Shown here piece after piece: positions 1 to 51,300 of a DNA stretch of 51,300 bases; within the stretch, counting starts at the first letter, position 1, and every line of letters begins with the position of its first letter. The notes beneath the pieces were generated by a model. It made no database searches and was not told the DNA's origin. It saw only the letters and a program-made list of their open reading frames with translations. Position numbers and translations under genes: made by a program. Origin of the DNA: Ectothiorhodospiraceae bacterium (GTDB lineage Bacteria > Pseudomonadota > Gammaproteobacteria > XJ16 > Halofilaceae); the NCBI GenBank assembly GCA_007134775.1, contig SLKC01000053.1:1-51300 (forward strand), in the 5' to 3' direction.

Positions 1-74
1 AGACGAAACTGCAAGTGGTGCCGTGACCAGTGGCGGAGGGATGGTCCGGCAGATGCCGTAAGTTCTTGATTGTA

Positions 75-149
75 TGGCTCCCCGGGACGGATTCGAACCG
101 CCGACCTAGTGATTAACAGTCACCCGCTCTACCGCTGAGCTACCGGGGA
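75..149 (-). tRNA. tRNA-Asn (GUU anticodon)
   Basis: Read on the minus strand, this folds as a cloverleaf. The acceptor 5' arm TCCCCGG pairs with CCGGGGA, followed by discriminator G and an encoded CCA end at 75-77. The T arm carries GGTTCGAATCC. The anticodon loop CTGTTAA gives anticodon GTT, which reads Asn AAC/AAU. It lies downstream of the aminotransferase gene on the same strand but has its own promoter-like element at 175-203, so it is probably a separate unit. Confidence 0.96.
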
Positions 150-174
150 ATCGGAGGCGCTTAACAGGGCGCGA

Positions 175-203
175 ATGGTAATCATCGCGCCGCGACTGGT
201 CAA
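175..203 (-). promoter_or_regulatory. Sigma70-type promoter for tRNA-Asn
   Basis: On the minus strand, TTGACC (198-203) is followed after exactly 17 bp by TACCAT (175-180). Transcription would start near 168, leaving a leader of about 20 nt before the mature tRNA end at 149. The -35 matches 5 of 6 bases and the -10 matches 4 of 6. Spacing and position fit a stable-RNA promoter. Confidence 0.6.
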
Positions 204-362
204 GGTTCTGTCGGTGAATGTTGGCGACGTAGGTCGGGCGGAGGGCGCACCGCGCCGGAAGTCGCAGCGATGTCGGGCTTCACACCCTGTGGGCGCTCAG
301 TCCGACCTGCGGCGCGGGCGCGGGCCGCAACTCCGACCTATTTGAGCAAAATCGGCGCGTGC

Positions 363-1544
363 TCAGCCCAGCGCCTTCTTCAGCCGCTGCAGCGCGTCCT
401 GGAGCTGATCCTTGCTGGTTGCGTAGGAGAGTCGCAGATGGCCCGGTGTGCCGAATGCGGAGCCGGGGACCAGCGCTACGCCGGTGTCGTCGAGCAGGCG
501 CGAGCACAGGTCGACGTCGTCGCGTGCACCGTAGGCCTCAATCGCGGCCGCGACTCGGGGGAAGCAGTAGAAGGTGCCGTCGCCAGGGAGGGCCTCGACG
601 CCCTGGATGTCGTTGAGCGCGTCGACGACGAAGTCGTGGCGCTCGCGGAAGTGGCCGACCATCTCGCGCACGCACTCCTGATCACCATTGAGCGCCGCGG
701 TGGCCGCTGCCTGGGAGATCGAGGCGGGGTTCGATGTGCTCTGCGACTGGATCTTCTTCATCGCCTTGATGAGCTCGGGCGGCCCGCCGCAATACCCGAT
801 TCGCCAGCCCGTCATGGCATAGGCCTTCGACACCCCGTTCATGACCACCGTGCGGTTGTAGAGGTCGGGCCGGGCATTGACGATGTTGTGGAAGGGCAGC
901 TCGTTCCAGAGGATGTGCTCGTACATGTCGTCGGTGGCGATGATCAGATCGGGGTGCTGCGCGAGCACATCGCCGAGTTCAGCAAGCTCCTCGGCACTGT
1001 AGGCCATGCCGCTGGGATTGGAGGGGCTGTTGATCACGACCAGCCGGGTCTTCGGCGTAAGGGCCTCGGCGAGCTGAGCCGGCGTGATCTTGTAGCGTTG
1101 CTCCTGGGTTGTGCTGACGATCACCGGCTTGCCGCCAGCGAGCTTCACCATGTCGGGGTAGGACACCCAGTACGGTGCCGGGATAACGGCTTCGTCGCCC
1201 GGATTCAGCAACGCCTGTGCCAGATTGAAGAAGCTCTGCTTGCCGCCACATGAGACGAGGATCTGTTCGCTCTTGTATTCGATGCCGTTGTCGCGGTGGA
1301 ACTTGGCGATCACCGCCCGTTTGAGTTCGGGGGTGCCGTCGACCGCCGTGTAACGGGTCTGACCGTCCCGGATTGCCTGGATCGCGGCCTCGCGGATCGG
1401 TTCGGGCGTGTCGAAATCGGGCTCGCCAGCGCCGAGGCCGATGATGTCACGCCCTTGGGCGCGGAGCTGCGCGGCAAGCGCGGTCACGGCAAGGGTGGGC
1501 GAGGGCTGTACCTGCTGGACGCGGTCGGAGAGCTGTTCGGTCAC
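363..1544 (-). CDS. aspC: Pyridoxal-phosphate aspartate aminotransferase (class I, subgroup 1-gamma)
   Basis: This 393-residue protein is a fold-type I PLP aminotransferase that interconverts aspartate/2-oxoglutarate and oxaloacetate/glutamate in the cytoplasm. The sequence [13 protein letters not shown] contains the Schiff-base Lys240. NSPSNPSG (about 172-179) and the early [12 protein letters not shown] stretch are typical of the Thermus-like aspartate/prephenate aminotransferase subgroup rather than E. coli AspC. Start is GTG at 1544 with a GGGA SD-like element 8 nt upstream. The gene is divergent from uvrB. Some members of this subgroup also use prephenate, so substrate range is an inference. 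Confidence 0.9.
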
Positions 1545-1573
1545 GGCGCTATTCCCGGATGGTGGCGTTGCTA

Positions 1574-1579
1574 TATGAT
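1574..1579 (+). promoter_or_regulatory. Possible -10 element upstream of uvrB
   Basis: TATGAT lies about 100 bp upstream of the uvrB ATG in the aspC-uvrB divergent gap. The -35 position carries only a poor match (ATTCCC). I found no LexA-type CTGT-N8-ACAG palindrome near it, so SOS control is not supported by the sequence. Confidence 0.3.
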
Positions 1580-1675
1580 GAGGGGCCTGCGGCGCCCGCG
1601 GGGCGGGCCGAGGGTTCTCCGTCGGCTGCTCGGGGCGCCGCCGCGGTGCAGTTACCTTACCGCCAGCCGGGTTCC

Positions 1676-3697
1676 ATGTCCAAGCCGTTCCGCATCGAGA
1701 AGCAGTTCGAGCCGGCGGGCGATCAGCCCGAGGCGATCGCGCAGCTCTGCGAGGGCCTGGAAGACGGGCTCATGCATCAAACGCTGCTCGGGGTCACGGG
1801 CTCGGGCAAGACGTTCACGATGGCGAACGTGATCGAGCGCAGCCAACGGCCGACCGTGATCATGGCGCCGAACAAGACCCTGGCGGCGCAGCTCTACGGC
1901 GAGATGAAGGAGTTCTTTCCCGATAACGCGGTCGAGTATTTCGTCTCCTATTACGACTACTATCAGCCAGAGGCGTACGTGCCGGCCTCGGACACGTTCA
2001 TCGAGAAAGATGCGTCGGTGAACGAGCACATCGAGCAGATGCGGCTGTCGGCGACGAAGGCGCTGCTGGAGCGCCGCGATACGATCATCGTCGCGACGGT
2101 GTCGGCGATCTACGGACTGGGCGATCCGCAGGCCTACCTGAAGATGGTGCTCCATCTCTCCCGCGGCGACGAAATCGGCCAGCGCCAGATCCTGCGGCGG
2201 CTGTCCGACATGCAGTATCAGCGCAACGAATTCGAACTCAAGCGTGGCACGTTCCGCGTCCGTGGTGAGGTGATCGACATCCACCCGGCCGAGTCGGAGG
2301 ACGAGGCGATCCGGATCGAGCTGTTCGACGACGAGGTCGAGAATCTGGCCTGGTTCGATCCGCTTACCGGGGAGGTCAAGCGCCGCGTGCCGCGGTTGAC
2401 AGTCTATCCGAAGACGCACTATGTGACACCGCGTGAGCGCTTGCTCACCGCCCTCGATCAGATCAAGGCGGAATTGGCCGAACATCTCGAGGTGTTGCGT
2501 GGCGAGGGCAAGCTGCTCGAGGCGCAGCGCCTGGAGCAGCGCACCCAGTTCGATCTGGAGATGATTCACGAGCTGGGCTACTGCTCGGGCATTGAGAACT
2601 ATTCGCGCTATCTCTCGGGGCGCGAGCCGGGCGAGCCCCCGCCCTGTCTGTTCGACTACATCCCGCCGGACGCGTTGCTGATCCTCGACGAGAGCCACGT
2701 CACCATCCCGCAGATCGGCGGCATGTATCGCGGTGACCGCGCGCGCAAGGAGACGCTGGTCCAGTACGGCTTCCGCCTGCCCTCCGCGCTGGACAATCGG
2801 CCACTGCAGTTCGAGGAATTCCGCCACCTGCAGCCGCAGACGCTCTTTGTGTCGGCGACGCCGGGGCCGTACGAGGAGCGGGTCTCGGATCAGGTCGTGG
2901 AGCAGGTCGTGCGCCCGACCGGATTGGTCGATCCCGCCGTCGAGGTGCGCCCGGTCGCCAGCCAGGTCGATGACCTGCTCTCGGAGATCAATCGCTGCAC
3001 CGCGCGTGACGAGCGTGTGCTGGTGACCACGCTGACCAAGAAGATGGCCGAGGATCTCACGGACTATCTGGCGGAGAACGGTGTGCGGGTGCGCTACCTG
3101 CATTCCGACATCGACACGGTTGAACGCGTCGAGATCATCCGGGATCTGCGCCTAGGCAAGTTCGATGCCCTTGTGGGGATCAACCTGCTGCGCGAGGGCC
3201 TGGACATGCCCGAGGTCGCCCTGGTCGCGATCCTCGATGCCGACAAGGAGGGCTTTCTGCGCGCTGAGCGCTCGCTGATCCAGACCATCGGGCGCGCGGC
3301 GCGCAATATCGAGGGGCGGGCGATCCTGTATGCTGACGAGATGACGGGCTCGATGCAGCGCGCACTGGCCGAGACCGAGCGCCGGCGGAACAAGCAGCTG
3401 GCCTTCAATGCGGAGCACGGGATTACGCCCCAGGGCATCCGCAAGGCGGTGGCCGATATTATGGAGGCGAACCAGGCCGGAGCGCCGGGCACGCCGGAGC
3501 GTTTCGCTGAAGTGGCGGAACAGCGCGCCGAGTATGCGTCGAAGTCGCCCGCGGAACTGGCGCGCGAGATCGAGCGGCTGGAACGGCAGATGTTCGATCA
3601 CGCACAGAATCTGGAGTTTGAGGAGGCGGCTCGCCTGCGCGACCGCGTGAACGAGCTGCGCCAGCAGGCATTCGGAGCGGCTGATGCTTTGGGCTGA
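1676..3697 (+). CDS. uvrB: Excinuclease ABC subunit B
   Basis: This is the damage-verifying helicase subunit of UvrABC nucleotide excision repair, in the cytoplasm. The 673 residues match the usual family length. Walker A GVTGSGKT is at 39-46, and the beta-hairpin region [12 protein letters not shown] follows near residue 95. The helicase DES(H) box [12 protein letters not shown] is in the middle, and motifs V/VI ([20 protein letters not shown]) come later. The C-terminal UVR motif, which binds UvrC, covers the last 40 residues. The ATG at 1676 is chosen because [17 protein letters not shown] is the conserved N-terminus. The frame stays open upstream without homology. Confidence 0.98.
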
Positions 3698-3862
3698 ACG
3701 GGCCCGTGCGCTAGGGTGGGGGCGGCGTCTCTAGGTGGTTGTGACATGCACGGTGGTGTGTGGTTGCTGGATGACACCGGAACGCGGGCGTGTGCGAATG
3801 GTCGAGACAGATATGCGATATTCTCCGCGTGGGCAGGGCGCGGCGGCATCGAGGGTGCGCTG

Positions 3863-4207
3863 ATGGCCTGGCCGCCTGGGGCTGCCGAGCGCGAGATCGA
3901 TCGACGGACACGCGAATTGGTCTACGTGGATCGTTCGCCGATCCACGGCAAGGGGCTGTTTGCGCGCTGTGCGATCGAGCGCGGGGCCTACATCGGCCGG
4001 TATCTGGGGCCGGAGGCGCGACGCAACGGCTCGCATGTCCTCTGGGTCGAAGGAGAGAATGGATGGATCGGACGCCGCGGGTTCAACCGATTGCGCTATT
4101 TGAATCACTCCCTGCCGCCGAATGCGGAATTCGACGGCTTCGACCTGTATGCGCGGCGCCGGATCCGGCCCGGTGAAGAGATCACGATCGACTACCAATG
4201 GGACTGA
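3863..4207 (+). CDS. Small SET-domain protein (putative lysine methyltransferase)
   Basis: The 114-residue protein is almost entirely a SET domain. RSPIHGKGLFA begins the fold, the NHS box is RYLNHSLPPNAEF, and GEEITIDYQWD carries the catalytic-type Tyr near the C-terminus. SET proteins transfer methyl from S-adenosylmethionine to lysines; the bacterial target is unknown. No Cys-rich post-SET segment is present, so this is a minimal SET protein. ATG at 3863 has GAGGG 7 nt upstream. An alternative ATG at 3746 (AGGTGG upstream) would add 39 residues with no SET similarity. The gene ends 16 bp before the nfeD start. Confidence 0.8.
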   Translation: MAWPPGAAEREIDRRTRELVYVDRSPIHGKGLFARCAIERGAYIGRYLGPEARRNGSHVLWVEGENGWIGRRGFNRLRYLNHSLPPNAEFDGFDLYARRRIRPGEEITIDYQWD

Positions 4208-4223
4208 GTGCGTGAAGGCAGGC

Positions 4224-5780
4224 ATGGATTCGAGACCGAGGCGTAGCATTATCCGGTTATGGTGCTGGGGGACTCTGCTTGCGCTGGGCACGGCGATCCT
4301 CGCCCTGGGCGGCATCTCCGTCGCCGATGAGGCCGATGTGGAGGCGCAGGACACCCGCGACCGCGCGATCCTGCTCGAGATCGATGGTGCGATCGGCCCG
4401 GCAACACGGGACTATCTGCAGCGCAACATCGATCGGGCCGGGGACGAGGAGAACACGCGGTTCATCATTATCCAGATGAACACCCCGGGGGGGCTGGTTA
4501 CCTCGACGCGCGACATCGTTCGCGGCATCCGCGGCTCGCAGGTCCCCGTCGCGGTCTATGTCGCCCCGGAAGGCGCACAGGCGACGAGCGCGGGCACTTT
4601 TATCCTCTATGCGGCGCATGTTGCAGCGATGGCGCCGGCCACCAACGTCGGGTCGGCGACACCGGTTGCACTCGGTGGTGACGGACCCTCCGTGCCCACA
4701 CCGGAGGAAGACCCGGAAGAGGAGGAGCGTGAGGAAGAGGCCGAGGGCAATGGCGAGGGCGGTGACGCCGAGGGCGCTTCGGTCGAGACCAACGGTGACG
4801 GTGGCGAAGGCGCGGCCGACAACGACGAGATTGTCGATGATCCCGAGGACTATGAAGCCCCGGCAGAGGACGAACTGACGCCGGGGGAGCGCAAGGCGCT
4901 CAACGACGCCGTGGCATGGATCCGCAGCCTTGCCGAAGAGACAGGTCGTAATGCGGACTGGGCGGAGAAGGCCGTGCGCGAGGCGGCGAATCTGAGTGCG
5001 CGCAGCGCCGTCGAGGAGAATGTCGCCAACTTCGTCGCTCAGGATGTGCAAGAGGTACTCGAGCTCGCCGATGGCCTGGAGGTCAGGGTTGGCCGCGACA
5101 TGATTACGCTGGAGACGAAGGATCTGCGGGTGGAGCGGCGCGATCCCGATTGGCGCAGCGAACTGTTGTCGGTTATCACCAACCCGACGGTGGCCTACCT
5201 GTTGCTGATGATCGGCATCTACGGCCTGCTGCTGGAGGGCTACAGCCCCGGCGCACTGCTGCCCGGGACGATCGGCGCGATCTGCCTGCTACTGGCGTTG
5301 TACGCGCTGCAGGTGCTGCCGGTGAACTATGTCGGGCTGTTGCTGCTGATTCTGGGCATGATCCTGATCGTGGCCGAGGCCTTCGCACCGAGTTTCGGCG
5401 TGCTCGGCATCGGTGGCATCGTATCCATGGTGATCGGCTCCATTGTGCTCATGGATACTGACGTGCCGGGATTCCAGATCGCGATCGAGCTGATCGCGGC
5501 CATCGCCCTGGCGGGTGCGCTCGTGACCGCCGCGCTGGTTTATGTCGCCGCCAGCGCCTGGCGCCGGCCTGTGGTCAGTGGCGCCGAGGAGGTCTCGGTA
5601 TCGACGGGCGAGGCGATCATGCCGATTACGGAGTCTCAGGGTCAGATCATGATGCTCGGTGAGCGCTGGTCTGCACGCAGTGACAAGACCATCGAACCCG
5701 GAACGCGGGTGCGAGTGATCAAGCGCGATGGACTCATCGTGCATGTCGAGCCGGATTTCTCGGGAGATAAGGAGACATAA
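4224..5780 (+). CDS. nfeD: NfeD1b-type membrane serine protease
   Basis: This 518-residue protein starts with a signal/anchor segment (about 11-33). It continues with a ClpP-like protease domain, where [11 protein letters not shown] and TSAGTF supply the probable nucleophile Ser122 and RKALND the partner Lys224. Four or five hydrophobic helices follow (about 320-450), and it ends in an NfeD OB-fold domain ([19 protein letters not shown]). Family members cleave stomatin, encoded by the next gene 2 bp downstream. A 70-residue extremely acidic, low-complexity insert (150-222) splits the protease domain between Ser and Lys. ATG 4224 has AAGG upstream; GTG 4212 is possible. Confidence 0.9.
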
Positions 5781-5782
5781 TC

Positions 5783-6532
5783 ATGTTGATGTTTTGGGGT
5801 ATTTTGATCGGTCTGCTGGTGGTATTCGTCGCCAGCGCGATCCGGGTCCTGCGCGAGTATGAGCGGGGCGTGATCTTCCAGCTCGGCCGGTTCTGGAAAG
5901 TCAAGGGGCCGGGCCTGATCATCGTGATCCCCGTGATCCAGCAGATGGAGCGTATCGATCTGCGCGTGATCACGATGGATGTGCCGACGCAGGATGTCAT
6001 TTCGCAGGACAACGTCTCGGTGCAGGTCAATGCCGTGGTCTACTTCCGCGTGGTTGATCCGCAGAAGGCGGTGATCAATGTCGAGCACTTCTTCAACGCG
6101 ACCAGCCAGCTCGCGCAGACGACCCTGCGCTCCGTGCTCGGCAAGCATGATCTCGACGAGATGCTCTCCGAACGGGACAAGCTCAATGCCGATATCCAGA
6201 CCATCCTCGATACCCATACGGATCAGTGGGGCATCAAGGTCTCCAATGTCGAGATCAAGCATGTCGACATCGATGAGAGCATGATTCGCGCCATTGCCCA
6301 GCAGGCCGAGGCCGAGCGCGCCCGGCGCGCGAAGGTCATCCACGCCGAGGGCGAGATGCAGGCCGCCGAGAATCTGGTCAAGGCGGCGGAGCGTCTTGGT
6401 GGCGATCCGCGTGCGATCCAGCTCCGCTATCTGCAGACGCTGGCAGGCATGTCGCAGGATGGCCAGTCGAAGACCATCGTGTTCCCCATGCCGATGGATT
6501 TGATGGACGTGCTGAAGAAGGTCGCCAACTGA
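5783..6532 (+). CDS. Slipin (stomatin-like SPFH protein)
   Basis: This 249-residue protein has one N-terminal membrane helix followed by an SPFH/band 7 domain ([15 protein letters not shown] onward) and a helical region rich in Ala/Glu ([19 protein letters not shown]). The slipin family forms large membrane rings and scaffolds. It is translationally coupled to nfeD, with only two bases between them and GGAG upstream of the ATG. The nfeD-slipin pair is widespread in bacteria and archaea and is taken to act in membrane protein quality control. Confidence 0.93.
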
Positions 6533-6546
6533 CATTGCTGGGCTGG

Positions 6547-6574
6547 CCCGGCGCTGCCGAACGGCGGCGCCGGG
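6547..6574 (+). terminator. Strong hairpin after the slipin gene
   Basis: CCCGGCGCTGCC pairs with GGCGGCGCCGGG (one G-U pair) around a 4-nt loop, a 12-bp stem 15 bp after the slipin stop. No T-tract follows, so intrinsic termination is uncertain. It may instead be a 3'-end stabiliser or a Rho-assisted terminator between the nfeD and mod units. Confidence 0.45.
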
Positions 6575-6642
6575 TGGACTTGAGCCCGGGGGCGTGGGCA
6601 ATAAGGCGTTGCCGCAGCGCCCATCTCGCCACGGAGGCCCGC

Positions 6643-7431
6643 ATGCGTCGAGCCGCGCTTCACGTCTTCGTCGGGCTGTTGCTGTATGTCGGCCTTGTGC
6701 CAGCGTCGGTTGCGGACGCAGATCGTCCCATCGTCGCCGCCGCGTCCGATCTGCAGTATGCGCTGGATGCCGTAGCCGAGCGCTTCACGGCGGATACGGG
6801 ACGAGAAGTCCGACTGAATTACGGCTCGAGCGGCAATTTCCGCCGTCAGATCGCGCAGGGTGCGCCGTTCGAGCTCTACCTCTCCGCAGACGAATCCTAT
6901 GTGGAGGCCCTCTATCGCGACGGACACCTCGTCGACGAAGGCGTCGTCTATGCCATCGGACGGGTTGTGGTCCTGATCGGCGAGGGGGGCGATGCGTCAC
7001 TGCTCGACGGCTCGCTCGACGCACTGGGCCGACGCCTGGGAGAGGGCGATCTCGCTCGCTTCGCCATCGCCAATCCCGAGCATGCGCCCTACGGGGTCGC
7101 CGCCCGGGAGGCGCTGCAGGACGCGGGGCTGTGGGGCGCGATTCAGCCGCATCTCATTCATGCGGAGAATGTCTCCCAGGCGGCCCGTTACGCACTGTCC
7201 GGTGAGACGGATGGTGGTATCGTGGCCCTGTCGCTGGCCCGTGCGGGGCCGATCGCGGACCGCAGCCAGTTTGATCGCATTCCGGAGGCAATGCATGCGC
7301 CGCTACGCCAGCGTATGGCATTGGTCGAAGGGGCGGGCGAGACGGCAACCGCCTTTTATGAGTACCTGCAGCAGGATCCGGCCCGGTCGATTCTGCATGA
7401 CTACGGTTTCGTGCTGCCCGATGGCGTCTGA
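6643..7431 (+). CDS. modA: Molybdate ABC transporter, periplasmic binding protein
   Basis: The 262-residue protein has a signal peptide (about 1-24, ending near VADA). A ModA/WtpA-type periplasmic binding fold follows: VAAASDLQYALDAVAERF, then NYGSSGNFRRQIAQGAPFELYLSAD, which holds oxyanion-binding Ser residues. It captures molybdate, possibly tungstate, and delivers it to ModBC encoded downstream. ATG 6643 is preceded by GGAGG at ideal spacing; the longer open frame upstream overlaps the hairpin region and is not used. The 118 bp before modB hold no convincing gene. Confidence 0.9.
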   Translation: MRRAALHVFVGLLLYVGLVPASVADADRPIVAAASDLQYALDAVAERFTADTGREVRLNYGSSGNFRRQIAQGAPFELYLSADESYVEALYRDGHLVDEGVVYAIGRVVVLIGEGGDASLLDGSLDALGRRLGEGDLARFAIANPEHAPYGVAAREALQDAGLWGAIQPHLIHAENVSQAARYALSGETDGGIVALSLARAGPIADRSQFDRIPEAMHAPLRQRMALVEGAGETATAFYEYLQQDPARSILHDYGFVLPDGV

Positions 7432-7549
7432 TTCTCGCACTGCACCGATCCGTGAAGGGATTGACCAGGCGCCGACGGGGGCAAGGCTGCTGCCAGAGCG
7501 TACGGACGACCAGCGATGCAATCGCACCCCTGAGGCCGGGCACTAGCTC

Positions 7550-8221
7550 GTGGACTGGACCGCCTTTTGGCTCTCGCTCGAACTCGCGGCCTGGACCACG
7601 GCGATCCTGTTGCCGATCGGTATCGTGGTCGGGCGCTGGTTGGCGTATCACCGCTTTCGCGGACGGGGCTTTGTCGAAGCACTGGTAGCCCTGCCACTCG
7701 TGCTGCCGCCAACCGTCCTTGGCTATTATCTGCTCGTGACCTTCAGTACGGACCAACCGGTGGGCGCATTCTGGCAGTCCCTGACCGGCAGCGGACTCAA
7801 TTTCAGTTTCCCCGGTATCGTCATCGCGTCCGTGATCTTCAATATCCCGTTTGCGATCCAGCCGGTGCAGCGCGCCTTCGAGACAGTACCGATGCACCTG
7901 CGCGAGGCGGCCTGGTGCTCGGGGCTTTCGCCCTGGCGGACCTTCCGCCGGGTGGAACTGCCGCTGGTCTGGCCTGGCGTCGTCTCCGCCTTTGTGCTGA
8001 CCTTCGTCCACACGATCGGCGAATTCGGGGTCGTGCTCATGGTGGGCGGGGCGATCGATGGCGAGACGCGAACGGTTGCCATCGCCATCTATGACCGGGT
8101 GCAGGCGTTCGATGAGGAGGCGGCGGGGGCGATGAGCCTGCTGCTGCTGGTCACGTCCTTCGTCGCTATCGCGTTGGTCTACGCCCTGGCCGGCAAGCGG
8201 AGATCGATCGGTGTCCGCTGA
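7550..8221 (+). CDS. modB: Molybdate ABC transporter permease
   Basis: This 223-residue inner-membrane permease has about five hydrophobic helices. It carries the EAA-type coupling loop REAAWCSGLSPWRTFRRVEL, which contacts the ModC ATPase. The sequence LPLVLPPTVLGYYLL is characteristic of ModB. The GTG start at 7550 has only a distant GAGG upstream. Its 3' end overlaps modC by 11 bp, so the two are translationally coupled. Confidence 0.93.
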   Translation: MDWTAFWLSLELAAWTTAILLPIGIVVGRWLAYHRFRGRGFVEALVALPLVLPPTVLGYYLLVTFSTDQPVGAFWQSLTGSGLNFSFPGIVIASVIFNIPFAIQPVQRAFETVPMHLREAAWCSGLSPWRTFRRVELPLVWPGVVSAFVLTFVHTIGEFGVVLMVGGAIDGETRTVAIAIYDRVQAFDEEAAGAMSLLLLVTSFVAIALVYALAGKRRSIGVR

Positions 8222-9305
8222 ACTCGCCGTACGTCTGCAGGCGACCGACCCGATCCCGCTGGCGGTCGACTTTGGCGTCTCCCGGTGGGAGATGCTCGCG
8301 CTGGTGGGCCCTTCGGGCAGCGGCAAGACGACGGTGTTGCGCGCGATCGCGGGCCTGCACCGTCCGCGGCAGGGCGAGATCGACTGTGGCAGTGATTGCT
8401 GGCTGGACACGGCCCGGGGGATCCACTGGCGACCCCAGATGCGGCGTGTCGGCATGGTGTTCCAGGATTATGCGCTTTTCCCGCATCTCACGGCGCAGGA
8501 GAATCTCCAGATCGCGATGGGTGATGGTGGCGGCGTGCACAGTGGTGATCGCGCCCGCGATTTGCTCGCCCGGGTGCGGTTGAAGGGGCTCGAGGAGCGT
8601 TACCCGGAGCAGCTCTCCGGTGGCCAGCAGCAGCGGGTCGCGGTCGCGCGGGCGCTGGCGCGCGATCCGCGAGTCCTGCTGCTCGACGAACCCTTCTCCG
8701 CAGTCGACATGATGACGCGGGCGCGGCTGCAGCGTGAGTTGGCACTGTTGCGGCAGGAGATCGACATCCCCATCGTGCTGGTCACACACGACCTGCAGGA
8801 AGCGCAGACAATCGCGGACCGGATCTGCGTACTGCACAATGGTCGCAGCCTGCAGACTGGCGCCCCGGCCGAGGTATTTGCTCGCCCCTGCTCGGCCCAT
8901 GTGGCGCGGTTGCTTGGTCTGCATAATGTATTTGCCGGCTCCATCGTCCGGCGCGATGGCACCCCCCGCCTGCAGTGGCATGGCCGTGAGCTTGAGGTCG
9001 CCGAGGTCGCCGATCTCCCCGAAGCGACACCCGTGGATTGGTACATCCCGGATGCCGATATCCTGCTCCATCGCCGGGGTCGCCCGTCGCGCGGCGAGCG
9101 CGAGAACCCCGTGGAGGGCGTCGTCGAGGAGTGCGTGCGTCTGGGTTCGCAATCGTCGGTGGTCCTGCGAAGTCGCGAGGGTGGCGATCGGATCCGCTTC
9201 GAGGTATCGACCCACGCGGCGCGCCGCAACGGGATCGAGCCGGGGGTAACCGCGCGGGTGTCGCTGCTCGCGCGGGCCATCCATGTCATGCCGCGGGCCA
9301 CTTGA
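8211..9305 (+). CDS. modC: Molybdate ABC transporter ATPase
   Basis: This 364-residue ATPase energises molybdate import. Walker A GPSGSGKT is at 33-40, the signature is LSGGQQQRVAVARAL, Walker B is VLLLDEPFSAVD, and the H-loop is VLVTHDLQEA. The C-terminal 75 residues form a TOBE/Mop-like domain, which in ModC binds molybdate for feedback. GTG 8211 lies inside the end of modB. The unit converges with cydC, whose stop is 54 bp away. Confidence 0.94.
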   Translation: MSAELAVRLQATDPIPLAVDFGVSRWEMLALVGPSGSGKTTVLRAIAGLHRPRQGEIDCGSDCWLDTARGIHWRPQMRRVGMVFQDYALFPHLTAQENLQIAMGDGGGVHSGDRARDLLARVRLKGLEERYPEQLSGGQQQRVAVARALARDPRVLLLDEPFSAVDMMTRARLQRELALLRQEIDIPIVLVTHDLQEAQTIADRICVLHNGRSLQTGAPAEVFARPCSAHVARLLGLHNVFAGSIVRRDGTPRLQWHGRELEVAEVADLPEATPVDWYIPDADILLHRRGRPSRGERENPVEGVVEECVRLGSQSSVVLRSREGGDRIRFEVSTHAARRNGIEPGVTARVSLLARAIHVMPRAT

Positions 9306-9358
9306 ATCCAGCGCCGCGGCGCCGGTGATGCAGAAGGGCCGAAGAGGGGCTGGGGCGG

Positions 9359-11020
9359 CTACGGCTCGAGGGCAATGACGCGGTCGGCGCTGGGCAGCGC
9401 GGCGCGTTCATGGCCGAGTAACAGCGTGGTACGCGCGGCGAGCCAGGGTTCGAGCCGGGCGTTCATCTCCCTTGCCGTCTCGCGGTCCAGTCCCGCCAAG
9501 GGCTCGTCGAGTAGCGCGATCGGGGCGTCGCGCAGGACCACTCGGGCCAGCGCCAGCCGCCGCGCCTGACCGCCGGAGAGGCGCATGCCGTTCTCCCCGA
9601 CCCAGGTGGCGAGGCCGTCGCCGAGCGAGTCGACGAAGTCGGCCAGGCAGACTCTCTCCAGGGCATCCCAGAGCGCGGCCTCTGTGGCATCGGGGCGTGC
9701 CAGGCGCAGATTGGCCGCGATGGTATCGGCGAAGATCTCGCTTCGCTGGGTCAGGTAGCCGATGCGGCCGTGGAGATCACCCAGGCGCAGGTGGGCAATG
9801 TCGACCCCGCCGAGGCGTACCTGGCCTCGCTCGGGCTCGACCAGGCGTGCACACAGATCGGCGAGTGTCGATTTGCCACAGCCTGAGCGGCCGATGACGG
9901 CGACGCGCTCCCCGGGGGCGATCACCAGCGAGAAGTCTTGCAGGGCGGCGTCGGCTGCCGCGGTGTAGCGCACGGTCACGCGTTCGATTCGCAGGTCGGT
10001 CCCACTCCGCGGGGATGTCGGCACCGCCGGTTCCTTGATGGCCGGTTCGACGTCGACCTGTTCGTTGAGGCGGCGAGCGGCGGCCCGGCTGCGACCGAGC
10101 TGGAGCAGACCGCCGGGTACCGGGGCGAGGCCCTCGGCCAGCGCGAGCACGGCGAGCGGCATCAGGGCGGCGACGGGGCCGCTGACATGGCCTTCGGCGT
10201 GGAACCACACCGCGAGCAGTAGGCTCAGGGCAACGCCGTAGTGGACGGCCAGACCCGCCAGTGCCTCACCACCTGCGGCCAGTCGGGCCGAACGTGCCTG
10301 GGTGCTCGTCTGCTTGCCCGTCTCGTCGTCGATCGCCGCGCGCTGTCGGTCCGTGACCCCGAACGCGCGCAGTTCGGCCAGACCACGGACCAGGTCCACG
10401 ATATGTATGCGGGCCCGTTCACTGTGCTGGGCGATACGCTCACCCAGCGCCGCACCGGGGGAGGCCACGGTGACGGTGATGCCGACGACGAGCACGAGTA
10501 GCAGCCCACCTGTGAGTAGCCCGGCGAGGGGGGCAAACAGGCCGAGCAGGAGGGTGACACCGAGGATGGCGAGGAGACCGACGAGCGGCGGCGCGAGACA
10601 GCGCAGGTAGAGGCTGTCGAGGGCATCGATATCGGCTGTAAGGCGGTTAAGGACCAGCGCGCCGCGGAAGCGGGCGAGCGTGGCCGGGTCAAGCGGTATT
10701 AAGCGTGCGAATACGTGGGTGCGCAGATCGGCCAGTAGGCGCAATACCACGTCGTGGTTCTGCACCCGCTCGAAGTAACGCGCCACGGTTCGCGCAAGCG
10801 CAAAAAAGCGGATCCCGGCGCCCGGCAGAAAGACCTCCAGGCGCGCTTGGGTGCCGGCGGCGAGCAGTAGCGCGACGACACCGGTGGCGGTGATGAACCA
10901 GCCGGAGAGCGCGAGCAGACCGACGCCGGCAGCGACCGTGGCAAGCATCAGCGCGCTGCCGAGGAGGATGCGGCCCCGGTAGGCAGCGAGCAGCCGCAGA
11001 TAGGGTCGCAGTTCGTTCAT
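9359..11020 (-). CDS. cydC: Heterodimeric thiol/heme ABC exporter subunit CydC
   Basis: The 553 residues comprise a six-helix transmembrane domain (1-300) and an ATPase domain. LLALSGWFITATG is the CydC family signature. Walker A is GRSGCGKST, the signature is LSGGQARRLALARVVL, and Walker B is IALLDEPLAGLD. CydDC exports cysteine/glutathione to the periplasm, or moves heme according to recent work, and is needed to assemble bd oxidase. Its start overlaps the cydD stop by 4 bp (ATGA). It is the last gene of the cyd unit. Confidence 0.94.
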   Translation of the reverse strand: MNELRPYLRLLAAYRGRILLGSALMLATVAAGVGLLALSGWFITATGVVALLLAAGTQARLEVFLPGAGIRFFALARTVARYFERVQNHDVVLRLLADLRTHVFARLIPLDPATLARFRGALVLNRLTADIDALDSLYLRCLAPPLVGLLAILGVTLLLGLFAPLAGLLTGGLLLVLVVGITVTVASPGAALGERIAQHSERARIHIVDLVRGLAELRAFGVTDRQRAAIDDETGKQTSTQARSARLAAGGEALAGLAVHYGVALSLLLAVWFHAEGHVSGPVAALMPLAVLALAEGLAPVPGGLLQLGRSRAAARRLNEQVDVEPAIKEPAVPTSPRSGTDLRIERVTVRYTAAADAALQDFSLVIAPGERVAVIGRSGCGKSTLADLCARLVEPERGQVRLGGVDIAHLRLGDLHGRIGYLTQRSEIFADTIAANLRLARPDATEAALWDALERVCLADFVDSLGDGLATWVGENGMRLSGGQARRLALARVVLRDAPIALLDEPLAGLDRETAREMNARLEPWLAARTTLLLGHERAALPSADRVIALEP

Positions 11021-12702
11021 GGCGCCGTCACCTCGACCAGGCGGCCCTGCTTGAACGTCACAATACGGTCCATCAGGGCATGAACGGCGGGGTGGTGGCT
11101 GGCGATCACGAGCGTCGCACCGGCAGCCGCGAGCGCCTGCAACGCCTCGAGCACCTGCGCTTCGGCACGAGCATCCAGGCTCGCCGTGGGCTCATCGAGC
11201 AGGAGCAGTGGTGCTTCGGCGAGGAAGGCGCGGGCGATCGCTACACGCTGCCCCTGTCCCCCGGAAAGCCCGCGCCCGCCTTCCGCAAGCGGGGTGTCGA
11301 GCCCTTCGGGCAGTGGGTCGCTGAACGCGGTGACGCGGGCGCGCTCCGCGGCCGCACGGATCTCCTCGCGACTGGCGCTGGGACGGGCGAGGGCAATGTT
11401 GCTGGCAATGGTGCCGGCCACGAGGAAGGGGCGCTGGCCGACCCAGGCGACGGGCGCGGCCTCCCCGGGCTCGCGGCCGTCGATGTCGATCCGTCCCCGT
11501 GTGGGCGCGATCAATCCGGCCAGGAGCTGCAGCAGGGTCGACTTGCCGCAGCCGGAGGGCCCCGTCAGGGCGACGCATTCGCCCGGCTCGACGGCGAGGA
11601 AAGCCTGGTCGAGGATGCGGGAACGTCCGGGGTGAGCGAAATCGACGTCATCGATCATCACCCGGGCCGCGCCCCCGACCGCGGTTGCCGGCTGAGCCGG
11701 CGCGCTCGGGCCGTCGCCGTCGAGTAGCTCGCGCAAACCTTCGGTTGCCCCCAGGGCAGCGGCGCGGTCGTGGTAATGCTGGGCGAGCGTGCGCAGCGGC
11801 TGGAAAAACTCCGGTGCCAGCAATAGCACGAAGAGTCCGGAGAAAAGAGTGAGTTCGTCGGCGTTGCCGAACTCGATATAGCCGAGCAGGCCGAAGCCGA
11901 CATAGATCGCGACTGTCGCGATGGCGACTGCGGCGAAGAACTCGAGGACCGCCGAAGAGAGGAATGCGACCCGCAGCGTCCGCATATTGCGCCAGCGGTA
12001 CTCTTCCGCGACTTCTGCGACCGCACGCACAGCATCCTCGCCACGGCCAAAGAGGCGCAACGTCGACATGCCGCGAACCCGATCGAGGAAGTGGCAGGCC
12101 AGACGGGTGACCGTCTCGAACTGCTGGCGGTTGAGGTGTTCCGCGCCCATGCCGACGAGGGCCATGAACAAGGGGATCAACGGTGCGGCCAGCAGTAGCA
12201 GCAGGGCGACGATCCAGTCCTGGGTTACGGCGACGGCAAGGATGGCCAGCGGCACACCGACCGCCACGATCTTTTGGGGGAGATAGCGGGCGAAGTAGCC
12301 ATCGACGGCGTCGACCTGCTCCAGCGCCTGGCTGGCGATGCCCGCGCTGTGGGCGTTGGCGAGGCGAACCGGGCCGATCGCCGCGATCCGGTCGAGTACT
12401 TCCGCCCGCAGGTCCTGGCGGATCGCCGCCGCGGCGGCGATTCCCGCCGCCTGTTGGGCCCACTGACCCGCGGCGCGCGCGGTAACGACGGCGACGAGCA
12501 GGGCGAACAGCGGGCCGAGTTCACCGATGCCGAGGCCTTCAGCGACGGCGCCGTGGATGATGGCGGCGATGAGGCCGGCCTGGGTGATGATCAGTCCGCC
12601 CGTGATCAGGCCCGCACCTGCGGCGAGCGTGAGGCGCACACGCTCACGCCGCGCGAAGCGAGCGAGCCACTGGCTGTGCTGGGTTGCGTTGCGGGTACTC
12701 AT
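11017..12702 (-). CDS. cydD: Heterodimeric thiol/heme ABC exporter subunit CydD
   Basis: This 561-residue partner of CydC has transmembrane helices over the first 300 residues (LITGGLIITQAGLIAAII). The ATPase domain has Walker A GPSGCGKST, signature LSGGQGQRVAIARAFL and Walker B LLLLDEPTASLD. It supports maturation of the quinol oxidase encoded upstream. Start and stop overlap both neighbours by 4 bp (ATGA), so cydX-like gene, cydD and cydC are tightly coupled. Confidence 0.94.
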   Translation of the reverse strand: MSTRNATQHSQWLARFARRERVRLTLAAGAGLITGGLIITQAGLIAAIIHGAVAEGLGIGELGPLFALLVAVVTARAAGQWAQQAAGIAAAAAIRQDLRAEVLDRIAAIGPVRLANAHSAGIASQALEQVDAVDGYFARYLPQKIVAVGVPLAILAVAVTQDWIVALLLLLAAPLIPLFMALVGMGAEHLNRQQFETVTRLACHFLDRVRGMSTLRLFGRGEDAVRAVAEVAEEYRWRNMRTLRVAFLSSAVLEFFAAVAIATVAIYVGFGLLGYIEFGNADELTLFSGLFVLLLAPEFFQPLRTLAQHYHDRAAALGATEGLRELLDGDGPSAPAQPATAVGGAARVMIDDVDFAHPGRSRILDQAFLAVEPGECVALTGPSGCGKSTLLQLLAGLIAPTRGRIDIDGREPGEAAPVAWVGQRPFLVAGTIASNIALARPSASREEIRAAAERARVTAFSDPLPEGLDTPLAEGGRGLSGGQGQRVAIARAFLAEAPLLLLDEPTASLDARAEAQVLEALQALAAAGATLVIASHHPAVHALMDRIVTFKQGRLVEVTAP

Positions 12703-13217
12703 CCGCCGTGCACGATCCGGTCTGCGCGGAGTTCGATGTAGCGGCGGCGCTGGCGCTCGGTCATGTCACCGACCTCATCCGTCGCCTGCTGCCAGAGATC
12801 CTCATCGAATCGGCCCGCGGCCAACTCCCTTTCGACTCGTGCCGTGGCAGTCCGTAGTCGCTGGCGGCGGCGCGCCTCAATGGCGTCGCGCTCGACGCCT
12901 TCGCCTTCCGGGTCGAAGCCCGGGCGGGTGACAAACAGCCGCGCGAACAGGGGCAAACGGCCAAGGAGCCAGGCGACGGCGCCGCCGGTCGCCCCCAGGA
13001 GGGCGCCGTACACGAGCATCACCGCGAACGAGGCCAGCAGGGGTGGGGGCAGTGGACTCTCGCCGTCGATGAGTCCAGCGATCGCGAGTAGCAGTAGTAG
13101 ACCGGCCGCCCCGAGGGCAGCGCCGAGTGCCAGGTGGCGGCTGAACGCCGCATGTCGCGGCAGCACGAAGGCGACGATTACCCCGGCCGCAAAGGCCACG
13201 GTGATCAGCGCGAACAT
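12699..13217 (-). CDS. Hypothetical membrane protein inside the cyd operon
   Basis: I do not recognise this 172-residue protein. Three hydrophobic segments (about 1-22, 28-50 and 60-85) are followed by a charged, helical C-terminal half of about 80 residues rich in Arg and Glu (RRRQRLRTATARVERELAAG). It sits 94 bp after cydB and is 4-bp coupled to cydD, with AGGGG 5 nt before the ATG. It is not CydX or YbgE by size or motif. A role in oxidase assembly or in tuning CydDC is suggested by position only. Confidence 0.75.
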   Translation of the reverse strand: MFALITVAFAAGVIVAFVLPRHAAFSRHLALGAALGAAGLLLLLAIAGLIDGESPLPPPLLASFAVMLVYGALLGATGGAVAWLLGRLPLFARLFVTRPGFDPEGEGVERDAIEARRRQRLRTATARVERELAAGRFDEDLWQQATDEVGDMTERQRRRYIELRADRIVHGG

Positions 13218-13260
13218 GGCGGCCCCTGTATGCCTGTCACCGTGGTCTGCCCTTCAGTTC

Positions 13261-13298
13261 GGCGGGGAGGACCGACCGGTAGGCCGGCCCGCCCCGCC
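13261..13298 (-). terminator. Hairpin between cydB and the membrane-protein gene
   Basis: GGCGGGG and CCCCGCC arms (7 bp) enclose a second small inverted repeat (CCGG/CCGG). No T-tract follows on the minus strand. It could be an mRNA processing or stabilising element that sets cydAB above cydDC expression. It is a weak call. Confidence 0.3.
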
Positions 13299-13311
13299 AA
13301 CGCAACGTTCG

Positions 13312-14313
13312 TCAGTGATACCCCGCATCCGAACGCACCTTGCCGCGGAACACCCAGTACGTCCAGGCGGTATAGGCCAGGACGATCGGGGTGATGAACA
13401 GCACGCCGATCAGGAGAAAGAGCTGCGAACCGGGATCGGAGGCGGCATCCCAGTAGGTGTGGTCGGGGGGGACGATGTAGGGCCACTTGCTCACCAGCAA
13501 GCCCAGATACGCGCAGATGAAGATGCCCATCGTGGCCACGAAGGGCAGGATCTCCTCGCGCTTCTGTACGGCCCGGTAGAGTATCCACGCCAGGAGCAGG
13601 GCGCCGCCGGGCAGGACCCACAGGACATGGAACTGGCCGAACCAGCGCTCGGCGACGAAGGGATCGACCAGGGGCGTCCAGATGCTGATGATGAGGAAGA
13701 CTGCAATCACCGCGCCGAGCAGCCACGGCGTGATGCGGTAGGCCCACTCCTGGGTCTGACCTTCGGTCTTCATGATCGTCCAGGTCGCACCGAGCAGCGC
13801 GTAGCCGGCGACCAGGCCGAGGCCGGTGATCACCGTGAACGGTGTCAGCCAGTCCAGCGGGCCACCGACATAGACGAACCCTTCGGTCTCGAAACCCTGG
13901 ATGTAGGTGCCGACGACGGCGCCTTGGGCGAAAGAGGCAACGGTCGAGCCGCCGAAGAAGGCCCAGTTCCACAGGTAGCGCGAGCGGTTCGCCTTGAAGC
14001 GGAACTCGAAGGCGATGCCGCGGAAGATGAGACCGGCGAGCATCAGGAACACGCCGATGTACAGGGCCGGCAGGAAGACCGAGTAGACCAATGGGAACGC
14101 GGCCAGCAGGCCGGCTCCGCCAAGGATCAACCAGGTCTCGTTGCCGTCCCACACCGGAGCCACCGAATTCATCATCGAATTGCGGCACTCCTCGCTCGGC
14201 GCGACGGGGAAGAGAATGCCCACGCCGAGGTCGAAGCCATCCATGAGGATGTACATGATCACGCCGAAGCCGATGATAACCAGCCAGATAAGGGTCAGAT
14301 CAATCAGTTCCAT
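13312..14313 (-). CDS. cydB: Cytochrome bd-type quinol oxidase subunit II (CioB-like)
   Basis: This 333-residue integral membrane protein has about eight helices. The N-terminal MYILMDGFDLGVGIL motif is diagnostic for CydB/CioB. The length is nearer to the cyanide-insensitive CioB (about 335) than to E. coli CydB (378). It forms the structural and oxygen-access half of the quinol:O2 oxidoreductase with CydA, encoded 6 bp upstream. I see no cydX-sized reading frame with an SD directly behind it. Confidence 0.95.
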   Translation of the reverse strand: MELIDLTLIWLVIIGFGVIMYILMDGFDLGVGILFPVAPSEECRNSMMNSVAPVWDGNETWLILGGAGLLAAFPLVYSVFLPALYIGVFLMLAGLIFRGIAFEFRFKANRSRYLWNWAFFGGSTVASFAQGAVVGTYIQGFETEGFVYVGGPLDWLTPFTVITGLGLVAGYALLGATWTIMKTEGQTQEWAYRITPWLLGAVIAVFLIISIWTPLVDPFVAERWFGQFHVLWVLPGGALLLAWILYRAVQKREEILPFVATMGIFICAYLGLLVSKWPYIVPPDHTYWDAASDPGSQLFLLIGVLFITPIVLAYTAWTYWVFRGKVRSDAGYH

Positions 14314-14319
14314 GGTTTG

Positions 14320-15732
14320 TTACCTCGCCGTCGACGGATTGAGGTCGTCTTCGAGCGGCACGTCCGCCGCGGAGAAGGGGCGCTTGGCCCGATGGTGCTC
14401 GGGATGCTCGGTCACGGTGACCTCCTCCATGCCCTTGCGCACGATCCGCACCAGGTAATATAGGCCGGCGAGGAACACGACGCTGTAGACAAGGATGAAA
14501 CCGATCAGCGTGAACAGCGCCATGCCACCCGTCAGCGCCGGCGTCAGCCCTTCCTCCAGGGTCATCTGCTGGTAGACCAGCCACGGGGCGCGCCCGATCT
14601 CGGTAACGAACCAACCGGCGAGCACGGCAACGAACGGCGCCGGGATCATCCAGACCAGTCCCTTCTTGAAGGCCGATGAGCTATAGAGTCGACCACGGAA
14701 ACGCAGCCAGGCGCCCCACAGGGCGAAGCCGATCATCACCAGCCCGATTGCGACCATGATCCGGAAGGACCAGAAGGTCGGTCCGACCGGTGGGCGCTCC
14801 TCGGCGCTGACATCGGTCAGCCCCGGAACGACGCCGTCGGCGTCGTGCTTGAGGATGACGCTCGCCAGTGCCGGAATGCCGACCTCGAAGTGATTGGTCT
14901 CGTTGGCTGAGTCGGGGATCGCGAACAGGATCAGTGGCGCGCGTGACTGGGACTCCCAGTGGCCCTCCATGGCTGCCACCTTCGTCGGCTGCTCCTCCAG
15001 GGTGTTGAGGCCGTGGAGGTCGCCGACCACGAGCTGCAACGGTGCGGCGATCAGGATCAACCACATGCACATCGACAGGGCCTTGCGGTTGGCTTCGATC
15101 TCGCGATTGCGCAGCAGGTACCAGGCGCTGACACCGGCCACGACGAAGCCGCCGGTCAGGAACGAGGCCAGTGCCATGTGCGAGAAGCGGTAGGGGAACG
15201 AGCTGCTGAAGATCGCCTCGGTCCACGACGTCATGTGGAAGATGCCGTCGCGCAGTTCGACCCCGGCCGGCGTTTGCATCCACGAGTTGGCCGAAAGGAT
15301 CCAGAAAGAGGAGATGAAGGTACCGACCGCCACCATGATGGCCGCGAACAAGTGGACCCCGCGCGGGACCTTGTCACGGCCAAACAGGAGCACGCCGAGG
15401 AAGGTCGCCTCGAGGAAGAACGCCGTGACGACCTCGTAGCTGAGGATCGGCCCCATGAAGTTGGCCGTGGCGTAGGAGAAATTGCTCCAGTTGGTGCCGA
15501 ACTGGAACGCCATGACGATACCGGACACCACGCCCATGCCGAAGACGACGGCAAAGACCTTGGTCCAGAATTTCGAGAGCTGTTCCCACAAGGGGTTGCG
15601 GGTCCGGAACAGCAGGCCCTCCAGAACCGCGATGTAGGCAGCCAGTCCGATCGTGAACACGGGGAATATCGCGTGGAACGAGACCACGAACGCGAACTGG
15701 ATGCGTGACAGAAGCAGCGGATCGAGTTCCAT
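14320..15732 (-). CDS. cydA: Cytochrome bd-type quinol oxidase subunit I (CioA-like, short Q-loop)
   Basis: The 470-residue subunit binds hemes b558, b595 and d. His20 in SFHAIFP and the His in YRFSHMALASFLTGG are the expected heme ligands. The Q-loop ends in GWFVTEIGRAPW and is short, as in CioA, which points to a cyanide-insensitive type oxidase. It oxidises quinol and reduces O2 with high affinity at the inner membrane. ATG 15732 has AGGTGA 4 nt upstream. A class II FNR/ANR promoter lies about 100 bp upstream (15833-15873), and the unit continues through cydB and cydDC. Confidence 0.96.
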   Translation of the reverse strand: MELDPLLLSRIQFAFVVSFHAIFPVFTIGLAAYIAVLEGLLFRTRNPLWEQLSKFWTKVFAVVFGMGVVSGIVMAFQFGTNWSNFSYATANFMGPILSYEVVTAFFLEATFLGVLLFGRDKVPRGVHLFAAIMVAVGTFISSFWILSANSWMQTPAGVELRDGIFHMTSWTEAIFSSSFPYRFSHMALASFLTGGFVVAGVSAWYLLRNREIEANRKALSMCMWLILIAAPLQLVVGDLHGLNTLEEQPTKVAAMEGHWESQSRAPLILFAIPDSANETNHFEVGIPALASVILKHDADGVVPGLTDVSAEERPPVGPTFWSFRIMVAIGLVMIGFALWGAWLRFRGRLYSSSAFKKGLVWMIPAPFVAVLAGWFVTEIGRAPWLVYQQMTLEEGLTPALTGGMALFTLIGFILVYSVVFLAGLYYLVRIVRKGMEEVTVTEHPEHHRAKRPFSAADVPLEDDLNPSTAR

Positions 15733-16052
15733 CAGATCACCTGTAGCATTGGATTGGGAACGGGTTGTAACCGATTACGGGATTGCAAGTCGCTTGCGGT
15801 GCCACAGATTCGGCTGTACCGCAGGCGCCAGAATGATATCGCGAATTTGGAGCCAGTCCTTGATGTTGATCAAGTGATTCGATCACGATGCGACTCCGGA
15901 ACCACCCATGAATCCTTCGTACGGGGCGACGAGACGGGTTCGGACTTGTGCCTCCTGAAAACCAGGCCATTGGCAAGGCGGGCCTCCCTGTCGTTGTCCG
16001 GTGCTCGATTGGCCGCCGCGAGGCTGTCCCGATCCTCGGGCAGAGCGGCCAT
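15733..16052 (-). other. Gene-free stretch upstream of cydA
   Basis: This 320-bp stretch separates the PII-like gene stop from the cydA start. The cydA-proximal half holds the FNR-type promoter and an untranslated leader of roughly 90 nt. In the distal half (15880-16052) I see no gene, no strong hairpin with a T-tract and no repeat. Confidence 0.6.
15833..15873 (-). promoter_or_regulatory. FNR/ANR box with spaced -10 upstream of cydA
   Basis: TTGATGTTGATCAA at 15860-15873 is a perfect FNR/ANR palindrome (TTGAT-N4-ATCAA). On the minus strand TATCAT (15838 down to 15833) begins 28 bases beyond the palindrome centre. A start near 15826 therefore puts the box at about -41, the standard class II activation position. 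There is no good -35. This predicts induction of the oxidase operon at low oxygen by an Fe-S FNR-type activator. Confidence 0.75.
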
Positions 16053-16445
16053 CTATTGCTCTGGTGATTCGCGGGATCCGCCACGCGTAGCAGCACTCAC
16101 AATCGCCTGGATGTGCTCGCTCAACCCCCGCGTCTGCCCCACGTCGAGCTCGAGGGCGATGCCGGTCTCGGGGCGGGCATCGAGTTCGCCGGCCGCGGCC
16201 ATGGCCTCGAGAACGGCGCTGGAGTGCTTGTCGTCTACCAGCACGAGAATGACCGTGCGCATGCCCAGCAGCTCCATGCCGAAGAACGTCAAGTGGCGCT
16301 CGAGGCCCTGGCCCTGGGCGTTGTCTATGATGGTCGCGCCGGTCGCGCCAGCGTTGCGCGCGGCATCGAGGACGGCCTCGGCGCGATTGCAGTCGACGAA
16401 GGCAAGCAGGAGCTTGAAATCCATGGTTGGCTTGCGACTCGACAT
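16053..16445 (-). CDS. PII-superfamily (GlnB-like) small protein
   Basis: This 130-residue protein starts its core with DFKLLLAFVDCNRAEAVLDAARNAGATGATIIDNAQGQG, matching the beta-alpha-beta and T-loop entry of PII proteins. A second GIALELDVGQTRGLSEHI segment follows, and a disordered C-terminal tail ends it. The T-loop Tyr51 of GlnB is not evident, so classical uridylylation is unlikely. Canonical PII proteins sense ATP/ADP and 2-oxoglutarate; the ligand here is unknown. Start is ATG 16445 without a clear SD; ATG 16424 (MDFKLL) is an alternative. Confidence 0.7.
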   Translation of the reverse strand: MSSRKPTMDFKLLLAFVDCNRAEAVLDAARNAGATGATIIDNAQGQGLERHLTFFGMELLGMRTVILVLVDDKHSSAVLEAMAAAGELDARPETGIALELDVGQTRGLSEHIQAIVSAATRGGSRESPEQ

Positions 16446-16620
16446 CAATGGAACCGAATTGCGTTTGGGCGGCTGCGATTCCCACGATTATGGCAGAGAT
16501 CGGTAGTGTGTGTATTGGGCGGGGTGGTCGGGGCCCGTGTTTTACGTGCTTTCACCGATGCCATCCAGCACTGCGGGCGGGCACACTCTCCGCATTGATT
16601 CTCTGCAGCGAAGGAAGGGT

Positions 16621-18261
16621 ATGGGCGCGACCGCGATGAATCGGGGGGCCGAAGCGCAATGGGGCCGCTGGCTCATTGGCCAGTGCGTCACGGCGCTGCT
16701 GCTGGCGGTGATCGGCGTCGCGGCACTCAACTTCACCCTGGGTGAGCCCGCGGTGCCCCTGTTCTGGCCGGCCTCAGGGGTGGCGCTCGCGATGACCTTC
16801 CGCCTCGGCGATATAACGGCCGGCGTGGTCTTCGTGGTCGTCGCACTGCTCCATCTCGGGTTTGGTGCCGGGCCTAGCGAGGCCGTCCTGCTCGGTGGCG
16901 CCACGGCGGCGGCCGGCGTCATCGGGGCACGACTGCTGCGCCACTTCGGTTTCGATCGCCGCTTCGGCCGTCTCCGGGACGTCGGGCTGTTCGTCGTGAT
17001 CGGAGCGGGTGTCAGCTCCTCGGTCGGGGCGCTGGGCGGCACCCTTGGGATGGTCGGTATTGCGGAGAGTTTCCCCGAGATCCTCGGGATCTGCTGGGCA
17101 GCGGACTCGATCGGGCTGCTGCTGATCGGCCCCTTCCTCCTGGCCGTTGATGTCGACCGGATTCTGCCGCGCCGCGCGCCCTGGAGCCACTCGCTGTGGA
17201 TCGCGGGCGGGGCGTTGCTGGTACTGTTGATCTACGGTAGCGGCATGCCCGGGGCCATTGCCTTGCCGCTGTCGTATATCGTCTTCCCGTACGCGATGCT
17301 CGTGGCGCTGCGCTGCTCGCCCGCTGTCACCATGATGACGGTCGTGGCCATGGCCGCAATCGCACTGAGTTGTACCGCGGCGGAGAAGGGTCCCTTCGCG
17401 CAGGCTGGCATGCCGCTCGACGTGTTCTCGCTGCACGCCCATCTGGCGATGCTTGCCTTGACAGCGCTGATGCTCGCGAGCATGCGAGCCGAACGCGATG
17501 CCGCCGAGACCCGGGCCCGCGAGCACCTCGCCGCACTCGCCCGCGCCGGGCGCCTGGATGCGATGTCGATGATGGCGGCGGGCATCGCGCATCAGATCAA
17601 TCAGCCGCTGTGCGCGGTCAGCAGCTATGCCCAGGGCGCCCGGCGCCTGCTGCGTGAGGGGCATTCAACGGCGGAGCTGGATCGTGCGCTCGAGCGCATT
17701 GTCGCGGGCAATGAGAAGGCGTCGGATATTGTGCGGCGAATCCGGACCTTCCTGCGTTCGGGGGAGGGTGAACGAGCGACCGAGGACGCGCGTGAACTCA
17801 TCCGCGACAGTGTTCAGCTGATCCGACCGGAGTATGGGGATCACGGCGTTCGACTGGAGACGGACTGCAACGACACGGCGCTGCCGGTAGAGGTCGATGC
17901 GGTGGCGCTGCGGCAGGTCCTGGTCAACCTGCTGCAGAACGCGCTCGAGTGGGTGCTGGTGCCCGGTGCACGAGCACGTGGGCCGGTGCGTATCCGCGGG
18001 CGCAGGGTGACCAATCCGGACTGTGTGGAGATCCTGATCGAGGACACCGGCCCGGGATTGCCGGAGGGCGATCGTGAGCGGCTGTTTGAGCCGCTGGTGA
18101 CGAGGCGTGCCGATGGTACCGGTCTCGGACTGGCCATCGCGCGCTCGCTGGTGGAGGCGCATGACGGCACACTGACCGCCGAGGATGCGCCGGGTGGCGG
18201 TGCGCTGATGCGGATTCGGTTGCCGGCGGCCGCGTATACGCACGGGAGGCAAGCAGCATGA
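16621..18261 (+). CDS. MASE1-domain sensor histidine kinase
   Basis: This is a 546-residue kinase. The N-terminal half is a MASE1-type membrane sensor of about eight helices, with the family sequence PLFWPASGVALAMTFRLGD. The kinase core follows: H-box AAGIAHQINQPLCAV with phospho-acceptor His324, N-box VNLLQNALEW, G1 EDTGPGLP and G2 GTGLGLAIA. The H-box is of the FixL/DctB class (HQINQPL). No PAS domain is visible. ATG 16621 follows AAGGAAGGGT. The stop overlaps the response regulator start by 4 bp, so the two form a cognate pair. The signal is unknown. Confidence 0.92.
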   Translation: MGATAMNRGAEAQWGRWLIGQCVTALLLAVIGVAALNFTLGEPAVPLFWPASGVALAMTFRLGDITAGVVFVVVALLHLGFGAGPSEAVLLGGATAAAGVIGARLLRHFGFDRRFGRLRDVGLFVVIGAGVSSSVGALGGTLGMVGIAESFPEILGICWAADSIGLLLIGPFLLAVDVDRILPRRAPWSHSLWIAGGALLVLLIYGSGMPGAIALPLSYIVFPYAMLVALRCSPAVTMMTVVAMAAIALSCTAAEKGPFAQAGMPLDVFSLHAHLAMLALTALMLASMRAERDAAETRAREHLAALARAGRLDAMSMMAAGIAHQINQPLCAVSSYAQGARRLLREGHSTAELDRALERIVAGNEKASDIVRRIRTFLRSGEGERATEDARELIRDSVQLIRPEYGDHGVRLETDCNDTALPVEVDAVALRQVLVNLLQNALEWVLVPGARARGPVRIRGRRVTNPDCVEILIEDTGPGLPEGDRERLFEPLVTRRADGTGLGLAIARSLVEAHDGTLTAEDAPGGGALMRIRLPAAAYTHGRQAA

Positions 18262-18881
18262 CACGCGAGACGGTCTTTCTGGTGGATGATGACCCCGATG
18301 TTCTCGACGCGGTTTCGTTTCTGTTGTCGACGGGGGGGTATCGGGTCGAGACCTTCGACGCGCCGGCGGTGCTGCTCGATCAGGTGACGTCGGAGGATGC
18401 CGGTTGCTTGGTGCTCGATGTGCGTCTACCGGAGATGAATGGGCTGGAGCTGCAGGATGCTCTGCGCGCGCGGGGTATACAGATGCCGATCGTGTTCATT
18501 ACGGGGCACGGCGATATCCCGATGGCGGTCAAGGCGGTGAATGCGGGGGCGCTGGATTTTCTGGAGAAGCCGTTTGACGATGATCAGTTGCTGGAGATCG
18601 TCGCGAAGGGGTTGGAGCACGATCGTGAGCGGCGTGAGCAGGCGGCACGCTATGCCGCGATCGAGGCGGCGCTGGATTCGCTGACGCCGCGGGAATCGGA
18701 GGTCATGGAGGAGATCCTGCGCGGCAAGCTGAACAAGATCATTGCGGCGGATCTGGAGATGAGTGTGCGTACCGTGGAAGTGCATCGGGCGCGCGTGCTG
18801 GAGAAGCTGGGAGCGCGCAACGGCTCGGATATGGTGCGGCTGGTGCTGTCGAGTGAGCGGTATCGGGACTGGAGCCCCTGA
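18258..18881 (+). CDS. FixJ-family response regulator
   Basis: The 207-residue regulator has a receiver domain with acidic pocket DDD (10-12), phospho-acceptor Asp54 (LVLDVRLPEMNG), switch Thr in VFITGHGDIPMAVKA and Lys in FLEKPFDDD. A LuxR-type helix-turn-helix follows (LTPRESEVMEEILRGKLNKIIAADLEMSVRTVEVHRARVLEKL). It is a transcription factor activated by the coupled kinase. Classical FixJ controls microaerobic genes; here the target set is unknown. A perfect hairpin lies 54 bp downstream. Confidence 0.93.
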   Translation: MTRETVFLVDDDPDVLDAVSFLLSTGGYRVETFDAPAVLLDQVTSEDAGCLVLDVRLPEMNGLELQDALRARGIQMPIVFITGHGDIPMAVKAVNAGALDFLEKPFDDDQLLEIVAKGLEHDRERREQAARYAAIEAALDSLTPRESEVMEEILRGKLNKIIAADLEMSVRTVEVHRARVLEKLGARNGSDMVRLVLSSERYRDWSP

Positions 18882-18934
18882 TACGCGGATTGATTTCGAG
18901 TCTGTCTGGGTTGCGGGGGTGGCGGCTCACGGAC

Positions 18935-18962
18935 CGTCTGCGGCCGTCCACGGCCGCAGACG
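18935..18962. terminator. Perfect 12-bp hairpin between convergent genes
   Basis: CGTCTGCGGCCG and CGGCCGCAGACG form a perfect stem around TCCA in the 128-bp gap between the FixJ-type gene (+) and yceI (-). It has no T-tract on either side. Its position between converging genes makes bidirectional, possibly Rho-assisted, termination the simplest reading. Confidence 0.55.
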
Positions 18963-19009
18963 ATCGGTGAGCTGACCTGTGCGCTTGCTGCCGGGGTGGG
19001 CGGCTGCGC

Positions 19010-19627
19010 TCAGTCCTGTCGACGTGCCTCGAACTCGAGGATGATGTCGACTTCGTCACCGACCATGTTGTCCTCGATGCCGTAGTCCATGCCGAACTCG
19101 CTGCGCCGGATGGTACCGCGCAGCGAGGCGCCGAGGACGTAGGGCGGGCTGGCGAATAGGCCGCCGCCGAACGGGTATTCGTCGATCCGGTTGATCCGGA
19201 TGTCGAGTTCGATCGGCCGCGTCTCGCCGAGCAGCGTGAAATCGCCGTAGAGCATGCCCGCGTCGGGATCGTAGTCGGTCGCCTCGAAGTGCATCTCGGG
19301 ATATTCCTCGGCGTGGAGGAAGTCGTCGTCGCGGATGTGGTTGTCGCGCTCTTCGTGATCGGTAAAGACGCTGTCGCTGTAGACGGTGACGCTGCCCTCG
19401 TGGAGTTCGTCTTCGCTTTCGTCGTAGACGAAGGCACCTTCGGCGTCGAGGAACAGGCCGAATTGCTGGGCGAAGCCGGCGTGGGAGACCTCGAAGGCCA
19501 CGGAGAAGTGCTCCTCGTCGATCTCCCACTCATGCGGCTCTGCAGCCACGGGGGCACTAACGGCCATGGCGGTGGCCAGCGCCGCGCTGGCCACCGGCAG
19601 ACGGAACGGGCGAATGGGTGTCATCAT
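19010..19627 (-). CDS. YceI-family secreted lipocalin-like protein
   Basis: The 205-residue protein has a signal peptide (1 to about 30, VAAEP cleavage region) and a YceI beta-barrel: HEWEIDEEHFSVAFEVSHAGF, then the central FEATDYDPDAG and a C-terminal FGMDYG. YceI proteins bind long polyisoprenoids in the periplasm. The sequence is very acidic. The ATG at 19627 overlaps the stop of the CDP-alcohol phosphotransferase gene by 4 bp and has AAGG upstream, so it is translated with that gene. Confidence 0.92.
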   Translation of the reverse strand: MMTPIRPFRLPVASAALATAMAVSAPVAAEPHEWEIDEEHFSVAFEVSHAGFAQQFGLFLDAEGAFVYDESEDELHEGSVTVYSDSVFTDHEERDNHIRDDDFLHAEEYPEMHFEATDYDPDAGMLYGDFTLLGETRPIELDIRINRIDEYPFGGGLFASPPYVLGASLRGTIRRSEFGMDYGIEDNMVGDEVDIILEFEARRQD

Positions 19628-20367
19628 GAGGTACCTTCGGTAGCGGCTGTGGGACCAGCGTGGCGCAGGAGCCAGCGTACGTCCAGTGCGAAGGACACGC
19701 TCAGGGCCGCCAGGGCGGTCGCGGCGATCACGGTCGCGGCGTAGGGCGGCACGATCGGCGCGAGGCAAACCATCAGCGCGCCAACCTGGAGTACGCAGAC
19801 GGCCTTGCGACGCCGGCTGGGCGGCAGCGGACGGCGCAGGATGGGCTGGAGCCAGCCGGCCAGGACGAAGGCGTAGCGCATGAGCCCGATGAGCAGGACC
19901 CACGGACCGGTCTGGCCCAGGAGCCAGACGAGCAGGCAGAGGACGAGGATGAATACCGCGTCGAGCTCCATGTCGAAGCGTGCGCCGAAGTCGGACTCGA
20001 TACCGTGGCGCCGGGCGAGCCAGCCGTCGGCGCCATCGAGGATCAGGGCGAGGGCCGCAATGGCCAGGAGCGAGAGGGCGTGATCGCCGGCGAGTTCGGG
20101 ATAGGGCAGCAGGCCGGCGAGGCCGGCGATGAGCACGCCGCGCAGGAGTGTCACGCGATTGGCGGGCCCGATGCCGCAGTGGCGTGGGCCTGGCGCTGGG
20201 ACTCGGAGTCCGACGGCTACCACGATCGTGGCGAACACGGCTACGGCGAGCATCACGGCCGGAGTGGGTATCGCGAGCCACCAGAACGCCGCGAGGCCCG
20301 CCAGGGCGGTCGCGATCAGCGCGACGCCGGGCTCGAGCCACTGCTCCTTGCGGGGTGCTGTCGTCAT
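19624..20367 (-). CDS. CDP-alcohol phosphatidyltransferase family protein
   Basis: The 247-residue membrane protein has about six helices and a complete catalytic motif. D111-x2-DG-x2-AR (111-119) is followed at the correct spacing by G128, D132 and D136. The family transfers a phosphatidyl or other phospho-group from a CDP-activated donor to an alcohol at the inner membrane. It is not obviously PgsA or PssA by length or flanking sequence. It is divergent from the dehydrogenase gene and 4-bp coupled to yceI, and may supply a lipid anchor for the neighbouring cluster. The substrate is unknown. Confidence 0.87.
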   Translation of the reverse strand: MTTAPRKEQWLEPGVALIATALAGLAAFWWLAIPTPAVMLAVAVFATIVVAVGLRVPAPGPRHCGIGPANRVTLLRGVLIAGLAGLLPYPELAGDHALSLLAIAALALILDGADGWLARRHGIESDFGARFDMELDAVFILVLCLLVWLLGQTGPWVLLIGLMRYAFVLAGWLQPILRRPLPPSRRRKAVCVLQVGALMVCLAPIVPPYAATVIAATALAALSVSFALDVRWLLRHAGPTAATEGTS

Positions 20368-20477
20368 TCTGCAGGTCCGGCGTATTCGGCTGCCTGGCCC
20401 GCGCATTCGCTTGGCCGCGCGGGGCGGAGGCGCGCACGTCGGCCTGGGGACTCTATCGTACCCTCCAGCATGGGATC

Positions 20478-21461
20478 ATGAGCACTGAGCAGGCAACCGC
20501 TTTCTGCATCCGAGGCCCCGGTGAAGGCGAGCTGGTGGATGTGGATCTGACCGCACCCGGCGCTGAGGAGGTGCGGGTGCGCACGCTGCATTCGGGGGTC
20601 AGCCGTGGCACCGAGCGCCTTGTGTTCAATGGCAAGGTGCCATCCAGCCAGCACGCGACGATGCGGGCGCCGTTCCAGCGGGGCGAGTTCCCGGGCCCCG
20701 TTATCTACGGCTACAGCAATGTCGGCGTGGTCGAGGCGGGTCCCGAGGCCCTTCTCGGGCGTTCGGTATTCTGCCTCTTCCCCCATCAGACGGCGTATGT
20801 CGCGCCTGCGACCGCCGTGGTGCCGCTGCCGGAGGCGGTACCCGCCGCCCGTGCGGTGCTGGCCGCGAACATGGAGACGGCGGTCAACGCGCTGTGGGAT
20901 GCGGGCCCGCGTGTGGGCGATCGCATCAGCGTGATCGGCGGGGGCACGCTCGGCTGTCTGGTGGCGCGGCTGTGCGCCGAGCTGCCGGGGACTTCGGTTG
21001 AGGTTATCGATGTCGAGCCGCAGCGGGCGCCCGTGGTCGCGGCGTTGGGGGCGGTGTTCCGTCGCCCCGGCGAGGCGAGTGCGGAGCGCGACCTGGTCTT
21101 CCATACCAGTGCCACGGAGGCGGGTCTGCGCCAGGCACTGGCGTGTGCGGGCCGCGAGGCGGCGATTATCGAGTTGAGCTGGTTCGGGACGCGCTCGGTC
21201 GAACTCCCCCTCGGCGAGGCCTTCCATTCTGGGCGGCTCCGTCTGTGCTCATCGCAGGTCGGGACAGTGGCGCCAGCGCGCGCCGCGCAGCGCAGTCACC
21301 GCGATCGGCTGGTGCTGGCGCTCGACCTCCTGGCCGATCCGGTGTATGAACGGCTTATCGACAGCCACAGTGATTTCGCCGATCTGCCGGCGACGATGGC
21401 ACGGATCGCGGCGGGAGGTGCGGGTTCGCTCTGCCATCGGATCGATTATCCGGGGCCCTGA
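20478..21461 (+). CDS. Medium-chain dehydrogenase, BchC-like
   Basis: The 327-residue protein belongs to the medium-chain dehydrogenase superfamily. [16 protein letters not shown] (37-52) resembles the N-terminus of BchC-type 2-desacetyl-2-hydroxyethyl bacteriochlorophyllide dehydrogenases. A Rossmann segment [14 protein letters not shown] lies at 152-165. The catalytic-zinc Cys/His pattern of alcohol dehydrogenases is not visible, so it is probably a zinc-independent NAD(P)-linked oxidoreductase. It heads a five-gene run, with the PTPS-like gene 20 bp on. ATG 20478 has only a GGGA nearby. The true substrate is unknown; no photosynthesis genes are near. Confidence 0.82.
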
Positions 21462-21481
21462 ATTGCGGGAGGCAAGTGTCA

Positions 21482-21883
21482 ATGTACAGCGTTACCGTCC
21501 GCGATCACGTCATGATCGCGCACAGCCTGCAGGGCGAGGTCTTTGGGCCGGCCCAGCGGCTCCATGGCGCGACCTATGTGGTCGATGCCACCTTCCGCCG
21601 GCCCCGACTCGATGAGCACGGCGTTGTCGTCGATATCGGCCGGGCAACCGAGGTCCTGCGCGCCAGTATCGAGGACTTGAACTACCGTAATCTGGATGAT
21701 CATCCGGAGCTGGCTGGGAGCAATACTACGACCGAGTCGCTGGCAGGGGTGATCTTCACCCGGCTCGCGCACGCGGCGCGCGCGGGAGAGCTCGGCCCGG
21801 CGGGCACGGGCCTGGCGGCGATCGCGGTCACGCTGCATGAGTCCCATATCGCGTGGGCGTCGTACGAGGGGCGCGTGGATTGA
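21482..21883 (+). CDS. PTPS-fold protein lacking catalytic Cys and one zinc His
   Basis: The 133-residue protein has the T-fold of 6-pyruvoyl/6-carboxytetrahydropterin synthases: IAHSL (His14), then [14 protein letters not shown], then [13 protein letters not shown] and NTTTESLA, ending [13 protein letters not shown]. In canonical enzymes the central motif is C-x3-HGH. Here the Cys position is Ala24 and the second His is Ala30, so the nucleophile and one of three zinc ligands are gone, while the Asp-His pair (DDH) and the Glu remain. It is unlikely to be QueD or PTPS in function. GGAGG precedes ATG 21482, and the next gene starts 7 bp after the stop. Confidence 0.85.
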
Positions 21884-21890
21884 GCCGCTC

Positions 21891-22931
21891 ATGACGGGTC
21901 ACTTCCTCTCCGCGGGGGATCCCGAGCAGCTCACGGGCGGGCACATCTACAACCGCCGGATCCTGTCGGCCCTCGCGGCGCAGGGCTGGCCGCTGCAGCA
22001 TCACGTCCTGCCCGGTGACTACCCAGAACCCGCTGCCGGAGATCATGCCGCCGCCTGCGACCGGCTCGCCGCGCTGCCCGATGACAGCGTCGTCGTCATC
22101 GACGGCCTCGCCCTGGGGGCGTTGGCGGAGGCGATCGTCGCGCATTCGACGTGGCTGCGCCTGGTGGCACTGGTGCATCTGCCGCTGGGCGCCGAGGTCG
22201 GTACCGCGGCCACACAGCTGCGCGAGCGTGCCGCGCGGGAGGCCCGGGCACTCGCGGCCTGCCGCCGGATAATCGCCAACAGTGAACACACGCGAGACGG
22301 TCTCGTCCGACGCGGCCTGGCGCCGACAGCGATCGATGTCGTGCCGCCGGGCACCGAGCCGGCACCGTTGGCGCGTGGCGCAGACGACACCACTCGCCTG
22401 ATCTGCGTGGCGACGGTGACCCCGCGCAAGGGCCAGGATCTGCTGGTCGATGCGCTCGCCGGCCTGGTCGGGCTGTCCTGGCATTGCCGGCTGGTCGGCA
22501 GTGTTGATCGCGATCCGGCCTTCGCCGCCCGAGTGCGCGAGCGCATCGATCAGGCGGGACTCGCCGATCGGATCTCGCTGGTCGGGGAGTGCGCCGGCGC
22601 CGCACTGGAGGCCTGTTGGCACGAGGCCGATCTGGCCGTGCTGCCTTCACACTACGAGGGCTATGGGATGGTCATCACCGAAGCGATCGCGCGCGGCCTG
22701 CCCGTGGTCGCCACGGCCGGTGGCGCTGTCGGCGAGGCGCTGCCACCGGCCACGGGCCTGCTCTCGGCGCCTGGCGACAGGGCGGCGCTGGAGGTCAACC
22801 TGGGCGAGTTCCTCGGTAACGCCGAGTTGCGCGGCACGCTCGCCGAGATGGCACGGCGCGCCCGGCGCGGACTGCCGACCTGGGACGAGCGCGCACGGCA
22901 ATTCGCACACGCCCTGGAGCGCACGGGATGA
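21891..22931 (+). CDS. GT4-family glycosyltransferase
   Basis: The 346-residue protein has a GT-B fold. The N-terminal TGGHIYNRRI acceptor-side loop is followed by IIANSEHTRDGLVRRG and VPPGTEP, then the donor domain VATVTPRKGQDLLVDAL. The EX7E motif is E256-GYGMVIT-E264, typical of retaining GT4 enzymes using nucleotide sugars. No signal peptide or membrane helix is visible. It is 7 bp after the PTPS-like gene and 4-bp coupled to the methyltransferase, so all act in one pathway. The sugar and acceptor are unknown. Confidence 0.88.
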   Translation: MTGHFLSAGDPEQLTGGHIYNRRILSALAAQGWPLQHHVLPGDYPEPAAGDHAAACDRLAALPDDSVVVIDGLALGALAEAIVAHSTWLRLVALVHLPLGAEVGTAATQLRERAAREARALAACRRIIANSEHTRDGLVRRGLAPTAIDVVPPGTEPAPLARGADDTTRLICVATVTPRKGQDLLVDALAGLVGLSWHCRLVGSVDRDPAFAARVRERIDQAGLADRISLVGECAGAALEACWHEADLAVLPSHYEGYGMVITEAIARGLPVVATAGGAVGEALPPATGLLSAPGDRAALEVNLGEFLGNAELRGTLAEMARRARRGLPTWDERARQFAHALERTG

Positions 22932-23749
22932 CGGAGTTCAGCGACGACTGGCTCGCGCTGCGCGAGGCCGCCGATGCCCGGGCGCGTTCACGCGAACTCG
23001 TCGCGCGGCTGGCGACGGCGCTGCATGGACCCCTGCGGTGCGTGGATCTGGGCGCGGGGACCGGCGCGAATGTGCGCTACCTGGCAGCACGTCTGGCGGG
23101 GCCGCAGCACTGGGAGCTGCGCGATCACGACGCCGATCTGCTCGCCTGTGCACGCGGGGCGTGTAGTGCCCTGCATGCCGCCGACGGGCGTGCGGTCACG
23201 GTCACGACGGCCGTGACCGACCTGTTCGACTGGGCTGGTACCGGGTGGCGCGATGCACAGTTGGTGACGGCCTCGGCCCTGCTCGACCTCATGGGAGAGC
23301 AGTGGATTCGCAGCCTTGTGGGCGAAGTGGCCGCGGCCGATGCCGCGGCGCTGTTGGCGTTGAGCTACGATGGGCGCATTGGTTGGGAACCGGGTGACGC
23401 CGCCGACGATGCACTGCGCACGGCGTTCAATGCACATCAGCGAGCTCGATGGGTCAACGATGAGCCGGCGCTGGGCCCGGACGCCGGCGCCGCGGCCGCC
23501 TCCGCCTTTCGCGACGCGGGGTTCCGCGTGCACGCGGCCACCAGCGACTGGTGCATTGGCGGCGACCAGCCGCGATTGCTGCAGGCGCTGATCGCGGGCT
23601 GGGTCGAGGCCGCTGCAGAGCAGCAGCCAGACGACGCGGGCGCCTTCCGCGCCTGGGGCGAGCGGCGTTCGGCCCAGGTCGAGCGTTGTGCGCTGCGGGT
23701 GCGTGTCGGGCACACCGACTGTCTCGCGCTTCCCCGCCGGGAAGGGTAG
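22928..23749 (+). CDS. Class I SAM-dependent methyltransferase-like protein
   Basis: The 273-residue protein has SAM motif I VDLGAGTGANVRYLA (39-53) and an acidic motif II region (ELRDHDADLL). A later LVTASALLDLMGEQWI segment takes the place of motif IV. The C-terminal third (WVNDEPALGPDAG, then DAGFRVHAATSDWCI) does not match a methyltransferase class I know. ATGA overlap joins it to the glycosyltransferase, and the next gene begins 6 bp later. It is probably a small-molecule methyltransferase in the same pathway. Confidence 0.83.
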   Translation: MTEFSDDWLALREAADARARSRELVARLATALHGPLRCVDLGAGTGANVRYLAARLAGPQHWELRDHDADLLACARGACSALHAADGRAVTVTTAVTDLFDWAGTGWRDAQLVTASALLDLMGEQWIRSLVGEVAAADAAALLALSYDGRIGWEPGDAADDALRTAFNAHQRARWVNDEPALGPDAGAAAASAFRDAGFRVHAATSDWCIGGDQPRLLQALIAGWVEAAAEQQPDDAGAFRAWGERRSAQVERCALRVRVGHTDCLALPRREG

Positions 23750-23755
23750 GATCTC

Positions 23756-24661
23756 TTGTCCGGCCGCTTGCGCAGGGCAGGGTTGCGGCTCGGTGTCAGC
23801 GCAGCGCTCCTGAGCGGTGTGCTGCTCTGGTCCGACCCGGCCGCCATCGCCGAGTTGCTGCTTGGCCTGGATCCGCGCTGGCTCTTGCCTGCACTGCTCG
23901 TCACCGTGCTGCAGGTGGGGCTCTCGGCTTGGCGCTGGCGGTTCACGGCGGCGCGCCTCGGGATCGCGTTGCGCTGGAGCACGGCGTTCACGGAGTACTA
24001 TCTCGCCACCTTCCTCAATCAGGTCCTGCCCGGCGGTGTCACCGGCGATGCCGCGCGTGCATGGCGTCACGCCCGCGCGCTGGCACAGTATGGCCCCGCG
24101 GTGCGCGCCGTGGTGATCGAGCGTGCGTCGGGCCAGCTCGTCATGGCCGGCGTCGCCGCTCTTGCGCTGGTCGCGCAGCCGGCACTGCTCGCCGGCCTCC
24201 CGGTGGGGTTGTCGGGCGTGTTCGCGGTCGTGGCCGCGGCGGCCGGCCTCTCGGGCTGGCTGGCGTGGCGCTGGCTCGCGCGCGTTCTGCGTCCGCTGCT
24301 CGTCGACATCCGCCGGGCGCTGCTTGCGCCCGGCGCGCTGCCAGTCCAGATCGCGACGTCGGTGGCCGTCGTCGCGACCTACATCGTCGTCTACCTGATC
24401 GCCGCACGTGCGTTGGGCGTTGCGACGCCGTTCACGCTGTTGCTGCCGCTGATACCGATCGTTCTGCTGGCGATGCTCATCCCCCTGAGCGTCTCCGGCT
24501 GGGGATTCCGCGAGGCCGCTGCCGCGATCGTCTGGCCGCTCGCCGGTCTGCCGGCGAGCGAAGGGGTGGCGATCGCCGTCGCCTATGGACTGCTGGTGCT
24601 GATGGGCAGCCTGCCCGGGGCCGGCGTGATGGTTGCGCGGCCCCTCAACCCCGATGCGTAG
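23756..24661 (+). CDS. LPG-synthase-TM / UPF0104 membrane protein
   Basis: The 301-residue protein has about eight hydrophobic helices and the family sequences FLNQVLPGGVTGDAARAWRH and LIPLSVSGWGFREAAAAIVWPLAG. This superfamily includes flippase domains of MprF and YbhN-like proteins. Here it lacks the aminoacyl-transferase domain, so it may move a lipid-linked or polar product across the membrane. The start is TTG 23756, with AGGA 5 nt upstream. It closes the plus-strand run and converges with the RibD-like gene 6 bp away. Confidence 0.85.
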   Translation: MSGRLRRAGLRLGVSAALLSGVLLWSDPAAIAELLLGLDPRWLLPALLVTVLQVGLSAWRWRFTAARLGIALRWSTAFTEYYLATFLNQVLPGGVTGDAARAWRHARALAQYGPAVRAVVIERASGQLVMAGVAALALVAQPALLAGLPVGLSGVFAVVAAAAGLSGWLAWRWLARVLRPLLVDIRRALLAPGALPVQIATSVAVVATYIVVYLIAARALGVATPFTLLLPLIPIVLLAMLIPLSVSGWGFREAAAAIVWPLAGLPASEGVAIAVAYGLLVLMGSLPGAGVMVARPLNPDA

Positions 24662-24667
24662 CACCCC

Positions 24668-25615
24668 TCAGGGCGATCGACGTAGATCGAAATCGAAGAG
24701 GATGTCGTCGCCCAGACGGAAGTGGCGGCAGGGCGGGCGCAGGGCGTCTTCGAGCGCATCGATTGCGGGTAGCGTGAAGGCGGCCCGGCCCGAGCCGATG
24801 ATCAGCGGGGCGACGGTGAGGTGGAGGCGGTCGAGGAGGCCGGCCTGGAGGAAGCGCGAGACGGTGACGCCGCCGCCCTCGACGAGCACGCGTGTGAGGC
24901 CGCGCGCGGCGAGCGCGTCGAGAATCGCCTGCGGATCGAGGCCGCCCTCCGGCGTACGGGCCACGGCGAGGCATGTGGCTTGACCCGGCGGATGACGCGT
25001 TGCGTCGGCGGTGTGGATCAGCACGGTGGGGGCCGCGTCGTCGTGGAAGAGCTGCAGGTGTTCCGGTACGCGGTGGCCGGCATCGATGACGACCCGGGTG
25101 GGGTTGTCGCCTTCGGTATGGCGCACGGTGAGCGCGGGGTCGTCGGCACAGGCGGTGCCGGCACCGATGACCACGACGTCGACCAATGCGCGCAGGCGGT
25201 GTAAGTGGCGGAGGTCCGCGCTGCCGGTCACGTAGCGCGAGGCGCCATTGCGCGTTGCAATACGCCCGTCCACGCTCTGGCCGAGCTGCGCCAGGGTCCG
25301 GATCGAGGAATCGACGGCCAGGGGCAGGTAGAGATCGAAGACCTCCCGTGCTGCGGGCGTGACCGGCCGGTCGCATTGCCATCCACCGCGACCGTCGACC
25401 TCGAGGGCGATGCCCACGCTAGGGTCGTCCCTGCACGATGCGCCGCCCTCGCGGCGCGCGCCCCGCTGCAGAACCAGGCGCCAGGCTTGCTCGGCGGTGA
25501 GCGCGTCGATGGCGCCTGCGGAGGAGGGTTCAGTGGGCAAGCGTTCTCCCATGGCCCAACAGCGGTAGCCCATTGCCGGCATGGCCGCATTGGGGATGCG
25601 GTCATGCCGGCTCAC
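24668..25615 (-). CDS. RibD C-terminal / dihydrofolate-reductase-like protein
   Basis: Of the 315 residues, about 100-310 form a RibD_C domain: TLAQLGQSVDGRIA, YVTGSADLRHLHRLRALVDVVVIGAGTACADDPALTVR, and RVLVEGGG. The family reduces 5-amino-6-ribosylamino-pyrimidinones or related compounds with NADPH. No RibD deaminase domain is present. The N-terminal 95 residues are unrelated to it and unrecognised. It converges on the PTPS/GT/methyltransferase run, and I infer it supplies a reduced pyrimidine or pterin precursor. The start is uncertain: GTG 25615, or ATG 25582 or 25552; none has a good SD. Confidence 0.82.
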   Translation of the reverse strand: MSRHDRIPNAAMPAMGYRCWAMGERLPTEPSSAGAIDALTAEQAWRLVLQRGARREGGASCRDDPSVGIALEVDGRGGWQCDRPVTPAAREVFDLYLPLAVDSSIRTLAQLGQSVDGRIATRNGASRYVTGSADLRHLHRLRALVDVVVIGAGTACADDPALTVRHTEGDNPTRVVIDAGHRVPEHLQLFHDDAAPTVLIHTADATRHPPGQATCLAVARTPEGGLDPQAILDALAARGLTRVLVEGGGVTVSRFLQAGLLDRLHLTVAPLIIGSGRAAFTLPAIDALEDALRPPCRHFRLGDDILFDFDLRRSP

Positions 25616-25674
25616 TCGGTCTGTTCGGGCAGTTCGTGACGGGCGAGCGCTCGGATGATTACGGCGATCCCGTC

Positions 25675-26643
25675 CTACGGTTGAATCTCGATACGCTCCG
25701 CTTCGATCCGGCGGTCCTCGAGTAGTGTGCCACGGACGCGCACGCGGCGGTTGTCATCGAGGTCGTTGTGATCGCCACCGACGAATTCGGCGTCATCGAA
25801 CTCGATGACGGCGCCGCGCAGACGGGCCTCGCCCATGACACCCGGGACGGTAAGTAGGCCCTCCAGCACAACGGTATCGCCGGGCTCCCCGCCGATCCGG
25901 ACAATGCGCTCCAGGGCCTGGGCATCGAAGTGACCGGGCTGGCCGGCGCGCTCCTGGCCGGTGATCCGGACGAAATCGTTCTCGGCGAGGGCGTCGTCGA
26001 CCTCGTCGCTGGGGACCTCCCCAGCGTAGTCGACGGTCAGGCTACCGATGCGGAAGCGGCCCTCGCCCGTCGCGCCGCGCTGGCGCACGGGGCCGGTGCG
26101 CAGGCCGGGGCCGGGCGGCGCCTCCTCGATGCGCCGCGCGATCAGTTCGCCGTCACTGCCGTGGAAGGCGCTGACGGCAACCCGGTCACCCGGCGACAGC
26201 GATTCTCCGTCAACCGCGACCACGGTGCGGTCATCGATGGTGATCTCTTCGCCAAAGATGCGCAGCGTTTGGGTGTCGCCGCGGTCATCGAGCGGGCCCT
26301 GCACCGGCCCGCGGATCGCTGTGTCGCGCTCGACGGTCAGCGCGGTCATGCGGTCGAAATCGACCTCGACGCGCACGACATGACCCTCGCGGATGTCGTC
26401 CATCGTAGCCGAATCATCGCCATCGACGATGACCTCGGCATCTTCGGTCGACAGTGTCTGTTCGTTGATCTGGATCGAGGCGCGCTCGGTGACCACGCCG
26501 GCCGTAATCCCGGTGCCGCCCGTACCGCCGTCGGCGATACCGTCGCCACCGCCGCAGCCGGTGGCGACGGTGATGACCAGCAGCGCGGCGAGCCAGGGTT
26601 TCGACTCGGGCCGTTGTGGGCGGCGGTTACGTAATCCGGTCAT
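25675..26643 (-). CDS. DUF5666-type acidic lipoprotein
   Basis: The 322-residue protein begins with a lipoprotein signal (AALLVITVATGC, Cys about 30) and a Gly-rich linker. It then has repeated beta-rich modules of 55-70 residues with the pattern V-x-G-x-V...(D/E)GD-x-V-x-V (for example DGESLSPGDRVAVSAF and LRGAVIEFDDAEF), as in DUF5666 proteins. It is expected to face the periplasm from a membrane. It is 4-bp coupled to the DUF6502 gene, and this pair likely acts together. Function is unknown. Confidence 0.82.
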   Translation of the reverse strand: MTGLRNRRPQRPESKPWLAALLVITVATGCGGGDGIADGGTGGTGITAGVVTERASIQINEQTLSTEDAEVIVDGDDSATMDDIREGHVVRVEVDFDRMTALTVERDTAIRGPVQGPLDDRGDTQTLRIFGEEITIDDRTVVAVDGESLSPGDRVAVSAFHGSDGELIARRIEEAPPGPGLRTGPVRQRGATGEGRFRIGSLTVDYAGEVPSDEVDDALAENDFVRITGQERAGQPGHFDAQALERIVRIGGEPGDTVVLEGLLTVPGVMGEARLRGAVIEFDDAEFVGGDHNDLDDNRRVRVRGTLLEDRRIEAERIEIQP

Positions 26644-27488
26644 GGCGGGTCTCCGTGATGGTTCGATTCGGCTTGCGTGGTGTTCTCGCGGTCCTCAATC
26701 AGGTGGGCGGCGAGGCCCAGGCGCACGCGACCGCTGCCGCCGACACCGGGGCTGCGGTCGCGGTCGCGTTGGGCCAGCCACGCGTCGAGCTCTTCGATCA
26801 GGTCCTGCGCGCGCTCGGCGGCGAGCTTGCGGAAGGCCGGTGCGAACTCTTCGGGAATATTGTCGTAGACCACCTTGCGCTGGAACCGGGGGGCGGACCC
26901 CGTGTCCTGCAGATTGTGGTCGATGGTGGTGACGAGGTCACGTACATCGGTGCCGAGCAGATAGAGCTTCTGGGCGGTGTCGTGCACCGGTACGTAGGCG
27001 CGTCGGAGCAGGCGCACTCGGTCGTCGTGCGTGCGCTCAACCGCGCCCACACGGATGAGTTCGTCGAGGATGGCGCGCGGTGGAATATCGCCCCCATGGC
27101 GTGCAACCAGTGTGGCGAAGCCCGTGTCGCCCTCCACGGGCAGCTCGCCCGGGCTGCCGGCCTCATCGTGGAAATCGGTATCACGCACCCATCCGGCGAT
27201 GACGCGCGCCGCTCGGTTGTAACGGGTGGCTGCCTGTGCATCCGTGGGAAACGGATGCTCGCGGCGCTGACCGACCTCCTTGCGGCTCAGGCCGGTGATC
27301 GTGGCGATTCGCGATGTTGTCTGCTTGCGTCCGGGCAGATGGAATTCGTCGGCAGCGACCTGCACGTAGACGGTTCGCGCAATGTCGCTGAATGTCCGGT
27401 AGGCGATGCCGTGGCGCAACAGGATGCGGATCAGCGGCCGCAGCAAGTGGGCCAGGGCGCGTTCGAGTGGGCTCGGGTCACCGGTCAA
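26640..27488 (-). CDS. DUF6502-like protein
   Basis: The 282-residue cytoplasmic protein has a possible helix-turn-helix near the N-terminus (KQTTSRIATITGLSRKEVGQ), a middle region ILDELIRVGAVERTHDDRVRLLRRAYVP that resembles a winged helix, and a polar C-terminal tail. It matches my memory of DUF6502 proteins that travel with DUF5666 lipoproteins. It may be a DNA-binding regulator of the pair. The TTG start at 27488 has a full AGGAGG 11 nt upstream. A terminator-like hairpin precedes it at 27511-27549. Confidence 0.78.
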   Translation of the reverse strand: MTGDPSPLERALAHLLRPLIRILLRHGIAYRTFSDIARTVYVQVAADEFHLPGRKQTTSRIATITGLSRKEVGQRREHPFPTDAQAATRYNRAARVIAGWVRDTDFHDEAGSPGELPVEGDTGFATLVARHGGDIPPRAILDELIRVGAVERTHDDRVRLLRRAYVPVHDTAQKLYLLGTDVRDLVTTIDHNLQDTGSAPRFQRKVVYDNIPEEFAPAFRKLAAERAQDLIEELDAWLAQRDRDRSPGVGGSGRVRLGLAAHLIEDRENTTQAESNHHGDPP

Positions 27489-27510
27489 CTCGGGCTCGGC
27501 CTCCTGCGGG

Positions 27511-27549
27511 GAAAAGAAGAAGAGGGGCGGGCACAGAGTCCCGCCCCTC
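27511..27549 (-). terminator. Intrinsic terminator between the 38-codon gene and DUF6502 gene
   Basis: On the minus strand GAGGGGCGGG pairs perfectly with CCCGCCCCTC (10 bp, 8-nt loop), followed directly by a pyrimidine run CTTCTTCTTTTC. This is the best intrinsic terminator in the window. It sits 15 bp after the small-gene stop and 23 bp before the DUF6502 TTG, so it either ends the small transcript or acts as an attenuator for the pair. Confidence 0.8.
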
Positions 27550-27563
27550 GATTCCGATGGGGC

Positions 27564-27680
27564 CTAGGGGAAAGGCGCATGCGAGCATCGGCCAGAACGC
27601 ATTACGCCGGCCAGTTTGCCGGTGGCTTGACGGCCAACGTAGTGGCCGAAGTCGTGCATCTTGGCTGGGTGTGCTCGCAT
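27564..27680 (-). CDS. Small protein or leader peptide, 38 residues
   Basis: I do not recognise this product. The 38-codon frame begins MRAHPAKMHDFGHYVGRQ and ends CSHAPFP; it has several His, one Cys and net positive charge, and no membrane helix. Support for reality is contextual: GGGAG sits 6 nt before the ATG, a strong sigma70-like promoter lies about 110 bp upstream (27800-27829), and an intrinsic terminator follows 15 bp after the stop. It may be an independent small protein or a leader peptide controlling the DUF6502-DUF5666 pair. Confidence 0.6.
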   Translation of the reverse strand: MRAHPAKMHDFGHYVGRQATGKLAGVMRSGRCSHAPFP

Positions 27681-27794
27681 GTGCTCTCCCGCTTCCCTGT
27701 CCCGGTGGAATCACAAAGGGGGCAGCCTGCTTCCTGCGGCGGATTCGCCCCTGATCACCTCCGGATGTCCACACGGCCTGATGACCGTGCTTGT

Positions 27795-27810
27795 TGGGAA
27801 TTATCACCCA
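27795..27810. promoter_or_regulatory. Imperfect operator copy (TGGGAAT-type)
   Basis: TGGGAATTATCACCCA is a degenerate copy of the perfect palindrome 40 bp away. It overlaps the -10 of the minus-strand promoter. The 40-bp separation, about four helical turns, would place both sites on the same DNA face. Confidence 0.45.
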
Positions 27811-27829
27811 TTTATTCTTCGAGAGTCAA
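27800..27829 (-). promoter_or_regulatory. Sigma70 promoter for the small gene
   Basis: On the minus strand TTGACT (27824-27829) and GATAAT (27800-27805) are separated by 18 bp. Each matches 5 of 6 consensus bases, the best promoter match in the window. The -10 overlaps the operator-like site at 27795, so repression by a locally encoded regulator is plausible. Confidence 0.65.
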
Positions 27830-27834
27830 CGATA

Positions 27835-27850
27835 TGGGAATAAATTCCCA
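27835..27850. promoter_or_regulatory. Perfect palindromic operator candidate
   Basis: TGGGAATAAATTCCCA has perfect 7-bp arms around AA. It lies between the minus-strand promoter and the XRE-cupin regulator. The half-site TAAATTCCC recurs exactly at the glxB promoter -10 (28673-28681). I infer it is the binding site of the adjacent regulator. Confidence 0.5.
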
Positions 27851-27928
27851 ATTATCGTTCGGGGTGGCGATCAAGCCGGGGTGCGCTCGCTTCTTGTGGC
27901 TTTGCGTGGATGCGCACAGTATCCTGAG

Positions 27929-27950
27929 AAAACCATTCAAGACCGGTTTT
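27929..27950. promoter_or_regulatory. Inverted repeat before the regulator start
   Basis: AAAACC and GGTTTT, separated by 10 bp, lie just upstream of the likely TTG start of the XRE-cupin gene. It may be a second operator or an autoregulatory site; arm length is short, so chance cannot be excluded. Confidence 0.3.
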
Positions 27951-27956
27951 CAGACC

Positions 27957-28619
27957 TTGGCAGAACAGCGCACACCCTCCACCGATCTTCCAGGTAAGAG
28001 CGATGGCCCGGGCAGTGGCGGGGCTACCCCCCGGGATCTGGAGAAGTACATCGGTGCCGAGCTGCGGCGCTACCGCCTGCGCTCTAACCTGACCGTTGCG
28101 TCCCTGGCTCAGCGCGCGGGCCTCTCCCAGGGCATGCTGTCGAAGATCGAGAACGGGCATACGTCACCTTCGTTGACCACGCTCGGTGCGTTGGCGAGTG
28201 CGCTTGGGATACCACTGTCGGTCCTTTTCGCCCCGCTCGATACCAGCCGGGATGTCTCGTTCGTGCCCGCCGGGCAGGGGCTGGAAATCGATCGCCGCGG
28301 TACCCGCGCCGGCCATGTCTACGAGCTGCTGGGCCATGGCGTGCGCGGCCCGGTGGGCGTCGAGCCCTATCTGATTACGCTCTCTACCGAATCGGAGAGC
28401 TATCCCGATTTCCAGCACGAGGGCGTCGAATTCATCCACATGCTCTCGGGCCGTCTCGTCTACCGCCATGGGGAGCAGCGTTTCACCATGGGACCCGGGG
28501 ATTCCCTGTTCTTCGACGCCATTGCACCCCATGGGCCGGCGGAGCTGCTGGAGCTGCCGGCGCGCTATCTATCGATCATCTGCTACGAACGGCTCCCGGC
28601 CGGGGCCGAGCCTGAATAG
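27957..28619 (+). CDS. XRE-cupin transcriptional regulator
   Basis: The protein (about 220 residues) has an XRE helix-turn-helix (ELRRYRLRSNLTVASLAQRAGLSQGMLSKIENG) followed by a cupin sensor domain (YPDFQHEGVEFIHMLSGRLVYRHGEQRF, GDSLFFDAIAPHGP). Regulators of this type (PuuR-like) sense small amines or carboxylates. It precedes glxBCD-glnT in the same direction, so it probably controls them. The start is uncertain: TTG 27957 is used, but ATG 27834 is in frame and none has an SD. The open frame far upstream is spurious. Confidence 0.8.
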   Translation: MAEQRTPSTDLPGKSDGPGSGGATPRDLEKYIGAELRRYRLRSNLTVASLAQRAGLSQGMLSKIENGHTSPSLTTLGALASALGIPLSVLFAPLDTSRDVSFVPAGQGLEIDRRGTRAGHVYELLGHGVRGPVGVEPYLITLSTESESYPDFQHEGVEFIHMLSGRLVYRHGEQRFTMGPGDSLFFDAIAPHGPAELLELPARYLSIICYERLPAGAEPE

Positions 28620-28648
28620 GTGACCCTGTGGTGTGGGCCCGGGATGCC

Positions 28649-28678
28649 TTGACACGGAGGATTAGGGCGCCGTAAATT
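28649..28678 (+). promoter_or_regulatory. Sigma70-type promoter for glxB
   Basis: A perfect TTGACA (28649-28654) and TAAATT (28673-28678) are spaced 18 bp, placing the start near 28685, about 65 nt before glxB. The -10 is inside TAAATTCCCC, a copy of the operator half-site at 27841-27849. A facing GGGGAAATT lies at 28704-28712. Confidence 0.6.
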
Positions 28679-28751
28679 CCCCGCAGTGAAGATAGTTTCT
28701 TGAGGGGAAATTGGTCGCGCCTCCCCGGCGACCATTACGGAGCTGGCAGGC

Positions 28752-29651
28752 ATGTGCGGAATCGTAGGCCTCTATCTGAAGAATCCCGCTCTGCATGACC
28801 GTCTCGGCGAGTTCTTCGCTCCGATGCTGATCGAGATGACCGAACGCGGCCCCGACAGCGCCGGTATTGCGATCTATCGTGAAGAGCCCGAAGTCGCGGC
28901 CAAGGTCTGCGCCTACTCGGCCGATACCCGCATCGACTGGTCCGCCATCGCCCGTGCGATGGTCGATGACCTGGGCATCGAGGTGGCGGTGGAGCGCAAC
29001 GCCAGCCATGCGGTTTTCCGCAGTCCTTCGCCCGATGCTGACCTGCGCGGTTGGTTCGAGCGCGAGCGCCCCGACCTGCGCATCATGAGTTCGGGCGCCG
29101 CGCTCGAGATCTACAAGGAGGTGGGATTGCCCGCCACCGTTTTGGAGCGGTTTGGCATTGCCGGCATGCAGGGTTCGCACGCCATCGGTCATACCCGCAT
29201 GGCAACGGAGAGCGCGGTGACCACCGAGGGGGCCCACCCGTTCAATACGGGCGACGATCTCTGCCTGGTGCACAACGGCTCGCTGTCCAACCACAATCGC
29301 CTGCGCGACTGGCTGCGGCGCCATGCCGGGCTGACGTTCCAGACCGAGAACGATACCGAGGTGGCCGCGGCCTATCTGACTTGGCGCCTACGCGAGGGCG
29401 ATTCGATGGAGACGGCGCTTGAGGGGGCGCTGCGCGATCTCGACGGCTTCTACACCTTCGCCATCGGCACGCGCTCGGGCTTTTCCGTACTGCGCGATCC
29501 CATCGCCTGCAAGCACGCGATCATGGCGGAGACCGAGGATTGGGTCGGCATGGCGACCGAGTACCGGGCGCTGGCGCGCTTGCCCGGTGTCGAGAATGCA
29601 CGGATCTGGGAGCCGAAACCGGCCACCGTCTATACCTGGGGGTCGACCTGA
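28752..29651 (+). CDS. glxB: Class II glutamine amidotransferase subunit (GlxB/MgsA-like)
   Basis: The 299-residue protein starts MCGIVGLYLKN, so Cys2 becomes the N-terminal nucleophile of an Ntn-type glutaminase. Further family motifs are HTRMATESAVTTEGAHPF and LVHNGSLSNHNRLRDWL. It supplies ammonia, or the gamma-glutamyl-side reaction, for a split glutamate-synthase-like complex with GlxC and GlxD. In methylotrophs the equivalent MgsA is the N-methylglutamate synthase alpha subunit. It starts the glx run; the stop is 2 bp before glxC. Confidence 0.9.
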   Translation: MCGIVGLYLKNPALHDRLGEFFAPMLIEMTERGPDSAGIAIYREEPEVAAKVCAYSADTRIDWSAIARAMVDDLGIEVAVERNASHAVFRSPSPDADLRGWFERERPDLRIMSSGAALEIYKEVGLPATVLERFGIAGMQGSHAIGHTRMATESAVTTEGAHPFNTGDDLCLVHNGSLSNHNRLRDWLRRHAGLTFQTENDTEVAAAYLTWRLREGDSMETALEGALRDLDGFYTFAIGTRSGFSVLRDPIACKHAIMAETEDWVGMATEYRALARLPGVENARIWEPKPATVYTWGST

Positions 29652-29653
29652 CA

Positions 29654-30337
29654 ATGGCAACACTCGATCTGGCAGAGCTTGACATCCGCACGGTGAACCG
29701 GCGTCTGCAGGGGCGCACGGGTGATCCGAACGAGAGTGCATTCGAGGTGTTACACCCAATGGGCCGGCACACGCTGGCCGCGGGCATCAACCGCCCCATC
29801 GACGTGACCATCCGCGGTCATGTCGGCTATTACTGCGCCGGCATGAATCAGCAGGCGCGCGTGACGGTTGAGGGGAACGCCGGCGTTGGCGTCGCCGAGA
29901 ACATCATGTCGGGTGAGGTCCGGGTGCAGGGTTACGCGAGTCAGTCAGCCGGCGCGACGGGGCATGGGGGCCTGGTCGTGATCGAGGGCGACGCGAGTGC
30001 GCGTTGCGGCATTTCGATCAAGGGCGTCGACATCGTGGTTGGGGGCTCGGTGGGTGCCATGTCGGGGTTCATGGCGCAGTTCGGCACCCTGGTCGTGCTG
30101 GGCGATGCGGGGGCGGATCTGGGCGACTCCATCTACGAGGCGCGCCTGTATGTGCGGGGCAAGGTCGAGAGCCTGGGCGCGGACTGCATTGAAAAGGAGA
30201 TGCGCGATGAGCATCGCCAGCAGCTTGCTGAGCTGCTCGAGCGCGCCGGGATGGATGCGCGCCCCGAAGAGTTCCGGCGCTACGGCTCGGCGCGCCAGCT
30301 CTACAACTTCAAGGTCGGCAACATCGGTTACTACTGA
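29654..30337 (+). CDS. glxC: Glutamate-synthase GXGXG-domain subunit (GlxC/MgsB-like)
   Basis: The 227-residue protein is a stand-alone copy of the C-terminal beta-helix of glutamate synthase alpha. Repeated G-x2-G-x3-G units are visible (IRGHVGYYCAGMNQQARVTVEGNAG, QSAGATGHGGLVVIEGDAS). It packs against the GlxB and GlxD subunits rather than catalysing on its own. ATG 29654 is used. It is 2 bp from glxB and 11 bp from glxD. Confidence 0.9.
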   Translation: MATLDLAELDIRTVNRRLQGRTGDPNESAFEVLHPMGRHTLAAGINRPIDVTIRGHVGYYCAGMNQQARVTVEGNAGVGVAENIMSGEVRVQGYASQSAGATGHGGLVVIEGDASARCGISIKGVDIVVGGSVGAMSGFMAQFGTLVVLGDAGADLGDSIYEARLYVRGKVESLGADCIEKEMRDEHRQQLAELLERAGMDARPEEFRRYGSARQLYNFKVGNIGYY

Positions 30338-30348
30338 GGACGGTCGTG

Positions 30349-31656
30349 ATGGACGAACGCAAGGTGCAGGAATCGGCGACATTCCCGCCCAAGGTGATCG
30401 CCGAGATCCAGCGGGCGGCCTCGGAAGGGCTCTACTACATCCGGGGTTCGGGCGCGAAGCGCAAGGTGCCGAATTTCGATGACCTGGTATTCCTCGGGGC
30501 ATCCGTGTCGCGCTATCCGCTCGAAGGGTATCGGGAGAAGTGCGACACCGACGTCACCATCGGGACCCGCTTCGCGAAGAAACCGATCCATCTGAAGATT
30601 CCGATCACGATTGCGGGCATGAGCTTCGGTGCGCTCGGGGCCAACGCGAAGGAGGCGCTGGGGCGTGCCGCGACGGCCATGGGCACCAGTACGACCACAG
30701 GCGATGGCGGCATGACCGAGGAAGAGCGGGTGTCGTCACAGACGCTCGTCTACCAGTACCTGCCGTCGCGCTACGGCATGGAGCCGGATCAGTTGCGCAA
30801 GGCCGACGCCATCGAGGTCGTGGTGGGCCAGGGGGCCAAGCCGGGTGGTGGTGGCATGTTGCTCGGGCTGAAGATCACCCGGCGGGTGGCCCGCATGCGC
30901 AGCCTGCCCCGCGGCATCGACCAGCGCAGTGCCTGCCGCCATCCCGACTGGACCGGCCCGGACGATCTGGAGATCAAGATCCAGGAATTGCGCGAGATCA
31001 CGGACTGGGAGAAGCCGATCTACGTCAAGGTCGGTGCCACCCGTACGCGCTACGACACCATGCTGGCGGTCAAGGCCGGCGCCGATGCGATCGTCCTCGA
31101 CGGGATGCAGGGGGGGACGGCCGCCACCCAGACCTGTTTCATCGAGGATGTGGGTATTCCGACGTTGCCGGCCGTGCGCCAGGCCGTCGAGGCGCTCAAG
31201 GAGCTGGGCATGCACCGTAAGGTCCAGCTCATCGTCTCGGGCGGTATCCGTACCGGTAGCGATGTGGCTAAGGCGCTGGCGATGGGCGCAGATGCGGTGT
31301 CCATCGGCATGGGGGCGCTGATGGCGCTCAACTGCAATGCGCCGATCTACGAGGAAGATTATCACGCGCTGGGAACGAAGCCGGGCTGTTGCCACCACTG
31401 CCACACGGGGCGCTGCCCTGTCGGCATCACGACCCAGGACCCGGAGCTCGAGAGGCGCCTGGATCCCGAGCGCGCCGCCCAGCGGCTGCAGAACTATCTG
31501 ACCACGTTGACGCTGGAGGCCCAGACGCTGGCGCGCGCGTGCGGCAAGTCGCATGTGCACAATCTGGAGCCCGAGGACATGGTGGCGCTGACGATGGAGG
31601 CGGCCGCGATGGCGCGGGTGCCGTTGGCGGGTACGGACTGGATTCCCGGCACGTGA
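30349..31656 (+). CDS. glxD: FMN/[3Fe-4S] glutamate-synthase-like subunit (GlxD/MgsC-like)
   Basis: The 435-residue protein is the FMN-binding synthase domain of a split glutamate synthase. ITIAGMSFGALGANAKEAL begins the barrel, GDGGMTEEERVS and KPGGGGMLLG follow, and DGMQGGTAATQTCFIEDVG carries phosphate-binding residues. The cysteines of GCCHHCHTGRCPVGI bind a [3Fe-4S] cluster. It joins ammonia or methylamine to 2-oxoglutarate to give glutamate or N-methylglutamate. ATG 30349 directly follows an in-frame GTG 30346; GAGGA is upstream. Confidence 0.9.
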   Translation: MDERKVQESATFPPKVIAEIQRAASEGLYYIRGSGAKRKVPNFDDLVFLGASVSRYPLEGYREKCDTDVTIGTRFAKKPIHLKIPITIAGMSFGALGANAKEALGRAATAMGTSTTTGDGGMTEEERVSSQTLVYQYLPSRYGMEPDQLRKADAIEVVVGQGAKPGGGGMLLGLKITRRVARMRSLPRGIDQRSACRHPDWTGPDDLEIKIQELREITDWEKPIYVKVGATRTRYDTMLAVKAGADAIVLDGMQGGTAATQTCFIEDVGIPTLPAVRQAVEALKELGMHRKVQLIVSGGIRTGSDVAKALAMGADAVSIGMGALMALNCNAPIYEEDYHALGTKPGCCHHCHTGRCPVGITTQDPELERRLDPERAAQRLQNYLTTLTLEAQTLARACGKSHVHNLEPEDMVALTMEAAAMARVPLAGTDWIPGT

Positions 31657-31800
31657 TGCCGATTGCGCGAGGCGAAGTGCGATTGCGATTGCGATCGCGC
31701 AGGCGCCATGAGGCCTATCAAGGGTCGGCACGCGGGGCCACATACAGCGGCCACGGTGGCGCATGACAATGAGACCTCAAACAGGCGGGAGGGTCGATCG

Positions 31801-33171
31801 ATGACCGAACAACCGAAGACGAAGGAGGATGTACTGCGCATCGTCAAGGACCGCGGTATCGAGTTTGTTTACTTCCAGTATGTGGAGATGTACGGCAAGC
31901 CGTGCGCGAAGCTCGTGCCCGCATTGGCGCTGGCCGAATTGTGGGATGAGGGTGCCGGTGCTGCCGGCTTCGCCGCGGGCGAGATTGGGCAGGGACCGCA
32001 TGATCCCGATCTCGTTGCCTATCCCGATCCGCAGACCTTCATTCAGCTCCCCTGGCAACCCGAGGTCGGGCTGATCACCTGCGATGTCTATGTCGAGGAC
32101 GAACCCTGGCCCTACGACCCGCGTTTGATCCTGCGCAATGTGCTCGAACAGGCGCGTCAGCGGGGGTATATCTTCAATATCGGGTTCGAGCCGGAGTTCC
32201 AGCTCCTTGAGGCCGACCCCGAGAACATCGCGCGCCCGCGCCGGGCGGACCCGTACGACGTCCTGCAGCGCCCCTGCTATGACGTCAAGGGCCTGACACG
32301 CCAGTACAACTATATCCGCGACCTGTCGCGCGCCCTCAATGAACTCGGCTGGTCGAACTACGCGCTCGATCACGAGGACGCCAACGGCCAGTTCGAGGGC
32401 AACGTCAAGTTCAGCGATGCCCTGACGACCGCCGATCGCTGCGTGGTGTACAAGTACATGGCCGACACGATCGCGCGGCAGCACGGCATGACGGCGACGT
32501 TCATGCCGAAGCCCTTCGTCGATCAGACCGGTAATGGCCTGCATCTGACCTTCAGTCTCTGGGACGAGAACAACCAGACCAACCTCTTCGAGAGCAGCGA
32601 TGACGCCCGCGGCCTTGGCCTGTCGAAGCTGGCCTATCAGTTCATCGGTGGCTTGATCGATCATGCGCAGGCCTATATCGGGCTGACGGCGCCGACCGTG
32701 AATTCCTACAAACGTCTGCGCCGCGGTACCCACGATGTGCGCACCTGGGTGCCGGTGAACGTCACCTACGGCGGCAACAATCGGACCCAGATGCTGCGTG
32801 TGGGCGGGCCCGGGCGCGTGGAGGACCGAACACCCGACGGCTCGTGCAACCCCTATCTCGCAATGGCCGCGATCCTCGCCAGCGGGCTCGACGGTATCGA
32901 GCGCGATCTCGACCCCGGCGATCCGAACCACGACAACCTGTATGAAGTGCCCGAGGCGGAACTCAAAGAGCGCGGTATCGGCTTTCTGCCGGGGAATCTA
33001 TTCGAAGCGATCAACAATCTCGAGCAGGACTCGGTGCTGCGCGCGGCGCTGGGCCGGGCTCGTGGCGAGGACTATCTCGACTACTACTGCCGCGTGAAGC
33101 GTGCCGAGTGGGACAGCTACCATCGGCAGGTGTCCGAGTGGGAGCTGCAGCATCAGCTCCACTTCCCGTAA
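31801..33171 (+). CDS. glnT: Type III glutamine synthetase-like / gamma-glutamylmethylamide synthetase
   Basis: This 456-residue protein is a glutamine-synthetase-fold ligase. Motifs include FEPEFQLLE (metal/glutamate site), NGLHLTFSLWD, and NSYKRLRRGTHDVRTWVPVNVTYGGNNRTQMLR (ATP/glutamate loop). It is GlnT/GmaS-like rather than GlnA. Family members join glutamate to ammonia or methylamine with ATP. Location after glxBCD fits the gamma-glutamylmethylamide to N-methylglutamate route or a related amine pathway. ATG 31801 has GGGAGGG at good spacing. The 144-bp gap from glxD holds a short GCGATT repeat but no gene. Confidence 0.88.
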   Translation: MTEQPKTKEDVLRIVKDRGIEFVYFQYVEMYGKPCAKLVPALALAELWDEGAGAAGFAAGEIGQGPHDPDLVAYPDPQTFIQLPWQPEVGLITCDVYVEDEPWPYDPRLILRNVLEQARQRGYIFNIGFEPEFQLLEADPENIARPRRADPYDVLQRPCYDVKGLTRQYNYIRDLSRALNELGWSNYALDHEDANGQFEGNVKFSDALTTADRCVVYKYMADTIARQHGMTATFMPKPFVDQTGNGLHLTFSLWDENNQTNLFESSDDARGLGLSKLAYQFIGGLIDHAQAYIGLTAPTVNSYKRLRRGTHDVRTWVPVNVTYGGNNRTQMLRVGGPGRVEDRTPDGSCNPYLAMAAILASGLDGIERDLDPGDPNHDNLYEVPEAELKERGIGFLPGNLFEAINNLEQDSVLRAALGRARGEDYLDYYCRVKRAEWDSYHRQVSEWELQHQLHFP

Positions 33172-33185
33172 CGTCGCAGTCATCG

Positions 33186-33219
33186 CGCGCCGCGAGCCGG
33201 GTCGCCCCCTCGCGGCGCG
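33186..33219 (+). terminator. Hairpin after glnT
   Basis: CGCGCCGCGAG and CTCGCGGCGCG form a perfect 11-bp stem with a 12-nt loop, 15 bp after the glnT stop. No T-tract follows, so it is a probable transcript end rather than a textbook intrinsic terminator. Confidence 0.5.
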
Positions 33220-33316
33220 GTAGGCGCGCCGCGCCGGATCCCTGCGCGCGGGGAGCCCTCGAGGCCATCTCCGCGTTGGCGAGGCCGCTTGGAAAGGGCG
33301 GTAAGTTGATTGGGCC

Positions 33317-33346
33317 TTGGCAGACGGGCGCTCGCGATACTAAACT
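33317..33346 (+). promoter_or_regulatory. ffs: Possible promoter for the 4.5S RNA
   Basis: TTGGCA (33317-33322, 5 of 6) is followed after 18 bp by TAAACT (4 of 6); a 15-bp alternative is TACTAA. Transcription would start near 33353, giving a leader of about 38 nt to be removed, as the E. coli 4.5S precursor is processed. Confidence 0.4.
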
Positions 33347-33390
33347 CGCGGGTCTGCCGGGCATTATGGCCGGCCTCGAGCGACGGTGAT

Positions 33391-33492
33391 CCGTGTCCGT
33401 CCCCTCGCGACGAAACGCCGTGAACCCCGTCAGGCCCGGAAGGGAGCAGCGGCAGCGGCGATCTTCGGGTGCCGGGGTGTGGCGGGCACGGG
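33391..33492 (+). ncRNA. ffs: 4.5S signal recognition particle RNA
   Basis: The conserved SRP tip GTCAGGCCCGGAAGGGAGCA is at 33429-33448, with the Ffh-binding asymmetric loop and GGAA tetraloop. The outer ends CCGTGTCCG (33391) and CGGGCACGGG (to 33492) pair to close a rod of about 100 nt. With Ffh it targets inner-membrane proteins. It lies 80 bp upstream of dnaX. End positions come from pairing and may be off by a few bases. Confidence 0.92.
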
Positions 33493-33573
33493 TTGCCTCC
33501 AGTTCCCTCCGCACGCCCGTCGGTTCTGGCGCGGCCTGTTATACTGGCCAATCATTTTCGCGGCCGAGTCCCC

Positions 33574-35289
33574 ATGAGTTACGAAGTCCTCGCGCGCAAA
33601 TGGCGTCCGCGCAGCTTTGCCGAACTGGTGGGGCAGGAGCATGTCCGCCGCGCGCTGGCCAATGCGCTGGATCGCGGACAGCTTCACCATGCCTATCTGT
33701 TCACGGGGACCCGTGGCGTCGGCAAGACGACGATCGCCCGGATTCTGGCCAAGAGCCTGAATTGCGAGACCCACGGCGTTTCCAGCGAGCCCTGCGGGGA
33801 ATGCGGTGCCTGCCGTGAGGTGGACGACGGTCGTTTCATCGATCTGATCGAGGTCGACGCCGCCTCGCGAACCCGGGTCGACGAGACGCGCGAACTCCTC
33901 GAGAACGTCCCCTACGCACCCACGCGGGGGCGCTACAAGGTGTACCTCATCGACGAGGTGCACATGTTCTCCGGGCATAGCTTCAACGCCTTGCTCAAGA
34001 CCCTTGAAGAACCCCCGCCGCATGTGAAGTTCCTGCTCGCGACGACGGATCCGCAGAAAGTGCCGGTGACGGTTCTGTCGCGCTGCCTGCAATTCAACCT
34101 GAAACTGATGCCGCTCGCGGCGATCAACGAGCATCTCGTCCACATTGCCAGTGCCGAGGGTGTCGAGCATGACGAGGTAGCGCTGGGCCATATTGCACGC
34201 GCGGCCAGCGGCAGCATGCGGGATGCGCTGTCACTGCTGGACCAGGCCATCGCGTATGGCCAGGGCGCGGTCCATGCGCGGGAAGTCGAGAGCATGCTCG
34301 GCACGCCGTCGCGCGAGCGCCTCCTGCGACTTGCTGATGCGTTGGCGGCGGCCGATGGCGCGGCCTTGCTTGCAGAGGTGGAAGGGCTCGCACAGGCAGC
34401 GGCGGATCTCGAGCCGGTGCTGATCGACCTGCAGTCCCTGCTCCACCAGATTGCGATTGCCCAGGCCGTCCCCGAGGCGGTCGATCCGGCTGTGGCGGAC
34501 ATCGAGCGCATCCATGCCCTAGCGGAACGCTTGGAGCCGGCCGCGGTCCAGCTCTATCACCAGATCGCGACGCTGGGCCGGCGGGACATGGCATGGGCCC
34601 CCGATCCGCGCGCCGGGCTCGAAATGACGCTGCTGCGCATGCTCGCCTTCCGTCCGGCCGGGGGGGAGATGGATGGCGCGCAGGGGGGGGCGAGCGCCGG
34701 AGCGGGTGCCGACGGCGCCGCCTCCCCGAGTGAGTCCAGGCGCACACCGGACGCGGGGCCGGGGCCTGAGCGGGCGCCGGCAGAGCCCCCGCAGCGACCG
34801 GCGAGCGAGGCCGTGCCACCTGCGAAGGCCGCTCCCGCCCGCAGCAAGGCAGCAGAGGTGGACAGCGGCGAGGAGACGACCGCGGCAACGGAGGACCTCG
34901 ACTGGCCGCGCGTCGTCGCCGCACTGAATCTACGGGGGCTGGCCGGCGAACTCGCGGCGAACAGCGTCCTGCTCGCCGTCGAGGGGCGCCAGGTGCGGCT
35001 CGGCTTGGCGGCCGAGCACGCCCATCTGGGTGGGGAACGCTACCGCAGCCGACTCGAGGGCGCATTGGCGGAGTATCTCGGGCACGAGGTCAAGCTCCAG
35101 CTGATCGAGGAGGTGCCGGCGGGACTGGTAACACCGGCCGAACTCGAACAGCAGGTAACGGAAGAAAGGCTCCGTACGGCGGAGGCCGAGCTGCGCAGTG
35201 ATCCCGTCGTGCAGGCGCTGGAGGAGCGGTTCGGAGCGACCGTGGAGCCGGGCTCGGTCAGCCCCGGCGAGGGTAACGGGCAACGGTAG
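33574..35289 (+). CDS. dnaX: DNA polymerase III subunits gamma/tau
   Basis: The 571-residue clamp-loader ATPase starts MSYEVLARKWRP. Walker A is GTRGVGKT (47-54), four Cys bind zinc (CETHGVSSEPCGECGAC), the DEAH-like box is YLIDEVHMFS, and the sensor is ATTDPQKVP. Domains I-III end near residue 362. A low-complexity Ala/Pro/Glu linker (about 363-450) leads to the tau-specific polymerase-binding region. G7 (34660-34666) and G8 (34683-34690) runs at the boundary could give the shorter gamma form: a -1 shift meets TGA at 34731, making about 386 residues. ATG 33574 is the conserved start. Confidence 0.97.
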   Translation: MSYEVLARKWRPRSFAELVGQEHVRRALANALDRGQLHHAYLFTGTRGVGKTTIARILAKSLNCETHGVSSEPCGECGACREVDDGRFIDLIEVDAASRTRVDETRELLENVPYAPTRGRYKVYLIDEVHMFSGHSFNALLKTLEEPPPHVKFLLATTDPQKVPVTVLSRCLQFNLKLMPLAAINEHLVHIASAEGVEHDEVALGHIARAASGSMRDALSLLDQAIAYGQGAVHAREVESMLGTPSRERLLRLADALAAADGAALLAEVEGLAQAAADLEPVLIDLQSLLHQIAIAQAVPEAVDPAVADIERIHALAERLEPAAVQLYHQIATLGRRDMAWAPDPRAGLEMTLLRMLAFRPAGGEMDGAQGGASAGAGADGAASPSESRRTPDAGPGPERAPAEPPQRPASEAVPPAKAAPARSKAAEVDSGEETTAATEDLDWPRVVAALNLRGLAGELAANSVLLAVEGRQVRLGLAAEHAHLGGERYRSRLEGALAEYLGHEVKLQLIEEVPAGLVTPAELEQQVTEERLRTAEAELRSDPVVQALEERFGATVEPGSVSPGEGNGQR

Positions 35290-35297
35290 TCCGCAGC

Positions 35298-35324
35298 GTC
35301 CCGCCAGCGAATTGCGCGCGGGAC
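35298..35324 (+). terminator. Hairpin in the dnaX-ybaB gap
   Basis: GTCCCGC and GCGGGAC form a 7-bp inverted repeat with a 13-nt loop containing further short pairing. No T-tract follows. It is weak, and may be an mRNA structure between the co-directional genes. Confidence 0.25.
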
Positions 35325-35367
35325 GAGGGTATGAGACAGCGATGACGGTACGGCCGATGGAGGCACC

Positions 35368-35691
35368 ATGAAGGGCGAGATGGGCAAGCTGATGCAGCAG
35401 GCGCAGAAGATGCAGGAGAAGATGCAGGAGGCACAGGAAGAGATTGCGCGCATGGAGGTTGAGGGCGCGGCCGGTGGCGGCATGGTCAAAGTCACCATGA
35501 ATGGCCGCCACGAGGTGCAGCGCGTTGCCATCGACGACAGTGTGGTGGGTGACGACCGGGAGATGCTCGAGGATCTGGTCACCGCCGCGGTCAATGATGC
35601 GGTACAGAAAGTCGAGGCCGAGACGAAGGAACGTTTCTCCGGCATGGCGGGCGGCATGGGATTGCCCGAAGGTTTCAAGATGCCGTTCTGA
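35368..35691 (+). CDS. ybaB: YbaB/EbfC nucleoid-associated protein
   Basis: The 107-residue protein has an N-terminal coiled coil ([19 protein letters not shown]) and the core [26 protein letters not shown] typical of YbaB/EbfC, a dimeric DNA-binding nucleoid protein. The ATG has GGAGG 4 nt upstream. It lies between dnaX and recR, the usual order. Confidence 0.96.
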
Positions 35692-35706
35692 GCCGGCATC
35701 GTGCCG

Positions 35707-36303
35707 ATGATCGGATCGCCGCTACTGCGCGAACTCATCGACGCACTGCGCTGCATGCCCGGTGTCGGGCCGCGCTCGGCCCAGCGTATCGCCTTCCATT
35801 TGCTGGAGCGCGATCGCGAGGGCGCACTGCAGCTCGCCGAAATCCTGGATCGAGCCATGCGCGAGATCGGGCGCTGCCGCGAGTGTCGGACCTTCGCCGA
35901 ATCGGAGGTCTGCGAGATCTGCGCGAGCGAGCGGCGTGAGCGCTCGCTGCTCTGCATCGTCGAGACGCCGGCGGATATCGCCGCGGTCGAGCAGGCGACT
36001 GGCTACGGCGGGCTGTATTTTGTCCTGATGGGGCATCTCTCCCCGCTCGATGGCGTTGGTCCCGAGGAACTCGGGTTTGATCGCCTGGAGCAGCGCCTGG
36101 GGGCAGGAGAGGTCGAGGAGGTCATTCTGGCGACGAACCCAACGGTCGAGGGCGAGGCGACGGCCCAGTACATCCGCGAGCGCGCGCGGCTGCACGGGTT
36201 GCGGGTCACGCGCATCGCGCACGGAGTGCCCTTGGGTGGCGAGCTCGAATATGTTGACGGCGGCACGCTTTCCCACGCCTTCGCCGGTCGCATGGAGCTA
36301 TAG
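35707..36303 (+). CDS. recR: Recombination mediator protein RecR
   Basis: The 198-residue protein starts with helix-hairpin-helix region [20 protein letters not shown]. It continues with the zinc finger [16 protein letters not shown], and a Toprim domain [29 protein letters not shown]. With RecO and RecF it loads RecA on gapped DNA. ATG 35707 or GTG 35701 could start it; neither has a strong SD. It is 15 bp after ybaB. Confidence 0.97.
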
Positions 36304-36337
36304 GCGGCGCGGGCGCGTCTGATTGGAGGAGATGAGC

Positions 36338-36694
36338 ATGAGCGAGATCGAAACCGAAACACTCTTCACCCGGATACGCGATCGCGAGATACCGGCGGAT
36401 TTCGTCTACGAGGATGACGAAATCATGGCCTTTCGCGACGTGAATCCCCAGGCTCCGCTGCACGTGCTGGTGGTGCCGAAGGAGCCGATACCGACCGTCA
36501 ACGACCTGGAACCGCGACACGCGGAGCTGATCGGTCGCATGTTCTTGGTGGCGCGGGATATCGCGCGCGAGGAGGGGGTCGCGGACGAGGGCTACCGGCT
36601 CGCGATGAATACCAATGCCGCTGGGGGGCAGGCCGTCTACCACATCCACTTGCACTTGATGGGTGGGCGGCAGATGAGCTGGCCCCCGGGCTGA
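36338..36694 (+). CDS. HIT-family nucleotide-binding hydrolase (HinT-like)
   Basis: The 118-residue protein has the histidine triad HIHLHLMGG near the C-terminus and the entry FRDVNPQAPLHVLVVPKE. HinT-type enzymes hydrolyse adenosine 5'-phosphoramidates. GGAGG is 8 nt upstream of ATG 36338; the ATG at 36332 is too close to that SD. Confidence 0.93.
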   Translation: MSEIETETLFTRIRDREIPADFVYEDDEIMAFRDVNPQAPLHVLVVPKEPIPTVNDLEPRHAELIGRMFLVARDIAREEGVADEGYRLAMNTNAAGGQAVYHIHLHLMGGRQMSWPPG

Positions 36695-36716
36695 TCCGCT
36701 GTCATTGGAGGCGGGC

Positions 36717-37253
36717 ATGATCGAACGCGAACTCAATCCGGACGCGGCGACGGGGCGGCTTATCGTGCGGCCGCACCGTTCGGCGACGTGGCGTCAGAAT
36801 CTTTGGCTGCTGGGGGCGATCGCGGCCGTGACGCTGCCGTTGGCGATTATCTGGTCGATCCTTGGGCTCTGGTTGATCCTCCCGCTGGCCCTACTGCATC
36901 TGGGTTTTGTATTGGCGGCATTCTGGGTGGCCAGCCACAGCCTGCTCGCGCGCGAGGTCGTGACGATCGAACCGGAACGGATCGTGATCGAGGCGGGTCG
37001 TCGCCGCCCGGAACGGCGCTTCGAACTCGCCCGGGCGTGGGCGCAGGTGCTGCTGCAGGATCGCGGCAGCCGGCTTGCCCGGCGCCGCCTGATCATCCGC
37101 TGCCGCGATCTCGCGATCGAGTGTGGCCGGTTCCTCAACGAGGAGGAGCGTGAGGCCCTGTGGCGCGAACTGCGCGAGGTGCTCGAGCGCAGGCCTTCCC
37201 CCTGCGCTGTCGAATCCGCCGCTACCGTCGATGATCATTCCGGTCGAGTTTGA
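36717..37253 (+). CDS. DUF2244 membrane protein
   Basis: The 178-residue protein has two adjacent hydrophobic helices (about 29-75), flanked by the pattern RPHRSATWRQNLWLLG and ERIVIEAGRRRPERRFELARAW, which matches DUF2244. GGAGG is 5 nt before ATG 36717. In many bacteria DUF2244 genes lie near cytochrome oxidase or cytochrome c genes; here two small c-type cytochromes converge on it. Function is unknown. Confidence 0.86.
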   Translation: MIERELNPDAATGRLIVRPHRSATWRQNLWLLGAIAAVTLPLAIIWSILGLWLILPLALLHLGFVLAAFWVASHSLLAREVVTIEPERIVIEAGRRRPERRFELARAWAQVLLQDRGSRLARRRLIIRCRDLAIECGRFLNEEEREALWRELREVLERRPSPCAVESAATVDDHSGRV

Positions 37254-37277
37254 AGCGCGCGGCGCAGGGCCCACGTT

Positions 37278-37637
37278 TCAGTCGATCGACACCCCGCGGT
37301 TGATGCGCGTGGTGAAAACGCCGTCCTCGACGTCCTGCGCCGCATAGTAGGCAGCTAGGTCGCGCATGTCCTGATCGGAGAGGTTGGCGACTTGGCCTGC
37401 CATGATGGGGTCGTCACGCTCGCCCGTCTGATAGGCCTTGAGCGTATGGTACAGGTAGTCCTCGTGCTGCCCGGCGAGGATGGGGTACTGCTCATCGTCA
37501 CCGACGCCGGTTTCCCCATGGCAGGCGATACACGCCTGCATCTTCTGCTCGCCGGCTCGCGGATCGCCCGCCCAGGCCAACGAGGTGGTCGCGGCGCCGA
37601 GGATGAGGGTGGCTGTCACGATCGTCTTTCGATACAT
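37278..37637 (-). CDS. Small periplasmic c-type cytochrome (second of pair)
   Basis: The 119-residue protein has a signal peptide (1 to about 24), one CIACH heme-binding motif (36-40) and a probable axial Met in DPIMAGQVANLS. It is a class I monoheme cytochrome like half of cytochrome c4. GAGGA is 8 nt upstream of ATG 37637. It starts 29 bp after the stop of the partner cytochrome gene, so both probably form one transcript and act as periplasmic electron carriers. Confidence 0.92.
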   Translation of the reverse strand: MYRKTIVTATLILGAATTSLAWAGDPRAGEQKMQACIACHGETGVGDDEQYPILAGQHEDYLYHTLKAYQTGERDDPIMAGQVANLSDQDMRDLAAYYAAQDVEDGVFTTRINRGVSID

Positions 37638-37666
37638 GGCGTCTTCCTCAATCGGTTGCGCGCGGC

Positions 37667-37996
37667 TCACCGCCGCTCGGCGTTCTCAAAATAGGCCGCA
37701 ATGTCGCGGATCTGCTCGTCGGTGAGGCTGCGCGCCTGCGCCTGCATCAGCTCGTGCTCGCGGTCACCGTCACGGTAGGCCTCCATCGCGTCGATGAGAT
37801 ACTCCGCGTTCTGGCCACCGAGCTTGGGCACTCGGTAAGTGGGATAGACATTCGTGTATCCGGGTATGCCGTGGCAGCCCATGCAGGTCTGGGCTGTGTA
37901 ACGCCCGGCCTCCGGGTCGCCAGCGGCGACCTGGCCCGGCAGGGCCAGAATAGCGGAAACCGTGATCATCGAAGCGAACGCAAGCAGTGGTTTCAT
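37667..37996 (-). CDS. Small periplasmic c-type cytochrome (first of pair)
   Basis: The 109-residue protein has a signal peptide (1 to about 25), CMGCH (38-42) and a possible axial Met in EHELMQAQARSLT. The heme-region sequence GIPGYTNVYPTYRVPKLGGQ is related to, but diverged from, its neighbour, suggesting an old duplication in the cytochrome c553/c4 group. The start is ATG 37996, with GGGGAG upstream. Confidence 0.92.
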   Translation of the reverse strand: MKPLLAFASMITVSAILALPGQVAAGDPEAGRYTAQTCMGCHGIPGYTNVYPTYRVPKLGGQNAEYLIDAMEAYRDGDREHELMQAQARSLTDEQIRDIAAYFENAERR

Positions 37997-38118
37997 TGCG
38001 GATGCTCTCCCCGTGCCTTCGACGGCCGGCCCGCGGGTCACCCGGGCCCCTCCAGCGCGCAAGTATACACGTACAAGGCCGTTGGTGGAGCCCCGGGGGA
38101 CTGGTGGCGGGTGTCCGG

Positions 38119-38460
38119 TCAGGCGAACAGGGCGTCGATCTTCGCCGCACAGATGAAATCGTTGCGCGACAGGCCTCCGATTGAGTGGGTCGAAAAGCGG
38201 ACCCGGCAGCGGTTGTAGCCCACCTCCAGGTCGGGATGGTGGTCTTCGCTATTGGCGACCCAGGCCACCGCGTTGACGAAGGCGATGGTGTGGTAGTAGT
38301 TCTTGAACTTGAAGTCACGCCGGATCTCGCGACTGTCCTCGCTGAGTTGCCAGCCGTCGTCCACCTCGCGGAGAAAGGACTCGGCCTCGCTGTGCTCCAG
38401 GGGGGCGACACCGCCCTCGCAGGCCTGGCATTTCTGTTCGGTCAGTTTCTCTTCGCTCAT
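38119..38460 (-). CDS. phhB: Pterin-4a-carbinolamine dehydratase
   Basis: The 113-residue protein has the active-site block EDHHPDLEVGYNRCRVRFSTHSIGGLS, with His74, His75 and His92. The enzyme dehydrates 4a-hydroxytetrahydropterin after aromatic amino acid hydroxylation, and some members also help Moco or pterin recycling. No phhA is in the window. GGGAG precedes ATG 38460. A pterin-like cluster lies 13 kb away but is not linked. Confidence 0.95.
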   Translation of the reverse strand: MSEEKLTEQKCQACEGGVAPLEHSEAESFLREVDDGWQLSEDSREIRRDFKFKNYYHTIAFVNAVAWVANSEDHHPDLEVGYNRCRVRFSTHSIGGLSRNDFICAAKIDALFA

Positions 38461-38557
38461 CGTATTCTCCCAACGCTGTGACCCGATTCTAGGGGCGTGC
38501 GCAGGTGGGGCTCAAACCCGTGGCCCCTGTTCCCCCCGAACTTCGGCGCCGCCCGCT

Positions 38558-39808
38558 TCAGGGATTCTTCGTCTGGGCCTGTAGGTGGTCGATGCGCTCA
38601 CCCGCAGGTGGATGCGAGTCGTGGAAGGCCGCGTAGAGCGGGTCCGGGGTCAGTGTGCCCGCATTCTCGCGGTAGAGCGTGGTGAGCGCCGAAATCAGGT
38701 GTTCGGGCGGGCAGTGGCGCGCGGCAAAGGTGTCCGCCTCGAATTCGTGGCGGCGTGACAGCCGCGAGACAAGTGGCCGGAGAAAGAGGGCCACCACGGG
38801 GGTGCCCAGCAGAAAGAGCAACAGGGCGGTGTGAACGGAGGCGACCGGCACACCGAGGGCATGATAGAACCAGGGTTGCTGCATCAACCCGGCGAGCAGC
38901 GCCAGGCCGACAAGGCTGGTACCGGCGGAGAGCAGCATCATCCGGCGGACGTGCCCGTGGCGGAAATGGCCGAGTTCGTGGGCGAGCACGGCCTCGAGTT
39001 CGTGGGGGGCGAGCTGCTGCAGAAGGGTGTCGTAGAACACGATGCGCCGGCTGCGACCGATGCCCGTGAAATAGGCGTTGGCGTGGCTGGAGCGGCGTGA
39101 GCCGTCGACGACCTGAATGCCATCGCTGCGGAACCCGCAACGCGCGACCAGCCGTTCCAGGCGGGCACGGAGGGCGTCGTCGGGCAGTGGCTCGAAGCGA
39201 TTGAACAGAGGGGCGAGAAAGCGTGGCCAGGCCCAAAGCAGCGCCGCATTGAAGGCCATCCAGAGCGCCCAGACCCAGAACCACCAGCCGCTGCCCGTCA
39301 CGTGCATGAGGGCGAGCACGAGGGCCAGCAGGGGCAGGGCGAGGCTGAGGCTGAGCAGGCCGCCCCGGAGACAATCGCTGGCGAACTGGCGCGCGGTCAT
39401 ACGATTGAAGCCGTAGCGCTCCTCGATGACAAATAGCCGCCATGCGCGCAGTGGCAGCCCGACCAGTGCCGACGCCAGCAGCACGGAAGCGATGACGCCG
39501 GTGCCCGTAGCGATGGGGCCGAGTTCGAAGCCGCGCCACATGGCATCCACCAAGGCGATGCCGCCCCCGAGGGTCCAGGCGAGCAGCAGCAGCGTGTCGG
39601 TCGTCGCCTCAACGCGCGCGAATCGCGCCCGGTCGCGGGCGTAGTCGGCTGCCCGGCGGTGATCGTCCACCCCGATGTGGGGAGCGAAGCGCGTGGGCAG
39701 ATGCTCGCGCTGGCGGCCCACGGCACGGATCTGGCGGTGCAGGAGCCAGAGCTGGAGGCCAAGGGCGGCGAGCACCGCCGTCAGAAAGAGGAGCGTGAAC
39801 GGATGCAT
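38558..39808 (-). CDS. M48 Ste24-type membrane endopeptidase
   Basis: The 416-residue protein has about six hydrophobic helices. The zinc motif HELGH (about 275-279) is in VLAHELGHFRHGHVRRM, with a second metal-side EADTFAARH. The N-terminal domain FVIEERYGFNRMTARQFASD is typical of CAAX prenyl protease 1/Ste24 homologues. In bacteria it is probably a membrane-protein quality-control protease, not a prenyl protease. It is divergent from orn. Confidence 0.92.
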   Translation of the reverse strand: MHPFTLLFLTAVLAALGLQLWLLHRQIRAVGRQREHLPTRFAPHIGVDDHRRAADYARDRARFARVEATTDTLLLLAWTLGGGIALVDAMWRGFELGPIATGTGVIASVLLASALVGLPLRAWRLFVIEERYGFNRMTARQFASDCLRGGLLSLSLALPLLALVLALMHVTGSGWWFWVWALWMAFNAALLWAWPRFLAPLFNRFEPLPDDALRARLERLVARCGFRSDGIQVVDGSRRSSHANAYFTGIGRSRRIVFYDTLLQQLAPHELEAVLAHELGHFRHGHVRRMMLLSAGTSLVGLALLAGLMQQPWFYHALGVPVASVHTALLLFLLGTPVVALFLRPLVSRLSRRHEFEADTFAARHCPPEHLISALTTLYRENAGTLTPDPLYAAFHDSHPPAGERIDHLQAQTKNP

Positions 39809-39883
39809 CGCCGGTTTCCGGGGCAGGCAGGAATCTTCGTGGCGCTGTTACACTAGCAGGGCGTCCACGACGGCGGAACAGGC

Positions 39884-40426
39884 ATGGCGGATACCGATCG
39901 TCTCGTATGGCTCGATCTCGAAATGACGGGCCTTGATACCGCGCACGACGCCATCATCGAGATCGCGACCATCGTAACCGACAGTGATCTCAACATTCTG
40001 GCCGAAGGACCCGTTCTGGCGATCCATCAGCCGGATGCGGTGCTGGAGGGCATGGATGAGTGGAATCTGCGCCAGCACGGCCGCTCCGGCCTGATCGAGC
40101 GGGTCAGGGAGTCCGAGGTTACCTATGCGGAAGCCGAGCGGGCGACGCTGGCCTTCCTCGGTCAATGGGTCAAACCGGGCACGTCGCCGATGTGTGGCAA
40201 CACGATCTGCCAGGACCGGCGCTTTCTCGCGCGACTGATGCCTGAACTCGAGGCCTTCTTCCACTATCGAAATCTCGATGTCAGCACGATCAAGGAGCTG
40301 GTTCGCCGCTGGGCACCGCCGCTACTCGACGGCGTTCAGAAGCAGGGGAGCCACCTCGCGCTGGACGATATCCGCGACTCGATTCGCGAGCTGCACTACT
40401 ATCGCGAACGCGTCTTTTCGATCTAG
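39884..40426 (+). CDS. orn: Oligoribonuclease
   Basis: The 180-residue DEDDh exonuclease has ExoI motif [11 protein letters not shown], Exo[23 protein letters not shown] and Exo[17 protein letters not shown]. It removes nucleotides from 2-5 nt RNA and pGpG; the gene is often essential. The start is ATG 39884, 76 bp from the divergent M48 protease gene. Confidence 0.97.
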
Positions 40427-40435
40427 GGAGGGGGC

Positions 40436-41260
40436 TCAACCGGTTTCGATGGGCGTGTCATCACGGTTGCCCCAGTCGGACCAGGATCCGGGATATCCGC
40501 GCACGCGGTGATAACCGAGGATGCGCAGCAGCGCGTAACTAAAGGCCGAGCGGTGGTGGGTGTGGCAGTAGGTGATGATCTCGTGCTCAGGGGTTACGCC
40601 GAGCGCAGCGAGTGCTTCGCGCAGCTGGTCGGGGTCGCGGAGGCGTAGGCTGCGCGTGCGATCCATGCCGCGTGTCCATTCATAGTGAACGGCACCGGGG
40701 ATGCGACCGCCGCGCTTCGCCCGCACGGTCTGCCCCGTGTACTCCTCGGCGGAGCGAGCGTCGAGGAGGATCGTGTCGGCGTCTTCGAGGTGGGCCCGGA
40801 TGTGGGTTGCGTCGGCCTCGCGCGTCGAGTCGTAGGCGGTCTCGAACGGGGTCGCCTGTGGTGCAGCGCCGGGGCCTCGCTCGATCGGGAAGCCCTCCTC
40901 GACCCAGGCACGCAGGCCACCATCGACCAGTGATACAGCACTGTGGCCGAGCAGTTCCAGCGTCCACAGCAGCCGGCCTGCCGCCCCCCCGCCCTCGGCA
41001 TCCATTGCTGCCACGTGCGTATCGGGCCCGATGCCGAGGCGGGAGAACAGGTCGTGCAGATGCTCATGGGGCGGGACCAGCCCGCCGACAGGGGGGCGAC
41101 TGGTCACGATCTCGTTGTAGGGAAGATGGATCGCGCCCGGTGCATGGTGCTCGGCGAAGACCTCGCCGGGGCTGAGATCGATAATACGTACGGCGGGGTC
41201 TTCCAGGTGTTCCGCCAGCACGGCGGGATCGGCGAGGAGCGGCAGTCGCGGTTGACTCAT
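40436..41260 (-). CDS. Two-domain rhodanese-type sulfurtransferase
   Basis: The 274-residue protein has two rhodanese domains. The first (residues about 10-125) is probably inactive; the second has the persulfide-forming Cys232 in TYCHTHHRSAF, a six-residue loop unlike the CRxGxR of E. coli SseA, so the sulfur acceptor may differ. The start overlaps nadB by 4 bp (ATGA). It may support Fe-S assembly on the same transcript as nadB, though the link is only positional. Confidence 0.88.
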   Translation of the reverse strand: MSQPRLPLLADPAVLAEHLEDPAVRIIDLSPGEVFAEHHAPGAIHLPYNEIVTSRPPVGGLVPPHEHLHDLFSRLGIGPDTHVAAMDAEGGGAAGRLLWTLELLGHSAVSLVDGGLRAWVEEGFPIERGPGAAPQATPFETAYDSTREADATHIRAHLEDADTILLDARSAEEYTGQTVRAKRGGRIPGAVHYEWTRGMDRTRSLRLRDPDQLREALAALGVTPEHEIITYCHTHHRSAFSYALLRILGYHRVRGYPGSWSDWGNRDDTPIETG

Positions 41261-42894
41261 GATGCGGGGTCTCCGACAGATTCTGAGGGGTGCCGGGGTG
41301 TGTCAGGCGCCGGGACGAGGACTGTGTCGCGGGCACTGTCGGCCGGCTCCGGATAGTCGATGTTGAAGTGCAGGCCGCGGCTCTCCTTGCGTGCGCCGGC
41401 ACTGCGGATGATCAGGTCGGCGACGAGCGCGACATTGCGCAGTTCGAGCAGGTCGCTGGTTACGCGGAAGTTGCCGTAGTAATCGTGGATCTCCGCGAGC
41501 AGGAGATCGATACGGTGCCGGGCACGTTCGAGCCGCTTGTCACTGCGGACGATGCCGACGTAATCCCACATGAATCGCCGCAACTCGTCCCAGTTGTGGG
41601 CGACGACAACCTCCTCATCGGAATCCGTTACCTGGCTCTCGTCCCAGGGGCGGGGGCGGGGCAAGGAGGTGGTCCAGGCGCGGCCGGTGGCGATGTCGCG
41701 GGCAGCGGCGCGGCCGAAGACGAGACATTCCAGCAGCGAATTGCTCGCCATGCGGTTGGCCCCGTGGAGCCCGGTATGGGCGCATTCACCGATGGCGTAG
41801 AGGCCGCCGAGGTCCGTGCGGCCGAGGTGATCGGTGCAGACACCGCCGCAGGTGTAGTGCGCTGCGGGCACGACCGGGAGGGGCTCGCGGGTCATGTCGA
41901 TGCCAAGGGCGAGGCAGCGCTCGTAGATGTTGGGGAAGTGCTCGCGGATGAAATCGGCCGGTCGATGGGAGATGTCGAGGTAGACACAATCGAGGCCGAG
42001 GCGCTTCATCTCGTGGTCGATCGCGCGCGCAACGATGTCGCGCGGTGCCAGCTCGGCGCGCGAATCGAAGCGGCCGAGGAAGCGTTCGCCGTTCGGCAGT
42101 AGCAGCTTGCCGCCCTCGCCGCGCACGGCCTCGGAGATCAACGCGGACTGGGCCTGCGGGTGATACAGGCAGGTCGGGTGGAATTGCGTGAATTCCATGT
42201 TGGCCACTCGGCAGCCGGCCCGCCAGGCCATGGCGATGCCGTCGCCGGTCGCGCCTGCGGGATTGCTCGTGTAGAGGTAGGCTTGGCTGGCGCCGCCGGT
42301 GGCGACGACAACGGCACCCGCGCGGAAGACCTCGACTTGGCCGCTCGCGAGATCGAGCACATAGGCGCCGATGCAGCGCATTCGCCCTTCCGCCGTGGGC
42401 AGGCGGATCAGGTCGATGGCGTTGCGTTGGGGCAGCAGGGTGATGCGGGGATCCTCGGCGGCCTGCTGGAGGAGGACGGTGTGGACAGCGCGCCCGGTGG
42501 CGTCGTCGGCATGAATGACGCGGCGATGGGCATGGCCCCCCTCATGCGTGAGATGGTAGGGCGTACTCGGCGCGCCATCGTCTCGGGTGAACTCGACACC
42601 GAGCGAGATCAGCCACTCGATGCACTCGGGACCCTGCTCGACCGTGTAGCGCACGATGTCGGGATCACACAGCCCGGCTCCGGCAGCGAATGTGTCGGCC
42701 TCGTGCGACTCGAAGGTATCGCCTTCAGCCAGCACGGCGGAGATGCCCCCCTGGGCATACCAAGTGCTCCCCGCCGGCAGGGGGCCCTTGGCGAGCACGG
42801 TGACATCGCTGTCCTCTGCGGCGTGCAGGGCGCACGTGAGTCCAGCGGCTCCACTGCCGATGACTAGCACGCCGCAATCGTGATCAATGCTCAT
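41257..42894 (-). CDS. nadB: L-aspartate oxidase
   Basis: The 545-residue flavoenzyme converts aspartate to iminoaspartate for NAD synthesis. The FAD dinucleotide fold VLVIGSGAAGLTCALHA is at 9-25. The substrate loop HEGGHAHRRVIHADDATGRAV and NMEFTQFHPT are family motifs, and the C-terminal helical domain (IVRSDKRLERA) is intact. ATG 42894 is chosen as the conserved MSIDHDCGVLVIGSG N-terminus; the open frame upstream has no homology. It is divergent from rpoE, as in many gammaproteobacteria. Confidence 0.95.
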   Translation of the reverse strand: MSIDHDCGVLVIGSGAAGLTCALHAAEDSDVTVLAKGPLPAGSTWYAQGGISAVLAEGDTFESHEADTFAAGAGLCDPDIVRYTVEQGPECIEWLISLGVEFTRDDGAPSTPYHLTHEGGHAHRRVIHADDATGRAVHTVLLQQAAEDPRITLLPQRNAIDLIRLPTAEGRMRCIGAYVLDLASGQVEVFRAGAVVVATGGASQAYLYTSNPAGATGDGIAMAWRAGCRVANMEFTQFHPTCLYHPQAQSALISEAVRGEGGKLLLPNGERFLGRFDSRAELAPRDIVARAIDHEMKRLGLDCVYLDISHRPADFIREHFPNIYERCLALGIDMTREPLPVVPAAHYTCGGVCTDHLGRTDLGGLYAIGECAHTGLHGANRMASNSLLECLVFGRAAARDIATGRAWTTSLPRPRPWDESQVTDSDEEVVVAHNWDELRRFMWDYVGIVRSDKRLERARHRIDLLLAEIHDYYGNFRVTSDLLELRNVALVADLIIRSAGARKESRGLHFNIDYPEPADSARDTVLVPAPDTPRHPSESVGDPAS

Positions 42895-43071
42895 GGGTTG
42901 TCCGTCACGAGTGGGCTGTGTATTTTGACACGGTCTTCGGCCACCGGCACGCCCGGGCGCCGCCCAACTTTGGCCTTTTTCTGCAGGTTCCCATGTCCCG
43001 CACGAAACCATCGAAGGTCTGGGCTGTCTACCGGTACAAGCCGGTGACACCGCGACGCGGAGTCTGAACCG

Positions 43072-43689
43072 GTGAGCGAGCGCGCCGTCGATCTCGAGCT
43101 GGTGCGTCGTGTCCAGGCGGGCGACAAGGCCGCATTCGACCTGCTGGTGCGCAAGTACCAGCACCGGATCGCTCATCTGGTCAGTCGCTATGTGCGCGAC
43201 CCGGCTGAGGCAGAGGACGTGGCGCAAGAGGCATTCATCAAGGCGTATCGGGGGCTGGCGAACTTCCGCGGGGAGAGCGCCTTCTATACGTGGCTCTACC
43301 GGATCGCGGTGAACACGGCAAAGAACTCCCTTGTTGCCGGGGGGCGGCGGGTTCCCGAGCATGGCGTGGATGCCACGGAGGCCGAACAGTACGAATCTGG
43401 CTCTCTGTTGCGCGACGGTGCCACACCTGAGCGCGAGATGCTGAGCGCGGAGATCGAGGCCGAGATCCACCGGGCCATCGAGGGCCTGCCGCGGGAATTG
43501 CGTGAGGCGATTACGTTGCGCGAGATGGAGGGGCTCGCCTACGAGGAGATCGCGACGGTTATGGATTGTCCGGTAGGGACAGTCCGGTCGCGCATCTTTC
43601 GCGCCCGCGAGGCAATAGATCGGCGCCTGGCGCCATTACTGGACGAAACGGGGGCATACGAGCATGGCGGAAGGGAGGAGTCTGAGTGA
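43072..43689 (+). CDS. rpoE: RNA polymerase sigma factor RpoE/AlgU
   Basis: The 205-residue ECF sigma factor has region 2 (YVRDPAEAEDVAQEAFIKAYRGLANFRGESAFYTWLYRIAVNTAKN) and region 4 (ITLREMEGLAYEEIATVMDCPVGTVRSRIFRAREAI). It directs the envelope-stress response. GTG 43072 starts it. The stop overlaps mucA by 26 bp, so sigma factor and anti-sigma are made together. I could not find a convincing GAACTT/TCTGA-type self-promoter in the 177-bp nadB-rpoE gap. Confidence 0.96.
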   Translation: MSERAVDLELVRRVQAGDKAAFDLLVRKYQHRIAHLVSRYVRDPAEAEDVAQEAFIKAYRGLANFRGESAFYTWLYRIAVNTAKNSLVAGGRRVPEHGVDATEAEQYESGSLLRDGATPEREMLSAEIEAEIHRAIEGLPRELREAITLREMEGLAYEEIATVMDCPVGTVRSRIFRAREAIDRRLAPLLDETGAYEHGGREESE

Positions 43690-44323
43690 CGAGGAACTCT
43701 CGGCCCTGGTCGATGGCGAGCTGTCGGCCGACGAGGCCGAAGCGATCATCGAGCAGGTGACTGCGGATCCTGAGTTGCGCCGACGGTGGACCCGTTATCA
43801 TGCGGAACGCGCGGCCCTGAGCGGTGGCGGGGTGATCCGCTTGAGCCCGGATTTTGCCGAGCGTTGCAGTGAGCGCCTCGCGCAAGAGCCCCCAGTTGTA
43901 TGCGGATCGGTTCGGCGTTGGTTTCATCGGGCCGAGCGTTTCCTGCCATCACGCCAGGCTGTCGGCGGCTTCGCCACGGCCGCAGGCGTGGGGGCCGTGG
44001 CGTTGGCTGGATTCATGGTCCTGCAACCGGGTGGGGGGACGCAGGAGGGGCAGGCCCCGTTGGCTGATGGGGGCGCGAGCGCTGACTTGGCCAATGAGTG
44101 GCGGCTCGATGAGCGTTCTCGGCTCGCTGCCCCGGGGCTGCGCCCCGATGGCTTGCCGAGGATGGCCGCGGTATCGGGTGAGGGGGGGGAGATGCTGGTT
44201 AATCCCTTCGTTCAACAGCGACTTGATGATTATGTCACCAATCACGCCGTCTTCTCCGGAGGGGCCGAAATGCCGGGCGTGATCCGCTCCGGGCGCCTGG
44301 CCGGGCACAGACCGGATCGGTGA
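43664..44323 (+). CDS. mucA: Anti-sigma factor MucA/RseA
   Basis: The 219-residue protein has an N-terminal sigma-binding domain (LSDEELSALVDGELSADEAEAIIEQVTADPELRRRWTRYH). One transmembrane helix (about 103-120) follows, then a periplasmic domain ending in low-complexity residues. It holds RpoE at the inner membrane until proteolysis. The start lies inside rpoE and the stop overlaps the mucB start, so the operon is tightly coupled. Confidence 0.92.
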   Translation: MAEGRSLSDEELSALVDGELSADEAEAIIEQVTADPELRRRWTRYHAERAALSGGGVIRLSPDFAERCSERLAQEPPVVCGSVRRWFHRAERFLPSRQAVGGFATAAGVGAVALAGFMVLQPGGGTQEGQAPLADGGASADLANEWRLDERSRLAAPGLRPDGLPRMAAVSGEGGEMLVNPFVQQRLDDYVTNHAVFSGGAEMPGVIRSGRLAGHRPDR

Positions 44324-45360
44324 TGAGCGTGTTCAGCCTACCCTTGACCCTCATCGACGGCTCCCGCGCCAGGTGTCAGCGACAACAGCGGTGCGGGTGG
44401 GGGAGTCACCCGTATCAATGGCTTCTGTTCGCTTGTTGCTTGCTGCTGGCATCTGTCGCTACGGCGGATACCGGTCGCGAACAGCTGCAGCGCATGGCCG
44501 ATGCCATGCGCTCGCTGTCCTATCAGGGCACCTTTGTTTACACGCAGGGGGAGCGGGCCGAGACGATGCGCGTTACGCACGGTATCGTGGAGGGGCAGTC
44601 CCGGGAGCGCGTCAGTGCGCTTACGGGCAGCTCGCTCGAGCTATTCCGTCATGGTGATCAAGTCGTCTGCCTGCTACCCGAAGCCCGCCGTGCCATCGTT
44701 GGCTACCAACCGCGAGGGCTTCTGCCGGGCGCACTCGCTGATGATCTGGAGGGGCTGCCAGACTATTACACGATCCACCAAGGTGATCACAGCCGGGTCG
44801 CCGGTCGTGGGGCGAGCGAACTCCGCGTGGAACCCGAGGACGGGTTTCGGTATGGCTTGCGCCTGTGGCTGGATCGCGAGCACGACGTGCTGCTGCGCTC
44901 GGATCTGATCGGTGGCGATGGGAAGTCCGTTGAGCGTATTCTCTTTACGGAGTTCGAGATCCGCGACCACGTGGATCCGGCTGTCTTCGAGTACTCGTTG
45001 GACGGCATTGACCGTGTCGATGAGGTTATGCGAGCTGCGGTGAGTGAGGCGGATTCCCCGGGGGAACCGAGTGTCCGACCCGCGCTGCCGCCGGGTTTTA
45101 CACTCATCGCGCTCGATCGCAGCGGTGACGGGGAGATCGAACGCGAGCACGCGGTTTATTCCGATGGGCTTGCATCGGTGTCGATGTTCGTCGATGCGGA
45201 TGCGAGCGCGGTCAAGGAGTTTCCGGCAGTGGCCGGTACGGATGTGCTCAGGATGCGCAGCGAGGTCGTCGGTAAGTACCGAGTGACGGTTATGGGCGCA
45301 GTGCCGGCCGTGACGCTTGAGCACATGATCGATTCGCTGACAGCGGGAGGCGGCAGCTGA
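44323..45360 (+). CDS. mucB: Sigma-E factor regulatory protein MucB/RseB
   Basis: The periplasmic protein (345 residues) has a polar N-terminus followed by a signal segment (about 32-47, WLLFACCLLLASVATA). The RseB domain follows: MADAMRSLSYQGTFVYTQG, YTIHQGDHSRVAGRGASELRVEPEDG. It binds MucA to shield it from cleavage and senses lipid or LPS intermediates. Start ATG 44323 follows in-frame GTG 44320. The extra 30 residues before the signal segment suggest the real start could be further in. Confidence 0.9.
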   Translation: MSVFSLPLTLIDGSRARCQRQQRCGWGSHPYQWLLFACCLLLASVATADTGREQLQRMADAMRSLSYQGTFVYTQGERAETMRVTHGIVEGQSRERVSALTGSSLELFRHGDQVVCLLPEARRAIVGYQPRGLLPGALADDLEGLPDYYTIHQGDHSRVAGRGASELRVEPEDGFRYGLRLWLDREHDVLLRSDLIGGDGKSVERILFTEFEIRDHVDPAVFEYSLDGIDRVDEVMRAAVSEADSPGEPSVRPALPPGFTLIALDRSGDGEIEREHAVYSDGLASVSMFVDADASAVKEFPAVAGTDVLRMRSEVVGKYRVTVMGAVPAVTLEHMIDSLTAGGGS

Positions 45361-45464
45361 GCGTACCGCTGCGCCGCCGTATCGCTGTGCTACCATGCGA
45401 CCGATCCGCACGCGCCCGGCGCGGCCCAACCTTGTCGGCTTCTTTGCCGGAGATCTCCATCACC

Positions 45465-46895
45465 ATGTTCCGCCGAGTGATCCTGTTCGCCCTCGTCAGC
45501 CCCCTGTTGCTGCTGTCGGGAGGGGTTTCGGCGACGGATCGCCTTCCCAGTTTCGCCGACCTGGTTGAGCATGAATACCGTGCTGTCGTGAACATCAGTA
45601 CTTCGCGCTCGGTCGACCCGCGGGAAGGGCGTCTGCCACCCGGGTTCTCGCCGCCGGAGGAGGAGGATTCGGACGACCCCCTGCGGCGTTTCTTCGGCGA
45701 CGAGAGGGGGCCGCCATTTCCGGACGACGCCGCCGCGCGCGGCTCCGGCTTCATCCTCTCGGCGGATGGATACATCTTGACGAATGCGCACGTCGTAGAG
45801 AATGCCGACAGCGTCCTCGTGCGTCTGCACGACCGGCGTCAGTACGAGGCAGAGGTTGTGGGGGGCGATCCGCGCAGCGACATCGCGCTGCTTCGGGTGG
45901 ATGCCTCGGAACTGCCGACGGTGCGCTTGGGTGATCCGGAGGAATTGCGAGTGGGTGACTGGGTTGCTGCGATCGGTTCGCCCTTCGGTTTCGATCACTC
46001 CGTGACGGCCGGCATCGTCAGTGCGAAGCACCGAAGCCTGCCCACGGATCACTATGTCCCTTACATCCAGACCGATGTAGCGATCAATCCCGGCAACTCG
46101 GGGGGGCCGCTGTTCAACCTGGATGGCGAAGTGATCGGTGTAAATGCCCAGATATTCAGCCGAACCGGTGGCTTCATGGGACTCTCCTTCGCGATTCCGA
46201 TCGATGTTGCGAAGGAGGTGGCCGAGCAACTCCGGACCGAGGGGCGTGTGGTTCGTGGCTGGCTCGGTGTCGTCATCCAGGAGGTCACGCACGAACTCGC
46301 CCAGTCATTCGATATGGAGCGTGCGCGGGGTGCGTTGGTGACGCGGGTCATTGAAGACAGTCCCGCGGACGCGACCGAGCTTGAGACCGGCGATATCATT
46401 ATCCGGTTCGATGGGCGCGAGATCGCGCGCTCATCCGATCTGCCACCGATGGTAGGTCGAAGTCGCGTCGGTGAGGAAGTGGATCTGGATATCATCCGTC
46501 AGGGGGAGCGCCTTCGGCTGAGCGTGCGCATCGGTGAATTGGCGGACGACGCGGTCGCCCGCGAGGAGGCGCCGGAAGACGACGCCCCTGCGGAAGGCAA
46601 CAATGCGCGGCGACTGGGCATGCAGATCGGCCCGGTTCCCGCTTCGATTCGCCGCGAACTCGGTGTGGAAAGTGGCGGTGTATTGGTCGATGACCTTCAC
46701 CCGGGGGCTGCGCTGGACGCGGGCATTCGCCGCGGTGACGTGATCATCAGGCTTGATAACATCCCGGTCGAGAGTGTTGATAGCTTTCACGAGCGCGTCG
46801 CTGGACTTGAACCCGGTCGCTCCGTCGCCGTCCTTGTCGAGCGTCCGGACGGCGCGCAGTTCATTGCCATAGAGGTGCCGGAGGACCGCTCGTGA
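45465..46895 (+). CDS. mucD: Periplasmic serine protease/chaperone MucD (DegP-like)
   Basis: The 476-residue HtrA protein has a signal peptide (1 to about 23). A trypsin-like domain carries His109 (TNAHVV), Asp139 (SDIALL) and Ser212 (NPGNSGGP), and two PDZ domains follow, around WLGVVIQEV and IGPVPASIRREL. A strongly acidic linker (AREEAPEDDAPAEG) lies between PDZ1 and PDZ2. It degrades misfolded envelope proteins and feeds back on the MucA-MucB pathway. ATG 45465 is chosen as it begins the signal peptide. The glutaredoxin-like gene overlaps its stop by 4 bp. Confidence 0.94.
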   Translation: MFRRVILFALVSPLLLLSGGVSATDRLPSFADLVEHEYRAVVNISTSRSVDPREGRLPPGFSPPEEEDSDDPLRRFFGDERGPPFPDDAAARGSGFILSADGYILTNAHVVENADSVLVRLHDRRQYEAEVVGGDPRSDIALLRVDASELPTVRLGDPEELRVGDWVAAIGSPFGFDHSVTAGIVSAKHRSLPTDHYVPYIQTDVAINPGNSGGPLFNLDGEVIGVNAQIFSRTGGFMGLSFAIPIDVAKEVAEQLRTEGRVVRGWLGVVIQEVTHELAQSFDMERARGALVTRVIEDSPADATELETGDIIIRFDGREIARSSDLPPMVGRSRVGEEVDLDIIRQGERLRLSVRIGELADDAVAREEAPEDDAPAEGNNARRLGMQIGPVPASIRRELGVESGGVLVDDLHPGAALDAGIRRGDVIIRLDNIPVESVDSFHERVAGLEPGRSVAVLVERPDGAQFIAIEVPEDRS

Positions 46896-47130
46896 GCCGT
46901 GAGCTGCTCCTCTATACCCGTGAAGGCTGCGGCCTTTGCGAAGAGCTGCGGGCGGCGGCGCAGCCTGTGGCGCAGCGCCACGGCGTGACGATCCGCAGCG
47001 TGGACATCGATGCGGATCCCGAGTTGCGTCGCTGTTACGGTTGGGACATCCCCGTACTCACGCTCGATGGGCGCGAGATCTGTCGGCATCGACTCGATCG
47101 TGCTGCCCTCGAAGAGGCTCTGACCAACGA

Positions 47131-47134
<4 letters not shown>
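46892..47134 (+). CDS. Glutaredoxin-family thioredoxin-fold protein
   Basis: The 80-residue protein is a small thioredoxin-fold protein with active site CGLC (residues 13-16; [15 protein letters not shown]) and the conserved cis-Pro in [13 protein letters not shown]. It belongs to the DUF836 group of glutaredoxin-like proteins. Starts with GTG 46892 overlapping the mucD stop, and its stop overlaps the lepA ATG; both overlaps are 4 bp, so it is translated in the chain. Confidence 0.9.
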
Positions 47135-48933
<1,799 letters not shown>

Positions 48934-49037
48934 GTGAGCAACGGTAACCGCTTTGCTCGGCTGTCCGAGGGGATTCGAAGGAGGCGGGGTAGGCGCCTAT
49001 TGTATGTCGGGTTTGTGGATGGCTGTGGGGTAGCGTA

Positions 49038-49826
49038 GTGGACTTCGAACTGATTCTGGTATTGGCAACCGGGGCGACCGGCGTGATCTGGCTGGTGGAT
49101 GCCTTGTTCTTTGCCCCGCGACGCCGCGCGGCTGCTGGCGGAGACGCCTCCCGACAACCACCTGATCCGACTGTAGTGGACTATGCCCGGTCCTTCTTCC
49201 CCGTGTTGCTTGTTGTCCTGGTTTTGCGCTCGTTTGTTGCGGAACCGTTTCGCATTCCGTCCGAATCCATGCTGCCGACGCTACAGGTCGGCGATTTCAT
49301 CCTCGTGAGCAAGTACTCGTACGACGTTCGACTGCCAGTTACCGGGACGCGCATCCTTGAAACCAGCCCACCGGAAAGGGGAGACGTAGCGGTGTTCCAT
49401 TATCCGGTAGATCCGTCCATCAACTATATCAAGCGTATCGTGGGCCTACCCGGTGACGAGGTGGCCTACTACGATCAACAGTTGTTCGTAAACGGGGAAC
49501 CCGTTCCGGCGCAGGAAATAGGCCCTTACGAGGTGCCAGGTGGCCAGCCGATTGGTGGCGAGATGATCCGCTATGCAGAGATGTTGAACGACCATGAGCA
49601 TGCGATCGTGGTGAATCCGGGGCGCCCCTCACTCGAAGGCGAATTCCAGGTGCCGGAAGGTGCCTATTTCGCGATTGGGGACAACCGCAACTACTCGAAC
49701 GACAGCCGCCGCTGGGGCTACGTTCCGCAGGACCATCTGGTGGGCAAGGCACGCATGATCTGGATGCATTGGAACTGGCAGGAAGACGGCTTGGATTGGT
49801 CACGAATTGGAACTTCGATCCGTTGA
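49038..49826 (+). CDS. lepB: Signal peptidase I
   Basis: The 262-residue protein has two N-terminal membrane segments (about 4-25 and 53-68). The catalytic dyad is Ser77 (PSESMLPTL) and Lys132 (NYIKRIVGLPGD), with later box GDNRNYSNDSRRWGYVP. It removes signal peptides from exported proteins. GTG 49038 starts it, with only a weak SD; the 104 bp from lepA hold no gene. lepA-lepB order is conserved. Confidence 0.96.
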   Translation: MDFELILVLATGATGVIWLVDALFFAPRRRAAAGGDASRQPPDPTVVDYARSFFPVLLVVLVLRSFVAEPFRIPSESMLPTLQVGDFILVSKYSYDVRLPVTGTRILETSPPERGDVAVFHYPVDPSINYIKRIVGLPGDEVAYYDQQLFVNGEPVPAQEIGPYEVPGGQPIGGEMIRYAEMLNDHEHAIVVNPGRPSLEGEFQVPEGAYFAIGDNRNYSNDSRRWGYVPQDHLVGKARMIWMHWNWQEDGLDWSRIGTSIR

Positions 49827-49845
49827 AACAGTTGCTGGGGGAGCC

Positions 49846-50217
49846 ATGACATCACCGCGCTATCAAGGGGGCCGATCGCTGGTTGGTATCCTCTTCGTCA
49901 TCATACTGGCAGGGGTCTTTGTGCTGCTGGCCCTGCGCCTTGTGCCGCTCTATATCGATTACCGGACCATCACAAGTATCGCTGCATCGGTGCAGGAGGA
50001 CACAGACTACCGCAATGCGCCGGAGGAGGATGTACGCGATGGGCTCCGTGCCCAGATGCGTATCAATAACCTTCGCGGTTACGACGATGAGGAGATCTAC
50101 GCCATCAGCCGCGATGATGACGACGCCCTTGTTATCGAAATTGACTATGAAGAGCGGGTGCCCTTTATGTTCAACATCGATCTGATTGCCAGTTTCGAGC
50201 GGAGGGTGGGACCCTGA
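49846..50217 (+). CDS. DUF4845 membrane-anchored protein
   Basis: The 123-residue protein has one N-terminal helix (SLVGILFVIILAGVFVLLALRLVPLYIDY) and an acidic, beta-rich tail (IDYEERVPFMFNIDLIASF), matching DUF4845. It is usually found between lepB and rnc; function unknown. ATG 49846 has GGGGGAG. Its stop TGA overlaps the proposed CTG start of rnc in the tetranucleotide CTGA. Confidence 0.9.
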   Translation: MTSPRYQGGRSLVGILFVIILAGVFVLLALRLVPLYIDYRTITSIAASVQEDTDYRNAPEEDVRDGLRAQMRINNLRGYDDEEIYAISRDDDDALVIEIDYEERVPFMFNIDLIASFERRVGP

Positions 50218-50909
50218 CGGCTGAGGCAGGCAACGAGCGGCGCTTCCTGGCGGCACTCGGCTATCGTTTCAGCGATGCGGAGCTGTTGCGAGCGGCGTTG
50301 ACGCACCGCAGTGTGGGCGCGCACAACAATGAACGGCTCGAGTTCCTGGGCGATGGGCTGCTGAATACGATCATCGCGATCGAGCTTTTCCAGCGGCGTC
50401 CAGACGCCCCTGAAGGCGAGCTTAGCCGACTGCGAGCCTGGCTGGTGCGTGGCGAAACGCTGGCCGAGGTGGGCCGCGAGATCCATCTCGGCTCCGTTGT
50501 GCGCCTGGGCGAAGGCGAGCGCAAGAGCGGAGGTTCGCGCCGCGGAACGATCCTCGCGGATGCCCTTGAAGCGGTGATCGGGGCCGTCTACCTCGATTCC
50601 GGCTTTCAGACCACACAGGAACTGGTGGTGCGTCTGTTCGCGGAGCGCCTCGACGACCTTCCGTCGCGTACCGCGCTGAAGGATCCGAAGACGCGTTTGC
50701 AGGAGCTGTTGCAGGCACAACAACAGCCGCTCCCCGAGTACGAATTGATCGGTGCCGCGGGCGCAGATCATGAACGCCGGTTCACGGTTGCCTGTCGCAT
50801 CGCCGGTTTCGATCTCTCACGGGAGGCGACGGCCTCGAGCCGGCGCAAGGCGGAGCAGCAAGCCGCGGAGTCCTGTCTAACCGAGCTAGAAGGGCGCGCT
50901 GCGAAATGA
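50214..50909 (+). CDS. rnc: Ribonuclease III with probable CTG start
   Basis: The 231-residue dsRNA endonuclease has the catalytic signature NERLEFLGDGLL (39-50), second acidic site LADALEAVIGAVYLD and a C-terminal dsRNA-binding domain (KTRLQELLQAQ, SSRRKAEQQAAESCL). The conserved N-terminal helix FLAALGYRFSDAELLRAALTHRS starts well before the first ATG/GTG/TTG codon in frame (TTG 50286). A CTG at 50214 has GGAGG at ideal spacing (8 nt) and forms a 4-bp CTGA overlap with DUF4845, mirroring ATGA overlaps elsewhere in this window. I therefore choose CTG. era follows with ATGA overlap. Confidence 0.92.
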   Translation: MTAEAGNERRFLAALGYRFSDAELLRAALTHRSVGAHNNERLEFLGDGLLNTIIAIELFQRRPDAPEGELSRLRAWLVRGETLAEVGREIHLGSVVRLGEGERKSGGSRRGTILADALEAVIGAVYLDSGFQTTQELVVRLFAERLDDLPSRTALKDPKTRLQELLQAQQQPLPEYELIGAAGADHERRFTVACRIAGFDLSREATASSRRKAEQQAAESCLTELEGRAAK

Positions 50910-51300
50910 GTGAGGGCGAGTGCCGATTCGGTACTGTGGCCGTCGTGGGCCGCGCTAACGTTGGCAAGTCCACCTTGATGAATCTCCTGCTGGGCGAGCG
51001 TCTAGCGATTACGGCCGATCGCCCCCAGACGACCCGGCATCGAATCCTCGGGGTCGCTACGCGAGGCTCGGTGCAGGTGGCGTTGGTCGATACTCCCGGT
51101 ATCCACGGGCGTACCCGTCGTGAACTCAATCGTACACTGAACCGCAATGCCGAAAGCGCGCTTGCCGGTGTCGATCTCGTCCTGTTTGTCGTGGCCGCAT
51201 TGCGCTGGACGCCCGACGACGACTTGGTTGTAGCTCGCGTCCGAGAGAGCGGCCTGCCCGTGATCGGCGTCGTCAATCGCGTCGACCAGGTGCGGGACAA
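50906..51300 (+). CDS. era: GTPase Era (cut by window end)
   Basis: The first 131 residues are visible and open at the window edge. G1 GRANVGKS (15-22), G2 region TTRHRILGV and G3 DTPG (62-65) fit Era, the 16S rRNA-binding GTPase of 30S assembly. G1 has Ala where Pro is usual, and G4 reads NRVD (124-127) instead of NKxD. ATG 50906 overlaps the rnc stop. The KH domain would lie beyond the window. Confidence 0.95.
   Translation, partial: MSEGECRFGTVAVVGRANVGKSTLMNLLLGERLAITADRPQTTRHRILGVATRGSVQVALVDTPGIHGRTRRELNRTLNRNAESALAGVDLVLFVVAALRWTPDDDLVVARVRESGLPVIGVVNRVDQVRD

Follow-up and report, generated by a model that had tools for sequence, protein, structure and literature searches.

What is the purpose of the promoter, short open reading frame and terminator-like hairpin that follow one another on the minus strand at 27511-27850 in the 51,300-nucleotide stretch of an Ectothiorhodospiraceae genome analysed here (the window)? 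A sequence-only reading had taken them for a complete small transcription unit encoding a 38-residue protein. The elements are present in the order described (promoter, GGGAG, frame, hairpin), and the coordinates were correct. Both the promoter, with its two near-consensus hexamers, and the terminator-like hairpin, with its pyrimidine tract, were found above chance; they have comparative support and are probably real. The unit is not self-contained, being the 5′ end of an operon of a DUF6502 gene and a DUF5666 gene. We consider it likely that the region controls this operon, with a promoter, an operator, a folded leader and an attenuator-like hairpin; the operon would be self-repressed, and the 38-codon frame is most likely no gene. 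The features of the locus are:

25675-26643, minus strand: DUF5666 gene, second cistron (PF18914, E 6.6e-19)
26640-27488, minus strand: DUF6502 gene with TTG start, predicted DNA-binding autoregulator (PF20112, E 3.7e-85)
27512-27549, minus strand: intrinsic-terminator-like hairpin with pyrimidine tail (pairing probability ~1.0; same-slot hairpins in relatives)
27550-27793, minus strand: structured leader RNA that folds into three hairpins, its start predicted near 27793 (z −4.4 versus shuffles)
27564-27680, minus strand: 38-codon frame within the third leader hairpin, probably no gene
27794-27811: degenerate operator O2, TGGGTGATAATTCCCA on the minus strand, with the −10 box inside (one mismatch to the operator)
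27800-27829, minus strand: sigma-70 type promoter TTGACT-18-GATAAT (−35/operator/−10 layout as in relatives)
27834-27851: operator O1, TTGGGAATTTATTCCCAT on the minus strand, palindrome TGGGA-N6-TCCCA (sole near-exact site in the genome)
27951-33171, plus strand: XRE-cupin regulator, then genes for class-II amidotransferase, GXGXG and glutamate-synthase domains and for a type III glutamine synthetase
33394-33491, plus strand: small SRP RNA of the bacterial type, with a dnaX-like gene immediately downstream

Direct reading of the minus strand placed the −35 box TTGACT at 27829-27824 and, after an 18-nt spacer, the −10 box GATAAT at 27805-27800, the two hexamers matching 10 of 12 consensus positions. 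This was the sole minus-strand promoter-like match in 2.5 kb, where shuffled sequences gave an expectation of 0.3 over both strands; no second minus-strand site was found across 26500-29000. The AGGAGG Shine-Dalgarno sequence of the DUF6502 gene (27505-27500) begins 16 nt past the terminator stem, the TTG start lies 11 nt beyond, and the start of the DUF5666 gene overlaps the DUF6502 gene by 4 nt. The region is probably the start of an operon encoding a DUF6502 DNA-binding regulator, which likely controls its own promoter.

The 38-codon frame (27680-27564) has an ATG preceded by GGGAG and ends in TAG. When the leader was shuffled, 27% of the sequences contained an ATG frame of at least 38 codons and 6% contained one preceded by a Shine-Dalgarno motif, so that the frame is not clearly above chance. 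Its codon score of −0.32 fell within the shuffled range (−0.52 ± 0.21) and below all 37-codon windows of twelve real genes (0.41 ± 0.16), a comparison with limited power at 38 codons, and its third-position GC was 0.65 compared with 0.77-0.87 in the twelve genes. The sequence-only reading had named conservation in relatives as one check on this gene, and none was seen: searches of two same-genus genomes and of 369 genomes from the class gave the 38 residues no relative above chance level, and no Pfam or NCBIfam model matched them. The best match (L030; E 0.0017 for one genome of the 369) was dismissed as just a reading frame that overlaps a long gene. Both the Shine-Dalgarno sequence and the start codon are predicted to lie within a long hairpin stem that would cost ~25 kcal/mol to open, although ribosomes might load on the frame before the 3′ arm is made. 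The "several His and one Cys" remarked on earlier are indeed there (4 His and 1 Cys), but this content, alone, is no evidence. With no conserved relative, no codon signature and a sequestered start, the proposal that the unit exists for a small, perhaps metal-binding protein is not supported; the frame looks like a chance frame, and a real small protein from it is quite unlikely.

A more specific form of the small-gene explanation has the 38-residue protein as a first cistron that replaced the DUF5666 gene of the sister species and precedes the usual hairpin between cistrons. The same slot is occupied by a gene in the sister species, the frame has a spaced GGGAG before its ATG and a stop just ahead of the hairpin, and the hairpin over its start could be beaten by co-transcriptional ribosome loading. 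Set against this are the lack of relatives in the same genus and in the class sample, a codon score under every real-gene window and the energy needed to expose the start and Shine-Dalgarno sequence, and we rate this arrangement as quite improbable. The leader contained no trace of the DUF5666 gene that the sister species have there. Reading the region as an operon leader removes a likely false small gene.

The hairpin after the frame has a perfect, GC-rich 10-bp stem (27549-27522), an 8-nt loop and the tail TTCTTCTTTT. In the two sister species and at four other loci (L099, L150, L158 and L008), a long hairpin separates the preceding gene from DUF6502, and the hairpin of the window occupies the same slot as the relatives' hairpin between DUF5666 and DUF6502; it therefore probably attenuates the operon. 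Thermodynamic prediction gave a terminator pairing probability of ~1.0 and no strong competing antiterminator, as a switching attenuator would have, and the hairpin may therefore be a plain partial terminator. Partial, constitutive attenuation of DUF6502 expression is the simplest reading. The locus resembles leader-peptide attenuators in having a short frame and an intrinsic-terminator-like hairpin before the regulated gene, but differs from them in that the frame carries no coding signal. Amino-acid-sensing attenuation was rejected, since the frame has no regulatory codon run and the leader no antiterminator.

The leader was strongly folded relative to shuffled sequences (z −4.4, and −3.7 on repeat). 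Across 198 windows of the contig the background was −0.56 on average (sd 1.29), and the place of the leader was among the five most extreme. Of 14 leaders from other DUF6502 genes whose operator is distant, 13 folded unremarkably. The region had no Rfam match at the gathering score, a loose threshold giving sub-threshold matches only, and searches of plasmids, phages, 56 relatives and 369 class genomes returned no DNA relatives of the leader beyond short chance-level pieces. We regard as doubtful the idea that the leader represents a novel, species-restricted RNA regulator (or harbours a novel small protein) that responds to a signal and governs read-through into the DUF6502 autoregulator; if true, it would give the operon two layers of feedback. 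Alternatively, promoter and terminator might delimit a free-standing ~280-nt small RNA under DUF6502 control, with the DUF6502 gene itself expressed mainly from another promoter. The strong fold and a good terminator, forming with a probability of ~1.0, would suit such an RNA, but it has no relative in any collection and no Rfam match, the minus strand offers the DUF6502 gene no other promoter-like site in 26500-29000, and relatives use this promoter layout directly for DUF6502. These observations make a free-standing RNA unlikely. On the plus strand, 27501-27738 gave the strongest folding signal of the 198 contig windows (z −5.9).

Two copies of a palindrome, O1 and O2, flank and overlap the promoter. 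O2 repeats O1 at a spacing of 40, TTGACT stands 13 nt ahead of O2, and GATAAT sits within it. When up to one mismatch was allowed, the palindrome pattern matched this genome at O1 and nowhere else, and each of the two same-genus genomes once, at the DUF6502 locus; a reversed control pattern had zero sites. A loose, sub-threshold Rfam match to a CRISPR repeat at 27793-27852 proved to be the O1/O2 pair. Could the palindromes belong instead to the divergent XRE-cupin regulator, which would then control both directions? That regulator is followed by a glutamate-synthase-like operon that includes a type III glutamine synthetase. The XRE gene does adjoin the palindromes, but in both sister species its orthologue has another location, where no near-exact palindrome adjoins it, and across phyla the palindrome tracks DUF6502, which makes this assignment very improbable. 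In sister species the orthologue adjoins an ammonium-transporter-like gene instead. O1 also faces the XRE gene of the window, and an action on that gene is possible.

The operator recurred upstream of DUF6502 in other genomes. Across 40 loci, the 420 nt preceding DUF6502 contained 17 exact copies of TGGGA-N5-7-TCCCA (shuffles, 0.045). In a second collection, searched with an alignment, 57 of 80 loci had an exact operator within 450 nt upstream (shuffles, 0.1), and 68 of 80 had one with up to one mismatch in the same span (shuffles, 2.3); the two sets overlap partly, some genomes being common to both. A single-protein query of genome contigs gave 0 DUF6502 matches and the alignment query 440; one out-of-frame row (L067) was removed from the first alignment. 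The loci included records named Nitrospira, Desulfobacterales, Gammaproteobacteria and Burkholderiaceae; viral contigs gave zero DUF6502 matches. At 37 of the 57 loci, TTGAC preceded the palindrome by 10-14 nt (mostly 11), so that a TATAAT-like −10 box falls inside the palindrome. The window has this same layout, a −35 box followed by a palindrome containing the −10 box. The operator lies 20-50 nt from DUF6502 in most relatives, and the ~300-nt leader of the window is atypical. Many relatives have an ATG only a few bases past the palindrome, and DUF6502 transcripts there may therefore be leaderless. Loci L082-L161 and L039-L068 have the family-wide arrangement TTGACA-N11-TGGGA-N6-TCCCA, in which the palindrome holds the −10 box and is followed within a few bases by the start codon, a layout that suggests leaderless, self-regulated DUF6502 mRNAs in several phyla.

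The DUF6502 protein (282 residues) belongs to its family with 285.5 bits for PF20112, against a curated cut-off of 27. A single-sequence structure model was unusable (pLDDT 40), and an AlphaFold model was built from 34 aligned sequences (mean pLDDT 79.5; 86-96 over residues 51-80). Its top match was to DNA-bound chains of HetR, a cyanobacterial DNA-binding regulator (Foldseek E 9.7e-4, weak; VIA-align Z 7.7, rmsd 10.5 over 197 residues), and residues 28-82 and 87-162 matched helix-turn-helix and winged-helix domains from proteins that include sigma factors and TetR regulators. Because all structural matches had Z <8, values that can arise from common arrangements, they support DNA binding and not family membership. 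HetR also binds palindromic DNA, as proposed here for DUF6502, but the two share ~16% identity with weak scores, and their operators and gene settings differ. Sequence search found no relatives of DUF6502 in the PDB, and no mention of DUF6502, PF20112 or four representative operator sequences was found in the literature searched.

A conserved operator thus lies over the regulator's own promoter, as expected of an autoregulated operon. Given this operator, its single genomic site and the helix-turn-helix and winged-helix folds of the model, DUF6502 is probably a repressor of its own operon. The conserved operator and its overlap with the promoter, the place of the hairpin, the folding and the missing coding signals are observed here, and from them we infer binding, repression (rather than activation) and attenuation. 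RNA polymerase would initiate at 27829-27800 and produce transcripts with a ~240-nt, strongly folded leader, many of which would stop at the hairpin (27549-27522). Read-through would yield a small amount of DUF6502 and DUF5666, and DUF6502, encoded downstream on the same transcript, would bind O1 and O2, cover the −10 box and repress its own operon. Autorepressed operons with an operator over the −10 box include those of many TetR-family regulators. The likeness consists of a helix-turn-helix type regulator and a palindromic operator overlapping the promoter of its own operon, but DUF6502 is a separate Pfam family, and a long folded leader and a terminator-like hairpin intervene. A family without known function would thereby gain a testable role, that of a self-regulator binding DNA at a specific 16-bp operator.

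In Pseudomonadota, Nitrospirota and sulfate-reducing lineages this 16-bp operator lies beside the DUF6502 gene; it also heads DUF5666 genes. DUF5666 genes adjoin DUF6502 in the sister species, where an operator copy heads either a DUF5666-DUF6502-DUF5666 operon or an EAL gene just ahead of the operon. At L069, from one sister species, a near-exact operator (7991-8008) precedes an EAL-domain gene (8056-8916) that has been inserted in front of the DUF5666-DUF6502 genes of the operon, a hint of some connection with cyclic-di-GMP turnover. Where an operator copy lies far upstream of DUF6502, the gene it heads is often lipoprotein-like. Three loci (L089, L098 and L107) have a second exact operator ~2.2 kb downstream of the DUF6502 start, followed after ~185 nt by a frame of 304-321 residues (L098 and L107) or a cut frame of 259 residues (L089), and these frames are a possible further target.
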